A DNA stretch of 64,000 nucleotides, taken from Synechococcus sp. NOUM97013 (GTDB taxonomy: Bacteria; Cyanobacteriota; Cyanobacteriia; PCC-6307; Cyanobiaceae). Of the stretch, positions 1-64,000 are shown piece by piece. The translations under genes and the position numbers were made by a program. Below the pieces are notes generated by a model that saw only the letters and a program-made list of their open reading frames with translations, had not been told where the DNA came from and searched no databases. The number at the start of each line of letters is the position of its first letter. Position 1 is the stretch's first letter. The stretch covers positions 434,001 to 498,000 of the forward strand of contig NZ_CP047941.1 in the NCBI RefSeq assembly GCF_014279815.1, read 5' to 3'.

Positions 1-649
1 GATTGGCCGATTGGGCGATGGCGTCATCGGGTGTGATGGAGCCATCGGTCACCACCTCCATCCGCAGCCGCTCGCGGGCGGAGCCTCCTTCTGCGACAGC
101 GGTTTCGTCAATGGTGAAATTCACACGGTGGACGGGCATGAACACCGCATCGATCTGGAGAAGATCGATGGCGCTGGTGTCTTCGCTGTGGCGATCAACA
201 GGGCGATAGCCCACGCCACGCTCAACGTGCACTTCAAGCTCGAGGCTGTAACCCTCGCTGACGGTGGCGATCACCCGCTCTCCGTCGACAACTTGAACCT
301 GTGAGGAGAACTGCAGATCCTTGGCTTTCACCGTTGCGGGCCCGGCAATCACCAGACGGCCGATTTCCAGTTCGCTGGTGCGACTGTTGACCGTGATCTG
401 CTTGCAGTTCAGCAGGATGTCGAGCACATCTTCCCGAACGCCGGGAATGGTGGCGTACTCGTGATTGACACCAGCGATGCGCACGGCCGTTACGGCTGTG
501 CCCTCGAGGTTGCCCATCAGCACCCGACGCAGCGAATTGCCAAGCGTCGTGGCTTGACCACGCTCCAGTGGGCCGATGAGAAACACACCGGTCTGGGAGC
601 GATCGTCAGCGATCTGATGCTCGATACGGTCGATCTGGTATTGCAGCAC
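1..649 (-). CDS. rpoA: RNA polymerase alpha subunit (N-terminal part, cut by window edge)
   Basis: Alpha subunit of RNA polymerase, which dimerises and nucleates core enzyme assembly. About 216 residues of the N-terminal domain are visible; the C-terminal domain lies beyond position 1. The reading begins [11 protein letters not shown] and contains the conserved stretch [17 protein letters not shown] typical of alpha-NTD. I place the start at the GTG at 649-647, because the conserved alpha N-terminus begins exactly there. It is the last gene seen of the ribosomal operon, 44 bases after rpsK, the usual alpha-operon order in cyanobacteria. Confidence 0.93.
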
Positions 650-693
650 GGTCTGAGGCGGGGGAGAGAGGGACCTGAACAGGGACGCGTTGA

Positions 694-1086
694 TCAGACG
701 CGACGACGCTTGGAACGGCGGCAGCCGTTGTGGGGCAGCGGAGTGACGTCGCGGATCAGCGTGATTTCAAGACCTGCAACCTGAAGGGCACGGATGGCGG
801 TTTCGCGACCTGAACCAGGTCCACGCACCAACACCTCGATCTGACGCATGCCCTGTTCGAGGGCGCGACGAGCAGCCGCTTCAGCTGCGGTTTGGGCGGC
901 GAAGGGTGTGCCTTTGCGAGCACCCTTGAAGCCACTGGCACCAGCCGACGACCAGGAGATGACCTCTCCGGTGGTGTCGGTGATCGACACGATCGTGTTG
1001 TTGAAGGTGCTCTGGATGTGGGCAACGCCGTTGGGGACGTTGCGCTTGGCCTTCTTGGGACCTGATTTCTTGACGGTTTTGGCCAT
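694..1086 (-). CDS. rpsK: 30S ribosomal protein S11 (uS11)
   Basis: Platform protein of the small subunit, contacting the 3' region of 16S rRNA near the E site. 130 aa, the normal bacterial length. Conserved segments include [12 protein letters not shown]-like ([16 protein letters not shown]), the SAGASGFKG stretch and the basic C-terminus [13 protein letters not shown]. It lies between rpsM and rpoA, as in other cyanobacterial alpha operons, and is presumably co-transcribed with them. Confidence 0.97.
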
Positions 1087-1143
1087 GGGCCTGCAGTGAG
1101 AGAGGGCTTATGGAACAGAAAGATCCGATCTGCCGCGGAAGGC

Positions 1144-1509
1144 TTACTTCTTCTTGCCAGCCACGGTTTTGCGGGCGCCGCGGCGGGTGCGGGCGTTGGT
1201 GCGAGTCCGCTGACCACGCACAGGCAGGCTCATGCGGTGACGACGTCCACGCAGGCAACCGATGTCCTGCAAGCGCTTGAGAGCCATGCCCTCCTGGCGA
1301 CGCAGATCACCTTCGATGGTGAAGGCTTCGGTGGCACCGCGCAGTTTCTGCACATCGCCATCCTCGAGATCCTTGACTCGAGTGTCTGGGTTGACACCAG
1401 TCTTGGAGAGGATGGTTTTGGCCCTGGTGGGACCAATTCCGTAGATGTAGGTGAGGGCGACTTCGATCCGCTTGTCGCGGGGAATGTCGACACCAGCAAT
1501 CCGTGCCAC
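1144..1509 (-). CDS. rpsM: 30S ribosomal protein S13 (uS13)
   Basis: Head protein of the small subunit, contacting the P-site tRNA and bridging to the large subunit. 121 aa. The N-terminus [19 protein letters not shown] and the basic tail [20 protein letters not shown] are diagnostic. It lies between rpmJ and rpsK in the operon. Confidence 0.97.
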
Positions 1510-1583
1510 TGAGCTAACAATCGAGGGGGAACAGGTGCCGCCGAAAGGCGGCGAGGGGGGCGATCAGAATCAGTCGTCCAGGG

Positions 1584-1697
1584 TCAACCCTGGCGCTGCT
1601 TGTGCTTGGGGTTTTCGCAAATGACCAGGACGCGGCCGTGGCGACGAATCACCCGACACTTGTCACACATTTTCTTGACCGAGGCGCGCACCTTCAT
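1584..1697 (-). CDS. rpmJ: 50S ribosomal protein L36 (bL36)
   Basis: A 37-aa ribosomal protein of the large subunit. My translation of the minus strand gives a basic peptide beginning [19 protein letters not shown]. Cys11, Cys14, Cys27 and His32 form the zinc-binding set, so this is the zinc-retaining (C+) form. It sits between adk and rpsM. infA, which often lies in this interval in other bacteria, is not present in the 46-base gap to adk. Confidence 0.95.
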
Positions 1698-1743
1698 GGT
1701 GTGGCTCTCCAAAAATTCCAAACAGCTAACGTACCACAGCGGG

Positions 1744-2295
1744 TCAAGCAAGTACCTCTTCGATGCGCTGGGTGATCGCTTCGACGCCTCCGTGCGCTTC
1801 GACTGAGACCAGCAGGTTTTTCTCGCGGTAGTAATCGATCAGCGGGGCTGTTTGCTCCTGATACACCGCGAGCCGGTTGCGGATCACGGCTTCGTTGTCA
1901 TCCGCACGGCCACGGCCCAGAAGACGTTCGATCAGCACTGCATCGTCGAGTTCCAGCAACACCACGCTTTCAATGCTCTGGTTGAGCTCCAGCAGGAGGG
2001 GTTCGAGCGCTTCGGCCTGGGCCACATTGCGCGGGAAGCCATCCAGCAGCCAGCCCTGGCCATTGAGGGCTGAAAGCTGGGATTTCACGATTGCCAGCAC
2101 CAGGCTGTCGCTCACCAGCTCGCCACGATTCATCACGGCTTCGGCTTCCTTGCCCAGTTCGCTGCCGGCAGCCACTTCAGCGCGCAGCAGGTCGCCTGTG
2201 GAGAGATGGCGGAGATCGTGGGCGGCGCAGAGCCGGGCGGCCTGAGTGCCTTTACCGGCACCAGGAGGGCCAACGAAGAGGAGGCGTTGCTTCAT
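1744..2295 (-). CDS. adk: Adenylate kinase
   Basis: Interconverts ATP + AMP and 2 ADP in the cytosol. 183 aa from the ATG at 2295, which begins [18 protein letters not shown] and so includes the P-loop [14 protein letters not shown] (NMP-binding region) and the short LID are visible. The longer reading frame upstream of 2295 overlaps the secY end and has no family similarity. It follows secY by 42 bases, the conserved secY-adk arrangement. Confidence 0.96.
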
Positions 2296-2337
2296 TGAAT
2301 TCAGAGACTGGTCGAAAAAGGTCTGTGGTCCTCGCAA

Positions 2338-3657
2338 CTACTGGCGCACAAGGCCTTCGTAGCGCTGAGAGATCACATAGGTCTGAACCTGCTTGGCCGT
2401 GTCGATCGCGACACCGACGAGGATCAGCAGTGAGGTGGCACCCAATCCCTGGAATGTGGTCACGCCGGTCGCGCGTTCCACCGCTGAGGGAATGATGGCC
2501 ACGGCCCCAAGGAACAAACCTCCGAGCAGGGTGAGCCTGTTTTTCACGCCCTCCAGGTAAGTCGCGGTTGCGCTACCTGGGCGTACGCCCGGGATGGCAA
2601 CGCCTCCACGCTTCAGATTGCTGGCCACGTCAACTGGGTTGAACGTCAGCGAAGCGTAGAAATAGGAGAAGCCGAGAATCAGCGAAAAGAACACCAGGGC
2701 ATAAATCCAGGCATTGGGGCCGCCGGGGTTCAAGGCGCTGGCAGCTTTGATCAGGAACGGGTTGTTACTGACATTGGCCAGGGTGAGAGGCAAGAAAATC
2801 AGCGCTGACGCGAAGATGATCGGCATCACGCCGCCGGCGTTCAACTTGAGGGGCAGATAGCTCTGACGATTGGGAAGAACGGCGCCTCCCCCGACCTGGC
2901 GCTTGGCGCTCACGATCGGTAACCGTCGCTGACCCTCCTGCACGAAAATGATTCCCACGATGGTGATTAGAAACACCAACACGAGGATCACGATGCCGAA
3001 AACGTCGTTCCGATCGCCCGTCTGCGCCTTTTCGATGGTTGAACCAAGCGCTTTGGGCAGAGTTGCAACGATGTTCAGGAAAATCACCAGAGACGCGCCC
3101 TGACCAATTCCCCGCTCGGTGATCACTTCACTGAGCCACATCACGACCATGGAACCCGTCACCAGCGCCAAGGCGGTCTGGGCAACAAACACCACCTCAG
3201 ATAGGCCTTCTATGGCGTAAGGCCGCAGGATCATCGCGAAGATGATGCTCTGAATAAGACCCCAGCCAAGCGCGACATAGCGCGTGATCTGGGCCAGTTT
3301 GCGTCGACCCGCTTCACCTTCATTCTTCTGAAGGTCTTCCAGCTGCGGCAGCGAGGCAGTCAGCAGCTGCAGGATGATCGAAGCATTGATGAACGGCAGG
3401 ATCCCGAGGGCGAAAACGCCAAGCGTTGAGATGCCGCCACCGGTGAAGATGTCGAGGAAGCCGATCAGCTGTCCACCCTGTTCGATGAACGACTGAAAGG
3501 CGACGCGGTCGATACCCGGCATCGGGATGTAGATGCCAAGACGAATCAACATCAGCAACCCCAGCGTGGTGAGAACCCGGCCTCGCAGCTCTGGGTTCTG
3601 AACCAGCTGGGTGATCACTTCAGCAGCGCTGGGGTTGCGTCCCCGACTGACGAGCAT
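2338..3657 (-). CDS. secY: Preprotein translocase subunit SecY
   Basis: Channel-forming subunit of the Sec translocon in the plasma and thylakoid membranes. 439 aa with about ten hydrophobic segments. Family marks are the N-terminal LRGRVLTTLGLLMLIRLG, the plug-region GGGISTLGVFALGILPFINASI and the C-terminal cytosolic loop RPGSATATYLEGV. It is separated from rplO by 106 bases that hold a long hairpin, unlike the very short gaps elsewhere in the operon. Confidence 0.97.
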   Translation of the reverse strand: MLVSRGRNPSAAEVITQLVQNPELRGRVLTTLGLLMLIRLGIYIPMPGIDRVAFQSFIEQGGQLIGFLDIFTGGGISTLGVFALGILPFINASIILQLLTASLPQLEDLQKNEGEAGRRKLAQITRYVALGWGLIQSIIFAMILRPYAIEGLSEVVFVAQTALALVTGSMVVMWLSEVITERGIGQGASLVIFLNIVATLPKALGSTIEKAQTGDRNDVFGIVILVLVFLITIVGIIFVQEGQRRLPIVSAKRQVGGGAVLPNRQSYLPLKLNAGGVMPIIFASALIFLPLTLANVSNNPFLIKAASALNPGGPNAWIYALVFFSLILGFSYFYASLTFNPVDVASNLKRGGVAIPGVRPGSATATYLEGVKNRLTLLGGLFLGAVAIIPSAVERATGVTTFQGLGATSLLILVGVAIDTAKQVQTYVISQRYEGLVRQ

Positions 3658-3692
3658 GGAACAGAGATTGTGTGGGTTGGGCTTGATGCAGC

Positions 3693-3728
3693 AAAGCCGT
3701 CCGCGGATGGTATCCAGCGGACGGCTTT
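3693..3728 (-). promoter_or_regulatory. Long perfect hairpin between rplO and secY
   Basis: Arms AAAGCCGTCCGC (3693-3704) and GCGGACGGCTTT (3717-3728) pair over 12 bp. The interior extends the stem with GGAT and ATCC around a GGT loop, leaving one unpaired A. Read on the minus strand it ends in only three T residues, so it is a poor intrinsic terminator. An RNA-processing or attenuation element that sets secY expression apart from the ribosomal genes is an inference. Confidence 0.7.
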
Positions 3729-3763
3729 GACCTTAGATCTGTGGAGGTTGATCAGTGTGGATC

Positions 3764-4216
3764 TCAGTCCAGCAGTTCGCAGGTGCCACCGGCTGCTTCG
3801 ATTTTGGTCCGTGCGGAGGCCGTGAAGGCAGCGGCTTGAATGGTCAGCTTGGCCTTGAGTTCCCCGTTGCCAAGGATTTTCAAGGGATGCTTGGGGCTGG
3901 TGACGATGCCGTCTTTCACGAGTGAATCGAGATTGACGGTGCTGCCAGCCTTGAGCTCATTCAGAGCTGACACATTCACCACGGTGAAGTTCTTGGGGTT
4001 CACCACCGGGAAATGCTTCAGCTTCGGAACGCGCCGATACAGAGGCATCTGGCCACCCTCGAAGCCGGGCCGGGTTGGACGGCCCGAGCGGGACTTCTGT
4101 CCACGCATGCCGAAGCCACAGCTCGCACCTTGGCCAGCGGCGATGCCGCGACCTTTGCGCAGTTTGCGGCGACGGGCGCCTTTATTGGCCTTGAGAGAGT
4201 CGAGTCGGAGAGTCAT
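3764..4216 (-). CDS. rplO: 50S ribosomal protein L15 (uL15)
   Basis: Late-assembly large-subunit protein, 150 aa. The N-terminal glycine- and arginine-rich segment ([18 protein letters not shown]), followed by [13 protein letters not shown] and the [14 protein letters not shown] motif, is characteristic. It follows rpsE by 6 bases. The large gap after it, with a hairpin, separates it from secY. Confidence 0.97.
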
Positions 4217-4222
4217 GGGGAA

Positions 4223-4864
4223 TCAGGAGTAGATCTGCTCGAGGGAGATCCCCCGTTCCTTTGCGGTCTCCTTGTGCGTACGGAGACTGTCCAGGGCCAC
4301 CATCGCAGCCCGGGCGTTGTTGAGGGGTGTCTTACTGCCGAGGCGCTTGGCCAGCACGTTTTTGATGCCAGCCAGTTCGAGCACGGTGCGGATGGAGCCG
4401 CCCGCGATCACTCCGGTACCCGGTGCGGCAGGGCGAATCAGCACGCTGGCAGCACCGTCACGACCGTTGGACAGGGTCGGAATGGAGTTGTGACGGGTGA
4501 GCGGCACCTTCACGAGGTGCTTCTTGCCATCAGCAACGCCTTTGCGCACGGCACCGATCACATCACCGGCCTTGCCGACGCCGACGCCGACCTGACCACG
4601 CTCGTTGCCGACGACAACGATGGCGCGGAAGCTCATCTTTTTACCGCCTTTCACGGTTTTGGAGACACGGCGGATCTGCACCACCCGTTCTTGCCATTCG
4701 GAGTCACGCTCCTGGTTTCGGCGGTCGCCGCGACGTCCGCCTCGGCGGTCTCCACGGTCACGACCACCACGACGCTGCTCCTGCTGCTGACCTTCGGCCG
4801 CTGCAGGGACGTCGGACGCTGCCGGGACAGCGTTGGAATTGGATTGAGGGTTGGAATCGGTCAT
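4223..4864 (-). CDS. rpsE: 30S ribosomal protein S5 (uS5) with extended N-terminus
   Basis: Small-subunit protein near the decoding centre and mRNA entry channel. 213 aa, longer than the roughly 165 aa of E. coli S5. The first 50 or so residues form a low-complexity tail rich in Gln, Arg, Gly and Asp ([19 protein letters not shown]). The core holds [20 protein letters not shown] and the GTGVIAGG stretch. Cyanobacterial S5 proteins often carry such tails. Confidence 0.96.
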
Positions 4865-4878
4865 GGGTTAAGCAGGAA

Positions 4879-5247
4879 TCAGAACTGAAGGCCCGCTTCC
4901 CGGGCGGCGTCGGCAAGGGCTTTCACCCGGCCGTGGTACAGGTTGCCGCCGCGATCGAAGACCACCTGTTGGATGCCCTTGGCCAGGGCACGTTTGGCCA
5001 CCAGTTCACCGACAGCGACAGAGGCGGGGCAGGTGCTGCTGGTGTCTTTGAGACTGGTGCGCAGGTCCTTGTCGAGGGTCGATGCCGAGCACAGAGTGCT
5101 CTGGGCATCGTCGTCGATGACCTGGGCGTAGATGTGACTGTTGGAGCGGAACACAGCCAGACGGGGACGCGCGGCTGTGCCATTGAGGTGACGACGCAGG
5201 CGGCGATGACGCTTCTGAGTCTGTTGTTTGCGGGAAAGGGTCGACAT
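4879..5247 (-). CDS. rplR: 50S ribosomal protein L18 (uL18)
   Basis: 5S rRNA-binding protein of the central protuberance, 122 aa. Recognisable by [33 protein letters not shown] and the C-terminal [21 protein letters not shown]. It sits between rplF and rpsE with short gaps. Confidence 0.97.
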
Positions 5248-5280
5248 GGTGGATAAAGCGGAAGGTTGTCTGGCAGTGGA

Positions 5281-5820
5281 TTACTTCTTGCCTGACTTGC
5301 CTGCCTTGCGCAGGATGCGCTCGCCCGCGTACTTGATGCCCTTGCCCTTGTAAGGCTCGGGTGGGCGGATCGCGCGGATCTTGGCGGCTTCATTGCCCAC
5401 CAGCTCCTTATCGATGCCGGAGACCGTGACGTTGGTGTTGTTTTCCACTGCGAAGGTGATCCCTTCGGGTGCCAACATTTCGATCTGGTGGCTGTAGCCA
5501 GCGCTGACGACGAGCGTCTTGCCCTTCACCTGAGCCCTGGAGCCCACGCCGACGATTTCCAATCGCTTGGAATAGCCGTTGCTGACACCTTCGATCATGT
5601 TGGCGACCAGCGTGCGGCAAAGGCCGTGGCGCTCCCGGGAGGTGCGCTTGGTGCTGGTGGGAGCCACCACGATGGTGTTGTCCACCTGATCGACACTCAC
5701 GCCGTCGGGGAGTGTGCGTTTCAATTCGCCCTTGGGTCCCTTCACGGTGACGGCGAGGCCATCGAGGCTCACGGTCACCTTGTCGGGAACGGGAATGGGG
5801 GATTTACCGATACGAGACAT
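5281..5820 (-). CDS. rplF: 50S ribosomal protein L6 (uL6)
   Basis: Large-subunit protein near the factor-binding site, 179 aa. It begins [15 protein letters not shown] and ends with [22 protein letters not shown], both diagnostic of uL6. It is located between rpsH and rplR. Confidence 0.97.
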
Positions 5821-5835
5821 GATTGCGGCTCCGGA

Positions 5836-6237
5836 TCAATAGACGTAGCAGAGCACTTCACCGCCGACGCCTTGCTTGCGGGCGTCGCGGTCGCTCATCA
5901 CACCCTTGGAGGTGGAGATGATGGCCACCCCCAGTCCGCCGAGGACCTTGGGCAGGCCGCGGGTGTTCTTGTAGATGCGCAGGCCAGGCTTGCTCACCCG
6001 CTGCATCGAGCGGATGGTGGGCTGGCGGTGCTTGCCGCTGTACTTCAGCTCCAGCACCAGACTGGTGTGGACGCCTTCGCCTTCTTCACTGATCTCGGCA
6101 ATGAAGCCTTCCTGCTGCAGCACTTTGGCGATGCTGCGCGACATGCGGGAAGCGGGGACTTTCGTGTTTTGGTGACGTTTCTCACTCGCATTACGAATGC
6201 GGGTGAGCATGTCGGAAATAGGGTCGTGATTGGCCAT
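5836..6237 (-). CDS. rpsH: 30S ribosomal protein S8 (uS8)
   Basis: 16S rRNA-binding protein, 133 aa from the ATG at 6237. That start gives [17 protein letters not shown], the standard S8 N-terminus; the longer upstream reading is not conserved. The C-terminus [20 protein letters not shown] is typical. rpsN is absent between rplE and rpsH, as is normal in cyanobacteria. Confidence 0.97.
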
Positions 6238-6256
6238 GGTGGTTTCCGAGGAGGGC

Positions 6257-6796
6257 TCAGTTGCTGCGGAATGGCATTCCCATCTCGCGGAGGAGGGCCC
6301 GGCCCTCTTCATCCGTGCGGGCAGTGGTCACGATGGTGATGTCCATGCCCCTGATGGCGTCGATCTGGTCGAAGGAGATCTCAGGGAAGATGATCTGCTC
6401 TCTCACCCCCAGGGTGTAGTTGCCGCGTCCGTCAAAGCTCTTGGGGCTCACGCCGCGAAAGTCGCGGATGCGGGGCAGTGCCAGGTTGATCAGGCGCTCC
6501 AGGAAGGCATACATGCGATCGCCACGCAGGGTGACGGCGCAGCCGATGGGCATGCCTTGGCGGATCTTGAAGCCGGCGATGGCTTTCTTGGCGCGGGTGA
6601 CAACGACCTTCTGGCCGGTGATCTGCGCGAGCTCGTTGACCGAAGCCTCAAGAGACTTGGCATTGGCGGCGGCTTCGCCGAGTCCCCGGTTCACGGTGAC
6701 TTTCAACACCTTGGGAACTTCGTGGACGTTGGAGAGACTCAGGTCTTTCAGCAACTTGGGCTGAATGGTCTCCCTGTAGCGCTGTTTCAGTGACAT
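6257..6796 (-). CDS. rplE: 50S ribosomal protein L5 (uL5)
   Basis: 5S rRNA-binding protein of the central protuberance, 179 aa. It contains [33 protein letters not shown] and the C-terminal [20 protein letters not shown]. The gene lies between rplX and rpsH. Confidence 0.97.
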
Positions 6797-6845
6797 GGCT
6801 GGGGGATGAAACTTCTGGACTTGGTCAGAAGGCGGTTCGAGGTGA

Positions 6846-7202
6846 TCAGTCGATCACTTCGCCGGTTTTCTTGAGGCGGCGCTTCTTGTTGCCGTCTTTG
6901 TCGGTGATCAGCTCGACTCGGCTGACCACTTTCTTGTCAGTGGAATAGAGCATCACGTTGGAGGCGTGCAGGGAAGCCTCTTCCGTGACGATCCGACCAC
7001 TTTCACCTTCCTGGGTGGGCTTCACATGCCGGGTGCGCATGTTGATCCCTGCGACGATCACACGGTTTTCGGTGGGAAGGGTGCGGAGAACCTCTCCGGT
7101 CTTGCCCTTGTCCTTGCCGGTGATCACCTGAACGGTGTCGCCCTTGCGCAAACGCATCTTGAGGCGCTGCGTTGAGCCAGATTTAGGGGTTGCAGTTGCC
7201 AT
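6846..7202 (-). CDS. rplX: 50S ribosomal protein L24 (uL24)
   Basis: Assembly-initiating large-subunit protein, 118 aa. The KOW motif region [20 protein letters not shown] and the following [17 protein letters not shown] are conserved. The start ATG lies three bases from the stop of rplN. Confidence 0.96.
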
Positions 7203-7204
7203 TT

Positions 7205-7570
7205 TCAGATCACCTCCGGTGCGAGGGAGACGATTTTGGTGAAGTTGCGATCACGCAGTTCACGCGCGACAGGACCGAACACGCGAGTGCCCTTGGGGTT
7301 CTTGTCGTCGTTGATGATCACAGCTGCGTTGTCGTCGAACCGGATCGAGTTGCCGGTGTCGCGACGCAGGGTGGCCTTGGTGCGGACCACCACAGCCTTC
7401 ACCACATCAGACTTTTTCACGCCCATGTTGGGCATGGCGTCTTTGACGGCGGCCACGATCACATCGCCCACGTGGGCGTAGCGACGGTTGGTGCCCAGCA
7501 CACGGATGCACTGGATGCGCTTGGCGCCACTGTTGTCAGCGACGGTGAGGAAGGATTCCTGTTGGATCAC
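7205..7570 (-). CDS. rplN: 50S ribosomal protein L14 (uL14)
   Basis: Large-subunit protein involved in intersubunit bridges, 121 aa. The N-terminus [19 protein letters not shown] and the internal [20 protein letters not shown] are nearly invariant. Its start overlaps the end of rpsQ by four bases (7567-7570), consistent with translational coupling. Confidence 0.98.
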
Positions 7571-7833
7571 TTGGCGACCTCCTCAGCTTTGGGACTGTGG
7601 CTGAGAACTTCAGCCACGGCCCAGCGCTTGTGGCGGCTAAGCGGACGTGTTTCGGTGATGCGAACACGGTCACCGACGCGAACGCTGTTGTTCTCGTCGT
7701 GAGCCTTGTAACGGGTGGTGCGGCTCACCGTCTTTTGATAGATGGGATGGGGGAAGCGGTTTTCCACCGCCACCACCACCGTTTTGTCCATCTTGTCGCT
7801 GACGACGGTGCCGACCCTTTCCTTGAGTGCCAT
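7567..7833 (-). CDS. rpsQ: 30S ribosomal protein S17 (uS17)
   Basis: Primary 16S rRNA-binding protein, 88 aa. It contains [19 protein letters not shown] and the [17 protein letters not shown] stretch characteristic of S17. It lies between rpmC and rplN and overlaps rplN by four bases. Confidence 0.97.
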
Positions 7834-7850
7834 GGGAATGAAGCGGAGGA

Positions 7851-8060
7851 TCAGGAGGCGGTGGAGCTTTGACGCTCCTTCTGCACCGTCAGGAGCTGGG
7901 CCAGCTTGAGGCGGCTTTCCTTAAAACGGTGAGTGTTGGCCAGCTGCCGGGTGGCTTGCTGGAAGCGCAGGTCAAACAGCTCGCGACGGAGACCGTTGAT
8001 CTGGTCGGTGATGTCTGCATCAGAGAGTTGACGCAGCTCGGAAGCGTTGGGACGGGCCAT
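7851..8060 (-). CDS. rpmC: 50S ribosomal protein L29 (uL29)
   Basis: Small helical protein at the peptide exit tunnel, 69 aa. Recognised by the L29 signature region [20 protein letters not shown]. It is separated from rplP by only two bases. Confidence 0.96.
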
Positions 8061-8062
8061 GG

Positions 8063-8536
8063 TCAGGACTCCACGGTGGCGGCAGCAGCTGCCGGAGCCT
8101 TGGCACCGGAGGACTGCTCCTGTTCATCGAGAGTGATGAACTTGGTCTTCACAGGGAGCTTGTATTGCGCGAGGCGCATGGCTTCCTTGGCGATTTCGGG
8201 GGTGATTTCATCACCGCCCATCTCGAACAGAATCCGACCGGGCTTGATCACCGCAACCCAGAATTCCGGGTTGCCCTTACCGGAACCCATCCGGGTTTCA
8301 GCGGGGCGCATGGTGACGGGCTTGTCCGGGAAGATTCGGATCCAGATCTTTCCGCCACGCTTGACATAGCGGGTCATGGCACGACGGCTGGCCTCGATTT
8401 GGCGGGAGGTGATCCAGCCGCACTCTTGGGCCTGCAGAGCGAACTGACCGAAGGCGATGGTGTTGCCACGAGTGGCAACACCGCGCATGCGGCCGCGCTG
8501 CTGTTTACGGAATTTGACGCGTTTTGGACTCAGCAT
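8063..8536 (-). CDS. rplP: 50S ribosomal protein L16 (uL16)
   Basis: Large-subunit protein near the A site, 157 aa. It begins [19 protein letters not shown] and contains the L16 signature around [20 protein letters not shown]. The last 20 or so residues form an Ala-rich tail ([14 protein letters not shown]) that makes it longer than the usual 136-140 aa. Confidence 0.97.
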
Positions 8537-8552
8537 GGTTCAGGCCTCCTGT

Positions 8553-9284
8553 TCACCCCTCGTTGGAGCGGTCTTCGAACTGTTGGGGCCTGCGACCGGC
8601 CCGTCGACGCGGGGTTGCCCCCACAGGCATCTGTTGCTGGGCTTCATCACCCAGCACTTCGCCTTTGAACACCCACACCTTGATGCCCAGCACGCCGTAG
8701 GTCGTGCTAGCCACCTTGGTGGCGTAATCGATGTCGGCGCGAAGGGTGTGCAAGGGCACACGTCCTTCTCGCGTCCATTCGGTTCGTGCGATTTCCGCAC
8801 CGTTCAGACGTCCTGAGACCTGGATCTTCAGGCCGAGAACGCCAGCGCGTTGAGCACGCTGAACAGCCATGCGGATGGTGCGACGGAAGGCGACGCGCTT
8901 CTCTAGCTGCTGAGCGATGTACTCAGCGAGAAGGAAGGCATCAGCGTCGACACGCTCCACCTCGACCACGTTGATCCGAACCTGACGGTTGCGGTCGCCG
9001 ACGGTCTTCTGGATGCCGGAGCGCAGCTCTTCGATGCCACTGCCCTGGCGGCCTACGAGGACGCCGGGACGAGCTGTCTTGAGCTCCACTTCAAGCTGAT
9101 CGGCCTTGCGAGCAATCAGCACGTCGCTGATGCCGGCGGAGCCGTACTTCTTGTGGATGAACTTGCGGATCCGGTCATCCTCTTGGAGGAGGCTCGGATA
9201 ACTCTTGCTGGGTGCGTACCAGCGGGACCGGTGCTCCTGGGTGATCCCCAGGCGTAAGCCGGTTGGATGGATTTTGTGTCCCAT
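8553..9284 (-). CDS. rpsC: 30S ribosomal protein S3 (uS3)
   Basis: mRNA-entry-site protein with a KH domain, 243 aa from the ATG at 9284 ([18 protein letters not shown]). A longer reading upstream is not family sequence. The KH region [15 protein letters not shown] and the [18 protein letters not shown] segment are visible. It ends with a short basic tail. Confidence 0.97.
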
Positions 9285-9303
9285 CAGTCGGTGTGCTCGG
9301 GGG

Positions 9304-9669
9304 TCAGGAGTCGGTCTTGGCTGCCACAGCAATGCTGATGTGGCAGGTCTGCTTCTTGATCTGGTAGGCCCGGCCTTGGGCACGGGGCCGATAGCGCTTC
9401 ATGGCAGGGCCCATGTCAGCGCTCGCTTCAGAGATCACCAGGGTGGAAGGATCAAGACCGAGGTTGTGCTCGGCATTGGCCACTGCGGAACGCAGAACCT
9501 TGGTGATGGGACCGGTGGAGCGATAGGGCATGAACTCGAGCATGATCAGCGCGTCGCGATAGCTGCAACCGCGGATCTGATCGAGCACCCGCCGCACCTT
9601 GGACACGGAACCGCGGATGTAGCGGCCGTGGGCCTGGGCAGTGGTTGCCGTTGGGGATGACGTTGTCAT
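9304..9669 (-). CDS. rplV: 50S ribosomal protein L22 (uL22)
   Basis: Lines the peptide exit tunnel. 121 aa with [21 protein letters not shown] near the N-terminus and [20 protein letters not shown] near the C-terminus, both conserved in the family. It is four bases from rpsS. Confidence 0.96.
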
Positions 9670-9673
9670 GGTC

Positions 9674-9949
9674 TCAGCGGCCTCCTTTTTTGTCTTTGAT
9701 GTGGCCCTTGAAGGTGCGGGTGGGCGCGAATTCGCCCAGTTTGTGACCCACCATTTGTTCAGTCACGAAGACGGGCACGTGGGTGCGTCCGTTGTGAACG
9801 GCGATGGTGTGGCCGATCATCATCGGCAGGATCGTGGAGGCCCTGGACCACGTTTTGATCACCGACTTGTCGTCGGCGGCATTTTGCTTTTCAACCTTGC
9901 GAAGAAGGCTGTCAGCGATGAAAGGGCCTTTTTTAAGTGAACGTCCCAT
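9674..9949 (-). CDS. rpsS: 30S ribosomal protein S19 (uS19)
   Basis: Small-subunit head protein, 91 aa. It begins [20 protein letters not shown] and contains [20 protein letters not shown], the S19 signature area. It lies between rplB and rplV. Confidence 0.98.
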
Positions 9950-9984
9950 GGCGGATTAGGCGAACGGCAGAACAGTGATGAACA

Positions 9985-10848
9985 TCAGGAGTCGCGTCCG
10001 CCACGGCTCCGCTTGGACGTCTTGCGACGCTTCCGGAGGACGAACTTGTTGCTCGGCTTGTTGCGCTTGCGGGTCTTCAGACCCAAGGCAGGTTTGCCCC
10101 AGGGGGTCACCGGGCCTGAGCGGCCGATCGGTGCACGACCCTCACCACCACCGTGGGGGTGATCGCAGGGGTTCATCACGCTGCCTCGAACCTGAGGACG
10201 GCGGCCGAGCCAACGACGTCGACCCGCTTTGCCCAGGCTGGTGTTGCGGATCTCTGAGTTGCCGACTTCGCCGAGCGTGGCGTAGCACTCACGACGAACG
10301 AGGCGTACCTCGGTGGAGGGCAGCTTGAGAGCGACGTAATCACCCTCTTTGGCCATCACCTGGGCGCTGGCACCTGCAGTTCGGACCATTTGGCCACCGC
10401 GTCCGGCATAAAGCTCGACGCAATGGACGCTGGAACCGAGGGGCACGGCCGAAAGAGGCATGGCATTGCCAACTTCGATCGGTGCCTCAGGACCAGACAT
10501 AACGGTCTGACCAATCGCTACTCCTGCGGGAGCGAGGATGTAGCGCTTCTCGCCATCGGCATAGAAGAGCAGGGCCAGACGCGCATTGCGATGCGGGTCG
10601 TAATGGATGGCTGCCACCTTGGCGGGCACGCCGTGCTTGTTACGCCGGAAGTCGACGAGGCGGTATTGCCGCTTGTGACCGCCACCGCGATGGCGGCAGG
10701 TGATCACGCCGCGGTTGTTACGTCCTTTGCGGCGGTGCTTGGCCACCACAAGGGATCGTTCCGGCTTGCGGCCGGTGACTTCACTGAAGTCGGTGACCAC
10801 CCGGGTGCGGGTTCCGGGGGTATAGGGGCGGAAGGTACGGATTGCCAT
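9985..10848 (-). CDS. rplB: 50S ribosomal protein L2 (uL2)
   Basis: 23S rRNA-binding protein close to the peptidyl-transferase centre, 287 aa. Conserved parts are [20 protein letters not shown] near the N-terminus and [19 protein letters not shown] near the C-terminus, the L2 signature with its functional His. It is located between rplW and rpsS. Confidence 0.98.
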
Positions 10849-10863
10849 GACGTTTCAGACCCC

Positions 10864-11166
10864 TCAGGACTCAGGGAAGAGTTGGATGGAGTTGCCCTCG
10901 GCCAGGCGCACCACCGCCTTCTTCACCTGAGCGCGCTTGCCGGCGAAACGGCCGACCCGGCGACTGCGGCGGGGAGGATTCATGGTGCTGATGCCGATGA
11001 CCTTGACATCGAACAGCTGTTCGACAGCTGCCTTGATGTCAGGTTTGGCGGCCCGAGGGTCCACCTCGAAGGTGTACTGGTTTTGTTCCAGTGCACGGGT
11101 GGCTTTTTCTGTGATCAGAGGCCTGCGGATCACATCCGCGAGGCGTGCGGTGAAGCGCTCAGTCAT
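10864..11166 (-). CDS. rplW: 50S ribosomal protein L23 (uL23)
   Basis: Exit-tunnel protein that docks trigger factor and SRP, 100 aa. It contains [20 protein letters not shown] and the [22 protein letters not shown] region. Its start overlaps the end of rplD by eight bases. Confidence 0.96.
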
Positions 11167-11797
11167 CTCCGTAGACCTCCTGGATGGTTGCGAGTGCCTC
11201 TTCGCCCAGCACCAACGCGTTGGCGTGGAGCAGATCGAAGACGTTGAGCTGATCTGCGGCGATCAGCTTCACCTTCTCGAGATTGCGCACGGAGCGACGG
11301 ACTGTCTCAGACGGTGAAGTGAGCACGATCAGCACCTTGGCGTCAGCCGCAATGCCCAAGCGACCCAGCGCATCGAGGACTTCGCGGGTCTTGGGGGCTT
11401 CGAGTGATGCACCGAAATCCTTCACCACGGTGACGTCATCAATGCGAGCCATCAGCGCAGTGCGCAGGGCCAGACGACGCTCCTTGCGATTCATCGCAAG
11501 GTTGTAGGTGCGGGGTTTCGGTCCGAACACGATGCCGCCACCGGGACGCAGGGGGGTGCGGATCGAACCCTGACGGGCGCGACCGGTGCCCTTCTGCTTG
11601 TAGGGCTTACGACCGCCACCGCGCACTTCCGAGCGGGTGAGGGTGCTGGCAGTGCCCTGACGGCTGTGAGCCTGCTGACGCAGCACAGCGCGATGCATCA
11701 GGTCGAGAGCGGTGGATTCCTTGGCCACCTTCAGGTCGAGGGAGGCCTTGCCGGCTTCCTTCCCTTGCCAATCACGAACAACACAATTGGCCATCAC
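11159..11797 (-). CDS. rplD: 50S ribosomal protein L4 (uL4)
   Basis: 23S rRNA-binding protein with an extended loop in the exit tunnel, 212 aa. The basic loop [20 protein letters not shown] is diagnostic. In E. coli L4 is also the autoregulator of the S10 operon; that role is not established in cyanobacteria. The start overlaps the rplC stop as ATGA. Confidence 0.96.
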
Positions 11798-12450
11798 TTA
11801 CCTCCTTTGGCGGGCTTGGCACCCACGCGATTGGCGGGACGGATGTTCAGCAGTGAACCGGGCTTGCCGGGTACGGAGCCTTTGACGACAAGCAGGTTGC
11901 GAGCACTGTCCACTTTGAGGATGGTCAGCGCGCGTGTCGTGGTCTTCTTGCCGCCGTAGCGACCAGCCATCCGCTTGCCGGGGTAGATCCGACCGGGGGT
12001 GGTGCCTGCACCCGTCGAACCGGGTTCGCGGTGATTCTTGGAACCGTGCGTCATCGGGCCACGGCTGAAGCCGTGGCGCTTCTGATAACCAGCGAAACCA
12101 CGGCCCATGGTGTCGCCACTAACGTCAACCTTCTGGCCGGCTTCGAAATCACCAACGGTGATAGCGCCACCCAGCTCGAGACCGCTCAGGTCGTCGACGC
12201 GGTACTCACGCAAATGACGGAGCACCTCATCACCTGACTTGGCGAGGTGACCCTTGGCGGGCTTGTTGACCAGCTTGTCGCGCGTTTCGCCGAAGCCGAT
12301 CTGGACGGCCTCATAGCCGTCAGTTTCTGTTGTCTTGAGTTGGGTGATCCGGCAAGGGCCCGCCTCGATCAAGGTGACCGGGACGGCTTTGCCTTGCTCA
12401 TCGAAGAACTGGGACATACCCAGCTTCTTCCCAAGGATGCCGATGGACAT
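11794..12450 (-). CDS. rplC: 50S ribosomal protein L3 (uL3), first gene of the operon
   Basis: Early-assembly large-subunit protein, 218 aa from the ATG at 12450 ([18 protein letters not shown]). The central [20 protein letters not shown] and [20 protein letters not shown] stretches are conserved. No rpsJ precedes it: cyanobacteria carry rpsJ with tufA elsewhere, so rplC heads this operon. The 397 bases upstream hold no clear gene and probably contain the operon promoter and leader. Confidence 0.96.
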
Positions 12451-12847
12451 GGGAGGTAATGACGCCAGCGTGGACAACCCTCATCACTGCGGCTGAACGC
12501 TGCAGAAATGACGGCCTGAGGGCGCTGATCGATTGGACGCAGTCATGACCGAAAACTCAGAACAAATGTGTTCCGCGCATTTCGGATTGGGGCTAGCGAG
12601 CGAATCAGCTGGCTGGGACTTGCCCGATCAGAAGGATCGGTAGTTTCCCGGCAGCGCATCGAACAAGTTCGTTGTGCTGCTCTGGCCTGTGGATCCGGCG
12701 CAATCGCCGGACCTGCTCGTCGTACTGGAGGCCCGGCTAGCGGACGGGCACAGATCGACAGAGCAAACAAAAACACTACACCACAGGGTTCCCCATTCCC
12801 CAGACCACGCTCCAACTGCCAGACTCCTCACCATCTGAATCAAATCC
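12451..12847. other. Intergenic region between divergent rplC and ndhN
   Basis: I find no convincing gene in these 397 bases; the open frames on both strands lack family similarity. Two stem-loops are visible: CCGATC/GATCGG (12624-12640, 5-base loop) and TCCGGCG/CGCCGGA (12694-12711, CAAT loop). Neither is followed by a T-run. They may lie in the 5' leader of the ribosomal operon mRNA, but I cannot place promoters with confidence. Confidence 0.5.
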
Positions 12848-13309
12848 ATGCCGTTGCTGCTTTCAGGTCGGGGCTTCCGCCGTGAACTGGAGTCGGCTGG
12901 AGTGATGGCGGTGCATGCCCCTCTTGAGGGCGGTGCTGAGACGCGACTGCTGCGACGCCTGCGCGCCGCCGGGTATCGCACGCAGATCACCTCCGCGCGA
13001 GGCCTGGGTGATCCTGAAGTCTTTTTGTTCCAGAAACACGGGATCCGACCGCCACACCTTGGCCACCAGAGCGTTGGTCGTGGTGCCGCTGTTGGTGAGG
13101 TGCAGGAAGTGATGCCTCAGCTCGGAGAAGCATTGCTTGGCGACAAGCCCGTTGTCCTTTGGTTGCTGGAGGGTCAGGTGCTTTCGCGCTCGGAGCTTTT
13201 GTCGCTGTGCGATCTCTGTCGCCGTGAGCCACGTTTGAAGATTGTGGTGGAGATGGGTGGAGCCAGAAGTCTGCGTTGGCAACCCTTAAGCCAGCTTCTT
13301 GGGGTCTGA
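12848..13309 (+). CDS. ndhN: NAD(P)H-quinone oxidoreductase subunit N
   Basis: Cyanobacterial and plastid-specific subunit of the NDH-1 complex, located in the peripheral arm on the cytosolic side of thylakoids, which takes part in respiration and cyclic electron flow. 153 aa, the family length. It begins [20 protein letters not shown], and [17 protein letters not shown] is characteristic. It is the first gene of a plus-strand group; the likely ldpA start follows 11 bases after its stop. Confidence 0.93.
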
Positions 13310-13320
13310 CTTCCACAGCG

Positions 13321-14385
13321 TTGACAACCAGCGCTCCACGCCTTTCCGGTGACGACGCCCTTGCACAGGGGCGTTGGGTCAAGCTGATTTGCGGTGCCAG
13401 TAACCAGGACCTGGCATCTATTGCCGACCTCTGCGCTCTCTACGCCGTTGCCGGCGTCCATTGTGTTGATGTGGCGGCCGATCTCGCGGTCGTGCGAGCG
13501 GCGCGCCTGGGGCTCCAATGGGCTTTTGAACACACGGGCCAGCGTCCATGGCTGATGGTCAGTGTCAGCGATGGTGCTGATGCGCATTTCCGCAAAGCTG
13601 CGTTTGATCCCACTCTCTGTCCATCGGATTGCCCGAGACCCTGCGAGGCGGTTTGTCCTGCGGAGGCCATCGATGCGGAGGCGGGAGTGGTTCGGGATCG
13701 TTGCTATGGCTGCGGGCGCTGTCTACCCGCCTGCCCGCTTGGGCTGATCGCAGCATCGGATCATCGCGTCGGTCTTCAGGACCTTGGCCCCGTGCTGGAG
13801 CAGTTGCGTCCGGATGCTCTTGAGATTCACACCGCTCCCGGACGTCTGGATGATTTTCAACGCATGGTGGATCAAGTTGTCGCTGCTGCGATTCCGTTGC
13901 GGCGGCTTGCCGTGAGCTGTGGGCTCGAGGGGCATGGCTTGAATCCCGAGGGTCTGATCCGTGAGCTTTGGGGCCGCCATCAGGTGCTGCGCCGTTTGGC
14001 TTTGAAGCCCCTCTGGCAGCTGGATGGGCGCCCGATGAGCGGTGATGTGGGCCTCGGGACGGCGAGGGCTGCGCTGCGGCTTTGGCAGCAGGTGCGCACC
14101 AGCGCGCCGCCGGGGCCTCTGCAATTAGCAGGAGGAACGAATGCGGCCACACTTGACCTGCTCGATGGTCTCGGCATCCCACGCAGCCAAGGTCCTGCCG
14201 GTGTTGCCTTCGGTGGCAGGGCACGTGCACTGGTGCAGCCTCTTCTGCAGGAGGCTGAAGCGCGTCAATGCAGTCTCCGCGACTGGCCTGAGGGATGGTC
14301 TCAGGCTCTCGAGCTGGCACGCAGCTTGGTGGATCCATGGCTGGCCCGTGGCCTGACACCCCAGCAGCAGCCTGAGTCCTGCTAG
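13321..14385 (+). CDS. ldpA: Light-dependent period protein LdpA (iron-sulfur, clock input)
   Basis: Family of LdpA, which in Synechococcus elongatus carries Fe-S clusters and adjusts circadian period to light and redox state. About 354 aa from a TTG at 13321, where the conserved part begins shortly after ([16 protein letters not shown]). An earlier TTG at 13276 would overlap ndhN by 34 bases. A ferredoxin-like cysteine array is visible: [14 protein letters not shown], then [14 protein letters not shown]. The close coupling to ndhN, another electron-transport gene, fits a redox-sensing role. The start codon is uncertain. Confidence 0.9.
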
Positions 14386-14423
14386 AAGGCGGAGATGGTC
14401 CGATCTGCCATGGGCCTTCGACC

Positions 14424-16106
14424 ATGAGCACCGAGCGAATTACCGATGACCTGCAGCGCCTGTTGGCGCTCTTGCCAGCCTTGGTTCAGGACGCGCTGGA
14501 ACCCGATGACCGGCGTGATCAGCTCCTCGAGGTGGTCCTGGATCTGGGCCGGGTGCCTGAGGCGCGTTATCCGGGACGTTCCATTGCGCTGGGCAGTCGT
14601 TGTCTTGAACGTCAGGATCTGCAGGAGGTGGTGAACCGTCTCGGTCAGTTTGGTGCTGATAACCGGGCCGGCATCGAGAGGACCCTGCACCGCATCAGCG
14701 CGATTCGCAATCGCCGTGGAGAGGTGATTGGCCTCACTTGCAGGGTTGGCCGTGCTGTGTTCGGCACCGTTGCCATGGTTCGTGATCTGTTGGACACCGG
14801 ACGCTCGCTGTTGCTGATGGGCCGCCCGGGTGTGGGCAAGACCACGGCATTGCGCGAAATTGCCAGGGTGCTTGCGGATGACCTGCAGAAACGCGTGGTA
14901 GTGATCGACACAAGCAATGAGATCGCTGGCGATGGTGATATTCCGCACCCAGCCATCGGTCGTGCACGTCGGATGCAGGTGGCCAGGCCGGAGCTTCAAC
15001 ACCAGGTGATGATCGAAGCGGTGGAAAACCACATGCCTGAGGTCATCGTCATCGATGAAATCGGCACGGAACTGGAAGCCCAGGCGGCTCGCACCATTGC
15101 CGAGCGTGGCGTGATGCTGGTGGCCACAGCTCATGGCAACGCCCTTGCCAATTTGATCAAGAACCCCACGCTCTGTGATTTGGTTGGGGGCATTGAGTCC
15201 GTCACGCTCGGTGATGAGGAGGCCAGGCGCCGCCGCACCCAGAAGACCGTGCTTGAGAGGGCCGCAGAGCCGACTTTCCCGCTGGCGGTGGAGATGCACA
15301 CCCGTGACCGCTGGGCTGTGCATGAGGACGTGGGACGCACGGTGGATTTGCTGTTGCGTGGCCAGAACCCCAGGCCTCAGCAGCGTGAACTCCTCGAGGA
15401 CGGCCAGGTGCGTCTGGTGATGTCTGAGCCGTCGGAGCTCCGGCCACCGCAGCGTCGTCCTGCTCTTGCCGTGGTTCCAATGCCCGATCCAAGGCAAGGA
15501 CGCACCAGCTCCCGCCGCGCCGGCGACACGCCTTCAACTGATGCTGAAACTCATCCAGTGGATGGCGACGCCGTCGCGACTCAGTCTCCGTCCACGACGG
15601 TCGCCGACCTGCAGGTGCTCTGCTGTGGGCTCAGTCGTCAGCGCCTCGAGGAAGCCGTGCGCTGCCATCGATGGCCTGTGCAGGCGGTGGACGATCTGGC
15701 CGATGCCGATGTCCTTCTGAGCGTCCGACAGGGGCTCGGTCGTCAGCCCGCCTTGCGTCGTCAGGCCCGAGAGGCTGGTGTGCCGATCTTGGTGATCAAG
15801 TCGGACTCGCTGGCCCAGGTGGAACGGGCTCTGGAACGTCTGCTCAGTCGCCGGCGCAGCGCCAGTTCGGATCAAGACCCTGCATCCACATCTGCCTCCC
15901 CGGATCGCGGAGATGCTCTGGCTGCGCTTGAAGAATGCCGACTGGCGGTTGAGCAGATTGTGATGCCGGAGGGGCGGCCTGTGGAGTTGCTCCCACGCAG
16001 CGAAGCCGTGTTGCAGATGCAGGCAGACCTTGTGTCTCGCTACAGCCTGAGCAGTGATGTTTATGGCCCCTCTGATCAGCGCAGACTCAGAGTTTTCCCC
16101 CCCTGA
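14424..16106 (+). CDS. SpoIIIAA-like AAA ATPase with C-terminal R3H domain (Ycf45 family)
   Basis: 560 aa. An N-terminal helical part is followed by a RecA/AAA-type ATPase core resembling SpoIIIAA and plastid Ycf45: Walker [11 protein letters not shown] near residue 134 and Walker [17 protein letters not shown] near residue 210. A variable linker of about 100 residues follows, then a C-terminal segment resembling an R3H nucleic-acid-binding domain. The family is conserved in cyanobacteria and red-algal plastids but its role is unknown; binding of RNA or ssDNA is inferred from R3H. It starts 38 bases after ldpA and is followed by tRNA-Gln. Confidence 0.85.
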
Positions 16107-16211
16107 CTCTTACCTTGCTGGTCCCAGTGGATTGACGAAGGTCACTCTGCTGTGGGTAACTATTTGAACGCCGGTGCTGCACTCCATTGGGAGTCGCAAA
16201 TCTGGATTCAA

Positions 16212-16283
16212 TGGGCCGTCGCCAAGTGGTAAGGCAGCGGGTTTTGGTCCCGCCATTCCTAGGTTCGAATCCTAGCGGCCCAG
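16212..16283 (+). tRNA. tRNA-Gln (UUG anticodon)
   Basis: 72-nt cloverleaf. The acceptor stem TGGGCCG pairs with CGGCCCA (16276-16282), with discriminator G at 16283. The anticodon loop reads TTTTGGT in stem GCGGG/CCCGC, giving anticodon TTG. The T-arm has GGTTCGAATCC. No CCA is encoded. A six-T run follows immediately. It lies between the R3H ATPase gene and the HAD phosphatase gene. Confidence 0.97.
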
Positions 16284-16299
16284 TTTTTTCTCAATCAAG

Positions 16300-17064
16300 G
16301 TGCCCGCTGCCGATCTCCTGGTCTTCGATTTCGACGGGGTGATCGTGAATGGCATGCAGGAATACTGGTGGAGTGCCAGGCGTGCGTTGTTGAGGCTGCA
16401 ACCCCAGTCCTCACTCCAGGAGAGCGTTCCTGAAGCGTTCTGCCAGCTCAGGCCCTGGATCCATCACGGCTGGGAGATGGTGCTGATGGCTGCACTGCTG
16501 TCAGAAGCGGATGGGCCTCTCCAGCAACGCGGTGTGATGACGTTCGTCGGTGACTACGACCGACAGTGCAAGGCCGCACTCGCGCGTTTCGGTTGGGAGC
16601 CGTCATTGCTGCAGGCGACCCTTGAAGCGGTGCGCGCCGATGCGGTGGAGGCTGATCGCGACGGCTGGCTGGCTTTGCATCAGCCTTATCCCGATGTCCC
16701 CGATCGTTTGAAGGCTCTGGCTGAAGAGGGCATCGCCTGGTCTGTGCTCACCACCAAGGGAAAGGCTTTCACCGCGGAGCTGCTGGCCGCGATGGGGCTC
16801 GTGCCCGCCCGTCTCGATGGTCATGAGTCGGGCCCGAAGCCGGAGGTGCTGTTGCGCTTGGCCGAGCAGTGGCATCTGCGCGGCTTCGTTGAAGATCGTC
16901 GCCCCACCCTTGAGAGCGTGCGTGCCACTGCAGGCCTGGCTGAGCTTCCGTGCTGGCTTGTCAGCTGGGGTTATCTGCAGCCCGCGGACTCTCAACAGCT
17001 TCCCAGCGGCATTCGCCTGCTGAGTCGAGATCGCTTCGTTTCCCCCTTGGCGGAGTGGCCCTGA
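16300..17064 (+). CDS. HAD-superfamily phosphatase
   Basis: 254 aa from a GTG at 16300, just upstream of the first catalytic strand. HAD motif I is FDFDGVI (nucleophile and acid/base Asp), motif II is the SVLTTKGKAF region, motif III the GPKPEVL lysine. The helical cap insertion between motifs I and II suggests a small-molecule phosphatase of the phosphoglycolate-phosphatase-like group. The substrate cannot be told from sequence. It lies between tRNA-Gln and recA. Confidence 0.85.
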   Translation: MPAADLLVFDFDGVIVNGMQEYWWSARRALLRLQPQSSLQESVPEAFCQLRPWIHHGWEMVLMAALLSEADGPLQQRGVMTFVGDYDRQCKAALARFGWEPSLLQATLEAVRADAVEADRDGWLALHQPYPDVPDRLKALAEEGIAWSVLTTKGKAFTAELLAAMGLVPARLDGHESGPKPEVLLRLAEQWHLRGFVEDRRPTLESVRATAGLAELPCWLVSWGYLQPADSQQLPSGIRLLSRDRFVSPLAEWP

Positions 17065-17072
17065 TTCGATAA

Positions 17073-17086
17073 CGTACATCTGTACT
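17073..17086 (+). promoter_or_regulatory. LexA-type SOS box upstream of recA
   Basis: The bases CGTACATCTGTACT contain the perfect inverted repeat GTACA-TC-TGTAC (17074-17085). They match the cyanobacterial LexA consensus RGTACNNNDGTWCB at every position except the first (C instead of a purine). The site lies 131 bases before the recA start. LexA control of recA is therefore likely, though LexA function differs among cyanobacteria. Confidence 0.75.
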
Positions 17087-17216
17087 ACGTGAGACGGATG
17101 GCCTGAGTCGGGGCACTGGATGGTTTGTCCGGTCTCTGATCTCACCGCGACGTCGGTTTCACCGCCGTCCCGATCAGCTGCTTGCGGCGTCCTTCTGCTC
17201 TTTAACTGTCTAAGCC

Positions 17217-18356
17217 ATGCCAGCCGACGTGAAAGCCTCCCAGTCCTCCGGCGGAGATGTCCGCCCAGGTGAGCGCGATAAAGCGCTCAACCTCGTGCTC
17301 GGTCAGATCGAGCGCAACTTCGGCAAGGGCTCAATCATGCGCCTTGGAGATGCCTCCAGGATGCGGGTTGAAACAATCTCCACCGGTGCTCTCACCCTCG
17401 ATCTTGCCTTGGGTGGCGGGTATCCCAAGGGGCGTGTGGTCGAGGTCTATGGCCCAGAGAGCTCCGGTAAAACGACGCTCACCCTCCATGCCATCGCTGA
17501 GGTGCAGCGCAGGGGCGGTGTTGCGGCCTTCGTCGACGCCGAGCATGCGCTCGATCCGGTGTATGCAGCGTCGCTTGGCGTTGATATCGAAAATCTGCTG
17601 GTCTCGCAGCCTGACACTGGCGAGATGGCCCTGGAGATCGTCGACCAGCTTGTGCGTTCTGCTGCCGTCGACATCGTGGTGGTCGACTCGGTTGCGGCGC
17701 TCACGCCCCGGGCCGAGATTGAAGGAGAAATGGGTGATCTGGCGGTGGGCAGTCAGGCCCGCTTGATGAGCCAGGCGATGCGCAAGATCACCGGCAACAT
17801 CGGTAAATCCGGTTGCACCGTGATCTTCCTCAACCAGTTGCGCCTGAAGATTGGCGTGACCTATGGCAACCCTGAAACCACCACCGGTGGTAACGCGCTC
17901 AAGTTCTACGCCTCGGTGCGTCTTGATATTCGTCGCATTCAGACGCTCAAGCGAGGAACCGAGGAGTACGGCATCCGGGCCAAGGTCAAAGTGGCCAAAA
18001 ACAAGGTTGCCCCTCCGTTCCGCATCGCAGAGTTCGACATTCTCTTTGGGCGGGGGATCAGCACGCTCGGCTGTCTGCTCGACCTCGCTGAAGAAACCGG
18101 TGTCGTCACCCGTAAAGGTGCCTGGTACAGCTACGAGGGCGACAACATCGGGCAGGGTCGTGACAACACGATCGGCTGGCTGGAGCAGAACCCTGAGGCC
18201 AAGGAGGCCATTGAAGTGCTGGTGCGTCAGAAGCTGACGGAAGGATCGGAAGTCACCTCCAATTCCATGCGACCTCTCGCTGCAGCTGCGCGCTCCGCAG
18301 CTTCAAAGACTGCCGGCAAGTCAGAAGCGGCTGCGTCAGCGAAGGGTGCCGCCTGA
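17217..18356 (+). CDS. recA: Recombinase RecA
   Basis: Strand-exchange protein and LexA co-protease. 379 aa. Walker A is [29 protein letters not shown] and the GRGISTLG region of the core are present. The Ala/Ser-rich C-terminal tail is typical of marine Synechococcus proteins. A LexA-like box lies upstream. The stop codon abuts the end of the convergent DUF1815 gene with no spacer. Confidence 0.98.
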
Positions 18357-18707
18357 TCACCCTTGAAGGGTCTGAGGGGAGCCGCTTTCTTGGCGGCTTC
18401 CCTGCAGATTGCTGGCGATGCGTTGTAGTTCCTGAATGGCTTCTGCGCCTTCGAATTTCACCAGCTCGCGTCCATTGCGAGATTCAACCCAGCTGATGCC
18501 GAAATCAGACACCAGGAATCGCACCATGTGTTGGTCGCCGATCTCGGCCATGAAGGATGCGCCGCTGCCATTGCGACCTTCGCCATCGTCACAGACGTAG
18601 CACGTTGCTGTGATTCCTTCTTTCTTCAGGCTGGATGCCAGAGCCTGCAAGCTCATCACCAGGTCTTGAACAACCGATCGGTATTGCTCGGAAAGACGGA
18701 GAAACAC
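18357..18707 (-). CDS. DUF1815 family protein
   Basis: 116 aa from a GTG at 18707. It resembles the DUF1815 family, a cyanobacteria-specific group of unknown function: MFLRLSEQYRSVVQDLVMSL at the N-terminus and FLVSDFGISWVESRNGRELV in the middle. There is no signal peptide or membrane segment, so it is probably cytosolic. It is convergent with recA, ending on the base after recA stops. Confidence 0.8.
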   Translation of the reverse strand: MFLRLSEQYRSVVQDLVMSLQALASSLKKEGITATCYVCDDGEGRNGSGASFMAEIGDQHMVRFLVSDFGISWVESRNGRELVKFEGAEAIQELQRIASNLQGSRQESGSPQTLQG

Positions 18708-18781
18708 GGAAAGCGACCCCCAGAGTGAATCAATTCTAAAGGTTTTCTTCTGATTTCAGTGTTCAGTGTTGACCGGCCGGT

Positions 18782-19021
18782 TCAGGGCATGTCCGCCAGG
18801 GTCCACCAGCCGGCAGCAGGGCCGATGAAGCGCACCACGACCCAGAGCACCACCAGTGCGCCAATGCCGATCCAGGCGCCTCGTGTGGTGATGTCAACGA
18901 ACTGAGCGCCCTGGGCACGGGTGAGGGGTAGCCAGGCGATGAAACGTTCGGCCTCTTTCGGGTCTGGTTTGCGTTGCCGGGGGGGCAGTCCCTGGCTGGC
19001 ACGACGGCGGGCTTCACCCAT
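18782..19021 (-). CDS. DUF2839 single-span membrane protein
   Basis: 79 aa from the second ATG (19021), giving MGEARRRASQGLPPRQRK. A basic N-terminus, a PLTRAQGAQFVDITTRGAWIG stretch and one transmembrane helix (IGALVVLWVVVRFIGPAAGW) match the cyanobacterial DUF2839 family. The function is unknown. It may be membrane-anchored with the N-terminus in the cytosol. It lies just downstream of the helicase-like gene on the same strand. Confidence 0.75.
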   Translation of the reverse strand: MGEARRRASQGLPPRQRKPDPKEAERFIAWLPLTRAQGAQFVDITTRGAWIGIGALVVLWVVVRFIGPAAGWWTLADMP

Positions 19022-19060
19022 CACACGAGATTCATCTCGACGGCAGCCTAGAAGTGATGC

Positions 19061-20512
19061 TCACTCCGGACGCAATCTCTGCAACGGTTCCCAGGGTTCC
19101 ATGGCGCGCAGGACTTGTTCCCCCCAGCTGCGTCCACGAACGCGTCCATCGAGCATGGCCAGCCGGCCTCCGCTTTGCCGAAGTGGGGCAATGGCCGGGA
19201 TCAGTTTGGCCAAGGCTTCCGGGAGAAGCAGGGTTCTGAACCAGTCTTTGCCCTGACGCTTCAGCGACTCCACGCGAGCAGCTGTCAGTGGTTCTTCCAG
19301 GCTGGCAATCGGGAGCATCGCCGCGATCAGTTGATCGGGGGCCGGAAGTTGATGCTGATGCTCGAGCCACCAACTCCAGCGGCAGCAGATCACCCCGTTC
19401 ACTTCCGGTGCTGTGCTTTCCAGGGTGACTCGGCTGCCGAACTCCGCCGCCAGTTCACTGCAGAGGCGCTGGCGCATCCCAGGCGGGTCGAGCAGCACAA
19501 CAGTTAACCCTGTGCGTCCCAGGATCAGGCGTCGACTTTGTTCCAGCAGATGGCTGGAATAGATCTCCGTGTTGGGGAGTGGCTGACGTCTCGGCAGATA
19601 CAGCGGGATTGGTTCAGCGCGGGGGACGTCGCGTAGGTCAATGTGCAGGGCGTCGTCGGACGTTTCAGTCGAGTCACCATGGCGGCGACAGCCCCCGTCG
19701 CCATGCAGCAGCGTCCAGGGATGCGTGCTGAACATCCGCTCGAGAGATGCCAGCGGCTCCAGGGGTTGAAGATGCCAGCTCCACTGCAGTGTCTTTGCAT
19801 TCCAGTTGGCCCAGCTGGCCCAGGACGACTGGTCCAGTGCCATCAGGTGGCACCAGGGTGCAGGTGTGGACCCCAGCAACTGCAGGAGATCCCGCACCCG
19901 CGTCAGAGCGCTCTCAGGCATGGCGATGTCCCGGTCGGTCCCTGTTCCGCAGGAGGCGACCTGACGGCTGAGGCGCTCGTGTAGTTCCAGCAGGCCTTCA
20001 CCCGCTGCAGGGAACGCTGTGCGCAGTTGCTCCCAGTGCACGGAGTCGATTTGCAGTGCCATGGCCAGGCGCAGTCGCGACGCCAGGGTCTCCGCCGCCG
20101 GAATGACCAGATGGTCTTGGGGGCGCAGCCTGCCGTCGCGATGCAGGTCGACCAGCTGCTGCGGCGTTACCAGCCAGAGCTGATCCCCAGGCGGGGGCAG
20201 ATCACCGGTCCAGCAACTCAGTCGGATGCCGCTCTCCATCAGTCGAGGGCGCTCCACCTGGAGCAATCGCTGCTGTTGCAGAGCGTCCAGCACTAGCACC
20301 GTGTGACGGCTTTGTAGGGCCAGCGGCACCATCAATGCCAGCCACCAACGAGCGTTGCTGCCCGCGGACAGTTGGATCCGGGTTCGATCCTGACGGCGCA
20401 AGCTGCGTCCCACCAGGCGGCTGAGCGTGAGCTCGTGCTCCCAGTGCCCTGCGCTCCCCCGGAGGAGGTGTTTCAGCTGCTGATGGGCCTGAACTTCCAG
20501 CATGCGCGCCAC
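19061..20512 (-). CDS. DinG/XPD-like helicase relative lacking motor motifs
   Basis: 483 aa. The overall pattern resembles DinG-type superfamily 2 helicases, notably the C-terminal LPIASLEEPLTAARVESLKR and LLLPEALAKLIPAIAPLRQS. The residues needed for ATP hydrolysis are gone: the Walker A position reads SAGSNARWWLAL without GKT, the DEAH position reads DHLVIPAAETLA, and the motif VI position reads LRQSGGRLAML without the QxxGRxxR arrangement. No FeS-cluster cysteine set is evident. It is probably a catalytically dead DNA-binding protein, or the assignment is only distant. It is divergent from tyrA. Confidence 0.6.
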   Translation of the reverse strand: MARMLEVQAHQQLKHLLRGSAGHWEHELTLSRLVGRSLRRQDRTRIQLSAGSNARWWLALMVPLALQSRHTVLVLDALQQQRLLQVERPRLMESGIRLSCWTGDLPPPGDQLWLVTPQQLVDLHRDGRLRPQDHLVIPAAETLASRLRLAMALQIDSVHWEQLRTAFPAAGEGLLELHERLSRQVASCGTGTDRDIAMPESALTRVRDLLQLLGSTPAPWCHLMALDQSSWASWANWNAKTLQWSWHLQPLEPLASLERMFSTHPWTLLHGDGGCRRHGDSTETSDDALHIDLRDVPRAEPIPLYLPRRQPLPNTEIYSSHLLEQSRRLILGRTGLTVVLLDPPGMRQRLCSELAAEFGSRVTLESTAPEVNGVICCRWSWWLEHQHQLPAPDQLIAAMLPIASLEEPLTAARVESLKRQGKDWFRTLLLPEALAKLIPAIAPLRQSGGRLAMLDGRVRGRSWGEQVLRAMEPWEPLQRLRPE

Positions 20513-20604
20513 CCTAAGAAGCGTTCATCGGGTGGTTGGTTCACGCTGAGCTGTTCCTTCACGGTTGATGGCCAAGCAACATGGGTGGCTTGTGCAGGCT
20601 GGGC

Positions 20605-21507
20605 ATGGACGACGGGCGGGTTCGAGCACTGGGCGTCAGCCGTGTGGGTGTGGTCGGTCTTGGTTTGATCGGTGGTTCGATCGCCCTTGATCTGCGCGCA
20701 CTTGGTGTGCCTGTGCAGGGGCTCGTTCATCGCGCCAGCACCGCCGAGAGGGCAACGGCCAGGGGGCTGGTGGATGCCGTCAGTTGTGATCCAGCCTGTC
20801 TTCAAGGTTGTGATGTGGTGGTTTTGGCTCTGCCTCTGGAGGCTCTGTTGAACCCTCCTGAGGTGCTGGTTAAGGCGCTGCCGGACGCCGCCGCTGTGAC
20901 CGATGTGGGGTCTGTGAAAGGGGCGGTACTGGATGTCTGGAGGCATCGGCATCCCCGTTTTGTGGCGTCGCATCCGATGGCTGGAACTGCCGAGTCGGGG
21001 GTGGAATCCGGGTGTGCAGGCCTGTTTCGCGGACGTCCTTGGGTTGGAACCCCCGAGGCTGCAACAGACGCGGACGCTGCGCAGCAGATCCAGCAGCTGG
21101 CTGAGGCCCTCGGCGCGCATTGGATTCAGGCTGACCCGCTCATTCACGACCAGGCTGTTGCTCTGATTTCGCACCTGCCCGTGATGGTGAGTGCTGCTTT
21201 GCTGCGCGCAGTCGGTGAGGAACGGGACCCGCGCGTGCGCGAACTCGCCAAGCAGCTGGCATCCAGCGGTTTTGCCGACACCACCCGGGTTGGCGGCGGC
21301 AATCCCGCTCTGGGAACGGCCATGGCTTCACGTAACACCGGCGCCTTGCTCAAGGCGCTCGCCGCCTACCGCTGGAGTCTTGAACAGCTGGAGGAGGCGA
21401 TCCTCAACGGTCACTGGGCCCAGTTGGAGCGGGAACTCCAGACCACGCAAGCCTTGCGACCGGAGTTCCTCAACGGTCCGTCGGCCTCCTCTAGCGCTTC
21501 AGGCTGA
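20605..21507 (+). CDS. tyrA: Prephenate/arogenate dehydrogenase
   Basis: Oxidative step of tyrosine synthesis; cyanobacterial TyrA usually uses arogenate with NADP. About 300 aa. The Rossmann motif [17 protein letters not shown] starts close to the N-terminus, so I prefer the ATG at 20605 over 20581. [25 protein letters not shown] and the conserved DxxxALISHLP segment ([10 protein letters not shown]) are present. The last 17 bases overlap the convergent carotenoid oxidoreductase gene. Confidence 0.92.
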
Positions 21508-23005
21508 GTTCCCGTCCGCGCGCAGCCATCATCTGTTGGCAGGCCATCAGTGCAGACAGGCTTACTCCCGCGGTTCCCTCGCCAGGGTGGATCGAATCTC
21601 CGCACAGCCAGAGATTGGCCACCGGTGTTCGGCTGGCCAGGCCGAAGGGACCGAAACGGTCAGGACTTTGCCCGAGCCCACCCACGATTCCCTGGGGTCG
21701 ACCGGTCCAGTGAGCGAAGCCTCGGGGTGTGGCCAGTTCCTGATGCAGCCAGGCGTGATCGGGTAGATCCAGCGCCGCATTCACCCCCATCCGAATGGTG
21801 GTGAGCAGCTCCTGTTTGCGGCTCTGATAGGCCTCCTCCTCCATGGTGTGCCATCCCTCCGGTGAGGTGAACACGCTGGCGATCACGGTGGCTCGACCCT
21901 CCGGGGCTCGGCCATCACCGTCATGGCTCACGGAGAGAAACAGAGAGCCCGGCGACGCTTGATCGCGCTGCAGATGGCCTGGACAGTCCGGAGGCAGGTG
22001 TCGACGCTCCAGTGCTCCGTAGAACACGATGGCGCCACTGGGTGCTTGAAGTGTGTCCAGGTGGCGTCGGTAGGTGTCCGGCATGAGGTCAGGGTCAGGC
22101 AGCAGTGCCGGCAGGCTCTGGGGAGGAAGGCTGCAGATCACGTCGCTGGCGTGAAGGCTTGGCTGGGATCCATCCGGCAGGTCCACCTGAACCCTCCACC
22201 CGGAACCGTCTGAACCCCGCTGTAACCTCTGGGCCCGATGGCGCAGCAGCACCTGGCCACCATCGCGTTCGATGGCGCTTCGGAGGCTTTCACTGAGACT
22301 CTGCATGGAACCCTGCAGGTGCCAGAGCCCTAGGGGCGCTTGACACATCTGCAGCACCGTGGCGCCGTAGAGCGCTGCCGTGCGGTCACAGGGCTGCTGG
22401 GAATAGAGGCGTAGCTGCAGGTCAAGAAAGCGGCGCAGCCGTCGGTTCCCGCCGCACCCCGTCAAGCGCAGTAGATCCCCCACTGTCAGCAGACCAAGAG
22501 GGGCGCTGATCAGATTGCCCAGGCTCAGCGCTGCGAGCGTTCGACTGAGATCCCAGCCGCTGCGAACGGGAAGGACAGGATCAGCAGCGGCGAACTGCCA
22601 GTTCTGCTGATGAATCCAGCTGCAAAGCTGCCAAAACCGTTCAGTGCCTGGGAATTGCGCCTCACGCTCCTGATGCCAGCGCTGAGGGTCGTGCCAGAGG
22701 TGGATGGACGCTGAGCCGTCGTTGAGGTCCACCACACAACCCGGGTCGAGTCGCTTGGCCGCTGGTGGGTTGATGTTCAGGTGGTCAAACAGACGGGCGT
22801 GGCTGCCCCCCGGTTCCAGACCGGCCACCTGGGTGGCGCCAACGTCGAAGGTGTAAGGCCCCCGTCGGAATGTGCCGGCACATCCACCCAGCTGATGGTG
22901 GGATTCCAGCAGGGTGACTGCGATCCCGTCATGGGCAAGAAGGGCTGCGGCCGTGAGACCAGCAATGCCACCGCCGATCACAATCACATCCTGGCCGGCG
23001 TCCAT
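21491..23005 (-). CDS. crtD: CrtD-like carotenoid oxidoreductase (C-3',4' desaturase)
   Basis: 504 aa FAD-dependent amine-oxidase-fold protein of the CrtI/CrtISO/CrtD family. The dinucleotide motif [20 protein letters not shown] is at the N-terminus; [20 protein letters not shown] and the C-terminal [20 protein letters not shown] are family marks. The N-terminal region is closest to cyanobacterial CrtD as I remember it. CrtISO is the main alternative. Its 3' end overlaps tyrA by 17 bases. Confidence 0.8.
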
Positions 23006-23070
23006 CCGCGGCTGCCTCCATCGGGCGATTTCGATCGCGTCATGCTGGCAGCAGCGACCGATCAGCGTGG

Positions 23071-23952
23071 ATGCGGGATGAGCTGGAGCAGGCCCTCGTT
23101 GCGGCTGGCGACCTGCTGGCCGGTCGGCAGATCGTCGATCTCAGCCCTGTTGGTGGTGGAAGTGTCGGCTCCAGTTGGCGCGTGACGCTCAGCAATGGCG
23201 AGGCACTGTTCGTCAAGCTCGCTCGGCCTGACAATTTGCTTGCGGAGCAGTCGGGATTGGTGGCGTTGCGGCAATGGGCTGATCCCGCGCTGATCGAAGT
23301 CCCTCAAGTGCTTGCCCACCTGCGCTTGGGTGCACGCTCCGCATTGGTGATGGCTTGGTGGAACCCAGGACGGGGTGATCAGTTTCAGCTCGGTCGCGGC
23401 TTGGCTCGACTGCACCGCAGTTCAGCTCTGTCGAATCCCCGTCGTTTCGGCTGGGATCAGGACGGCTTCATTGGCCTCGGACCTCAGCCTGGTGGCTGGT
23501 GTGAATCCTGGGGAGAGGCGTTCACGCGATTGCGTCTGCGCCCCCAGCTGGAGCTGGCGCTTGATTGGGGTCTCGTTGAAGCGGATTGGGAGCCGTTGCT
23601 CTCACCCGTGATGAATTGGCTCAACCGGCATGCGCCACAACCTTGCCTGGTGCATGGAGACCTCTGGGCCGGTAATGCCGCGGTGCTGGATGACGGCCGT
23701 GGGCTCTTGATTGATCCCGCGACTTGGTGGGCCGACCGTGAGGTCGATCTGGCCATGACACAACTTTTTGGTGGATTCACCCGCCGTTTTTGGGAGGGGT
23801 ACCAACAGGAATGGCCTCTGGATGACGGGGCCGAGCAGCGGATTGAGGTGTTGAATCTTTATCACGTGCTCAATCACGCCAATCTGTTCGGTGGCGGGTA
23901 CCAACAACAAAGCCGCAGCATCCTTAAGGCGCTGCGGCGTGATTGGCTCTAG
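23071..23952 (+). CDS. Fructosamine kinase family protein
   Basis: 293 aa. The family phosphorylates ketosamines or ribulosamines on glycated proteins, a deglycation repair step. The nucleotide-binding loop [20 protein letters not shown] with VK, the catalytic loop [13 protein letters not shown] and the DFG-equivalent [16 protein letters not shown] fit bacterial FN3K-type kinases. It starts 65 bases from the divergent crtD start. Confidence 0.9.
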
Positions 23953-23987
23953 GAGAGCGTGATGGGTTGTTAGTGAGCGAAAGGGCG

Positions 23988-24350
23988 TCAGCCCAGATAC
24001 TCCTGACGCAAGGACTGGATCCGGGTCACCAGGGCACTGCGCTTGTCACTTGTGGTGAGGTTTTTCCAGCTCCATTGACCGACGACGACGACACCGAGTA
24101 GCTCGAGCAGGCCGGGCACAACCGGAAGCAGATTGATGGTGTCGAGAATGCCCTTGATCAGGATCTGAGCAACGATCACCGCGGCGAAGATGCCGACCAC
24201 CTTGCCGATGCGTCCGGCTTGGCTCCAGTCGACTTTGTCGAGGGTTTCGTTCACCTTGCCGAGAATGTCCTTGTAGCGTTCGGCAAAATCGACGGTGTCA
24301 GTGCTGCTACCGGTGGTCTCGGTCGCCTGAGTGGTGGTTTCGTCGCTCAT
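23988..24350 (-). CDS. CAAD-domain (CURT1-like) thylakoid protein
   Basis: 120 aa. An acidic Thr/Ser-rich N-terminus is followed by an amphipathic segment, two hydrophobic helices (IGKVVGIFAAVIVAQILIKG and VVPGLLELLGVVVVGQWSW) and a charged C-terminus. This is the CAAD architecture. The plant CURT1 relatives curve thylakoid grana margins, and the cyanobacterial CurT shapes thylakoids; this protein's own role is inferred. It is divergent from the JAMM protein gene, with only 53 bases between starts. Confidence 0.85.
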   Translation of the reverse strand: MSDETTTQATETTGSSTDTVDFAERYKDILGKVNETLDKVDWSQAGRIGKVVGIFAAVIVAQILIKGILDTINLLPVVPGLLELLGVVVVGQWSWKNLTTSDKRSALVTRIQSLRQEYLG

Positions 24351-24403
24351 GACGCCTAGGCGTGGATTTAATACTCCGAGACAATATCGGCAAGCTCAGT
24401 CGA

Positions 24404-24895
24404 ATGCCATGGCGGCTCTGCATCGATGTTGAGTGTCTGATCATTCTCAGGGCTTCTCTTGCAGCTGTTGCACCCGAGGAAGGTTGCGCTCTGCTGATCG
24501 GCGAGTCGTCGTCGGAGTGGTCGATTCGTCAGGTGTGGCCTTGTTGCAACGTGTGGAAGCCTGGGCTTTCGGGCTTCCCGGAACCGGAGGGCAACGGTGC
24601 TGCCGATCCCCTGGAGCTGCCATCACGCTGCTCGCGATTTGTGCTCGACCCACGTGAGCAAATCGCAGCACAACGCTGGGCAAGGGCCCGTGGTTGGCAG
24701 GTGCTGGGCAGCGCCCATTCCCATCCAGGCGGTCAGCCGGTGCCCAGTGCCATCGATCGTCGATGGGCTGCAGCCGCTGGTGTGATGCTGATCGATGCCG
24801 GCAGGGGCGGTCTCGCGGCATGGTGGCTTCAGGGCTCTGCCCCGGATGCTGTGCACGCACTGCCGCTGGTGACCTGCCACACCATCCCCGCTTAG
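24404..24895 (+). CDS. JAMM/Mov34 metallopeptidase (Mec-like)
   Basis: 163 aa from the ATG at 24404. The zinc-peptidase signature is complete: a Glu at 25/26 (APEEGCALLIGE), then HSHPGGQPVPSAID with His105, His107, Ser115 and Asp118, i.e. HxH-x7-S-x2-D. Related bacterial proteins (Mec of mycobacteria) cleave a C-terminal adduct from a ubiquitin-like sulfur carrier. The next gene encodes a MoeZ-like activating enzyme, which supports that role. No sulfur-carrier gene is seen nearby. Confidence 0.85.
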   Translation: MPWRLCIDVECLIILRASLAAVAPEEGCALLIGESSSEWSIRQVWPCCNVWKPGLSGFPEPEGNGAADPLELPSRCSRFVLDPREQIAAQRWARARGWQVLGSAHSHPGGQPVPSAIDRRWAAAAGVMLIDAGRGGLAAWWLQGSAPDAVHALPLVTCHTIPA

Positions 24896-24914
24896 CCCCA
24901 TTCCCCCTGCTTCG

Positions 24915-26081
24915 GTGATGACGGAACCTCAAGTCCAACTCGATCTCAGTCCTGACGAGCGGGGACGGTATGCCAGGCATCTCACCTTGCCGGAACTGGG
25001 TATTGAGGGTCAGAAGCGACTGAAAGCTTCATCGGTGCTCTGTGTCGGCGCCGGTGGACTGGGCTCTCCACTGCTGCTGTATCTCGCGGCAGCGGGTATC
25101 GGCAGGATCGCCATCGTCGATGACGACTGTGTGGAGGTCTCCAACCTGCAGCGCCAGGTGATTCATGGTGAGGGAACGGTTGGCCAGCCGAAAGCACAGT
25201 CCGCCAGGCGACGGATGCTTGACCTCAACCCCCATTGCCAGGTGGAAGAGCATCGCTGCCGCATCACAGCGGCGAACGCCCTGGATTTGATCGCTGACCA
25301 CGATTTGGTGGTCGACGGGTCCGACAACTTCCCCACGCGTTATCTGATCAGCGATGCCTGCGCTCTGTTGAACAAGCCATGGGTGTACGGCTCGGTTCAA
25401 CGCTTCGAAGGGCAGGTGAGCGTGTTCAACCGGGGACCCGCGTCACCTGACTATCGCGATTTGGTGCCGGAACCCCCTCCGCCGGATCTCGTTCCCTCCT
25501 GCGCTGATGGTGGAGTGATGGGCGTGATGCCTGGACTGATCGGGTTGATTCAAGCCACCGAAGTGATCAAGGTGCTCGCCGAGATTGGTGACCCGTTGGA
25601 CGGACGTCTTTTGCTTGTGGATGGGTTGTCGATGCGCTTCCGGGAACTTCGGCTTCAGCGCCGACCGGCTCGGACATCGATCACTGGCCTGGTTGACTAT
25701 CAGGCGTTCTGCAATGCCGCTGAAACCAAGCGCGGCGAGGAGTCGACAGCGGTGAACAGCATTTCCGTGCGCGAGCTCAGTGCCCTGATGGCGCAGGGGT
25801 CCGAGTGGGTTCTGATTGACGTTCGCAATCCTGCTGAGGCCGACGTGGCTGTGATCGAAGGTGCGCAGTTGGTGCCCCTCGCCAAGATTGAAAACGGTGA
25901 AGGTGTGGAAACGGTGCGCAGCCTGGCGGACACGCGACCGATCTATGTGCACTGCAAGATGGGCGGTCGCTCTGCCCGTGCGGTGGAGCTGCTCGCGCAG
26001 CACGGGATTGACGCCACCAACGTGACCGGAGGAATCAATGCCTGGTCCCAGGAGGTGGATGCCAGCGTTCCCGTCTACTGA
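24915..26081 (+). CDS. moeB: MoeZ/MoeBR-type E1-like adenylyltransferase with rhodanese domain
   Basis: 388 aa. An N-terminal ThiF/E1 domain (VGAGGLGSPLLLYLAAAGIG, then DGSDNFPTRY) activates the C-terminal glycine of a sulfur-carrier protein; a C-terminal rhodanese domain has its active Cys in YVHCKMGGRSAR. The zinc CxxC pairs common in MoeB (PCYRC-type and CPxC) are replaced, here by SPDYRDLVPEPPPP and RRPARTSITG. This zinc-less layout is that of MoeZ-type proteins. It starts 19 bases after the JAMM gene, so the two probably form an operon. Confidence 0.88.
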   Translation: MMTEPQVQLDLSPDERGRYARHLTLPELGIEGQKRLKASSVLCVGAGGLGSPLLLYLAAAGIGRIAIVDDDCVEVSNLQRQVIHGEGTVGQPKAQSARRRMLDLNPHCQVEEHRCRITAANALDLIADHDLVVDGSDNFPTRYLISDACALLNKPWVYGSVQRFEGQVSVFNRGPASPDYRDLVPEPPPPDLVPSCADGGVMGVMPGLIGLIQATEVIKVLAEIGDPLDGRLLLVDGLSMRFRELRLQRRPARTSITGLVDYQAFCNAAETKRGEESTAVNSISVRELSALMAQGSEWVLIDVRNPAEADVAVIEGAQLVPLAKIENGEGVETVRSLADTRPIYVHCKMGGRSARAVELLAQHGIDATNVTGGINAWSQEVDASVPVY

Positions 26082-26100
26082 GGGCCCTCGCCGCAGGCCG

Positions 26101-27297
26101 TCAGTAGTCCACTCCCCGCTTCAGATCCACCCCCTGTTCGGCGTAGTGCTTGTGGCACACCATTTCGGAATGGACACTGGCCAGATCGAAGTAGGCCGGG
26201 GGATGTTTGCAGCGGCCCGTGATGATCACTTCGGTTTCAGAGGGCTTGCGAACCAGGGCTTGCACGATTGGTTCCACCGGCAGTAGCTCCAGATCCACGG
26301 TGGGATTGAGTTCGTCGAGGATCACGGTCTTGTACAGACCGCTGGCGATGGCCGCCCGAGCAATCTCCCAGGCCCGTTCGGCCTCCACGTAGTCAATCGG
26401 TTCCTGTTGGCCTCTCCACACGATCGCGTCACGCCCCGAGCGCAGATGATCCACGAGATGCGGGTAGCTCTCGCGTAGCGCAGCGATTGCAGCATCCTCG
26501 GTGTAGCCGCTACCCCCTTTCAGCCACTGCAGGATCAACACGCGGTGGCTTTTGTCCTGACTGATCCCGCGTCCGATGGCCTGCAGCGCTTTGCCGAGGG
26601 CGCTGGTGGATTTTCCCTTGCCTTCACCGGTGTAAATCTCGATGGCACCGGGAGTGGTGTAAGGCAGAAAAGTGTCGTCAGACGGTTCGATCCGGCGATG
26701 GGCACGCATCTCCGAGTGCAGATCGGCGATCTGAATCAAAGGCTGGGGTGCAGCCCGACCCGTCACGATGATCTCCATGCCCTCCGGCCGTGAGGAGAGG
26801 GTCTTCACCACATCGTCAATATCCAGCAAGCCCAGGTCGAGCAAGGGGTTGAGCTCGTCGAGCACCACGACGGAGTACAGCGCACTGGCGATGGCTCCAC
26901 GGGCGATATCCCAACCGCGTTGTGCTTCCTGCTGGTCGAACTTGGTGGCTTCCTCGGCATTGAAGTAATCCGCCCGGCCCGTGCGCACCTGATCGATTAA
27001 GTGCGGGAAGCCTTGCTGGAGAGCCTCGATGGCCGCGTCCTCGTCGTAGGCCCGCCCCGGTCCTTTCAGAAAACGCAGCAGCAGCACGCGCGTGCGTCGC
27101 TGCTCACAGATGCCAAGACCGATCGTGCGCAGCACCACGCCAAGTGCCGCTTGACTCTTGCCCTTGCCTTCCCCGTCATAAACATGCAATTGACCGAGAC
27201 TGCGCTCTCGGCTGTCGGCAGCGGTCACGATGCCGATGTCTCGTTTGCTGCGACGTCGTGATGCGCTCGAGCTTCCGGATGACCGGGTTGCGTCCAT
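26101..27297 (-). CDS. cobO: Corrinoid adenosyltransferase CobO, tandem-duplicated
   Basis: 398 aa composed of two CobO/BtuR-type ATP:cob(I)alamin adenosyltransferase units. Each has its own P-loop: GEGKGKSQ at 42-48 and GEGKGKST at 224-230. Each also has a VVLDELNP/VILDELNP strand and an xxVTGR/IITGR strand. The canonical enzyme is about 200 aa and forms a dimer, so this is a covalently linked tandem. The second unit looks the more canonical. It is convergent with moeB and divergent from larE. Confidence 0.9.
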   Translation of the reverse strand: MDATRSSGSSSASRRRSKRDIGIVTAADSRERSLGQLHVYDGEGKGKSQAALGVVLRTIGLGICEQRRTRVLLLRFLKGPGRAYDEDAAIEALQQGFPHLIDQVRTGRADYFNAEEATKFDQQEAQRGWDIARGAIASALYSVVVLDELNPLLDLGLLDIDDVVKTLSSRPEGMEIIVTGRAAPQPLIQIADLHSEMRAHRRIEPSDDTFLPYTTPGAIEIYTGEGKGKSTSALGKALQAIGRGISQDKSHRVLILQWLKGGSGYTEDAAIAALRESYPHLVDHLRSGRDAIVWRGQQEPIDYVEAERAWEIARAAIASGLYKTVILDELNPTVDLELLPVEPIVQALVRKPSETEVIITGRCKHPPAYFDLASVHSEMVCHKHYAEQGVDLKRGVDY

Positions 27298-27357
27298 CGT
27301 CAGGCCCTGGATGGCGCTTCGTACGATCGGAGCATACCCAGATTCCCGCGTTCAGCA

Positions 27358-28197
27358 GTGGCTTTAGAGACTTTTCGCCTGCTGGAACGCCTGTCGCCTG
27401 AGGATGCTGAGAGGCTCGGTCATCTGCGGGAATGGATCCACGCCTTTGACAACGTCTGCGTGGCCTATTCCGGTGGTGTTGACAGCACCTTGGTCGCTGC
27501 CATTGCCAAGGAACAGTTGGATGAGCGCGCTTGGGCGATCACCGGGGTTTCACCCGCGCTGGCTCCCCACCTGCTGGCAGAAGCCCGTCTGCAGGCGCAG
27601 TGGTTGGAGATGCAGCATCGCGAGGTGGAAACCCGTGAACTCCAGGATCCTGCCTACAGCAGCAATCCCACGGATCGCTGTTACGCCTGCAAACGGGAGT
27701 TGCACAGTCAGCTCGGGCCGATTGCCAAAGCAGCGCAGGGCGCTCAGGTTCTCGATGGGGTCAACCTGGATGACCTCAGTGACCATCGTCCTGGCATTCA
27801 GGCGGCCCGTGATGCCGGTGTGCGCTCCCCCCTGGCGGAGTTGAAGATCGATAAGGCAGGAGTGCGCCGTCTCTCCAAGGCACTCGGTTTTCCCTGGTGG
27901 GACAAACCGGCCCAGCCTTGTCTCGCCTCCCGTTTTCCCTATGGCGAGGCGATCAGCCATCGCCGTTTGCAGCAAGTAGGCCAGGCCGAAGCCTGGTTGA
28001 TTCAACAGGGTTTTCCGCGGGTAAGAGTGCGTTCTCAGGGACTGTCGGCACGGATCGAAGTGCCGCAAGATCGCCTGCCAGAGCTGCTGGACCCCACTCG
28101 ACGCACCGCCGTGGTTGAAGCGCTGATGAAGCTCGGTTTCACCAGCGTCAGCCTGGACCTTGAAGGGTTGGTGAGTGGCAAGCTCAACCGGGTTTAA
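27358..28197 (+). CDS. larE: LarE-like ATP-dependent sulfur transferase
   Basis: 279 aa from a GTG at 27358. PP-loop ATPase: VAYSGGVDSTLVAAIAKEQL at about residue 38. LarE uses ATP to activate a pyridinium dicarboxylate precursor and donates sulfur during nickel-pincer cofactor synthesis. Three cysteines in conserved positions (DRCYACKREL and QPCLASRFPYG) suggest the Fe-S-cluster type rather than the sacrificial single-Cys type. No larB, larC or lactate racemase gene is in the window, so the true substrate is open. Confidence 0.82.
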   Translation: MALETFRLLERLSPEDAERLGHLREWIHAFDNVCVAYSGGVDSTLVAAIAKEQLDERAWAITGVSPALAPHLLAEARLQAQWLEMQHREVETRELQDPAYSSNPTDRCYACKRELHSQLGPIAKAAQGAQVLDGVNLDDLSDHRPGIQAARDAGVRSPLAELKIDKAGVRRLSKALGFPWWDKPAQPCLASRFPYGEAISHRRLQQVGQAEAWLIQQGFPRVRVRSQGLSARIEVPQDRLPELLDPTRRTAVVEALMKLGFTSVSLDLEGLVSGKLNRV

Positions 28198-28212
28198 GCA
28201 GGCAAGGCGGGT

Positions 28213-28695
28213 TCAGCCTTTCTCAGGGCAGGGTGTGCGTTCAGCATCCGCAATCGCTGCAGGGGTCTCGCGCAGAAAACTCCGCAGTGCATGCTTGCGC
28301 GCACCCAGTTCGGTCCTGAGGTGTTCACAAGCAGATTCCGGCATGGTGTGGTCTCCGCAGGTGAAAACATCCACCGCGGCGTAGCCGTTTTCGGGCCAGG
28401 TGTGGATGGAGATGTGCGATTCCGCTAGCAGCGCCAGACCGGTGACCCCTTGGGGTTCGAAACGGTGGGTGATGAGGTTGAGAAGCGTCGCACCAGCACG
28501 TTTTGCTGCAGTTGTGATGGTGGTTCTCAGAAAGGCTTCGTCGTCGAGCTTGCTGTGATCGCAGTCGTAAAGCTCGAGGATGCAGTGCTTACCCACCATG
28601 TCGGTGGCACTGGTGCTGGCAGAGCTAGAAACAGGATTGATCTGGGCATCGCCCCATCCTGGGTTGGGATGCAGGCAAGGCAGGGATTGCTCCAT
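28213..28695 (-). CDS. speD: S-adenosylmethionine decarboxylase proenzyme (prokaryotic class)
   Basis: Makes decarboxylated AdoMet for spermidine synthesis. 160 aa from the ATG at 28695. The core begins at [28 protein letters not shown] carries the Glu-Ser self-cleavage site that generates the pyruvoyl group. The roughly 30 residues before the core are an extension compared with short bacterial SpeH; the start is therefore less certain. It is convergent with larE and sits immediately downstream of recF. Confidence 0.92.
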
Positions 28696-28723
28696 CAGAG
28701 GACGCAACAAAGGGTTGCTGAAT

Positions 28724-29842
28724 TTAGCTTTTTCTCATCCCGTTTCTCAAGTGATCGGCGTTGAGAATCTGGGAGCGTTGGCGCCAGCCTCCTTCGAAGG
28801 CATCCAGGTGAGTGGCGCTCACAAGGCACTGATGCGTGTCCCCAACGGCCTCTAGCAAGGCCAGCTGCCGGCGTGGATCGAGTTCCGCCAGCACGTCATC
28901 CAATAGCAGCAGTGGAGGGTGTCCGCACAATTCACCCACCAGCTCCAGTTCGGCCAGCTTGAGAGCCAACACGATGGTTCTCTGCTGACCTGCAGAACCG
29001 AAGCGACGTGCAGCCGTGCCGTTCAGGACTAACTCCACCTCATCGCGGTGGGGACCCACCCTGCAGCTTCCAAGTCGTTCCTCTTCCGGGCGTTGTCGTC
29101 GTAACTGCTCTTCTATCGAGAGACGCCAGGGTTCTTCTGCCTCTTCACCGTCCAAGCTGCTGCCGGGGGCGTAGCGAAGCTCCAGCTGCTCCTGCCTGTC
29201 ACTGAGGCGTTCTTGCCAGGCCGCCGCCAGGGGTTCAAGCCTGGCCAGCGCGCGGCGCCTGCGCCGGTGGATGCGTGTGCAGACCAGCGCCATCTGGGTG
29301 TCGAAGCTGTCCAGCAAGACCTGTTGTTCCGATGAGGATCCGAGCCCACCGCGGCGCCAGAATTGACTGCGTTGACGCAGCAGCCGGTTATAGCGACCGA
29401 TCAGATCGGCATAAATCGGCTCAAGCTGGAGCACCACCCGGTCCAGCCACTGCCGTCTGAGGGCGGGCTCGCCTCGCACCAGATGCAGATCAAGGGCACT
29501 GAAGCCCACACAGCGCAGTGGCCCCACAAGGTCCATCTGGCGCTGCAGCACTTTGCCGTTGCGTTTGGCTTGGCGTCCGCCTTTGCGCCTGATTTCCAAC
29601 TCGACCTGCTCATCGTCATGACAGGTGGCCTTGAGCAGGGCACGTGAGGCATCCCAGTGGATCAGATCCGCGTCTTGGCTGGAGCGATGGGAGCGAAGAC
29701 TTCCCAGCAGTTCAACGGATTCCAGCAGGTTGGATTTGCCGATGCCGTTGCTGCCGATCACAAGCAGGCGCGGCGCATCAATCTCCAGCTGCAGCTGGCA
29801 GTGGTTGCGGAACTCCTGCAGTTCGAGCCGGAGAAGCCGAAT
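28724..29842 (-). CDS. recF: DNA replication and repair protein RecF
   Basis: SMC-like ATPase that helps load RecA at single-strand gaps. Walker A is [13 protein letters not shown], the signature and Walker B are [19 protein letters not shown] and [12 protein letters not shown]. The first conserved strand ([18 protein letters not shown]) lies upstream of the first GTG (29761). In that frame the only plausible start between it and the stop at 29864-29866 is ATT at 29842, which gives 372 aa. A start at 29761 would remove the first beta strand. The start is inferred and unusual. Confidence 0.88.
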
Positions 29843-29903
29843 CGGTCCGGGTGCGGCGTGTGGCTAAGGTAACTGTCTCGCGGTTGATCTCACAGCCAAG
29901 CGG

Positions 29904-29977
29904 GGGCATGTAGCTCAGTTGGATAGAGCATCAGATTCCGGTTCTGAGGGTCGGGGGTTCGAGTCCCTCCATGCTCG
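29904..29977 (+). tRNA. tRNA-Arg (CCG anticodon)
   Basis: 74-nt cloverleaf. Acceptor GGGCATG pairs with CATGCTC (29970-29976) with one G-T wobble, and the discriminator is G29977. The anticodon stem TCAGA/TCTGA encloses loop TTCCGGT, giving CCG. The T-arm has GGTTCGAGTCC. CCA is not encoded. It lies between the divergent start of recF and the convergent end of the GNAT gene. Confidence 0.97.
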
Positions 29978-29997
29978 TATTCAGAGAGGTTGTTCGC

Positions 29998-30459
29998 TCA
30001 GCGAAGCCTCAGCCCCATGGCTCTGATCCCTCCAGGATCGAGCAGAAATCCCTGCGACTTGATCGCGTCTAAGGCCTGGACCGGTGCGGAAATGGAAATG
30101 CTGCATCCCGGCAGGTCGCGACGCAGGCACGCCAGGGATCGATGCACGAGCGCCTTGAGCAGCTTGGGCTGATCCTCTCCAGGGGCCGCGGCCAGATTCC
30201 AGAGGTTGGCATTGAGGGCCTGATCGCTGGTGGCTCGGACGAATCCGACCAGTCGCTGCTCTTCCTGATCCAGGATGCAGAGATGCCAGAGGCTGCGTTG
30301 CAGCGCCAGGGGCCAGCGTTCCACTGGATGCGGTTGGTCACCGCACGCCTGCAACAGCGCGTTGATGCAGGCGCCATCGGGAACATGTTCCATGCTGAAG
30401 CGGTAGCGCTCCGGCAGGCGTGGGACGGCAGCTTGTTGGCGAAAAGGAAGTAGTCCCAC
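29998..30459 (-). CDS. GNAT-like acetyltransferase
   Basis: 153 aa from a GTG at 30459, directly abutting the ppc stop. The central LVGFVRATSDQALNANLWNLA and following segment fit the beta4/alpha3 region of GNAT proteins, although the acetyl-CoA loop is not classic. It belongs to a family conserved in cyanobacteria; the substrate is unknown. It is the last gene of the trpE-gshA-ppc transcription unit, to judge from the zero spacing. Confidence 0.65.
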   Translation of the reverse strand: MGLLPFRQQAAVPRLPERYRFSMEHVPDGACINALLQACGDQPHPVERWPLALQRSLWHLCILDQEEQRLVGFVRATSDQALNANLWNLAAAPGEDQPKLLKALVHRSLACLRRDLPGCSISISAPVQALDAIKSQGFLLDPGGIRAMGLRLR

Positions 30460-33400
30460 TTAGCCGGTGTTGCGCATGCCGGCGGCGATGCCGTTGATGG
30501 TCAAGAGAGCGCCGCGAAGCAGTTCGCTCCGGCTGTAGGTGCGTCCGTCTCCATCGCTGGATGACTCACTCATGGGCGGCTGGCGGTTCTGATCCCTCAG
30601 CCGCTTGAGCAGAGCCACCTGGAGGAAACCGAGCGGCACGATCGTGCGGTTGCGCAGGCCAACGGAGAGCTGCAGAGCGGGATCGGCATCCAGCAGCCTT
30701 TCCTGCCGAGTGATCTCCAGCACCAGGCGTCTAGTCAGGCTGTATTCCTCAGCGATGGTGGTGTAGATGCGCTCGAAAGCTTCACGATGCTCGGCGCTCC
30801 CGAGGCTGCTCACGTAGTGGCGGGCCAGGTCGAGATCCACCTTGGAGAGAGTCATCTCCACTTTGGAAATCAACATGCGGAAGAACGGCCAGCGCTGGTG
30901 GAGCGTGCGCAACAACGACAGCTGATCCGGATCAGCCTCCAGTTCCTCGCTGAGCGCGGTTCCGACTCCGAACCAGCTGGGGAGGAGGAAGCGGCTCTGG
31001 GTCCAGCCGAACACCCAGGGAATGGCGCGGAGGCTGGAGAGATCTCTGGCCCCCGATTTGCGTCGCGCGGGTCGACTGGAGATCTGCAACTTGCTGATTT
31101 CTTCGATTGGGGTCACCTGTTCGAAGAAGGCCACGAGATCGGGGTTGTCGTGCACCAGGGCTCTGTAGTGACGCCTGGAACACTGGGCCAACCGTGCCAT
31201 CAGGTCATTCCAACTGGGCGTTGCATCCAGTTGATTGGTCACCAGACTGTTCTGCACCACCGCGGTGGTGACGGTTTCGAGGTTGTAGAGCGCCAGTTCC
31301 GGCAGGCTGTATTTCGAAGCCAGCACCTCACCCTGCTCGGTGATCTTGATCCGACCCTGCAGGGTTCCGCTGGGCTGAGCCAGGATCGCCTGGTAAGCAG
31401 GGCCGCCTCCGCGGCCAACGGAACCGCCACGGCCGTGGAACAGGCGTAAGGCCACGCCGTTGTGGGAGGCCAGATCCTGCAGCGCAATTTGGGCTTTGTG
31501 AATTTCCCAGTTACTGGAGAGGAAGCCGGAGTCCTTGTTGCTGTCGGAATAGCCCAGCATCAGTTCCTGCAGCGGCAGGCCTTGGCCACCCACCCGCGGC
31601 AGCAGATCTCGGTAGAGCGGGGTCTGGAACAACTGCTCCATCACCTCTGGGGCCCGCTGGAGATCCTCAACGGTCTCGAACAGGGGAACCACCAGCAAAT
31701 CTGCGTGGCCGGCGGAGGGATCCACCAAGCCGGCTTCCTTGGCCAGCAGCAGTACTTCCAGCAGGTCGGACACGCTGTGACTCATGGAGATCACATACGT
31801 GCGACAGATGCGGCTGCCGAACTCGTCTTGAAGGCGATGCAGCATCCGGAACACATCCACGGTTTCCGCAGTGGTGGCGGACCAGTCCACGGAAGGGGGA
31901 ATCAGTGGCCGTCTTGTCTGCAGCTCCTGCAGCAGCCAGGCGACCCTCTCGTCTTCATTGAGATCGCCGTAGGCCTGATCAGGGTTCAGATAGCGACTGA
32001 GTTCGTCGAGGGCATCGCTGTGCCGGGTGCTTTCCTGACGGATGTCGAGACCTGCAAGGGAGAACCCGTAGATGTGCACCTGAGTCAGCAGGGTGTCGAG
32101 GGGTTCACAGGTGAGATCCGTGCTGACAAGGCTGGTGCGGATTAGCTCGAGATCGCTACGGAATTCAGCGACCGATCCGTAATGCAGGGCTTCGCTGGGT
32201 TGTGCATCTGGAGGGCAGGGCGCGAGGCCATCGGCAGGCGCGCGCCAGCCGGCATCCGCCAGCTGATCGTTCCGCAGTTGCGTGAGGCGCAGCCGTTCCA
32301 GCATGAAGCTGAGCTTGAGTCGGTAGGGCTCCAGGCGATAGCGAGTCGCGCGTTCCTCATAGACCTCTGGAAACCGCAGTCGGTCCATTTCGAGCGACTC
32401 CAGCAGCGGTGCACTTACCTGACTCCATTGCATGGAGATGCTCAGCTGGTCTCGCAGGTTCTGAACCGCGTTGACGTAGCGGTCCAGCATCAATTGACGC
32501 TGATAACAGGCCGTGCGCCAGGTGATGTCGGTGGTCACCGAGGGGTTTCCGTCTCGGTCGGATCCAACCCAGGAGCCAAAGGTGCAGAACGAAGAAGGCG
32601 GCAGCTGCACATCCGGGTAGCTGCTTGAGAGCGCCGTCGAGAGACGCCGCCGCAGCTGAGGCATGGCATCAAACAGCACCTGCTGGAAGTAGTGCAGGGC
32701 GTAGTCCACCTCATCCAGCACCGAGGGCTTGAACTGGTGCAGCTCATCGGTTCTCCACCAAAGCCGAATTTCTTCTTCCAGCTGCAGACGGATGCCGGAG
32801 GCTTCGGATGGGCTGGTGTCGGTTTTGGCTTCCAGTTGCTGCAGCAGGCTGGCAACACGCCTCTGTTTGTGCCGCACCGTGTGACGCACGATCTCGGTTG
32901 GGTGAGCCGTGAACACCAGTCGGATGTCCAGTTCCTGGAGAAGTGTTTCCAGCTGGTTGGGTGGGACGTTCAGGCGGCGCAGCCGTTCAAACAGCTCGCA
33001 GAACGTGGCGGGTTCGGTCTGGGTCGCGAGCGGTGGAGCGAAAGGGTCGATCTGGTCAATCAGTTCTTGGGAGCGGACAATGCTCTCCAGGTAGCTGTCT
33101 TCCTCGATGCGTTGCTCGAGAATGTTGACCAGCTGGAAATAGAGCGAGAACGCACGGGCTGCCGCAATCGCTTCGGACAGGTCCATGTCGCGGATGAGCG
33201 ACGCCACGCCACCGCTGTTCTGGTCGCTGCTATCCGGAACGCCAGGGTCGCTGAGCTGCTTCATGCGCAGCAGCCGTTCGGCTTGATCCGCAGGACACTC
33301 GCTGCGTAGCACTGTCTGCCAGAGATCCTCCACAAGGGCCAGTCGCTGCTGAAGCAGCTGACCGTTACCGGGGCACTCGGAGACCTCCGCCCTGGGCTGA

Positions 33401-33471
33401 TCGCTCGCAGGAATCGTTGCGGAGGATGAGGACATGGACAGCGGGCTGGGATCGGAAGTCGTCATGATCAT
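30460..33471 (-). CDS. ppc: Phosphoenolpyruvate carboxylase
   Basis: Anaplerotic fixation of bicarbonate onto PEP to give oxaloacetate. 1003 aa. Catalytic segments [37 protein letters not shown] and [20 protein letters not shown] are intact, and the C-terminus ends in NTG as in other PEPCs. The ATG at 33471 overlaps the gshA stop as ATGA, indicating translational coupling; a second ATG two codons later (33465) is possible. Confidence 0.98.
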
Positions 33472-34616
33472 CCCAAAGCGCGTTCAGCCGAGACACAAAC
33501 ACCACGCATCTCTTCGTCCCGCATGGCGCTGATACTGCCTCTCAGCATCGCTTCAACTGTTTGTCCGCGATGAATGCCATCCAGCCAGCGCATGGACTGA
33601 TTGCCGTTCATCAGAATGGATTGAAGCGGTTGAAGCTGCTCATGCAATCCCAGCTCATGGGCGAGTGGGGTCACCGAGGCAATCAGTTGCTTGAGCCAGT
33701 CTCGGCAGGAGCGCTCATGGCCGTCATGCCAGTCACGGAGCGTGGCTTCGAGGCTTGACTGCGCCGCGGCCCGGTCGTTGTCCATGCTCAAGAGTTCCAG
33801 ATCTTCAAGGCTGAGGCTGCTGCTGTGCAGAGGGTCATGGGTCTGGGGGTCACGCAACACCTGCTGCACGCGCAGTTCAAGCAGAGCGGTCACGGCCAGC
33901 AGCACTTCGGGATCTGTAATCAGATCACAGATGCGCAGTTCCAGTCGGTTCAGCTGATGGGGGCGATCCGGTCCATTGGCACGAACCGATGTCCACAAAT
34001 GTCGAACGTTGTGCATGGTGCCGGCATCGATCTGGGCTTCGGTCCAGGAGATGAAGTGCTGGTGATCGCGGAAGAGCGGCACGCGGGCTGGTGTCAGGGG
34101 GAATTGCAGCCATCGCTGGGAATGGGCGCCAGTGACCTGGCCGTTCAGGAAAGGCGAGCTGGCACTGAGCGAAAGAAGCAGCGCGGCTTCACAACGCACG
34201 AGACGCAGAGCTGCGAACAGGTCATTCGGGTCGTCAATGCCCAGATTGACGTGAACGCTGGCCGTGACCACCGCGGTCCCATAGGTGGCCTCAATCAGGG
34301 CGTGGTACGGGTTATTGGGATCGGAGCGTTCGAAATGCTGGGTGTCTCCGAGGCTCAGCGTGCTTCCAGGCAACAGCGTGAGGTCCTGATCCATCAGCCA
34401 GCGGCGGAGTTGGCGTCGTGGTGACAGCAAGGCTTCCGAAAGCCCTTCGTAGTCGGCTTGGGGAGCCGTCACGTACTCCAGATTGCGATGGTCCGGCTCC
34501 GTGACGAACCCTGTCAGCTCTTGTTTGGCACGTGCCGCAACGCCGACATTGCGCCCGTCTTCACGGCCGGTGAACAGCTCCACTTCGAATCCCTTCAGCA
34601 GGCGATCACTGCTCAT
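33468..34616 (-). CDS. gshA: Glutamate-cysteine ligase, cyanobacterial type
   Basis: First step of glutathione synthesis. 382 aa, matching the cyanobacterial GshA family, which is distinct from the E. coli enzyme: [20 protein letters not shown] at the N-terminus, [15 protein letters not shown] and RLELRICDL in the body. Its start overlaps trpE and its stop overlaps ppc, both as ATGA, so the three genes are translated from one message. Confidence 0.92.
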
Positions 34617-36145
34617 GCCTGGGAATCCTCGAGACAGGCCAGTGCCGTCAGCATTCCTCTGGCTTTGTTCAGAGTCTCCTGGAACTCCGATTCAGGTTGG
34701 GAGTCAGCGACGATTCCAGCTCCTGCCTGCACATGCAGTGTCCAGCCGCCACTCTCTTTGGGCTGAACCACCATGGTTCGAATCGTGATGGCAGTGTTCA
34801 GGGCACCGGCGAGGTCAACGGAGCCATACACGCCGGAATAAGGACCTCGGGCATCAGGCTCCAACTTGTGAATCAACTGCATGGCACGGATCTTTGGAGC
34901 GCCGCTCACGGTGCCGGCAGGGAAGGACGCCATCAGCAGATCCCAGATGTCCTTGCCTGGAGCCAAGCGCCCTTCCACTTCGCTGACGATGTGCATCACG
35001 TGGGAATAGCGCTCGATCACCATCAGGTCTCCGACGGAGACCGAGCCTGGTGCGCAGACTCTGCCGAGATCATTGCGACCCAAGTCCACGAGCATCACGT
35101 GTTCGGCACGTTCCTTGGGGTCGGCAAGCAGGTCGGCTTCAAAATTGCGGTCTTCCACCGGGTTCGCACCACGGGGGCGGGTGCCCGCAATGGGACGGAG
35201 CACGGCACGGATCCCGCCTTGATCAGGCTCCGCCTTGACCATCACTTCCGGGCTGGAGCCAATCAGCTGCCAGTCGCCGAAATCGAAAAAGGCCATGTAC
35301 GGCGATGGATTGATCATCCGCAGACTGCGGTAGAGATCCAGCGGAGGGTGGCTCACATCCGCACTCAAGCGCTGGCTGATCACCAGCTGGAAGGCATCCC
35401 CTGCAGCGATGTGCTCCTTGGCGGTATCGACGGCTTGATGGAAGTCCTCTCGCGTTCTGTTGCTGGCCGTCGTGGGTGAGTTGCCACGATCCGGCAACCA
35501 GTTCAAGGGTCGAACGGGAGGCAGTGGTGCCGCCATGCGTTCACGCAGGGCATTGATTCGCGCCATCGCGCTGTCCCAGGCCTCTTCAGGGCTGGATGAA
35601 GCGCCACGCTCACCACTTAAATCGCCGTAGGCAACGGCGGTGATCAAGCGTTTCACCTGATCGAAGATCAAGATGCTGTCCATCAGCATCCAGACGCCAT
35701 CAGGGGGCGATCCGTCCGCCGGTTGGTGAACGGGAACTGTGGGTTCGATCCAGCGGATCAGTTCATAGCCCCACATTCCATACAGCTGGCCGAGGGGGGG
35801 GAGGCCGGGAAGTGAGGTCGGGATATAAGGACTGAGGCAAGCACGCAGGCAGTCAAAGGGATTGCCCGAGAAGGTCTCCCGATGACCATCGCGCCACACA
35901 CGCTGCAGGCCTTGGGGCCCTGCCGACAGTGTCCAGAGCGGGTCACAGGCCACCACACTCCATCGACCAAGCGTTTCACCGCCTTCAACAGATTCGAGCA
36001 GAACACCTGGAGGTCTCCCGTCGCCAACCTTGAGCCAGGTGGTGAGTGGCGTTTCCAGATCCGCTGGCCAACTACAGGCGACGGGGATCAGGGTGGAACC
36101 CGATTCGGCGGATTCCAGGAAAGCTTTGCGGTCGGGACTGAGCAT
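34613..36145 (-). CDS. trpE: Anthranilate synthase component I
   Basis: Converts chorismate to anthranilate with the TrpG amidotransferase. 510 aa. The N-terminal LLES element (GVLLESVEGGETLGRWS) is the tryptophan feedback-binding motif. Catalytic-core motifs are LLADPKERAEHVMLVDLGRN and AGAGIVADSQPESEFQE. It is the first gene of the trpE-gshA-ppc unit and lies downstream of psaD on the same strand. Confidence 0.96.
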   Translation of the reverse strand: MLSPDRKAFLESAESGSTLIPVACSWPADLETPLTTWLKVGDGRPPGVLLESVEGGETLGRWSVVACDPLWTLSAGPQGLQRVWRDGHRETFSGNPFDCLRACLSPYIPTSLPGLPPLGQLYGMWGYELIRWIEPTVPVHQPADGSPPDGVWMLMDSILIFDQVKRLITAVAYGDLSGERGASSSPEEAWDSAMARINALRERMAAPLPPVRPLNWLPDRGNSPTTASNRTREDFHQAVDTAKEHIAAGDAFQLVISQRLSADVSHPPLDLYRSLRMINPSPYMAFFDFGDWQLIGSSPEVMVKAEPDQGGIRAVLRPIAGTRPRGANPVEDRNFEADLLADPKERAEHVMLVDLGRNDLGRVCAPGSVSVGDLMVIERYSHVMHIVSEVEGRLAPGKDIWDLLMASFPAGTVSGAPKIRAMQLIHKLEPDARGPYSGVYGSVDLAGALNTAITIRTMVVQPKESGGWTLHVQAGAGIVADSQPESEFQETLNKARGMLTALACLEDSQA

Positions 36146-36174
36146 GTCGAAATCGTCAAAACCGACCGCAGACC

Positions 36175-36204
36175 ATCATGCCGGGTGATTGCCCGGCGTG
36201 ATGG
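36175..36204 (-). terminator. Hairpin downstream of psaD
   Basis: Arms CATCATGCCGGG (36175-36186) and CCCGGCGTGATG (36193-36204) form a 12-bp stem with one G-T pair around a 6-base loop. It lies just after the psaD stop on the minus strand. A TTTT follows only about a dozen bases later, so it may act as a partial terminator or as a 3' stabiliser of the abundant psaD mRNA. Confidence 0.45.
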
Positions 36205-36220
36205 CTGGGTGATTAGGCGA

Positions 36221-36652
36221 TCAGGAGTCGAAGGTGTTGCGACCGCTGAACTTGATTTTGGCGGGATCGGTGTTCTGACCGATGCGACGAGCGTTGTGCC
36301 CCACCATGGAACGTCCCTCGTTCACTTTTTCGGGGAAGACGCCGTCTGCAGGATGCAGGAACTCGGTGTCACCACCAGGGAAGATCCGATAAATCTTGTA
36401 GTCCTCGATCCGGGGCTTGAACTTGGTGCGGAGCTGGGTTCCGAGCGCCAGGCATTGCTCTTTACGAGCGAAATACATGATGTTTTCGCCTGAGTTCATC
36501 ATGGCTGCCCCGCCAGTGGGGAGTTCGAACGCCTGGTCAGCGTTGCTGCTCCAGGTGATCGCATACTTCTCTTCCGTCTCAGCGGAGTTCAGAAGGCCGC
36601 CGGTGCTGCCAATGAACTGTGGAAGCTGTCCTGTCAACGCCGTTGATGCCAT
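36221..36652 (-). CDS. psaD: Photosystem I subunit II (PsaD)
   Basis: Stromal-side PSI subunit that docks ferredoxin and stabilises PsaC. 143 aa from the ATG at 36652 ([20 protein letters not shown]). The basic ferredoxin-interacting region [20 protein letters not shown] and the C-terminal [20 protein letters not shown] are conserved. The upstream in-frame extension to 36751 is not family sequence. trpE lies downstream, beyond a strong hairpin. Confidence 0.97.
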
Positions 36653-36744
36653 GGCTGTCCTCGGGAGATCGGAGTGCCGATATGGCTGGAAAGTAGCAAA
36701 TGATTTGGTGCGAAATCCTCTTCCGGCAAGGACCTTCACACCCG

Positions 36745-38151
36745 TCAACAATGACTTGCGATCGGAAAGAAAACGGTCAGTCCTTGATCCCGGCGCTGAG
36801 TGAGGCGACCACCCAGTCGTTCGAGCAGGTCTCGAGTGGCGTTCTGGCTGAGTTGCAGGCCTCCTGTGCTCGTGTTCCAGCTGAGTACGGGGCCCAGTTG
36901 CTCCTGTGAAAGGTTGTCGCTCTCAAGGCTCTCGAGTTGGTCGGGAGTTCGACTGAGCAGCTGCAGTTTGAGCTTGGCGCCAGCGGGTTGCAGGGTGAGC
37001 GTGAGGCTGCTCCCCGCCGGCAGCCCGCGACTGCAGCGATCGATCAGGCCGCCCAGCATCGGTTCCAAGCGTCCAGGGTCACTCAGAACTGGAGACAGAT
37101 CCTGCTCAATCTTCAGCTCAAGGGTTAGTCCGCGGCGTTGAAGTTGTTGTTCCCAGCCTGGAGCGAGTGTCTGCAGCATCGCTCCAAGGTCGGTGCGCGC
37201 AAGGGCAGAGGGGCTTTCGGGTTGTCGCTGGAGTTCGGCAGCCTGAAAGATCAGCCCGAAGCGGTCGATCTGTTCGCTGCATTCGGTGTCGATCTGAGAG
37301 AGGCGATCCAGCACCTGCTCCGGCAGGTCTCGCCGTCTCAGCAGGGAGCGGATCAAGGTGCGAATCGTGGCAAGAGGGGTGCGCACCTCATGGGTGATCG
37401 CTTCCAACAAGGACAGCTCTGCATCGGCTTTGTCCGCGTTGGATTCAGCCCGCGGCTGATCTGAGCCGAGATCGCTGGCGCGGGCTGCCTGCAGCGTGAC
37501 GGTCGGAACCATGCCCGCCAGTCGCTCGGCCAGCTTCGGCCAGAACTGCATCGCAAGATCGCTGCTGCTCTGGAGAGGGCCCAGGAGGCGAATGGCCTGT
37601 TGGAGATCGTTGGCCTGGTCTGGCGCATCACGGCGCAGTCGCTGCTCCACGAGGGTCAGCACCTGGCCAAGGACGTCTGGCTCACTGCGCATCAGCAGCT
37701 GACGTTGGCCTTCTGCGCCGTAGAGCGCGAGGGCGACCTGCAGTTTCCCTGTGATCACGATCAGCAACGGGTCTTGACTGTCGGAGTCTTGAAGGGGCAA
37801 GCGCTGGAAGTGGTTGCAGGATGCGGCCGCTTCCGCCTCTGCATCAGGTTTGTGTCGTCGATCGGGCGGAAGCAGCGTCGACCTCTCAGCGGCGTGCAAG
37901 GCATCGAGGGCCTGCGGTGCCCAGACCCAGCCCTGAAACCGTTTCAGCAGGTCCGGTGAATAGAGGGCCGGAAGCGGTGCTGCCAGCCAGACTCCTCCGC
38001 TGGCATGCCCGTCGGATCCGAGAAGTTCCTGAAGCACTTCCAGGGCTGCCCACCAGAGTCGGCGGGCATTGGAATCGTTGGCGTGTCCCTCAGGAACATC
38101 CGCGGCCATGCAGGCATGGATCGACTGCAGCAGCGGTGTGGAGTCTTTCAA
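36745..38151 (-). CDS. Histidine-kinase-like protein with degenerate ATP-binding domain
   Basis: 468 aa, no membrane segment. A roughly 230-residue N-terminal region of unknown type precedes a dimerisation/phosphoacceptor helix with an intact H-box ([20 protein letters not shown], His near residue 253). In the HATPase part the N-box Asn is not recognisable ([17 protein letters not shown]) and no DxGxG G1 box is seen ([16 protein letters not shown]). Autokinase activity is therefore doubtful; it could be a phosphotransfer or scaffold protein. It overlaps rodA by ATGA and probably ends an mrp-rodA operon. Confidence 0.75.
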
Positions 38152-39473
38152 CGGATCAGGGCCCGTCTGGATCGTCTCGCCACTGAGAGACAGAGGCCGA
38201 GGGCGATGAAGTTCACGACCATGGCGCTGCGCCCGTAGCTCATGAAAGGGAGAGGAATGCCTGTGACGGGGCCCAGGCCGATCGTCATAAAGATGTTCAC
38301 CACAATCTGGAACATCAACATCGTGGCAACGCCGATCACTGCCAGAGATTCGAAGTCGGTGCGAGCTTTCCCTGAAATCTGCAGCAAACGCCCCATCAGC
38401 AGCGCGAAGCCGACAACTACCAAGATCGTTCCTAAAAAGCCCATTTCTTCGCCCAGTGCACTGAAGATGAAATCAGTGTGTTGTTCGGGAATGAAGCGCA
38501 GCTTTGTGAGTTGCCCTTGCAGCAGGCCTGTCCCAAAGAGTTCTCCGGAACCAATCCCCACCGTGCTTTGTAGGAGGTGATAGCCACCACCCAAAGGGTC
38601 CTTGGCCGGGTCGAGAAACAGCACGAGTCGATCGCGCTGATAATCCTGCAAGCCGTTTTGCCAGAGCCATGGAGTTACGACTGCAGCTGCGCTTTGAATC
38701 GCCAGAACCAAAGCCAACGCTGTTTTTTTCCAGGGAAGAGATCGGTAAGCGATCGCCAGGGTGAGCGGAATCCAGAGGGCCAGGCCCCAGGGGAACAGTC
38801 CTGCCACCAGCGCTGTGATCAAAGGTGAGAGCAGCAGAATGAGCCACTCAAACGGCATCCCTGACCAATAGAGCATCGTGAGCAGAAGCGCTCCGAAGAC
38901 AAGCGATGTTCCTAGGTCGGGTTGGATGAAGACCAGGAACCAGGGAATCGAGATCACGCCCAAAGGACGCAGCAGGTCGACTGGGCGTTCCACCGGGTGC
39001 CGATCAAGCACAGCTGCCAGTAAAAGAATGGCTGACAACTTTGCAAATTCCGAGGGCTGAATGTTGAAAGGTCCGATGCTGATCCAACGTTGGGCACCAA
39101 GGGCTGTAACCCCGATCATTCGAACAGCGATCAGGCTGATCACTGTGAAGATGTAGATAGGAAGCAATAAAGGCTTTAAACGCTCGAGCCTTAATTTGGC
39201 TAAAGAAAGTGCAATAAGGATGCCAAAAACAGCTGTCACAAGCTGCGACAACCACAGCTGGGTGTTCATGAATCGAAGAAGGCCTGTGAAGCTAAGGGAG
39301 AATGAAGACAATCCTTCCAATGCTTCTTGGCGCTCGATGCTGAGGATTAAAAAGCTGGAAATTGTCACCATTACGAGTGGCACACCCCAGAGAATCCAGT
39401 CGCGCTCTCGACCCTGCCGTTTCCCTGGCCGTCTGACCAAAGGCTGTCCGTTGAGGCCCACTCCGGACACCAT
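38148..39473 (-). CDS. rodA: Rod-shape peptidoglycan polymerase RodA (SEDS family)
   Basis: 441 aa integral membrane protein with about ten helices. SEDS marks include GAQRWISIGPFNIQPSEFAK, FIQPDLGTSLVF and the C-terminal GLGPVTGIPLPFMSYGRSAM. RodA polymerises lipid II during elongation with a class B PBP partner. The sequence fits RodA rather than FtsW. It lies two bases after mrp and overlaps the kinase-like gene by four bases. Confidence 0.93.
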   Translation of the reverse strand: MVSGVGLNGQPLVRRPGKRQGRERDWILWGVPLVMVTISSFLILSIERQEALEGLSSFSLSFTGLLRFMNTQLWLSQLVTAVFGILIALSLAKLRLERLKPLLLPIYIFTVISLIAVRMIGVTALGAQRWISIGPFNIQPSEFAKLSAILLLAAVLDRHPVERPVDLLRPLGVISIPWFLVFIQPDLGTSLVFGALLLTMLYWSGMPFEWLILLLSPLITALVAGLFPWGLALWIPLTLAIAYRSLPWKKTALALVLAIQSAAAVVTPWLWQNGLQDYQRDRLVLFLDPAKDPLGGGYHLLQSTVGIGSGELFGTGLLQGQLTKLRFIPEQHTDFIFSALGEEMGFLGTILVVVGFALLMGRLLQISGKARTDFESLAVIGVATMLMFQIVVNIFMTIGLGPVTGIPLPFMSYGRSAMVVNFIALGLCLSVARRSRRALIR

Positions 39474-39475
39474 GA

Positions 39476-40552
39476 TCAGCGTTTCTCGATCACCGTCGGT
39501 GTCAGTCGCTCCGCTAGCTCGAGGAAGGTGCGAGCACTCGCCGAGTTGGGATGGGCCAGGGTGATGGGCTGACCTTGGTCGCCTCCTTCTTGCACGAGCA
39601 TTTCCATGGGGATTTGTGCGAGCAGAGGTACGTCGAAGGCGTCAGCAAGGGTTTGGCCGCCGCCGCTGCCAAACAAGGCATAGCGCTTGTCGGGCTGATC
39701 CGGGGGAATGAAGGCACTCATGTTCTCGACGACGCCCAGCACCGGAATGCTCATTTGGCGGAACATCGCCAGGCCGCGGCGCGCATCCTGAAGAGCCACC
39801 TGCTGGGGCGTGGTGACGATCACCACGCCTGCCATCGGGACGGCTTGCGCCAGAGAGAGTTGGGCATCGCCCGTGCCGGGAGGAAGGTCCACCACCAGCA
39901 CATCCCGCTCGCCCCAGTTCACCTGGTAGAGGAATTGGCGGATGATGCCGTTAAGCATCGGACCTCGCCAGATGACCGGCTGGTTCTCTTCGATCAGTAA
40001 ACCCATCGACACCATGGCCACGCCGCAGGTTTCGATCGGCTGCATCGACTGGGTGTCACCACTGCCACTCACTTCAGGGGTGCGATCGGCGACGCCGAGC
40101 ATGGTTGGAGCGTTGGGGCCGTAAATGTCGGCATCGAGCAGGCCCACCCGCAGACCTTGGGCCGCTAAGGCGCACGCCAGGTTTACGGCGACGGTGCTTT
40201 TGCCTACGCCGCCCTTGCCGCTGCTCACGGCGATCACATGGCGAACCCCTGGAATGGATTGCCGCTCCGCAACCTGCCCATGGCCAGCCTGGCCGATGCC
40301 GCCCTGGGACGGAGGTTGGCCAAGCTCAAACTGAACGTCATCAATGCCTTCCAGCTGCAACAGCCGTTGCTTGGCTGCGCTGACGATCTGATCACGCTGG
40401 CTTTGTGCGAAGCCAGGCAGGTTGAGTCGGATGACGGCTCGAGGGGGTGCCACTCTGACCTGATCAAGCCAGCCCAGCTCCAGCAGTGAGCGCTCGCTTC
40501 CAGCATCGCGGAGGTCGCTGAGAGCCTGCGTCGCCTGTTCTGCTGTGGTCAT
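39476..40552 (-). CDS. mrp: Mrp/ApbC-family Fe-S cluster carrier ATPase
   Basis: 358 aa. An N-terminal DUF59/MIP18-like domain (about residues 1-90) is followed by the ParA/MinD-like ATPase: deviant Walker A SSGKGGVGKSTVAVNLACAL near residue 110. The family transfers [4Fe-4S] clusters to apoproteins. In many members the C-terminal CxxC bridges the dimer; I do not see it here (the tail region reads VVENMSAFIPPDQPDKRYAL), a feature shared by some cyanobacterial Mrp proteins. Confidence 0.9.
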   Translation of the reverse strand: MTTAEQATQALSDLRDAGSERSLLELGWLDQVRVAPPRAVIRLNLPGFAQSQRDQIVSAAKQRLLQLEGIDDVQFELGQPPSQGGIGQAGHGQVAERQSIPGVRHVIAVSSGKGGVGKSTVAVNLACALAAQGLRVGLLDADIYGPNAPTMLGVADRTPEVSGSGDTQSMQPIETCGVAMVSMGLLIEENQPVIWRGPMLNGIIRQFLYQVNWGERDVLVVDLPPGTGDAQLSLAQAVPMAGVVIVTTPQQVALQDARRGLAMFRQMSIPVLGVVENMSAFIPPDQPDKRYALFGSGGGQTLADAFDVPLLAQIPMEMLVQEGGDQGQPITLAHPNSASARTFLELAERLTPTVIEKR

Positions 40553-40666
40553 GCATCCCTTTCGATGGGCTGGATCCTAGGGGCGCTTCCCATGACAGTC
40601 CTTCACACCCACTTGTCGGAGGTGGGTCTCTGCTGAAAAGGTCAGAGGAATTCTGTCCTTCTCAAA

Positions 40667-41767
40667 ATGGTCCGTTCCCTGCTGAAGCGTGTGAAGGGCC
40701 GAGTACTGGGTGGTGGATCGTCGTCCCCCGCAGTCCCTGCTGGTGAGCGACCGCCAGCCGACTCTCGTGAGCGCGCCCGCGCTTTGGTGATGGGTTTGCA
40801 AGACGAGATCTGTGCCGGCTTGGAACAGCTCGATGGTGTCGGCCGTTTTCAGGAGGAGAGCTGGGATCGTCCCGAGGGTGGTGGTGGCCGTTCCCGTGTG
40901 ATGCGTGAAGGCCGGATCTTTGAACAAGGCGGCGTGAACTTCTCCGAAGTTCATGGCCAGGAACTGCCTCCTTCCATCCTCAAGCAGCGCCCCGAGGCGA
41001 AAGGGCATCCATGGTTTGCCACCGGGACCTCGATGGTGCTGCATCCCAGGAATCCCTTCGTCCCCACCGTGCACCTGAATTACCGCTACTTCGAGGCAGG
41101 TCCGGTGTGGTGGTTTGGCGGTGGAGCGGACCTCACGCCCTTCTATCCCTTTCTTGAGGATGCCCGGCATTTCCACCGCACCCACAAGCAGGCTTGTGAC
41201 TCAGTCGATGAACGGCTTTACCAGGTATTCAAGCCCTGGTGTGATGAGTACTTCTTCCTGAAGCACCGTCAGGAAACCCGCGGGATCGGTGGCATTTTTT
41301 ACGACTATCAGGATGGTTCAGGTCGGCTGTATCGCGGTCAAGATCCTGAAGGCCCAGCAGCCATCAAGGCCGGTGAAATCGGATCCGTAACCCTGAACTG
41401 GGAGCAGCTCTACGCTCTCGCCCAGGCCAACGGCAAAGCATTCCTGCCCGCCTACACCCCAATCGTTGAGAAGCGCAATGGCCTGGCTTATGGCGATCGT
41501 GAGCGGAACTTCCAGCTCTACCGGCGTGGTCGCTACGTGGAGTTCAACCTGGTTTGGGATCGGGGAACGATCTTTGGCCTCCAGACCAATGGACGGACTG
41601 AATCCATCCTGATGTCGCTTCCACCTCTGGCTCGCTGGGAGTACGGCTATCAGGCGCAGGAAGGGTCTCGTGAAGCCTTGCTTACGGATCTGTTCACCCG
41701 TCCACAGCACTGGTTTGATGACCCATCGTTGGAGGAGCGCTGCCGTCCTCATCAGGCCGTCGACTGA
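40667..41767 (+). CDS. hemF: Oxygen-dependent coproporphyrinogen III oxidase
   Basis: Converts coproporphyrinogen III to protoporphyrinogen IX in heme, chlorophyll and bilin supply. 366 aa. Conserved parts include [43 protein letters not shown] and [20 protein letters not shown]. It ends 16 bases inside the convergent amidase-like gene. It feeds the pathway leading to bilins used by the phycobilisome genes further on. Confidence 0.97.
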
Positions 41768-42537
41768 TCGTTGGCTGCGGCTTTGGGGGTGTCGACCCCC
41801 AGTTGGATCGCTTCAACAATCCGGTAAGCCAACGCTGTAATCACAGCGTCACGGCTGATCGGATCACGCAATTTGGCCTCCAATGCTCCTTCCAGCTTCC
41901 CGATTTCCAGGATGCTGATCCCCCGCTTGGGAGCGCCAAGTCCTCCGCGAAAGCGAAGGGGATAACGACCGAAATTCAGCGCCAGGCTTTCATCGATCCG
42001 GGTTGCAGGGCTGCGCAGATTCGGAATCAGTCCCGATCCGACGCCGTGTTTGCCGTAAGCATCGAAATGGATCTCCACGGCGTAGCCACCGCTGTCGTGG
42101 TGACGACGGCCGACGGACCAGTTGGTGTCGGGATCCTCCGGGTTCGGAATGCTGATTCGCTCGGGTTCGTAGCCGCTGATGTTGAGGCCCCGTGCCTGAC
42201 CTTCCGCGACGACCGCGTCACGGACGCGACGATTCCAGAACAGTTCATCGCGCATGCGTGGATCCATGGGTGGGGCCCCACGTCGGTCGACGGCCGCGCC
42301 GGAGGTTCCGGCACCCTCGATGCCCTGTGAATCGGCATGTCCAGCCAGCACAAGGATGGGGACGTCGGATGGATGCCGCCGGCGACCTGTCCAGGATGCG
42401 GGTTTGGAAGCTTGGACTCCTGTCAGGGGGTCAACGGTCAGCAGGTGCGGAGTGTCGGCAGCTGTGGCCAGGCTTGCCAATGCAGCCATGCCCGCTGCGT
42501 TGAGAGCGGTGATCAGTGCCAGCCGCCGCTTCTGCAT
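41752..42537 (-). CDS. Exported N-acetylmuramoyl-L-alanine amidase-like protein
   Basis: 261 aa with an N-terminal signal peptide ([20 protein letters not shown] followed by an Ala-rich cleavage region). Positions resembling amidase_3 zinc ligands and catalytic Glu are spaced along the protein: [41 protein letters not shown] and [12 protein letters not shown] periplasmic peptidoglycan hydrolase role is inferred from these. The gene is convergent with hemF and three bases from the CCB-like gene. Confidence 0.65.
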
Positions 42538-42539
42538 GG

Positions 42540-43094
42540 TCAGATCGGGGAAGAGAGCAATGCCCCGTCGCTGGCCAGTTCCAGCGACTCGGCCAGGTCC
42601 AGCTCAAGGGCAATCAGCTCATCGCGATGGGCGCGCAGACGCAGTGTGCTGCCATCGCGGGGTGCGGGTTCAATCAGCCGAATCTGAATTTCTTCGGTGC
42701 GCCGTGACCGGCGGGTGTAGATCAAGCCAGCTAGTGGGCCGAGTGCAGCAAGCAGCAGAGGCCACCAGCTCAGTGCTGGGTTCACCTGGCGGACGACCAG
42801 GCCGAGGCTGCCTGCTCCAACGGTTCCCAGCAGGGACAGCAGCACCGCCAGAGGGATGCTGCTGTCCACTTGGCCTCTGTATGCCAGGACGCAACGTTCA
42901 GCATCACCGCCCTGCTGACTCCAGCCGCGCTCTTTGAGCCATGCATCCAACCCCTCGAGCACCTCAACGGGTGGACGAGGAGAATGCACCTCCACGATGG
43001 TGGTGCGGTCTTTGCTGGCTGCTCTCAGGAAAAAGACAAGGCCGATGCCCAAGAGCACGGTGAGCAGCAGCGTGGATGTCTGAGGCGATGGCAT
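42540..43094 (-). CDS. Cofactor assembly of complex C (CCB-type) protein, DUF2930 family
   Basis: 184 aa. An N-terminal membrane segment (LLLTVLLGIGLVFFLRAASKD), a conserved soluble part, two further hydrophobic segments (SIPLAVLLSLLGTVGAGSLG and WWPLLLAALGPLAGLIY) and a soluble C-terminus. The pattern FFLRAASKDRT...WW/LGPLAGLIYTRRSRR matches the CCB2/CCB4 family, which helps attach heme c(n) to cytochrome b6 of the b6f complex. It is co-oriented with the amidase-like gene. Confidence 0.8.
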   Translation of the reverse strand: MPSPQTSTLLLTVLLGIGLVFFLRAASKDRTTIVEVHSPRPPVEVLEGLDAWLKERGWSQQGGDAERCVLAYRGQVDSSIPLAVLLSLLGTVGAGSLGLVVRQVNPALSWWPLLLAALGPLAGLIYTRRSRRTEEIQIRLIEPAPRDGSTLRLRAHRDELIALELDLAESLELASDGALLSSPI

Positions 43095-43122
43095 CCGTTG
43101 CTGCTTGAAGGATCTGACCGTT

Positions 43123-43506
43123 CTAAGTGGTCAGGGGGCCATGCTCGTGCAGCCAGCGGTGCCAGGGCTCCATCAGACGCTCCGCTTGCCCTCTGGCGTC
43201 CTGATGCAGGTGCAGCATGCGCCGTGGTCTGCCTCGGCTCGGGCAGCGCTTCGTGTAGGAATCGAGCATGTCTTGGCGCTCGAGGAAGTCGACCGCCTGA
43301 TGCAGGACGGTCTCGGACAGCCTCAGCTGAGGATGATCGTTCTGCAGGCGATGAAGCAGTCCGGAGGGGTAGCTGTCATCTTGCAGAAGGCAGGCCAAAA
43401 CCCAGCAGACGGCCAGCTCGAGATCGAGGAACAACGGGGGCGGCTGCTGGAAGTAATGCTCGATGTCTGCAAGGCAGGCGCGCGCGGGTTTCCGTTGGGT
43501 GAGCAT
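43123..43506 (-). CDS. PadR-like winged-helix regulator, Pex-like
   Basis: 127 aa. The pattern FLDLELAVCWVLACLLQDD, LSETVLHQAVDFLERQDMLD and GRPRRMLHL fits a PadR-type winged helix, in which the last segment is the wing. Among cyanobacterial families it resembles Pex, the period-extender regulator that represses kaiA in Synechococcus elongatus. That assignment is from memory of the family pattern and is tentative. It is probably a DNA-binding repressor. Confidence 0.6.
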   Translation of the reverse strand: MLTQRKPARACLADIEHYFQQPPPLFLDLELAVCWVLACLLQDDSYPSGLLHRLQNDHPQLRLSETVLHQAVDFLERQDMLDSYTKRCPSRGRPRRMLHLHQDARGQAERLMEPWHRWLHEHGPLTT

Positions 43507-43634
43507 GAGAATCTGCTGTCTCAGTTGTGTCTAACCTCGTCTCATTCTGATTTTCAAGCGTCCAGTTAAAACTCATTCGCTGGGGTTGTGGCGTCAAAGT
43601 GGGGATTGGTTGGCCTGCTCCCTGCTCCTCTTCT

Positions 43635-44279
43635 ATGGCTGAGATTCCCAATGAACCCCGTGCCTTCGCTGTCTTTGACGGCGATCTGGATCAGGATTGG
43701 TTTGATCGGTATGCGGGGGCTCAGGCTCTTGCGGTCGACACCGAGGCGATGGGCCTGATTCATGGTCGGGATCGGCTCTGTTTGGTGCAGATCTGCGACG
43801 ACAACGATCAGGTGGCCTGCATCCGCATCGCGCGTGGTCAGGCTGATGCGCCCCGGTTGAAGGCCTTGATGGAATCCCCTTCGATTGAGAAGGTGTTCCA
43901 CTTTGCCCGTTTTGATGTGGCGGCCCTGGCCTCCGGGCTTGGGATTCGGGTGAATCCCATTTTTTGCACGAAGGTGGGTAGTCGCTTGGCGCGCACTTAC
44001 ACCCCCCGGCACGGCTTGAAAGACCTCGTCAACGAGCTGGTGGGTGTGGAGCTGGACAAACAAGCCCAGAGCAGTGACTGGGGCCGCGTCGATGAATTGA
44101 GCGACGTGCAGCTGGCGTATGCCGCGAACGATGCCCGCTACCTGCTGCCGGCTCGGCGGCAGCTGGAGATGATGCTTCGCCGTGAGGAGCGCTGGGAGCT
44201 GGCGGAGCGCTGCTTCGCCTGCATCCCAGTGATGTCGGATCTGGATCGCTTCCGTTTCATCAACACCTTTGAGCACTGA
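43635..44279 (+). CDS. rnd: Ribonuclease D-like 3'-5' exonuclease
   Basis: 214 aa from the ATG at 43635 (MAEIPNEPRAFAVFDGDL). DEDDy exonuclease motifs are visible: VDTEAMGL with the DxE pair, VFHFARFDVAALA with its Asp, and YAANDARYLLPARRQ with the Tyr and Asp. It lacks an HRDC domain, as in short cyanobacterial RNase D proteins. Role in tRNA 3' processing is inferred from the family. Confidence 0.9.
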   Translation: MAEIPNEPRAFAVFDGDLDQDWFDRYAGAQALAVDTEAMGLIHGRDRLCLVQICDDNDQVACIRIARGQADAPRLKALMESPSIEKVFHFARFDVAALASGLGIRVNPIFCTKVGSRLARTYTPRHGLKDLVNELVGVELDKQAQSSDWGRVDELSDVQLAYAANDARYLLPARRQLEMMLRREERWELAERCFACIPVMSDLDRFRFINTFEH

Positions 44280-44323
44280 GACTGGTCGCCAACGGGAGCC
44301 CGGTTGGCAGGCTGCTGTTGGCC

Positions 44324-44587
44324 TCAGTCTTCGAGCATGAAATGCTCGTCTTTGGGATCCGCTTCGAGCAAGCGATCCAGATTTGTTCCGGCTGGAGTCT
44401 CCGCTTGATCAGCGCGGGCTTCATCCAACAGTTTTTGCGCCATGGCTCGGCGGCTTTCCACGTCCCTGGCTCCATCCCGTGCCGCTTGTTGATCCACGCG
44501 TCGTCTGGCTGATGCCTGGCTGATGCTCAGCAGGCTGGCCAGTTCCGCGCAGAGCCTCAGATAGTCGCGGTCCTGGATGGCAGCCAT
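44324..44587 (-). CDS. Conserved hypothetical protein
   Basis: 87 aa from the ATG at 44587. It is mostly helical and charged, with LCAELASLLSISQASARRRV resembling a short helix-turn-helix-like start and an acidic C-terminus (EADPKDEHFMLED). I do not recognise a named family, although similar small proteins occur in other cyanobacteria. It lies downstream of the LpxB-like gene on the same strand. Confidence 0.55.
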   Translation of the reverse strand: MAAIQDRDYLRLCAELASLLSISQASARRRVDQQAARDGARDVESRRAMAQKLLDEARADQAETPAGTNLDRLLEADPKDEHFMLED

Positions 44588-44630
44588 GGCGAAGGGAAGG
44601 AAGGTTGTGCTTGGGAATACAGCTCCAGTA

Positions 44631-45887
44631 TCAGCGTTCAGGTGCAAGCTGTTGGATCACCTGCTGTGCAATGGCATCGCTGCCGCCGGCCGAGCCCATT
44701 CGTTGGCGCCCAACGCGTCCCATCTCTTGCCGCAATTGTTGGTTGTTCAACAGTTGCCCCAGGCGGCGACTCAGCTCGTCTTCGGAGCTGCAGATGCGCA
44801 CGGCGCCCCCAAGTAAGCGACTCTGGCGTTTGGCAAACCCCCGGGTGAACTGGGGCCCGCGACCTGGCAGGGAGAGGGCGGGAATTCCAAGTCCCACCAG
44901 TTGCTCTGTGGCGGTGCCGGCGGTGGCGACGCCGGCTTCTGCCCAGCCTGCCCACCGGCCGAAGCGTCCTGGGCCGAGCAGCAGCAGTAGCGGTCCACGA
45001 ACCCAGCATTCGGTGGCTTCGAGGTCGACACTCGGCGGTGGACAGTTGCGGAAGCCCAGGTCATCGAGGAGTGGGTGCAGGTCTTGGTGTGAGGGTGACG
45101 AGCCCGTCGCGGCCAGCACGGCCACAGGCACCGAGCTGGGCAAACAGATCAGGGCGCTGAGCAGCCGACGAAAATTGCTCAGTGCTTCGGGCATCCGGCT
45201 TCCGCAGAGCAAGAGGATGCGTCGGCAGCGTTCAAGGCTTTGAGGTGCTGGTGTCAGACACAGTCCATCCATCATTGGGTTGCCGGGACTGTCCGCGTTC
45301 ACGCCATGGCGCCGTAGCCCTCTGGCCGTGAGCCTGTCGCGCACGGCAACCAGCCTGCAGAGCCGGCGCTTCATCAGGTGCCATTCCCAGGGATCCCATT
45401 CACTCCCTTTGAGTGCGTGGTAACGATCGCTTAGGGCGCGCCCAGGGCCGCTGGTCCAGGTGAAATCACTCTTCGGGGTGCCGATGAAGCCAAAGGGCAG
45501 GCCTGAATTCCAGGCCATCAGTAGTGGCAGCAGATCCCCCACGGCGAGGATTCCTGCAAGGTCCTGGCGCGACTTGCGCAGGCTGCGCCACTGCCGCCAG
45601 GTGAGGAGTGGAAGCCCGGCGAGTAGGTCTGCAAGAAGTGCCCGCAGGCTTTGGTTGCTGAACCCACCACTGGGCAGGCGGGCACCCGGGCCGACCCGCT
45701 GCAGCCACCCTTCCTGCTCGGCTGTTTGAAAGCAGCGCCCCTCGCCCACCAGTGGCAAAACCTTGAGCCGCCACGTCGGCTGCCGTCGATGCAGGGCCTC
45801 GAGAATCTTGAGGGCGATCAGATCCTCACCGTGTCCGTTGCTGACGACCAGCAGGGCCGGGGCGGTCTCGCTGATACGATCCGCCAG
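44631..45887 (-). CDS. LpxB-like (lipid-A-disaccharide synthase-like) glycosyltransferase
   Basis: About 418 aa from an inferred CTG at 45887. The N-terminal SNGHGEDLIALKILEAL, the GVNADSPGNPMMDGL and the C-terminal AGTATEQLVGLGIPALSLPG are typical of the cyanobacterial LpxB-like group (GT-B fold), distinct from true LpxB. The first ATG upstream (46019) would read through the complement of tRNA-Cys, which is not protein sequence. A TTG at 45944 lies inside that tRNA complement. The start is therefore unresolved. Confidence 0.8.
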   Translation of the reverse strand: MADRISETAPALLVVSNGHGEDLIALKILEALHRRQPTWRLKVLPLVGEGRCFQTAEQEGWLQRVGPGARLPSGGFSNQSLRALLADLLAGLPLLTWRQWRSLRKSRQDLAGILAVGDLLPLLMAWNSGLPFGFIGTPKSDFTWTSGPGRALSDRYHALKGSEWDPWEWHLMKRRLCRLVAVRDRLTARGLRRHGVNADSPGNPMMDGLCLTPAPQSLERCRRILLLCGSRMPEALSNFRRLLSALICLPSSVPVAVLAATGSSPSHQDLHPLLDDLGFRNCPPPSVDLEATECWVRGPLLLLLGPGRFGRWAGWAEAGVATAGTATEQLVGLGIPALSLPGRGPQFTRGFAKRQSRLLGGAVRICSSEDELSRRLGQLLNNQQLRQEMGRVGRQRMGSAGGSDAIAQQVIQQLAPER

Positions 45888-45908
45888 TGGAGCGCCAGCG
45901 CTCCGGAC

Positions 45909-45979
45909 GGCGGCATGGCCAAGTGGTAAGGCAGAGGATTGCAAATCCTTTATCCCCAGTTCGAATCTGGGTGCCGCCT
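45909..45979 (+). tRNA. tRNA-Cys (GCA anticodon)
   Basis: 71-nt cloverleaf. Acceptor GGCGGCA pairs with TGCCGCC (45972-45978), discriminator T45979. The anticodon stem AGGAT/ATCCT encloses loop TGCAA, giving GCA within TTGCAAA. The T-arm has AGTTCGAATCT. No CCA is encoded. It is antisense to the region just upstream of the LpxB-like gene, so the spurious upstream protein extension there is the tRNA read backwards. Confidence 0.97.
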
Positions 45980-46005
45980 TCGTCATCTTCTGATCACTCG
46001 CAGGT

Positions 46006-46524
46006 TCAGAGCGTTGCTTCTGCACGAATCTGCCCTCCATTGGGTCCGACGGCCGAACAGCGGATTGTGTTGTCTTCGCGCGCGCAACGGCCGTCTTTGG
46101 CTGGCCAGGCTTTCGGAACGCTGACGGCAAGGCCATCGTTGCTGTAGCGGGCCACGGACACGCTGTTCACCGGGCCGGCCCAGCTTGGGGCTTCCAGCGC
46201 ACAGCGACCGAGCTGACAGCGCAGCGGAACGATTGCATCTGCATCCGGTAGCGCGACCACAAAGGTCAGGGTCTCGATGGAGCCTGGCTCCTCTCCATCG
46301 CTGAAGAAGTGAATGCTCAGTACGGATTCGGTGCGTCCATCGATTTGCACCCGCCAGCAGCGTTCGCTGGCTCCGCCCGACGTCGTCTTCAGACAGTTTT
46401 TGCTCGCGGTCTCGAAGCGACCTGTGAATGACTCCAGTTCGGCTTTCGCCATGCCAGGCAGCATGAGCCCCACGCTGAGAGTTGAGGCGACGGCCGTTCG
46501 CCGGAGCAGCTTGCATGAACGCAT
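46006..46524 (-). CDS. Exported hypothetical protein
   Basis: 172 aa from the ATG at 46524. The N-terminus is a signal peptide: MRSCKLLRRTAVASTLSVGL followed by a hydrophobic stretch and cleavage near GMAKA-E. The mature part holds about six cysteines (NCLK, RCWR, RCQLGRC, RCARED, RCSAV), suggesting disulfides in the periplasm. I recognise no family. It is four bases from the small zinc-ribbon-like gene on the same strand. Confidence 0.65.
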   Translation of the reverse strand: MRSCKLLRRTAVASTLSVGLMLPGMAKAELESFTGRFETASKNCLKTTSGGASERCWRVQIDGRTESVLSIHFFSDGEEPGSIETLTFVVALPDADAIVPLRCQLGRCALEAPSWAGPVNSVSVARYSNDGLAVSVPKAWPAKDGRCAREDNTIRCSAVGPNGGQIRAEATL

Positions 46525-46528
46525 GGGC

Positions 46529-46687
46529 TCAGTATTCGTTGTCGGCCACGCACATGCCCATGCAGCGGATTCCATTGTTGGCCGTGCGTTGGCAATGCGG
46601 ACACAACACGCGATCGCCAGGACTCAAAGCATCGTTGGTCTTGTCATCGATGGGAGTCGGTGCTGGTTCGGCAGCGGACACAGACAT
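46529..46687 (-). CDS. Small zinc-ribbon-like protein
   Basis: 52 aa from the ATG at 46687 (MSVSAAEPAPTPIDDK). The C-terminal half holds VLCPHCQRTANNGIRCMGMC, a CxxC-x9-CxxxC arrangement that could bind zinc or iron. It is too short for an enzymatic domain. It is located four bases from the exported protein and divergent from the aldo/keto reductase. Function unknown. Confidence 0.6.
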   Translation of the reverse strand: MSVSAAEPAPTPIDDKTNDALSPGDRVLCPHCQRTANNGIRCMGMCVADNEY

Positions 46688-46736
46688 CACTTGAGACGCT
46701 TTCCAGCGATCATGGCGTGGAGCGAACCAGGCCGGT

Positions 46737-47696
46737 GTGACAGGAATCGGATTCGGCACGTGGTCGTGGGGCAATCAATTGCTGTGGGGATATCGCCCTG
46801 GTCAGGATGACCCGGAGCTGAAGGCAACGTTTTCAGCGGCTGTCGCAGCCGGTCTTCGGCTGGTGGATACGGCGGATTCCTATGGGACAGGGCGCTTGAA
46901 TGGACGCAGCGAGGCCCTGCTCGGTCAGTTCCTGGCTGAGATGGAGCCAGCAGCGTGCCGGCAGATGACTGTCGCCACCAAGCTCGCACCCTTTCCCTGG
47001 CGTCTAGGGCGTCGAGGTTTGGTCAAGGCGTTTCAGGCCAGTCGTCAGCGTCTGCAGGGCCGACTCGACAGGGTCCAACTGCACTGGAGTACGGCCCGTT
47101 ACGCCCCATGGCAAGAGCTGCCTCTGCTCGATGGTCTTGCCGATCTGGTGGAGCGGGGCGAGGTGCGAGAACTCGGGCTGTCCAACGTGGGGCCCCGCCG
47201 ACTTCGTGTTCTGCATCGCCGGCTTGCGCAACGTGGCGTCAAGCTGGCCAGTGTGCAGGTGCAGTTTTCGCTGCTTGCTCCAGAGCCGTCACGACCGGGT
47301 GGCATTCTCGAAGTGTCACGGGACCTCGGTGTCGAGGTGCTGGCGTACAGCCCTCTTGCGCTTGGGGTTCTGGCCCGGCCGTCGGGTTGGGCTCCCCAGA
47401 GCGACACGGTGTTGCGTTCAAGCCTCTACCGACGTCTGCTGCCTGGTTCCGAAGTCTTGCGTCAGGCCATGGCCGCGATCGCTGCGGCACGAGGTGTCAC
47501 TCAGATGCAGGTGGCGCTCAATTGGTGCCGCGCCCATGGAGCCTGTCCGATTCCCGGTTTTCGTCGACCATCCCAGGTGGTGGATGCTCGGCAGGCTCTC
47601 AACTGGATGCTCACAGAGGACGAGCGACGTCAGTTGGATCAGCTCAGTTTCGAGTCGGCCGTGAGGATGCCGGACAACCCGTTTCAGAGCGCCTGA
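46737..47696 (+). CDS. Aldo/keto reductase
   Basis: 319 aa from a GTG at 46737. NADPH-dependent TIM-barrel oxidoreductase: GFGTWSWGNQLLWGY at the N-terminus, RLVDTADSYGTGRLNGRSE with the catalytic Asp and Tyr, MTVATKLAPFPW with the catalytic Lys, and the C-terminal ALNWCRAHGACPIPGFRRPS cofactor region. The substrate is unknown. Its 3' end overlaps the convergent hypothetical gene by 13 bases. Confidence 0.9.
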   Translation: MTGIGFGTWSWGNQLLWGYRPGQDDPELKATFSAAVAAGLRLVDTADSYGTGRLNGRSEALLGQFLAEMEPAACRQMTVATKLAPFPWRLGRRGLVKAFQASRQRLQGRLDRVQLHWSTARYAPWQELPLLDGLADLVERGEVRELGLSNVGPRRLRVLHRRLAQRGVKLASVQVQFSLLAPEPSRPGGILEVSRDLGVEVLAYSPLALGVLARPSGWAPQSDTVLRSSLYRRLLPGSEVLRQAMAAIAAARGVTQMQVALNWCRAHGACPIPGFRRPSQVVDARQALNWMLTEDERRQLDQLSFESAVRMPDNPFQSA

Positions 47697-48304
47697 TCGC
47701 TGGGCTCAGGATCAGGGCTCACGACCACCGGCAGGCTTGAGGCCTGAGGCTGCAAGGAAACCACCTTGAGTGGGGGTTTTTCGTCTTTAACCGCTTGGTC
47801 CGCACTGTTTTCGCAGGCCGTGAGAGCTTCTTGCAGCAGGGAGTCGAACGTGGCGCCGGGCAACCGGTGCCGCGCGATCTCAAGGAAGGTTCGGGGCAGA
47901 GATTCGCCCGCTGCCATGCGAATGGCTGGGTTGTCCCTGCGCTGTTGTTGTTCGTCTTCAATCGCCCTGAGGAATCGATGCGTGACGTCTCGTTTGGTAC
48001 ATGCCTTGATCAGGGTGTCCCGGTCACCCTGCATCTGCTCTAGTTCGGTGATGCGTCGTTCAAGGCTGACCAGGACTTCTGCCGCCTCTTTGCTGATATT
48101 GGCGAGCTGCCCATCGGCCAGAAAGGGCATATCGGCGACAAACACTTTGCCGTGATCTTTGAGTGCCAGGAATGTGGGCCTAGGACCACCCTGTCGTTGG
48201 GGGCCGTTCTTGTCGTAACCAATGGGGGCTGGACGTCGGGGAGGCGTTGGACCTGCCGATGAACGACGTCGAGTTGTGCGCTGCTGCGGCCTATCGAATG
48301 GCAT
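47684..48304 (-). CDS. Conserved hypothetical protein with Pro/Arg-rich N-terminus
   Basis: 206 aa. The first 45 residues are Arg/Pro/Gln-rich and disordered (RRRSSAGPTPPRRPAPIG). A conserved-looking core follows: FLALKDHGKVFVADMPFLAD, EAAEVLVSLERRITELEQMQ (coiled coil) and ESLPRTFLEIARHRLPGATF. No signal peptide or membrane segment. I do not recognise a family. It lies downstream of purM on the same strand. Confidence 0.6.
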   Translation of the reverse strand: MPFDRPQQRTTRRRSSAGPTPPRRPAPIGYDKNGPQRQGGPRPTFLALKDHGKVFVADMPFLADGQLANISKEAAEVLVSLERRITELEQMQGDRDTLIKACTKRDVTHRFLRAIEDEQQQRRDNPAIRMAAGESLPRTFLEIARHRLPGATFDSLLQEALTACENSADQAVKDEKPPLKVVSLQPQASSLPVVVSPDPEPSDQAL

Positions 48305-48434
48305 GTCTCTAAGACGTATGTGACGACGCTTGGATCGACAACGTGCCGATCAGTCTGTGTCGACGATAACGAGGGCACTCGATCCCAGAGCGTTTTCTCT
48401 GAAGGCTGTTGGAGATTGTTGGACGAGGGTTCGC

Positions 48435-49472
48435 TCAGGCTGGCAATCCGCGAACAGGCGTGTTGTCACTGCCATTCGCTTCGCAGATGCTGCCGATGGT
48501 CCAAGCCTGGAAACCGCTGGCTTCGCAGCATTGGACAGTGCTTGCGACTGCCGTTTCGGGAAGCACCAGGCAATAACCAATCCCGAGATTGAAGGTGTGC
48601 CAGAGATCCCGTTCCTGAATCTCGCCCGCGCGTTGAAGCCATTGGAACAGCTCCGGTCGGGGCCAGCTCTCAGCAGTCACGTCAGCGATCAGGCCAGCAG
48701 GCAGGCACCGCGGCAGGTTCTCGGGAATCCCTCCTCCAGTGATGTGGGCCATGGCGTGAATGGGGGTTCCCTGGCCGAGGAGATCTTTCACCAGTGCTCC
48801 ATAAAGATGTGTCGGACGCAGGAGGGAGTCGATCAGTAGTGCGTTATCCGGTCCGAAGCGGGTTTCTGCGCTTGCGTCATTGGCTTCAAGAATTTTTCGC
48901 ACCAGGCTGAAGCCATTGCTGTGAACGCCGCTGCTGCTGATCCCAACAATGCGATCACCGGCCTGGACGCCCTGTCCGTCAATGACGGCATCTTCGTCGA
49001 CAACGGCAACGCAGAATCCGGCAAGGTCGTAGCGACCCGGCGGATAAAAACCGGGCATTTCAGCGGTTTCTCCCCCGAGTAATGCGCAACCGCTTTGGCG
49101 GCAGCCATCGGCAATCCCTTCAACCACGGTGGCCATGGCGTCCGGGCTCAGGGCACCGGTGGCCATGTAGTCGAGAAAGAAGAGCGGTTCGGCGCCACTC
49201 GTGATCACATCGTTCACGCACATCGCCACCAGATCGATGCCGACGTTGTGATGGGCCTGGTGCTCCTGAGCTAACTCCAGCTTGGTGCCCACTCCGTCGG
49301 TTCCCGAGACCAGTAAGGGCCGTTTGATTCCTGCAGGCAGGCGGATCATGCCCCCGAAGCCGCCGAGACCTCCCACCACCTCCGGTCGGTGGGTCGCTTC
49401 CACCCCGGCTTTGATCCGGTTCACGAAGGCACGCCCCGCTTCAACATCCACACCGGCGGCTCGGTAATCCAT
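48435..49472 (-). CDS. purM: Phosphoribosylformylglycinamidine cyclo-ligase
   Basis: AIR synthetase, fifth step of purine synthesis. 345 aa. It begins [51 protein letters not shown] and [13 protein letters not shown] are family motifs. The gene is divergent from rlpA, across a 346-base interval that holds one doubtful small ORF. Confidence 0.96.
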
Positions 49473-49818
49473 TCGCAGCAGCAGTTCTCACCTGATCCTC
49501 TCCCCTCGTGGGCGCCATGGCTCGATCGAGGGGTGTGGCGGTGGATTAGCCGGCCCCGGCCTCATTAACAGGGCTTGTTGATTGGATTGTGCTGGCTGAT
49601 GTTTCCTGCTTCTTCCTGCGGGCCATGCATCCCTGTGGCAGCAAGCGCTGGGACTTGATCACAGCTTTGAGCCTGAGCACATCGCTGATCGGATCGCGCT
49701 TGGCAATAGCACTGAGCATTTTTACGGTCATATCGCTTTCGATTGCTCAGGTCAACGGCCAGACGTCCTCAGGTTTTGACGACGTCGTGATCCAACCGCA
49801 GCCGTCCAACCGCCAGCT
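49473..49818. other. Intergenic region between divergent purM and rlpA
   Basis: Apart from one doubtful 61-aa frame (49546-49731, minus strand) I see no gene in this 346-base stretch. A plus-strand frame from 49589 runs into rlpA in another phase and has no family similarity. The region must hold promoters for purM and rlpA, but I cannot place them. Confidence 0.5.
49546..49731 (-). CDS. Possible small basic protein (doubtful)
   Basis: 61-aa frame beginning MTVKMLSAIAKRDPISDVLR and containing QRLLPQGCMARRKKQ. Codon choice resembles the neighbours, but there is no clear ribosome-binding site and no family that I recognise. It is co-oriented with purM, just upstream of it. It could equally be non-coding leader. 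Confidence 0.3.
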   Translation of the reverse strand: MTVKMLSAIAKRDPISDVLRLKAVIKSQRLLPQGCMARRKKQETSASTIQSTSPVNEAGAG

Positions 49819-50406
49819 ATGGCTCGACTCCTTCCTTCGGCCGCTGCATTTGCAGCAGTTTCACTCTCTGCAGTGGCGCTGTTCCCTGTTTTCGCGCGGG
49901 ACCTTGAGGGTTTCGAATTCACGGATCCGCTCGATCTGGTGATTCCTGCCGAGCCTGCTGCTGCCATTGAGCCTTCTGCTCCCAGCCTCGAACCCGCAGC
50001 CCCTGTTCTTGAGCCCGCTGATCAGTCGGACTTGGCCATCGTCGAGCCCCAGGAGGTTGCGCCGGAGTCCTTGCTGCCAGCGCCGCCACCTCAGCCGACA
50101 GGTCCCGTTGTGGTTTCAACCCACTCTGGTGAAGCCAGTTGGTACGGCCCTGGCTTCTACGGCAACCGCACTGCCAATGGTGAGGTGTATCAGCCAGGCA
50201 CGATGACAGCTGCCCACAGAACACTCCCTTTCGGCACCCGCGTGCGTGTGACCAACCTCTGGAATGGTCGGATTGCTGTCGTCCGCATTAACGACCGAGG
50301 GCCTTTTGTCGGTCATAGGGTCATTGACCTTGGCCATGGCGCTGCCCATGAGCTGGGCCTGGTCAGCAGTGGCATTGCTCAAGTCCGTCTTGAGGTGCTC
50401 CGCTGA
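49819..50406 (+). CDS. rlpA: RlpA-like septal-ring lytic transglycosylase family protein
   Basis: 195 aa. Signal peptide at the N-terminus (MARLLPSAAAFAAVSLSAVA), a Pro/Ala/Glu-rich spacer of about 70 residues, then the double-psi beta-barrel: GEASWYGPGFYGNRTANGEV, AAHRTLPFGTRVRVTN and VVRINDRGPFVGHRVIDLG, including the catalytic-type Asp. No SPOR domain. A periplasmic role at peptidoglycan is inferred. Its stop codon overlaps the probable CTG start of panC-cmk. Confidence 0.88.
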   Translation: MARLLPSAAAFAAVSLSAVALFPVFARDLEGFEFTDPLDLVIPAEPAAAIEPSAPSLEPAAPVLEPADQSDLAIVEPQEVAPESLLPAPPPQPTGPVVVSTHSGEASWYGPGFYGNRTANGEVYQPGTMTAAHRTLPFGTRVRVTNLWNGRIAVVRINDRGPFVGHRVIDLGHGAAHELGLVSSGIAQVRLEVLR

Positions 50407-51962
50407 GTCTCCGCGTACTGCGCAATCTCGCTGAGCTGCGTGCTTGGCGTGCCTCACGGCAGGGGCCCGTGGAGTTCGTGCCCACCATGGGTGGTCTTCA
50501 TCACGGCCACGCCAGCTTGATTCGATCAGCACGGGTTGATGGCCCAGCGGCGGCGTCAGTGCTGGTCAGCGTGTACGTGAATCCGCTTCAGTTCGGAGAG
50601 GGAGAGGATTTCGAGCACTACCCCCGCACACTCGCGTCGGATTGTGATCTGGCCGAGAGCGCCGGGGCGGATGCAATCTGGTGTCCTGATGATGTTCAGA
50701 TCTACCCCGAGGGCCTTGCCAATGGCTGGAGGCTGACGGCCCCATCAGCGCTGCAATCGAGGCTGTGCGGACCCTGGCGACCAGGCCACTTCGATGGCGT
50801 GGTCACCGTCGTCACCCGTTTGCTTGCCTTGGTGCGTCCTGATCAACTTTGGTTGGGAGAAAAAGACTGGCAACAGCTCACCATCTTGCGTCGGATGGTG
50901 GCTGACCTCGGTCTGCCAGTGCGGGTAAGGGGCTGCGCCACGGTGCGAGAGGTCGATGGTGTGGCAGCCAGTTCGCGCAATCAATATCTCGCTCCTGCTG
51001 AGCGCCTCAAGGCCTCCGAGCTGTCTGCAGTGCTCCGGGAGGCTTCGAACGACTTATGCGACGGCGATCAGAATCTGAATGCTGTGTTGTCGGAACGCAG
51101 GCGGCAACTTCATCAGGTCGGTTTCAAGGTGGAGTATGTAGAGGTCGTCCATCCAGCCACACTGCAGCCGTCGGCTTCCCCTCGATCGCTGCGTCTGCTC
51201 GCTGCTGCAGTCCAGTGCGGTTCAACCCGACTGATTGATCACGTCTTCGTTATGACCCGTTCTCCCATCGTTGCCATTGACGGTCCTGCCGGTGCTGGTA
51301 AGAGCACGGTTACCCGGGCATTCGCCGAACGATTGGGTCTGCTTTATCTCGATACCGGTGCGATGTATCGCGCGGTGACTTGGTGGGTTCAACAGCAGGG
51401 GTCTGATCCTGCTGATGAATCAGCCGTGAAGGTCCTTCTCGACGGTCTGGAGGTTGATCTCTCCCCTTTGAAGAATGGAGTGCAGACCGTTCGCGTCAAT
51501 GGCAAGGATGTGACCGATGCCATCCGAGATCCCAAGGTCACCGGCTCGGTTTCGCTGGTGGCTGCCCATCCCTGCGTTCGGGAGCTTTTGACGCAACAGC
51601 AGCAGCGGCTCGGTGAACGAGGCGGGCTGGTGGCCGAAGGCCGCGACATCGGGACGGCTGTGTTCCCCGATGCCGAGTTGAAGGTGTTTCTCACGGCCAC
51701 ACCGGAGGAGAGAGCCCGGCGCCGTGCCAAGGATCTTGAGGCCCGCGGCCATGCCGTTCCCGATCTCGCTGAGTTGGAAGCGCAGATCGTCGAACGCGAC
51801 AGGCTCGACAGCACCCGTGCGGTGGCACCACTGGTTCAAGCAGAAGATGCCACGGAAGTGATCACCGATGGCATGTCCATCGAAGCGGTGATCGATGCAT
51901 TGGAAGATCTCTTCCGGTTCCAGGTCGCTGAAGAGGTCTGGCCAACGCCGGCACGGGATTGA
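50403..51962 (+). CDS. panC/cmk: Bifunctional pantoate-beta-alanine ligase / cytidylate kinase
   Basis: About 519 aa. The PanC part (to about residue 280) has FVPTMGGLHHGHASLIR (HIGH-type) and the GEKDWQQL nucleotide site, and makes pantothenate. The CMK part starts near MTRSPIVAIDGPAGAGKSTV with GLLYLDTGAMYRAV and GRDIGTAVFPDAEL, and phosphorylates CMP. This fusion is known in cyanobacteria. The first PanC strand (RVLRNLAELRAWRASRQG) lies upstream of the first GTG (50469). The frame there opens at 50394, and its best start is CTG at 50403, overlapping the rlpA TGA as CTGA. Confidence 0.92.
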   Translation: MSLRVLRNLAELRAWRASRQGPVEFVPTMGGLHHGHASLIRSARVDGPAAASVLVSVYVNPLQFGEGEDFEHYPRTLASDCDLAESAGADAIWCPDDVQIYPEGLANGWRLTAPSALQSRLCGPWRPGHFDGVVTVVTRLLALVRPDQLWLGEKDWQQLTILRRMVADLGLPVRVRGCATVREVDGVAASSRNQYLAPAERLKASELSAVLREASNDLCDGDQNLNAVLSERRRQLHQVGFKVEYVEVVHPATLQPSASPRSLRLLAAAVQCGSTRLIDHVFVMTRSPIVAIDGPAGAGKSTVTRAFAERLGLLYLDTGAMYRAVTWWVQQQGSDPADESAVKVLLDGLEVDLSPLKNGVQTVRVNGKDVTDAIRDPKVTGSVSLVAAHPCVRELLTQQQQRLGERGGLVAEGRDIGTAVFPDAELKVFLTATPEERARRRAKDLEARGHAVPDLAELEAQIVERDRLDSTRAVAPLVQAEDATEVITDGMSIEAVIDALEDLFRFQVAEEVWPTPARD

Positions 51963-51964
51963 GT

Positions 51965-52465
51965 TCAGGGTTGACGTTCACTGCCTGCGCTTGCTGGCAG
52001 CAGCTCGTCAAGCAGCGCTGTGCAGGCATCGTCAAGGAGGTCGAGCACATGCTCAAATCCCTCATCGCCTCCGTAATAGGGATCAGGCACCTCCGTTTCG
52101 TTGAAGTGCCTGGCGTAGCTGAGCATGGGGCGGATCTCAGCGGAGGCTTGAGCTCCGGCTTCCTTGGCCAGGCTCGTGACAGCTGCAAAGTTTGCATCGT
52201 CCATGGTGAGCACCAGGTCAAACTCAGCCAGATCGCTGAGCTCGATCTGGCGGGCGCGGCTGGGTAGGTCGATGCCGCGCCGCTGGGCTGCAGCCCGCAT
52301 CCGTCGATCGGCTGGGTTACCCACGTGCCAGCTGCCGGTGCCGGCTGAGTCGACCACGAACCGGTCACTCAGGCCTCGCTCCTGCAAATGATGCAAAAAC
52401 ACTCCCTCGGCAGCGGGAGAACGGCAAATGTTGCCGAGACACACGAACAGCAGCTTCTGAGTCAT
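51965..52465 (-). CDS. ptpA: Low-molecular-weight protein-tyrosine phosphatase (PtpA)
   Basis: 166 aa. The active-site loop CLGNICRSP (Cx5R-S) sits at the N-terminus and the general acid in VPDPYYGG near the C-terminus, both intact. ptpA is a known member of the phycobilisome gene region of marine Synechococcus, with unknown targets. Its ATG overlaps the cpcF TGA (52462-52465), so it is translationally coupled to the phycocyanin lyase genes and closes this operon. Confidence 0.9.
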   Translation of the reverse strand: MTQKLLFVCLGNICRSPAAEGVFLHHLQERGLSDRFVVDSAGTGSWHVGNPADRRMRAAAQRRGIDLPSRARQIELSDLAEFDLVLTMDDANFAAVTSLAKEAGAQASAEIRPMLSYARHFNETEVPDPYYGGDEGFEHVLDLLDDACTALLDELLPASAGSERQP

Positions 52466-53088
52466 CGCTTTGACACGCGGAGCAGAGCCAGATCAGCCCT
52501 CTGTCGCACCACCCTGACAGGCTCCTCGACCGATGCCAGTTGTTTCAGAACAGTCATCGCCTTGGTTTGAAGCAAGGGCGTGATGACGTTCGAGATCAGG
52601 CGTCGTTCCAGGCCATAGGCCGCGGCGTAACGGACGACCCATTCGTCATCTACACCGGCGTGCAGAAGGCCCTCACAGCAACGCACGAGTTGATCGTCTT
52701 GGTTCAGCAGGTCGAGGTCCAATTCGGCGAGGCCTCGTGTCGCAGACCGACGCACGCTGGGGGCAATGTCGGCTCGCAGGGCGTGATCGAGCAGGTCGAG
52801 ACCACGTGGATCCCGCAGAGCGGCCAGCGCCTTCACTACCCATGCCCGAGCTCCGTAATTGCCTGTGTCCATGCTTGTGAGCAGGTCAGGAACGACTGCT
52901 CGGCCCAACGCAATCAGTCCTTGCGTTGCAATCGCTGCCACGGCCGGGTTGTTGTAACTCAGCACCTTGATCAGTGCCGGTGCCGCGTTGGCGTCGTTCA
53001 AGGCACAGATGCCCCGGGTTGCCTGAACAAGTTCGGGCGTTGATGTGGCCCGGTCGAGTTCCAGCACAGCAGTGGTTAAGTCAGTCAT
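52462..53088 (-). CDS. cpcF: Phycocyanin alpha-subunit bilin lyase, CpcF/RpcF subunit
   Basis: 208 aa of HEAT-like helical repeats (for example NPAVAAIATQGLIALGRAVV, SVRRSATRGLAELDLDL). CpcE and CpcF form a heterodimer that attaches a bilin to Cys84 of alpha-phycocyanin. In PE-II-containing marine strains the pair is named RpcE/RpcF and attaches phycoerythrobilin. It follows cpcE by five bases and overlaps ptpA. Confidence 0.88.
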   Translation of the reverse strand: MTDLTTAVLELDRATSTPELVQATRGICALNDANAAPALIKVLSYNNPAVAAIATQGLIALGRAVVPDLLTSMDTGNYGARAWVVKALAALRDPRGLDLLDHALRADIAPSVRRSATRGLAELDLDLLNQDDQLVRCCEGLLHAGVDDEWVVRYAAAYGLERRLISNVITPLLQTKAMTVLKQLASVEEPVRVVRQRADLALLRVSKR

Positions 53089-53093
53089 GACCG

Positions 53094-53876
53094 CTAGAGC
53101 AGGGCATCCATGGCATCCAGCACCGTGGTGGAATCACGGGTGGCATCACGGGATTCCGCCAGGCCACGCAAGGCCACCAGCTTCAGACTGGCTTCGACGC
53201 TGGCGTCTTGAATGGCTGTGAGTGCCCCTGTCCAGCCGGTGGCGCCCAGATCAAGCAGTGCTCCTCGCCGCACGAGTGGTTCCGGGTGTTGAAGCAGGCG
53301 GATCAGTTCCTCGCCGAAGTGCACCTCATGGGTCAATTGCAGCAGCGCACGGCAGGCCGCTGCCCGCACCAGTGGCCTGGGGTGGTGCTGGAAGGGGTGG
53401 AGGGTGGCGGTCACCTGAGCGGTGTTCAAGCCGATGTCGCCCAGAGCCTCCAGTAAGGCTTCACAGGGTTCGCGCAGACGAGGGCTTCCGTTCTGTTCGG
53501 CTCCTGCTTGTTCGATGCCACTGCTGAGGCGATGGCAGATGGGCTGGATGGCAGCTTCGGCTCGGATCGAGCCCAGGCTGCGGGCCGCTTCTTCCCGCAC
53601 GGTGTAGTCGTCAGACTGCAAGAGCTGGATCAGTGCATGAGTGGCCGCGTCGTCTTGAAGCAATCCGAGGGCACGAATCGCATTCAAGGCGACACCACGT
53701 TGATCAGCATGCGTGTCGTTTTGGTTGAGATAGCCAAGACATCGAAGCAGCAGTGGGAGTGCATCTGGATGCCTTGACCGCATTTTTCCCAGCCACCAGG
53801 CTGCGTAATACTGCGCTGAATAATCCTGTTCCTGTCGCAGATTCTCGAGAATCCGTTGTTCGCTGAGAGGTTCCAT
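53094..53876 (-). CDS. cpcE: Phycocyanin alpha-subunit bilin lyase, CpcE/RpcE subunit
   Basis: 260 aa. The N-terminal EQRILENLRQEQDYSAQYYAA WWLGKMRS-type segment is diagnostic of CpcE; the rest is HEAT/PBS-lyase repeats such as DYTVREEAARSLGSIRAEAA. It works with CpcF on alpha-Cys84. The genes are separate, not fused as in RpcG (which makes PUB), pointing to PCB or PEB at this site. Its ATG touches the cpcT stop at 53876. Confidence 0.92.
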   Translation of the reverse strand: MEPLSEQRILENLRQEQDYSAQYYAAWWLGKMRSRHPDALPLLLRCLGYLNQNDTHADQRGVALNAIRALGLLQDDAATHALIQLLQSDDYTVREEAARSLGSIRAEAAIQPICHRLSSGIEQAGAEQNGSPRLREPCEALLEALGDIGLNTAQVTATLHPFQHHPRPLVRAAACRALLQLTHEVHFGEELIRLLQHPEPLVRRGALLDLGATGWTGALTAIQDASVEASLKLVALRGLAESRDATRDSTTVLDAMDALL

Positions 53877-54466
53877 TACGTCCAGTTGGCTGGAAGGTCG
53901 GTTGCCCAGCTCGCCGTTTTTTGGAACTTGAACTCACCGGCAATGGATCCCCAGCAGCGTTCGTTGGTTTTGGGATCATGGCCTCGATCCAGCGTCTGCA
54001 AGGAATCTCCTTCCAGTCGAAAGGTGCTCACCAAAATCGTGTCTTTGCCGTTGCGGTGCACGATGCAGCGGCAGTTGGGTTCCATGGATCCTTCATACAC
54101 ACCACGCTGTTCAATGACCTGGTAGTGGCATTGGTCAAGACAGATCAGGTCGCTGTCTTGGATTGCACTGCGACAGTCATCGTCAAAGATGGCTGTGCTG
54201 AAGCGTGACGGATCTCGGAACGTGTGGTTCCAGAGCTTGATCACGCCTCCCTGTTGCTCTTCAGCACGGATCACGCGCAGGCGGTAGGGATTCTTGGGAT
54301 CAACGGCATAGGTCTGTTCCAGCAGGATTGAGCCTGCTGGAAGTTGCGCGATCGGCCGATAGCGGAGATGGATATGGGCGAACAGGGGGGGATTGTCGAA
54401 GGCCTGCTTTTGATTGCTGTATTCCCCGCAGAGCAGAGACAGAAAGCGCCCGACAGTGGACGTCAT
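53876..54466 (-). CDS. cpcT: Phycobiliprotein lyase CpcT (CpeT/CpcT family)
   Basis: 196 aa from the ATG at 54466 (MTSTVGRFLSLLCGEYSNQ), the family start and length. The longer frame to 54532 runs through the transcription terminator behind cpcA and is rejected. CpcT is a lipocalin-like S/T-type lyase that attaches a bilin to Cys153 of beta-phycocyanin; GSILLEQTYAVDPKNPYRLR and CHYQVIEQRGVYEGSMEPNC are conserved. It precedes cpcE with a one-base overlap. Confidence 0.9.
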   Translation of the reverse strand: MTSTVGRFLSLLCGEYSNQKQAFDNPPLFAHIHLRYRPIAQLPAGSILLEQTYAVDPKNPYRLRVIRAEEQQGGVIKLWNHTFRDPSRFSTAIFDDDCRSAIQDSDLICLDQCHYQVIEQRGVYEGSMEPNCRCIVHRNGKDTILVSTFRLEGDSLQTLDRGHDPKTNERCWGSIAGEFKFQKTASWATDLPANWT

Positions 54467-54499
54467 CAAGAGTTCTTCCCGCGTCAGATTCTGAACATT

Positions 54500-54523
54500 A
54501 AAAAAGCCCTCCGGAGGAGGGCT
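54500..54523 (-). terminator. Rho-independent terminator after cpcA
   Basis: Read on the minus strand: stem AGCCCTCC/GGAGGGCT (8 bp, loop TCC) followed at once by six T residues. It lies between cpcA and cpcT, so it should separate abundant cpcBA mRNA from a smaller amount of read-through into the lyase genes. Confidence 0.85.
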
Positions 54524-54545
54524 GGGACTCAAGCTCGCTGATCGA

Positions 54546-55034
54546 TCAGATCAGGGCGTTGATGGCGTAATCGATGTAGCTGTTGGCTTCGGTTGCTGCG
54601 TCGCCACTCAGACCGTGGTTGGCCTTGATGTGCTTCAGAGCTTCCACGTACCAGGAAGGGGAGAGCTCGAAGGTGCGGTTGATCTCGTCGAGACCGGCGA
54701 TCAGGTAGTCATCCATGGGGCCGGTGCCACCAGCCACCAGGCAGTAGGTGACCATGCGCAGGTAGTAGCCCACGTCACGGGAGCACTTGGCCTTGCCCTC
54801 AGTGGTGGTGGAGTAGTTGGACCCCTCCATCTGAGTGGTGTAGGGGAACTTGGTGTACACAGCCTGTGCAGCACCGTTTACCAGGGAATCAGCCTTGGCG
54901 GACAGAGCCTTGGCAGCTTCGAGGCTGGCCTTGGCGCGGTTGAAGCGGCCGGAAGCGGCCTGCACTTCGGTGTTGCTCAGGAAGCGACCCTGGGAGTCGG
55001 CAGCTGCGACGGCTTCGGTCAGGGGGGTTTTCAT
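54546..55034 (-). CDS. cpcA: Phycocyanin alpha subunit (CpcA/RpcA)
   Basis: 162 aa rod antenna protein. Globin-like fold with the bilin site Cys84 in EGKAKCSRD and the [20 protein letters not shown] helix. Because PE-II is present and the lyase is CpcE/F-like and unfused, it is probably R-phycocyanin II alpha (RpcA) carrying PEB; sequence alone does not settle the bilin type. It follows cpcB by 42 bases and is ended by a strong terminator. Confidence 0.97.
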
Positions 55035-55076
55035 TGATCGTTAATGGTGAAGAGAACGACTGATCCGATGGCTCGA

Positions 55077-55595
55077 TCAGGCGACAGCGGCTGCAGCGCG
55101 GTCGAAGTAGGTGCCGATTTCGCTGCTCAGGGAAGCGCAATCGCCGGAGGTCACGCCAGCTTTGTCATTCACGATGGCCAGGGCGGCATCCTTCATCAGG
55201 TTCACGCCAGCGGCAACAGAAGCGCCGGGGGTGCCAAGAGCCAGGTAGGTCTCACGCAGGCCGTTCAGGCAGCGGTCCTCGAGCACGGAAGCGTCGCCAG
55301 CGAAGCTTGCGTAGGTGACGTAGCGAAGGATGATCTCCATATCGCGCAGGCAGGCAGCCATGCGGCGGGAGGTGTAAGCGTTGCCGCCGGGGGCGATCAG
55401 CGCAGGCTGCTGAGCGAACAGCTGGCGAGCGGCTGCAGCGACGATGCTGGAGGCGTTGCTGGAAATGCGGTTGACAGCGTCAAGGCGCTTGTTGCTGTCG
55501 GAAACCATCGCAGCCAGGGCGTCGATTTCGCTGGCGCTGATGTACTGGCCCCGGGCGTCGGCCTGGGCGACAACCTTGGTGAAGGCGTCGAACAT
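55077..55595 (-). CDS. cpcB: Phycocyanin beta subunit (CpcB/RpcB)
   Basis: 172 aa. Bilin-binding Cys82 ([10 protein letters not shown]) and Cys153 ([11 protein letters not shown]) and the methylated Asn72 ([10 protein letters not shown]) are present. A strong Shine-Dalgarno AAGGAG lies seven bases before the ATG on the minus strand. It pairs with CpcA as the rod-core-proximal hexamer. The 187-base gap to pebB upstream must hold its promoter. Confidence 0.97.
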
Positions 55596-55782
55596 GGGTG
55601 AACTCCTTGAAACTGTGTCTGGAGAGTAAAAAATCTGCAGACCTGAATGGGGACGGCTGGGAAGCTGTGCCCATCCCGTCGCCAGCGATTCTGGCCAACT
55701 CCCCGGAAGCCCCCCGATCCCTGTTCATAATGTTTAATCCCACTGCCGTGGAACAGGTTTCGGGGGGTGAGGGGATCGACGA

Positions 55783-56559
55783 TTAGTCCAGGTCAAACAG
55801 CACGTCGTGGATCAGGCGTTCGGTCCAGTCGCTGCCGTGAAAACGCCCGAGCATTCCCCGCGCTGGATCCTTCTCCGCCCTGTAAGCCGTGTAGCGCCGT
55901 TGGCCATCCAGCAGTTGTTGGGATCTTTCCTCTGCAACAGGCTCCGCTTCCCTCACCAGATCGAGATACAGCTCGAGGTACTCGATGTAGGCAGGGAATA
56001 CAGCATCACGAATCAATGCGTCGCCTTCGTCGCCGAGAGGAAGACGCGTCCATAGAAAACAGGGTGAAAAGAAGGGTTCGGCTTCTTCCGGAATGGGGCC
56101 TCCGCCAGGCAGTTGTGCACGCCAGCGTTCAAAGATCGGTGTGAGACGCGCCCAGACGGCTTGGGTGTGGGCCGCGTCTGTTTTGAGTGCTGGTTGGAGA
56201 TCCAGAGCGATCAGATGTCCGTTGGGGAGTGTGACTAGATCCGCGCCGAAGAAGGGCAAGTCGTAGCTCGTCCTGGGATTCATCACCAGATTGAGCACGG
56301 AAGCTGCGTTGCCGGCTTCCACGCAGGCGGCGCGCACTTGCCTGAGCTTGGTGGTGCTGCAACCCCAGGTCTGCGTGGTGGCTTCGAAGGGTCGGGATGC
56401 TGATCCGCCGCGATCGGTTTTATCGAGAAAAGTTGATTCGATCGGATAGGGCTCAGGTGCTTGAGCCTGGAGACGACTGATGGCTTCTTTCAGGAAAGAG
56501 GCCCAGCGCCAGCCGCTCAGTTGGATCGGGTCGATGCTCGAGGAACGTGCTGCGCTCAT
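55783..56559 (-). CDS. pebB: Phycoerythrobilin:ferredoxin oxidoreductase
   Basis: 258 aa from the ATG at 56559 ([20 protein letters not shown]). Ferredoxin-dependent bilin reductase that reduces 15,16-dihydrobiliverdin to phycoerythrobilin. Family regions include [20 protein letters not shown] and [13 protein letters not shown], and the C-terminal half resembles other FDBRs ([13 protein letters not shown]). It starts one base after the pebA stop, so the two are coupled, consistent with metabolic channelling between PebA and PebB. Confidence 0.93.
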
Positions 56560-56560
56560 G

Positions 56561-57265
<705 letters not shown>

Positions 57266-57859
57266 TCAGGCCTCCCGGTCGGCAGTGCTCTTGGCCAACG
57301 ACAAGATGTCATCCGTGCTGGTGCAGCGTCGCTCGGTGCAGTAAGTCGTCATGCTCACACCGTTGAGGTTCTGCACCGAGCTCACGCGCATCCGGAGCTG
57401 ATCGGTCACAAACCAGCAGCGTTCAATGCCCACGCTCGTGTCGTAGCGGGTGGTGATCGTGAGCACACCGTCTTCGTCGAAGCGGTAGTGGCTCAGCACC
57501 GCTTGTTTCTCGACGTATCCCTTGTCGCGCAGGAGAAAGCCGCGGCTTGGATCGCTGGCATCAGCAACATTCACCAATGCAGCCGCCCGGTCGTCGCTGC
57601 GGTCTCCTTTCTTGAGGTTGCTCTCCCACCAGAAGCGAGCTCCACCAGCAGCCTCTTTTGTCTCCACCCCGAGCGCTGAGCAGATGGTGGCAACGCAGGG
57701 GTCGTCGGCACCAAAGGGAGCCACGATCAGATTGGAATCCCCAGCCTCGTCGTCCTGATGATCCAGGTGATGCACTACCCGACGGATCATCCAGTTGCCA
57801 GCACTGGCCTCAAGGAAGTCGCTCATGGAGCGTGGGCGGATGCAGAGGGAGCCAGTCAT
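57266..57859 (-). CDS. cpeS: CpeS-type phycobiliprotein lyase
   Basis: 197 aa from the ATG at 57859; an internal ATG at 57826 (MSDFLEASAGNWMIRRVVHH) gives the conventional N-terminus. Lipocalin-fold S-type lyase; in related strains CpeS attaches PEB to Cys82 of beta-phycoerythrin. FWWESNLKKGDRSDDRAA and ERCWFVTDQLRMRVSSVQ match the family. The ATG overlaps the upstream small gene's stop as TGATG reading, indicating coupling to it. Confidence 0.88.
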   Translation of the reverse strand: MTGSLCIRPRSMSDFLEASAGNWMIRRVVHHLDHQDDEAGDSNLIVAPFGADDPCVATICSALGVETKEAAGGARFWWESNLKKGDRSDDRAAALVNVADASDPSRGFLLRDKGYVEKQAVLSHYRFDEDGVLTITTRYDTSVGIERCWFVTDQLRMRVSSVQNLNGVSMTTYCTERRCTSTDDILSLAKSTADREA

Positions 57860-58071
57860 CAGGCGCTGTGTTGGCGGATCTGTTCTTCCAGCTGTTCCAC
57901 CACAACAGTCAGGCGCTGCAGTTCGGGATGTTCCGCAATCGTCGCGTCGATGCGTTTCTGGGGCAGCTTGAGCTTCTGGCCCATGGCGATCACGTCATCG
58001 CGGAGGCGGTCTCGATAAGCAGAAAGCTCTTTCAGTGTGTCCTGCAGTTCTGTAATGGACGGCTCGGTCAT
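57859..58071 (-). CDS. Small coiled-coil protein of the phycobilisome region
   Basis: 70 aa. Mostly two helices with heptad-like spacing: ITELQDTLKELSAYRDRLRD and ELQRLTVVVEQLEEQIRQHS, joined by a KLKLPQKRIDATI turn. No cysteine, membrane segment or signal. Small conserved proteins of unknown function are known from this region in marine Synechococcus. It is the first gene of the cpeS-pebA-pebB operon and overlaps cpeS by one base. Confidence 0.75.
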   Translation of the reverse strand: MTEPSITELQDTLKELSAYRDRLRDDVIAMGQKLKLPQKRIDATIAEHPELQRLTVVVEQLEEQIRQHSA

Positions 58072-59539
<1,468 letters not shown>

Positions 59540-59573
59540 GTCCTCGATTACGTTCACTCGATTGTCAAGAAAG

Positions 59574-59597
59574 GAGGCCGCAAGGCCTCTTTTTTTG
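59574..59597 (+). terminator. Rho-independent terminator after cpeA
   Basis: Stem GAGGCC (59574-59579) and GGCCTC (59584-59589) with a GCAA tetraloop, followed by eight T residues. It ends the cpeBA message before cpeZ. Confidence 0.9.
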
Positions 59598-59693
59598 TCT
59601 GATTTTTAGTGCCCTTATAGTTCATTGTCTCCCTTAGATTGGAGTGCAAATTCGGAACTCATTGAAGGGTTCAAATTCTTTTCTGATACGACC

Positions 59694-60308
59694 ATGCCTG
59701 CAGTGAATGATGAGCGTCCCGATCTCGACGCTTTGTTTGCCGATCTGGCTCATCCCAATCCCCATCTGCAGACCCAGGCCTATCTCGCGATGGTCGACCA
59801 CTGGCCCGAGGAGTCGATGCCGCGACTGATTGATCTTCTGGATCAGCCGGATGTGTCGCTTAGGCGTGCGGCTGTTCGTGGTCTTGGCGCTTTCGGTCGC
59901 ACGGCCTTGCAGCCTTTGGCTGCTTTGTTTCAGCAGAGTGACGATGGAACCGTCCGTGCCAGTTGCGTGAAGGCGTACGCGCAGATTGCTTCCAATTATC
60001 CCGGTGAGCCTTTTTCCAGCGAAGCGATGGCAGTGTTGGATCAGGCCCTGTCGGATGCGTCTCCCGTCGTTTCCCAGTCAGCGGTGATGGCTCTGGGCCA
60101 AGTCGGCATCCAGGCGTTGCCAACACTGATCCGGGTCTGCAAAGGCGACAACATTGCCCATGTGCAGTCGGCTGCGATGGCCCTTGCCGAGATCCCCGAT
60201 CCCAGGGCTGAGGCCTGTCTTCGCGAGGTGCTCAGCGATCCCGACACGGACCCTCTTTGTCGTCAGATGGTTGAAGCGTCCTTGGGGCGCCTGGAGAGTG
60301 CGCGCTAA
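59694..60308 (+). CDS. cpeZ: CpeZ-type HEAT-repeat phycoerythrin maturation protein
   Basis: 204 aa from the ATG at 59694 (MPAVNDERPDLDALFADLAH). HEAT repeats run throughout (VSLRRAAVRGLGAFGRTALQ, PVVSQSAVMALGQVGIQALP). CpeZ acts with lyases in phycoerythrin maturation, in part as a chaperone-like factor. Size, repeats and position directly after cpeBA support CpeZ. A longer in-frame start at 59625 would fall only 28 bases after the terminator and is not needed. Confidence 0.85.
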   Translation: MPAVNDERPDLDALFADLAHPNPHLQTQAYLAMVDHWPEESMPRLIDLLDQPDVSLRRAAVRGLGAFGRTALQPLAALFQQSDDGTVRASCVKAYAQIASNYPGEPFSSEAMAVLDQALSDASPVVSQSAVMALGQVGIQALPTLIRVCKGDNIAHVQSAAMALAEIPDPRAEACLREVLSDPDTDPLCRQMVEASLGRLESAR

Positions 60309-60315
60309 TCAACAT

Positions 60316-60350
60316 AAAAAAACGGGGTCGGGCCCCTCAGCCCTTCCCCG
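60316..60350 (-). terminator. Terminator downstream of the CpeF/MpeV-family gene
   Basis: Read on the minus strand, an outer stem CGGGG/CCCCG (60346-60350 with 60323-60327) encloses an inner GGG/CCC pairing, and is followed by seven T residues (complement of 60316-60322). Confidence 0.7.
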
Positions 60351-60421
60351 CATCTGCGCATGCAGTGCTCGACGCGAACACTACCCATGAAACATAAGTT
60401 AAAGACCTCCGACTCTGACGA

Positions 60422-61318
60422 TCAGCGCTCCTGACCAAGCTGGTTGATGGCTAGCCGGAAGATGGGAATGAGGCTGGCGTCCTGCTCGCTGCTCATGCAC
60501 GACTCGAGCTCAGGAATGGCTGATGGATCGTCGAGCTTCATCAATGCGAGCGCTGCATTTTTGCGGACCAATGGCGATGAATCTTGAAGGTTTGGGATCA
60601 GCAGAGGCATAGCCCAACCGCTGTCGTTGAGTTTGCCCATCAGGGTTGTGGCTTCAGAACGCACCTCTTCATCGGGATCCTTCAAGGCACCTAGCAGCAA
60701 CTGCCTGGCCTCCTCGTCCCCCTGGTTTTGGATTTGATCGCCAAGGGCTGCGATCGCTGCCGTTCGAATCAACGCATTCTCCGATTTCGCTGCATCGCGA
60801 AGTGCCTGGGGGGCACGAGCTCCGACAAACGCCAGTCCCCAACTGGCCAATCCCGTTTGCATGGGTGTGTTGTTGGGGTCAACGATGATGTTCAGCAGAC
60901 CGTCCACGGCATCGGCACCGATCACGGCCATCGCACCAACGGCTGATCCCTGAACCACGGGGTCGTCGTCATTGAGCAGGGCTTTCAGCAGGTGTGGTAG
61001 CGCTTGCTTATCGGAAATCAGGGTGAGGGTCTTGGCCGCGGCACGACGCACGGTGACGTTGTCGTGATCACACATGGCCTGACACAAGGCAGGTACCGCA
61101 GCACTGCCCACCGTGCCGAGGCTTTCTGCAAAGGTGAGCCGGAGCAGTCCTCGCTTGTCGCCGAGTCCGGCCACCATCCGCTCGATCGCCTGGGTGTCTC
61201 CCGCCAGACGTTGACCTTGACGCAACTGCTGCTTGAGCTCCTCGGCAAGTTGCGCAGCTTCGTCTTCACTCAGCGTGACGGGTTCAGCACTGGTCAGCGA
61301 TGAGGGTGCGTTGGTCAA
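60422..61318 (-). CDS. CpeF/MpeU/MpeV-family bilin lyase (or lyase-isomerase)
   Basis: 298 aa, the length of the CpeF/MpeU/MpeV group. An N-terminal helical part is followed by HEAT repeats (NVTVRRAAAKTLTLISDKQA, PVVQGSAVGAMAVIGADAVD). Members attach the doubly linked bilin to beta-phycoerythrin Cys50/61, some isomerising PEB to PUB. Residue 141, reported to separate lyase from isomerase behaviour in MpeV, is Leu here by my count. Which subfamily it belongs to cannot be fixed without a tree. It is convergent with cpeZ and ended by its own terminator. Confidence 0.82.
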   Translation of the reverse strand: MTNAPSSLTSAEPVTLSEDEAAQLAEELKQQLRQGQRLAGDTQAIERMVAGLGDKRGLLRLTFAESLGTVGSAAVPALCQAMCDHDNVTVRRAAAKTLTLISDKQALPHLLKALLNDDDPVVQGSAVGAMAVIGADAVDGLLNIIVDPNNTPMQTGLASWGLAFVGARAPQALRDAAKSENALIRTAAIAALGDQIQNQGDEEARQLLLGALKDPDEEVRSEATTLMGKLNDSGWAMPLLIPNLQDSSPLVRKNAALALMKLDDPSAIPELESCMSSEQDASLIPIFRLAINQLGQER

Positions 61319-61390
61319 GAGTTGAGCTGAAGCGGTGATTCAGTATCCGATGCTGTGGCGGCTAAGGTCACACCAATGTTCTGAATCGTT

Positions 61391-61825
61391 GTGACCACCT
61401 TCGTTCTTTCCCACAATCTGCAGGTGAACGATTCGGCTGTTCCTGCCTTGGTTTTTGATGCTTTGGCTGCTGGTTTGCAACAGCATTGCCCTTCTGTCAC
61501 CGCGGCTGAAGCGCTCAGTCACCCACATTGGAAAGTGAAACTTGAGTCGACGGCTTCTCCTGAGGCTCTGGCGCGTGAGCTCGTCCAGGGCTGGCGTCGG
61601 GTGCGTATGGACCTGAGTCACGGCCAGGCTCATGCCGTCATGGCTCTCGGAGGTCGCAAAGATTCGGAAGGGAACCCTGGAGCGCCCCTGCAACAGGGTG
61701 GTTGGGGCGTTGATGTGGTGGAAACAGTGGACCCGAAGGGTTTTCTGGCTGCGATCAACTGGACCGGCCTAACGGCCGGTCGCCCTGCGGATGGGGTCTT
61801 TGAAGTGGTTGACCCCGCGGCCTGA
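61391..61825 (+). CDS. DUF2656-like protein of the phycobilisome region
   Basis: 144 aa. The start reads MTTFVLSHNLQVNDSAVPAL; further conserved-looking parts are HPHWKVKLE, VMALGGRKD and GGWGVDVVETVDPKGFLAAI. This pattern resembles the cyanobacterial DUF2656 family, often found among phycobilisome genes; the assignment is from memory. No HEAT repeats, cysteines suitable for bilin, or membrane segment. It lies between two bilin-lyase genes, so a role in phycobiliprotein maturation or regulation is an inference. Confidence 0.7.
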   Translation: MTTFVLSHNLQVNDSAVPALVFDALAAGLQQHCPSVTAAEALSHPHWKVKLESTASPEALARELVQGWRRVRMDLSHGQAHAVMALGGRKDSEGNPGAPLQQGGWGVDVVETVDPKGFLAAINWTGLTAGRPADGVFEVVDPAA

Positions 61826-61827
61826 GT

Positions 61828-62115
61828 TCAACCGCGGCGGCGTTTGGAATTCCGGCGCCCTGCTTTCTTGGACGTCGACGCTGCTGTGGCGGTCTTGGGA
61901 GCCACTGACTTGACGACGGGGTCTGGGCTTGGTGCCTGATCCTGATGTGCAACGTCGGATCCCACTCCGTGAATGCTCAATCCACGGCTGTGCATCGATT
62001 GAACACTGCGGCTCAGATGTTGAAAGGGAATTTTCAGGCTCCGTGCGGTCCATGGGCGGGAGCCCGGCACGATGCCTGCATGCACGGTGATGGACTGTTC
62101 AAGCGTTGGGCCCAT
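61828..62115 (-). CDS. Small CpcD-like domain protein with basic C-terminal tail
   Basis: 95 aa. Residues 8-52 resemble the CpcD fold of rod-capping linkers: the segment ARSLKIPFQHLSRSVQSMHS followed by RGLSIHGV fits the CpcD pattern P-[YF]-x2-[LM]-x4-Q-x-[IM]-x3-G-x2-I. From residue 70 on it becomes Ala/Lys/Arg-rich and ends in KKAGRRNSKRRRG. Rod-capping or assembly function is inferred. It ends three bases from the convergent DUF2656-like gene. There is no clear Shine-Dalgarno, so it needs confirmation. Confidence 0.55.
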   Translation of the reverse strand: MGPTLEQSITVHAGIVPGSRPWTARSLKIPFQHLSRSVQSMHSRGLSIHGVGSDVAHQDQAPSPDPVVKSVAPKTATAASTSKKAGRRNSKRRRG

Positions 62116-62257
62116 GGCTATTGCGCAATCGATTCCTTGGAAGATTGACGCAGAACCCCTGTTGCGCCAAATCTTCTCAATCTTCCGTATCAGCAGGTGA
62201 TTTCGCTTCGCCAGGGCAGGAGCTCCTGCAGAATTAACACCATCAAAGACCGCTCAG

Positions 62258-63550
62258 ATGGCCGGAGCACTCGACAATATTCATCCTGGTCTGTCGCAAC
62301 AGGAAGCCATCCGCTTGTTGATGGCTCCTTTGGAGACTCTGGAGTCGCAAAGCGACCCCTATATGGCAGCCGCACATCTCATCAATTTTCCTGGTGAAGC
62401 AACAGAACAAGCGCTGCTTCGGTTAGTCGCTGATGCCGAACAAGCGCAACCTCGCCGTTTGGCGCGTCGCAAAGCTGTTGAAGTTTTGGCGCGGCTGGGT
62501 TGCCGTGATGCCATCCCTGCGATCGGACGTTGTTTGCAAAGTGATGACCCCTATCTGGTTGAAAATGCTGCCTTCGCGCTCAAGGAGTTGCGCTGCCAAG
62601 ACGCGGAGATCCATGCAACATTGGTCTTCTTAGTGGATCAACCGTCTCAGAATCAGCGGGTGTTGATTCAGAGCCTGGCCGCTCTTGGAGTGGATCAAGC
62701 CCTCCCATCCATTCAGAAACTTCAGGAGGCTGATTCGCCAGGTGTGCGTGGTGCGGCCATCAGTGCCATGGCTCAACTGGGCGGTAGCCGGGAGTCATTG
62801 CAACAACTGGAGGACTCCATGGTGTTGCCGAACCAGATGGATCGGCAATCTGCCATCCAGGATGCCATTGATGCAGATGCAGTGGAATTGCTTCCGCAGA
62901 TTCTGCAAGCCCCGGTGTCGCCAGTCTTTCGGATGCGAGCCGTTAAGGCGCTCTGGCCTCAGGATGTTGCTCAACTGGACAATTTGAATTTGCTATCTGT
63001 TCTTGATGCACTTGCACATGATCATCCTGAGTCTCTCCAGTTGGTGCATGCTTACGATCAAGCTCCGACCGACGAATTCTTGATCCAGGAGTTTTTCGGC
63101 ACTGATTTCAGTCGTTGTTATTTAGCTTTGCAGACACTCCGGGATCGATCTGCCGAGGATCTTTGGCCTCTTCTGCATCGGCGTTGGAATGAAGAAGCGC
63201 ACAATGATTACGGTGCCCATTACTTTTTCATTCGGCTATTCGCTTCGTTGGCTGATGCCTGGTCTCAAGATGCACGAGCCATCATCCAGAACATCCTTGA
63301 AGACGCGATCAAAACTCCAAGGCCGCAATTTATGAAATCCAAACCTGCTGCAGTGTTGGCATTGTCGCGGCTTGGCCTCATACATTCTGAAGCACACTTC
63401 GAATCTCTACTGGATCCATCGCTCACTCCCTTCTGGGAATGTCGCTATGCAGCCGTGATGGTGGCACCTAAAACGTGTCTGCAGGGTTCGCTCAGCGACC
63501 CATCGTCCTTTGTGGCGGCCCGTGCCAGTGAAGCTGTAAAGGCGTTGTGA
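62258..63550 (+). CDS. mpeY: CpeY/MpeY-family phycoerythrin alpha-subunit bilin lyase
   Basis: 430 aa, E/F-type lyase with HEAT repeats (DPYLVENAAFALKELRCQDA, SPGVRGAAISAMAQLGGSRE) and the C-terminal FWECRYAAVMVAP-type segment seen in CpeY, MpeY and MpeZ. These enzymes attach a bilin to Cys82/83 of alpha-phycoerythrin; MpeQ and MpeZ also isomerise PEB to PUB. Its position beside mpeA points to MpeY (or its allele MpeQ); CpeY is the main alternative, since no other CpeY candidate is seen near cpeZ. Confidence 0.78.
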   Translation: MAGALDNIHPGLSQQEAIRLLMAPLETLESQSDPYMAAAHLINFPGEATEQALLRLVADAEQAQPRRLARRKAVEVLARLGCRDAIPAIGRCLQSDDPYLVENAAFALKELRCQDAEIHATLVFLVDQPSQNQRVLIQSLAALGVDQALPSIQKLQEADSPGVRGAAISAMAQLGGSRESLQQLEDSMVLPNQMDRQSAIQDAIDADAVELLPQILQAPVSPVFRMRAVKALWPQDVAQLDNLNLLSVLDALAHDHPESLQLVHAYDQAPTDEFLIQEFFGTDFSRCYLALQTLRDRSAEDLWPLLHRRWNEEAHNDYGAHYFFIRLFASLADAWSQDARAIIQNILEDAIKTPRPQFMKSKPAAVLALSRLGLIHSEAHFESLLDPSLTPFWECRYAAVMVAPKTCLQGSLSDPSSFVAARASEAVKAL

Positions 63551-63582
63551 GGCGAAGCGGTGTTCAACCGTTTGATTGATCC

Positions 63583-63609
63583 AAAAAAAAGGGCGGTGAA
63601 ACCGCCCTT
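63583..63609 (-). terminator. Rho-independent terminator after mpeA
   Basis: Stem AAGGGCGGT (63589-63597) and ACCGCCCTT (63601-63609), 9 bp with a three-base loop. On the minus strand it is followed by a run of eight T residues (complement of 63583-63590). It ends the mpeA message and may block antisense reading into mpeY. Confidence 0.9.
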
Positions 63610-63646
63610 GGATCTGATGAATCGGATCGATTCGCTCGGCTGACAA

Positions 63647-64000
63647 TCAGGCGAGGGAGTTGATCACGTAGTCCAGAGCAGCGTTGTACTCGGTCAGAGC
63701 CTGGGGGCTCAGGTCGCGGGGGGCGCAACCGTCGTTACGCATCTGGGTGAAACCAGCAACGTAGGTGCCGGGGTCGATGCTGAGGGCCTTGTAGACCTCA
63801 CGCTGACCGTTGATGGCCAGTTCGTCCAGAGGGCCGGTGCCGCCGACAACCAGGGAGTAGTTGATCAGACGCAGGTAGTGCACGAAGTCGCGCTTGCACT
63901 TTTCCTTGCCTTCGGTGGCGCACTGGCGGGGCTGACGGCCGGTGGCACCGTTGGGGTACTGGGTGTAAACAGCGTCGACAGCGCGCTGGGCGATGGCGTC
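63647..64000 (-). CDS. mpeA: C-phycoerythrin class II alpha subunit (C-terminal part, cut by window edge)
   Basis: The last 117 residues are visible; about 48 lie beyond the window. Reading from the edge it contains [20 protein letters not shown], which holds the class II-specific extra bilin Cys75 as well as Cys83, then NDGCAPRD with Cys140. Three bilin cysteines identify PE-II alpha, the rod-distal antenna of open-ocean Synechococcus. mpeB should lie just upstream (to the right). A strong terminator follows the gene. Confidence 0.96.

Follow-up and report, generated by a model that had tools for sequence, protein, structure and literature searches.

The window analysed here is a stretch of 64,000 nucleotides from Synechococcus sp. 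NOUM97013. Within it, reading of the open frames gives an ATG-initiated frame on the minus strand at 61828-62115, encoding 95 aa followed by a stop, in the midst of genes associated with phycoerythrin. The features at this locus, in window positions, are as follows.

61391..61825, plus strand: DUF2656 gene (unk12/orf140), the convergent partner (PF10847)
61828..62115, minus strand: unk11 frame, 95 aa, ATG start, conserved MGP N-terminus (frame reading and relatives; name from PMC2246261)
61831..61869, minus strand: terminal arginine/lysine-rich stretch KKAGRRNSKRRRG, residues 83-95 (tail comparisons)
61831..61947, minus strand: low-complexity linker and tail, residues 57-95, with predicted pLDDT below 50 over residues 57-87 (AlphaFold2 model)
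61954..62097, minus strand: predicted CpcD-like domain, residues 7-54, strand-strand-helix-strand (AlphaFold2 model, hhalign, Foldseek, VIA)
62116..62257, no strand assigned: intergenic stretch separating the divergent unk11 and cpeY-like genes, presumed to hold the promoter (gene positions)
62258..63550, plus strand: CpeY-like HEAT-repeat bilin lyase gene (NF058505)

The stop codon of unk11 is 2 nt from that of the plus-strand DUF2656 gene, toward which it is convergently transcribed and which matches PF10847 in Pfam (E 1.2e-42), and its start is 142 nt from the divergent cpeY-like gene, whose NCBIfam match to NF058505 (E 3.7e-98, 329 bits) falls below the cutoff of 600. A reading of the letters without database searches (the sequence-only reading) had placed a minus-strand frame between a DUF2656-like gene and a CpeY/MpeY lyase, and the open frames together with these two matches bear this out. 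The surrounding region also holds, by Pfam, a phycobiliprotein alpha gene, a bilin reductase, a CpeS-like gene and HEAT-repeat lyase-like genes, as well as one frame that we took by eye to be phycoerythrin beta. A scan for sigma-70-like promoters and terminators around unk11 in the window gave no match. The frame is a real gene: same-frame relatives have the MGP start in common, at least 84 of 98 copies of the neighbouring DUF2656 gene are convergently adjoined by a copy of it, and comparison with its two nearest named relatives gives dN/dS values of 0.33 and 0.56, all of which argue for more than a chance frame.

The gene also carries a name already, having been designated unk11, without a function, by Six et al. 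in 2007 (PMC2246261), where it is placed beside unk12 (orf140) in the phycoerythrin-I region of strains that contain phycoerythrin (PE) and is described as variable both in length and at its 3' end. Among the strains covered by Table 4 of that work, with the WH8102 row outside the count, unk11 is present in 8 of 8 PE-containing and 0 of 2 blue-green strains, and PE-containing marine Synechococcus are further reported there to be without cpcC and cpcD (PMC2246261). The available portion of that text holds, for unk11, no relation to CpcD, no description of a tail and no function. The claim of the sequence-only reading that it knew of no described protein of this layout is not supported, the gene itself being already on record.

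One genome of our collection (G273), which we take to be that of strain CC9605, an assumption on which the match given below rests, has its Unk11 ATG at 425167 on the minus strand. A study that mapped a Red Sea community to strain CC9605 placed the transcription start of unk11 at 425184 and counted it with the cluster's most active ones, alongside the starts of cpeBA, mpeBA and rpcBA (PMC5069720), and a link between unk11 and CpcD is found neither in the available part of that paper nor in that of PMC2246261. The reported start (425184r) is 17 nt upstream of the ATG. Both the locus beside unk12 and the agreement with the published transcription start thus identify the window gene as unk11; the fold, the family and the candidate role described below are new additions.

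A search of 99 genomes (the window's own included) with the single protein gave matches in 25 genomes at E up to 0.01, two of its 27 rows being the N-terminus of FNR, and at the 25 Unk11 loci the DUF2656 gene, the CpeY-like lyase and a 298-residue HEAT protein were all nearby in 24, the remaining locus (L010) having the first two only. A profile of the Unk11 alignment, searched in 400 genomes of the family, matched at least 144 of them at E up to 0.001, a figure which includes matches to FNR and linkers; the rows listed stop short of weak matches in some PE-lacking genomes (e.g. G018, G121, G129, G165). DUF2656 is present in 98 of the 400, and the count of at least 84 convergently adjoined copies refers to small matches among the profile matches listed, rows in long frames (FNR, linkers) being left out. 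The other 14 comprise two loci with a divergent Unk11 copy (L053, L063), one that ends at a contig end (G372), and 11 in which no Unk11 was found at the locus (10 scanned directly, G179 judged from the profile matches listed), and these last argue that Unk11 is not indispensable. A search for related loci with the Unk11 alignment itself gave no conserved stretch. When named relatives were collected with the DUF2656 neighbour as query (best 80 of 169), loci L073-L117 contained Unk11 in 40 of 45 cases, with none at the DUF2656 locus in L077, L085 (where the sequence ends), L086, L101 and L117, and loci L118-L152 contained it at that place in 0 of 35, some of these sequences ending early (L124, L140). 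A search for the frame at the same locus in marine Synechococcus, proposed by the earlier reading, therefore does recover a conserved protein. With dN/dS of 0.29 and 0.33 for the domain alone, the tail gave about 1.05 against WH7803 and 0.35 against the other close named relative.

Several individual loci merit separate mention. A second Unk11-like gene lies outside the phycoerythrin cluster of G210 (L066:1916-2254), beside frames that we take, by their appearance, to be ruvC and a magnesium-chelatase subunit. At L059 (G381:C2:108700-113100), tail residues resembling those of Unk11 were seen by eye next to DUF2656, in a frame lacking the usual start; the copy may be broken or misassembled. One contig with a Synechococcus-type DUF2656-Unk11 locus (L088) is catalogued under a Crocinitomicaceae MAG and is probably misbinned. 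A viral origin of Unk11 is unsupported, as viral contigs searched by DUF2656 gave 78 pattern matches and 0 relatives, and neither phage records searched with Unk11 nor PHROGs gave a match.

The sequence-only reading had fitted residues 8-52 to the CpcD linker pattern and named a Pfam search as the check. For the window protein alone that check is negative, with 0 matches in Pfam and 0 in NCBIfam, but the family as a whole is CpcD-like. Of 38 members, 15 match PF01383 at E up to 10, the highest score being the 27.1 bits of L078, where the curated cutoff is 27; chains with a CpcD domain occupy the first 8 of 13 rows when the family profile is compared to the PDB (E 0.015-0.59); and hhalign of the Unk11 alignment to 20 CpcD domains from these genomes gave a probability of 94.2 and an E-value of 1.1e-7 over 47 columns. 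By profile comparison, then, both with hhalign and against the PDB, the family is homologous to CpcD domains (PF01383). Seven class-specific HMMs (14, 10, 6, 17, 2, 1 and 1 sequences) with shuffles as controls gave as the best-scoring class the C-terminal CpcD domain of small phycoerythrin linkers, which we label CpeE-like from length and position, with 28 of 39 sequences above the 99% shuffle level, although the unequal class sizes make this only suggestive of origin. The window protein scored 15.3 bits with this phycoerythrin-linker HMM, a value equalled or passed by 1 of 1950 shuffles, while its 0.7 bits with the canonical CpcD HMM are noise (190 of 1950 shuffles as high) and its -1.3 bits with an ApcC HMM, built from a single ApcC sequence, are reached by 1111 of 1950, which gives no similarity to ApcC. 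The equivalog model for the rod-capping linker CpcD, NF058509, matched 1 of 38 members (E 0.0066) and not the window protein; its 80-bit cutoff is strict, given that a canonical picocyanobacterial CpcD (L187) itself scores only 39.9 bits. Since the family does not reach that cutoff, and since the gene lies between DUF2656 and the cpeY-like gene rather than beside cpcC in a phycocyanin operon, we do not file Unk11 as the CpcD equivalog; judged from sequence, it is a CpcD-like family, homologous to the CpcD domain.

The predicted structure is of the same tenor. In the AlphaFold2 model (mean pLDDT 66) strands at residues 8-14 and 24-30, a helix at 31-43 and a strand at 47-54 are followed by a disordered tail, with pLDDT block means of 79-92 over residues 11-50, and this corresponds to the strand-strand-helix-strand arrangement of the CpcD fold. 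In Foldseek, phycobilisome chains fill rows 1-10, at weak E-values of 0.03-0.05 with none below 0.001, and an RNA polymerase-binding protein follows close behind in row 11 (E 0.055). In VIA they likewise fill rows 1-22 (Z 5.1-6.2), a carboxypeptidase reaches the same Z of 5.1 as the weakest of them, and the tool itself warns that Z under 8 may mean a common arrangement. The model thus appears to match phycobilisome linker domains first, albeit with weak E-values.

The tail was described earlier as very basic and arginine/lysine-rich, and a net-positive end recurs in all the named members. The last 18 residues carry a net charge of +8 in the window protein and of +3 to +9 in 40 of 40 named members, whose lengths range from 84 to 143 aa; among 71 other non-overlapping open frames of at least 90 aa in the window, +8 is equalled by one (9985-10848), which we take from its appearance to be ribosomal protein L2. 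RRNRRK, RRGRRK and RRQRRK are common end motifs behind a linker of varying length, and a few members (L080, L091, L095, L100) have weaker ends, e.g. SRTKRT. Computed net charges are +11 for Unk11 and -18 for a phycoerythrin hexamer, values which make an acidic partner for the tail possible but modest. The layout as a whole is less unusual than had been claimed, for canonical CpcD is built in the same way in PE-lacking picocyanobacterial genomes, where its tail is net positive, though more mildly so (+2 to +4), in 8 of 12, as in AAAAKPARRTRRKADD from the same genus, and FNR in these genomes likewise has a K/A/P-rich linker after its CpcD domain. Another CpcD-plus-tail layout exists outside the picocyanobacteria, in Pseudanabaenaceae, where free-standing CpcD proteins with long tails that score above the Pfam cutoff lie after a run of rod linkers (L147:4428-4820, L151:7586-8431).

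Distribution was compared in 32 hand-chosen, near-complete genomes, of which 20 have a relative of the phycoerythrin alpha chain at 91% identity or more and 12 have 42-44% as their best phycobiliprotein match. Unk11 lies beside DUF2656 in all 20 of the PE-containing genomes, in which no other free-standing rod CpcD was detected among small PF01383 frames at E up to 0.1; such frames there are ApcC-like rows, assigned by score band and confirmed by sequence in G000 only, plus Unk11 itself in 5 of 20. In each of the 12 PE-lacking genomes, which were picked for having no DUF2656, cpcC is accompanied by a second small CpcD. Of 20 more genomes from other genera, hand-chosen by DUF2656 and not by phycoerythrin, 18 have Unk11 at the locus, and 6 of these 18 also have a free-standing CpcD, a count that leaves out CpcD-matching frames of 158 and 175 aa (G242, G158) and includes one genome (G204) in which CpcD is apparently frame-broken. 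A strict rule by which Unk11 replaces CpcD is rejected on account of these six. In eight small genomes, which from their size we infer to be Prochlorococcus-like, a CpeY relative and a single linker domain are each found in 7 of 8 and Unk11 in 0 of 8, which argues that Unk11 is tied to rods and not to CpeY-dependent chemistry. Two observations on gene copy number were made in passing: a PE-less genome has five cpcC-type CpcD matches at an exact 2437-base spacing, and six alpha-phycocyanin matches at the same spacing (G028:C1:532990-542884), a tandem amplification of the phycocyanin unit; and in the genome G027 the gene for the phycoerythrin alpha chain occurs twice, at 96% and 95% identity to that of the window, with starts 1.7 kb apart (G027:C1:110674-112830).

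Given these findings, we consider it somewhat probable that Unk11 is an end-cap linker of phycoerythrin rods which plugs the core-distal hexamer. Its CpcD-like domain would fill the central hole of that hexamer, as CpcD does for the last phycocyanin hexamer, so that the rod would end there, and the disordered linker with its arginine-rich end would extend into the net-negative hexamer or across its surface, which would make the binding stronger. Support for such a cap comes from the homology to CpcD domains, the predicted fold, the co-occurrence with phycoerythrin rods and the strong transcription start near the ATG; on this basis Unk11 is probably CpcD-like in its action, its presence in the phycobilisome, its position at the rod end and the role of its tail being inferred. 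Against it stand three rod linkers of the same genome, encoded just past the window, that already end in a CpcD domain, the further genomes with both CpcD and Unk11, the 11 DUF2656 loci at which no Unk11 was found, the weak Foldseek E-values, the noise-level score of the window protein with the canonical CpcD HMM and its lack of Pfam and NCBIfam matches. The cap with a basic extension put forward in the sequence-only reading fits the distribution in all 20 PE-containing and all 12 PE-lacking genomes yet sits uneasily with those three linkers, and overall that interpretation is partly supported.

A different use of the same parts may be envisaged in which the protein is a docking adaptor, its CpcD domain sitting at a rod end and its tail tethering the rods to an acidic partner (membrane lipid, a neighbouring rod, RNA or an enzyme). 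FNR offers a precedent, as its CpcD domain, after which a basic linker follows in these genomes, serves as a dock on rods (PMC10696076), and 10 of 38 Unk11 members score with the FNR model of NCBIfam at E up to 1. The retention of a net-positive end in every named member despite the range of lengths, and a tail charge in the window protein equal to that of an apparent ribosomal protein, also speak for a tether, whereas the similar, weaker tail on canonical CpcD and the relaxed tail dN/dS in the WH7803 comparison do not; we regard docking as possible, if on the unlikely side. That Unk11 both caps phycoerythrin rods and uses its tail as a docking arm tying the rod tip to a second partner seems to us unlikely, and were it true, one small protein would set both rod length and antenna placement. 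The constant place of the gene, with unk12 on one side and the lyase gene on the other, could instead suggest a helper in assembly or chromophorylation that would act on free phycoerythrin subunits together with the CpeY-like lyase or Unk12 and would form no part of the rod. Such a helper is quite improbable in view of the small genomes with CpeY and without Unk11, the resemblance of its domain to structural linkers by Foldseek, VIA and hhalign, and the CC9605-mapped promoter, whose place in the phycobiliprotein-gene class (PMC5069720) better suits a structural protein. Last, the likeness to CpcD might be convergent in a small basic protein of unrelated function, given a window member that matches no curated family and similar strand-helix arrangements among unrelated proteins in the lower VIA rows; with the PDB sequence profile, Pfam, hhalign and the shuffled control in agreement, and the gene in a phycoerythrin region, we hold this to be very improbable.

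PE-containing strains of marine Synechococcus are reported to be without CpcC and CpcD (PMC2246261), and Unk11 provides a single testable candidate for the termination of their phycoerythrin rods. It is a conserved CpcD-like protein encoded beside phycoerythrin genes, one data set gives it a strong promoter, and its host is an abundant phototroph of the ocean.

Among known systems, the rod-capping linker CpcD (NF058509, PF01383) shares with Unk11 the free-standing CpcD domain and, in picocyanobacteria (8 of 12), a short basic end, but its N-terminus is MKVSAG where that of Unk11 is MGP, its gene lies beside cpcC and not in the phycoerythrin region, and the tail of Unk11 is the stronger. The core linker ApcC, which acts as a plug in the holes of the core cylinders (PMC8448738), is also a small free-standing protein of CpcD fold; it belongs to the core and not the rods, and its sequence shows almost no signal in the family, with 1 of 39 Unk11 members above the 99% shuffle level. 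FNR (PetH), which docks on rods via its CpcD domain (PMC10696076), has that domain at its N-terminus followed by a K/A/P-rich linker, an order shared by Unk11, in which no reductase follows. The best-scoring class, the C-terminal CpcD domain of the CpeE-like small phycoerythrin rod linkers, ends a longer protein that has a linker domain, whereas in Unk11 the CpcD-like domain stands alone.
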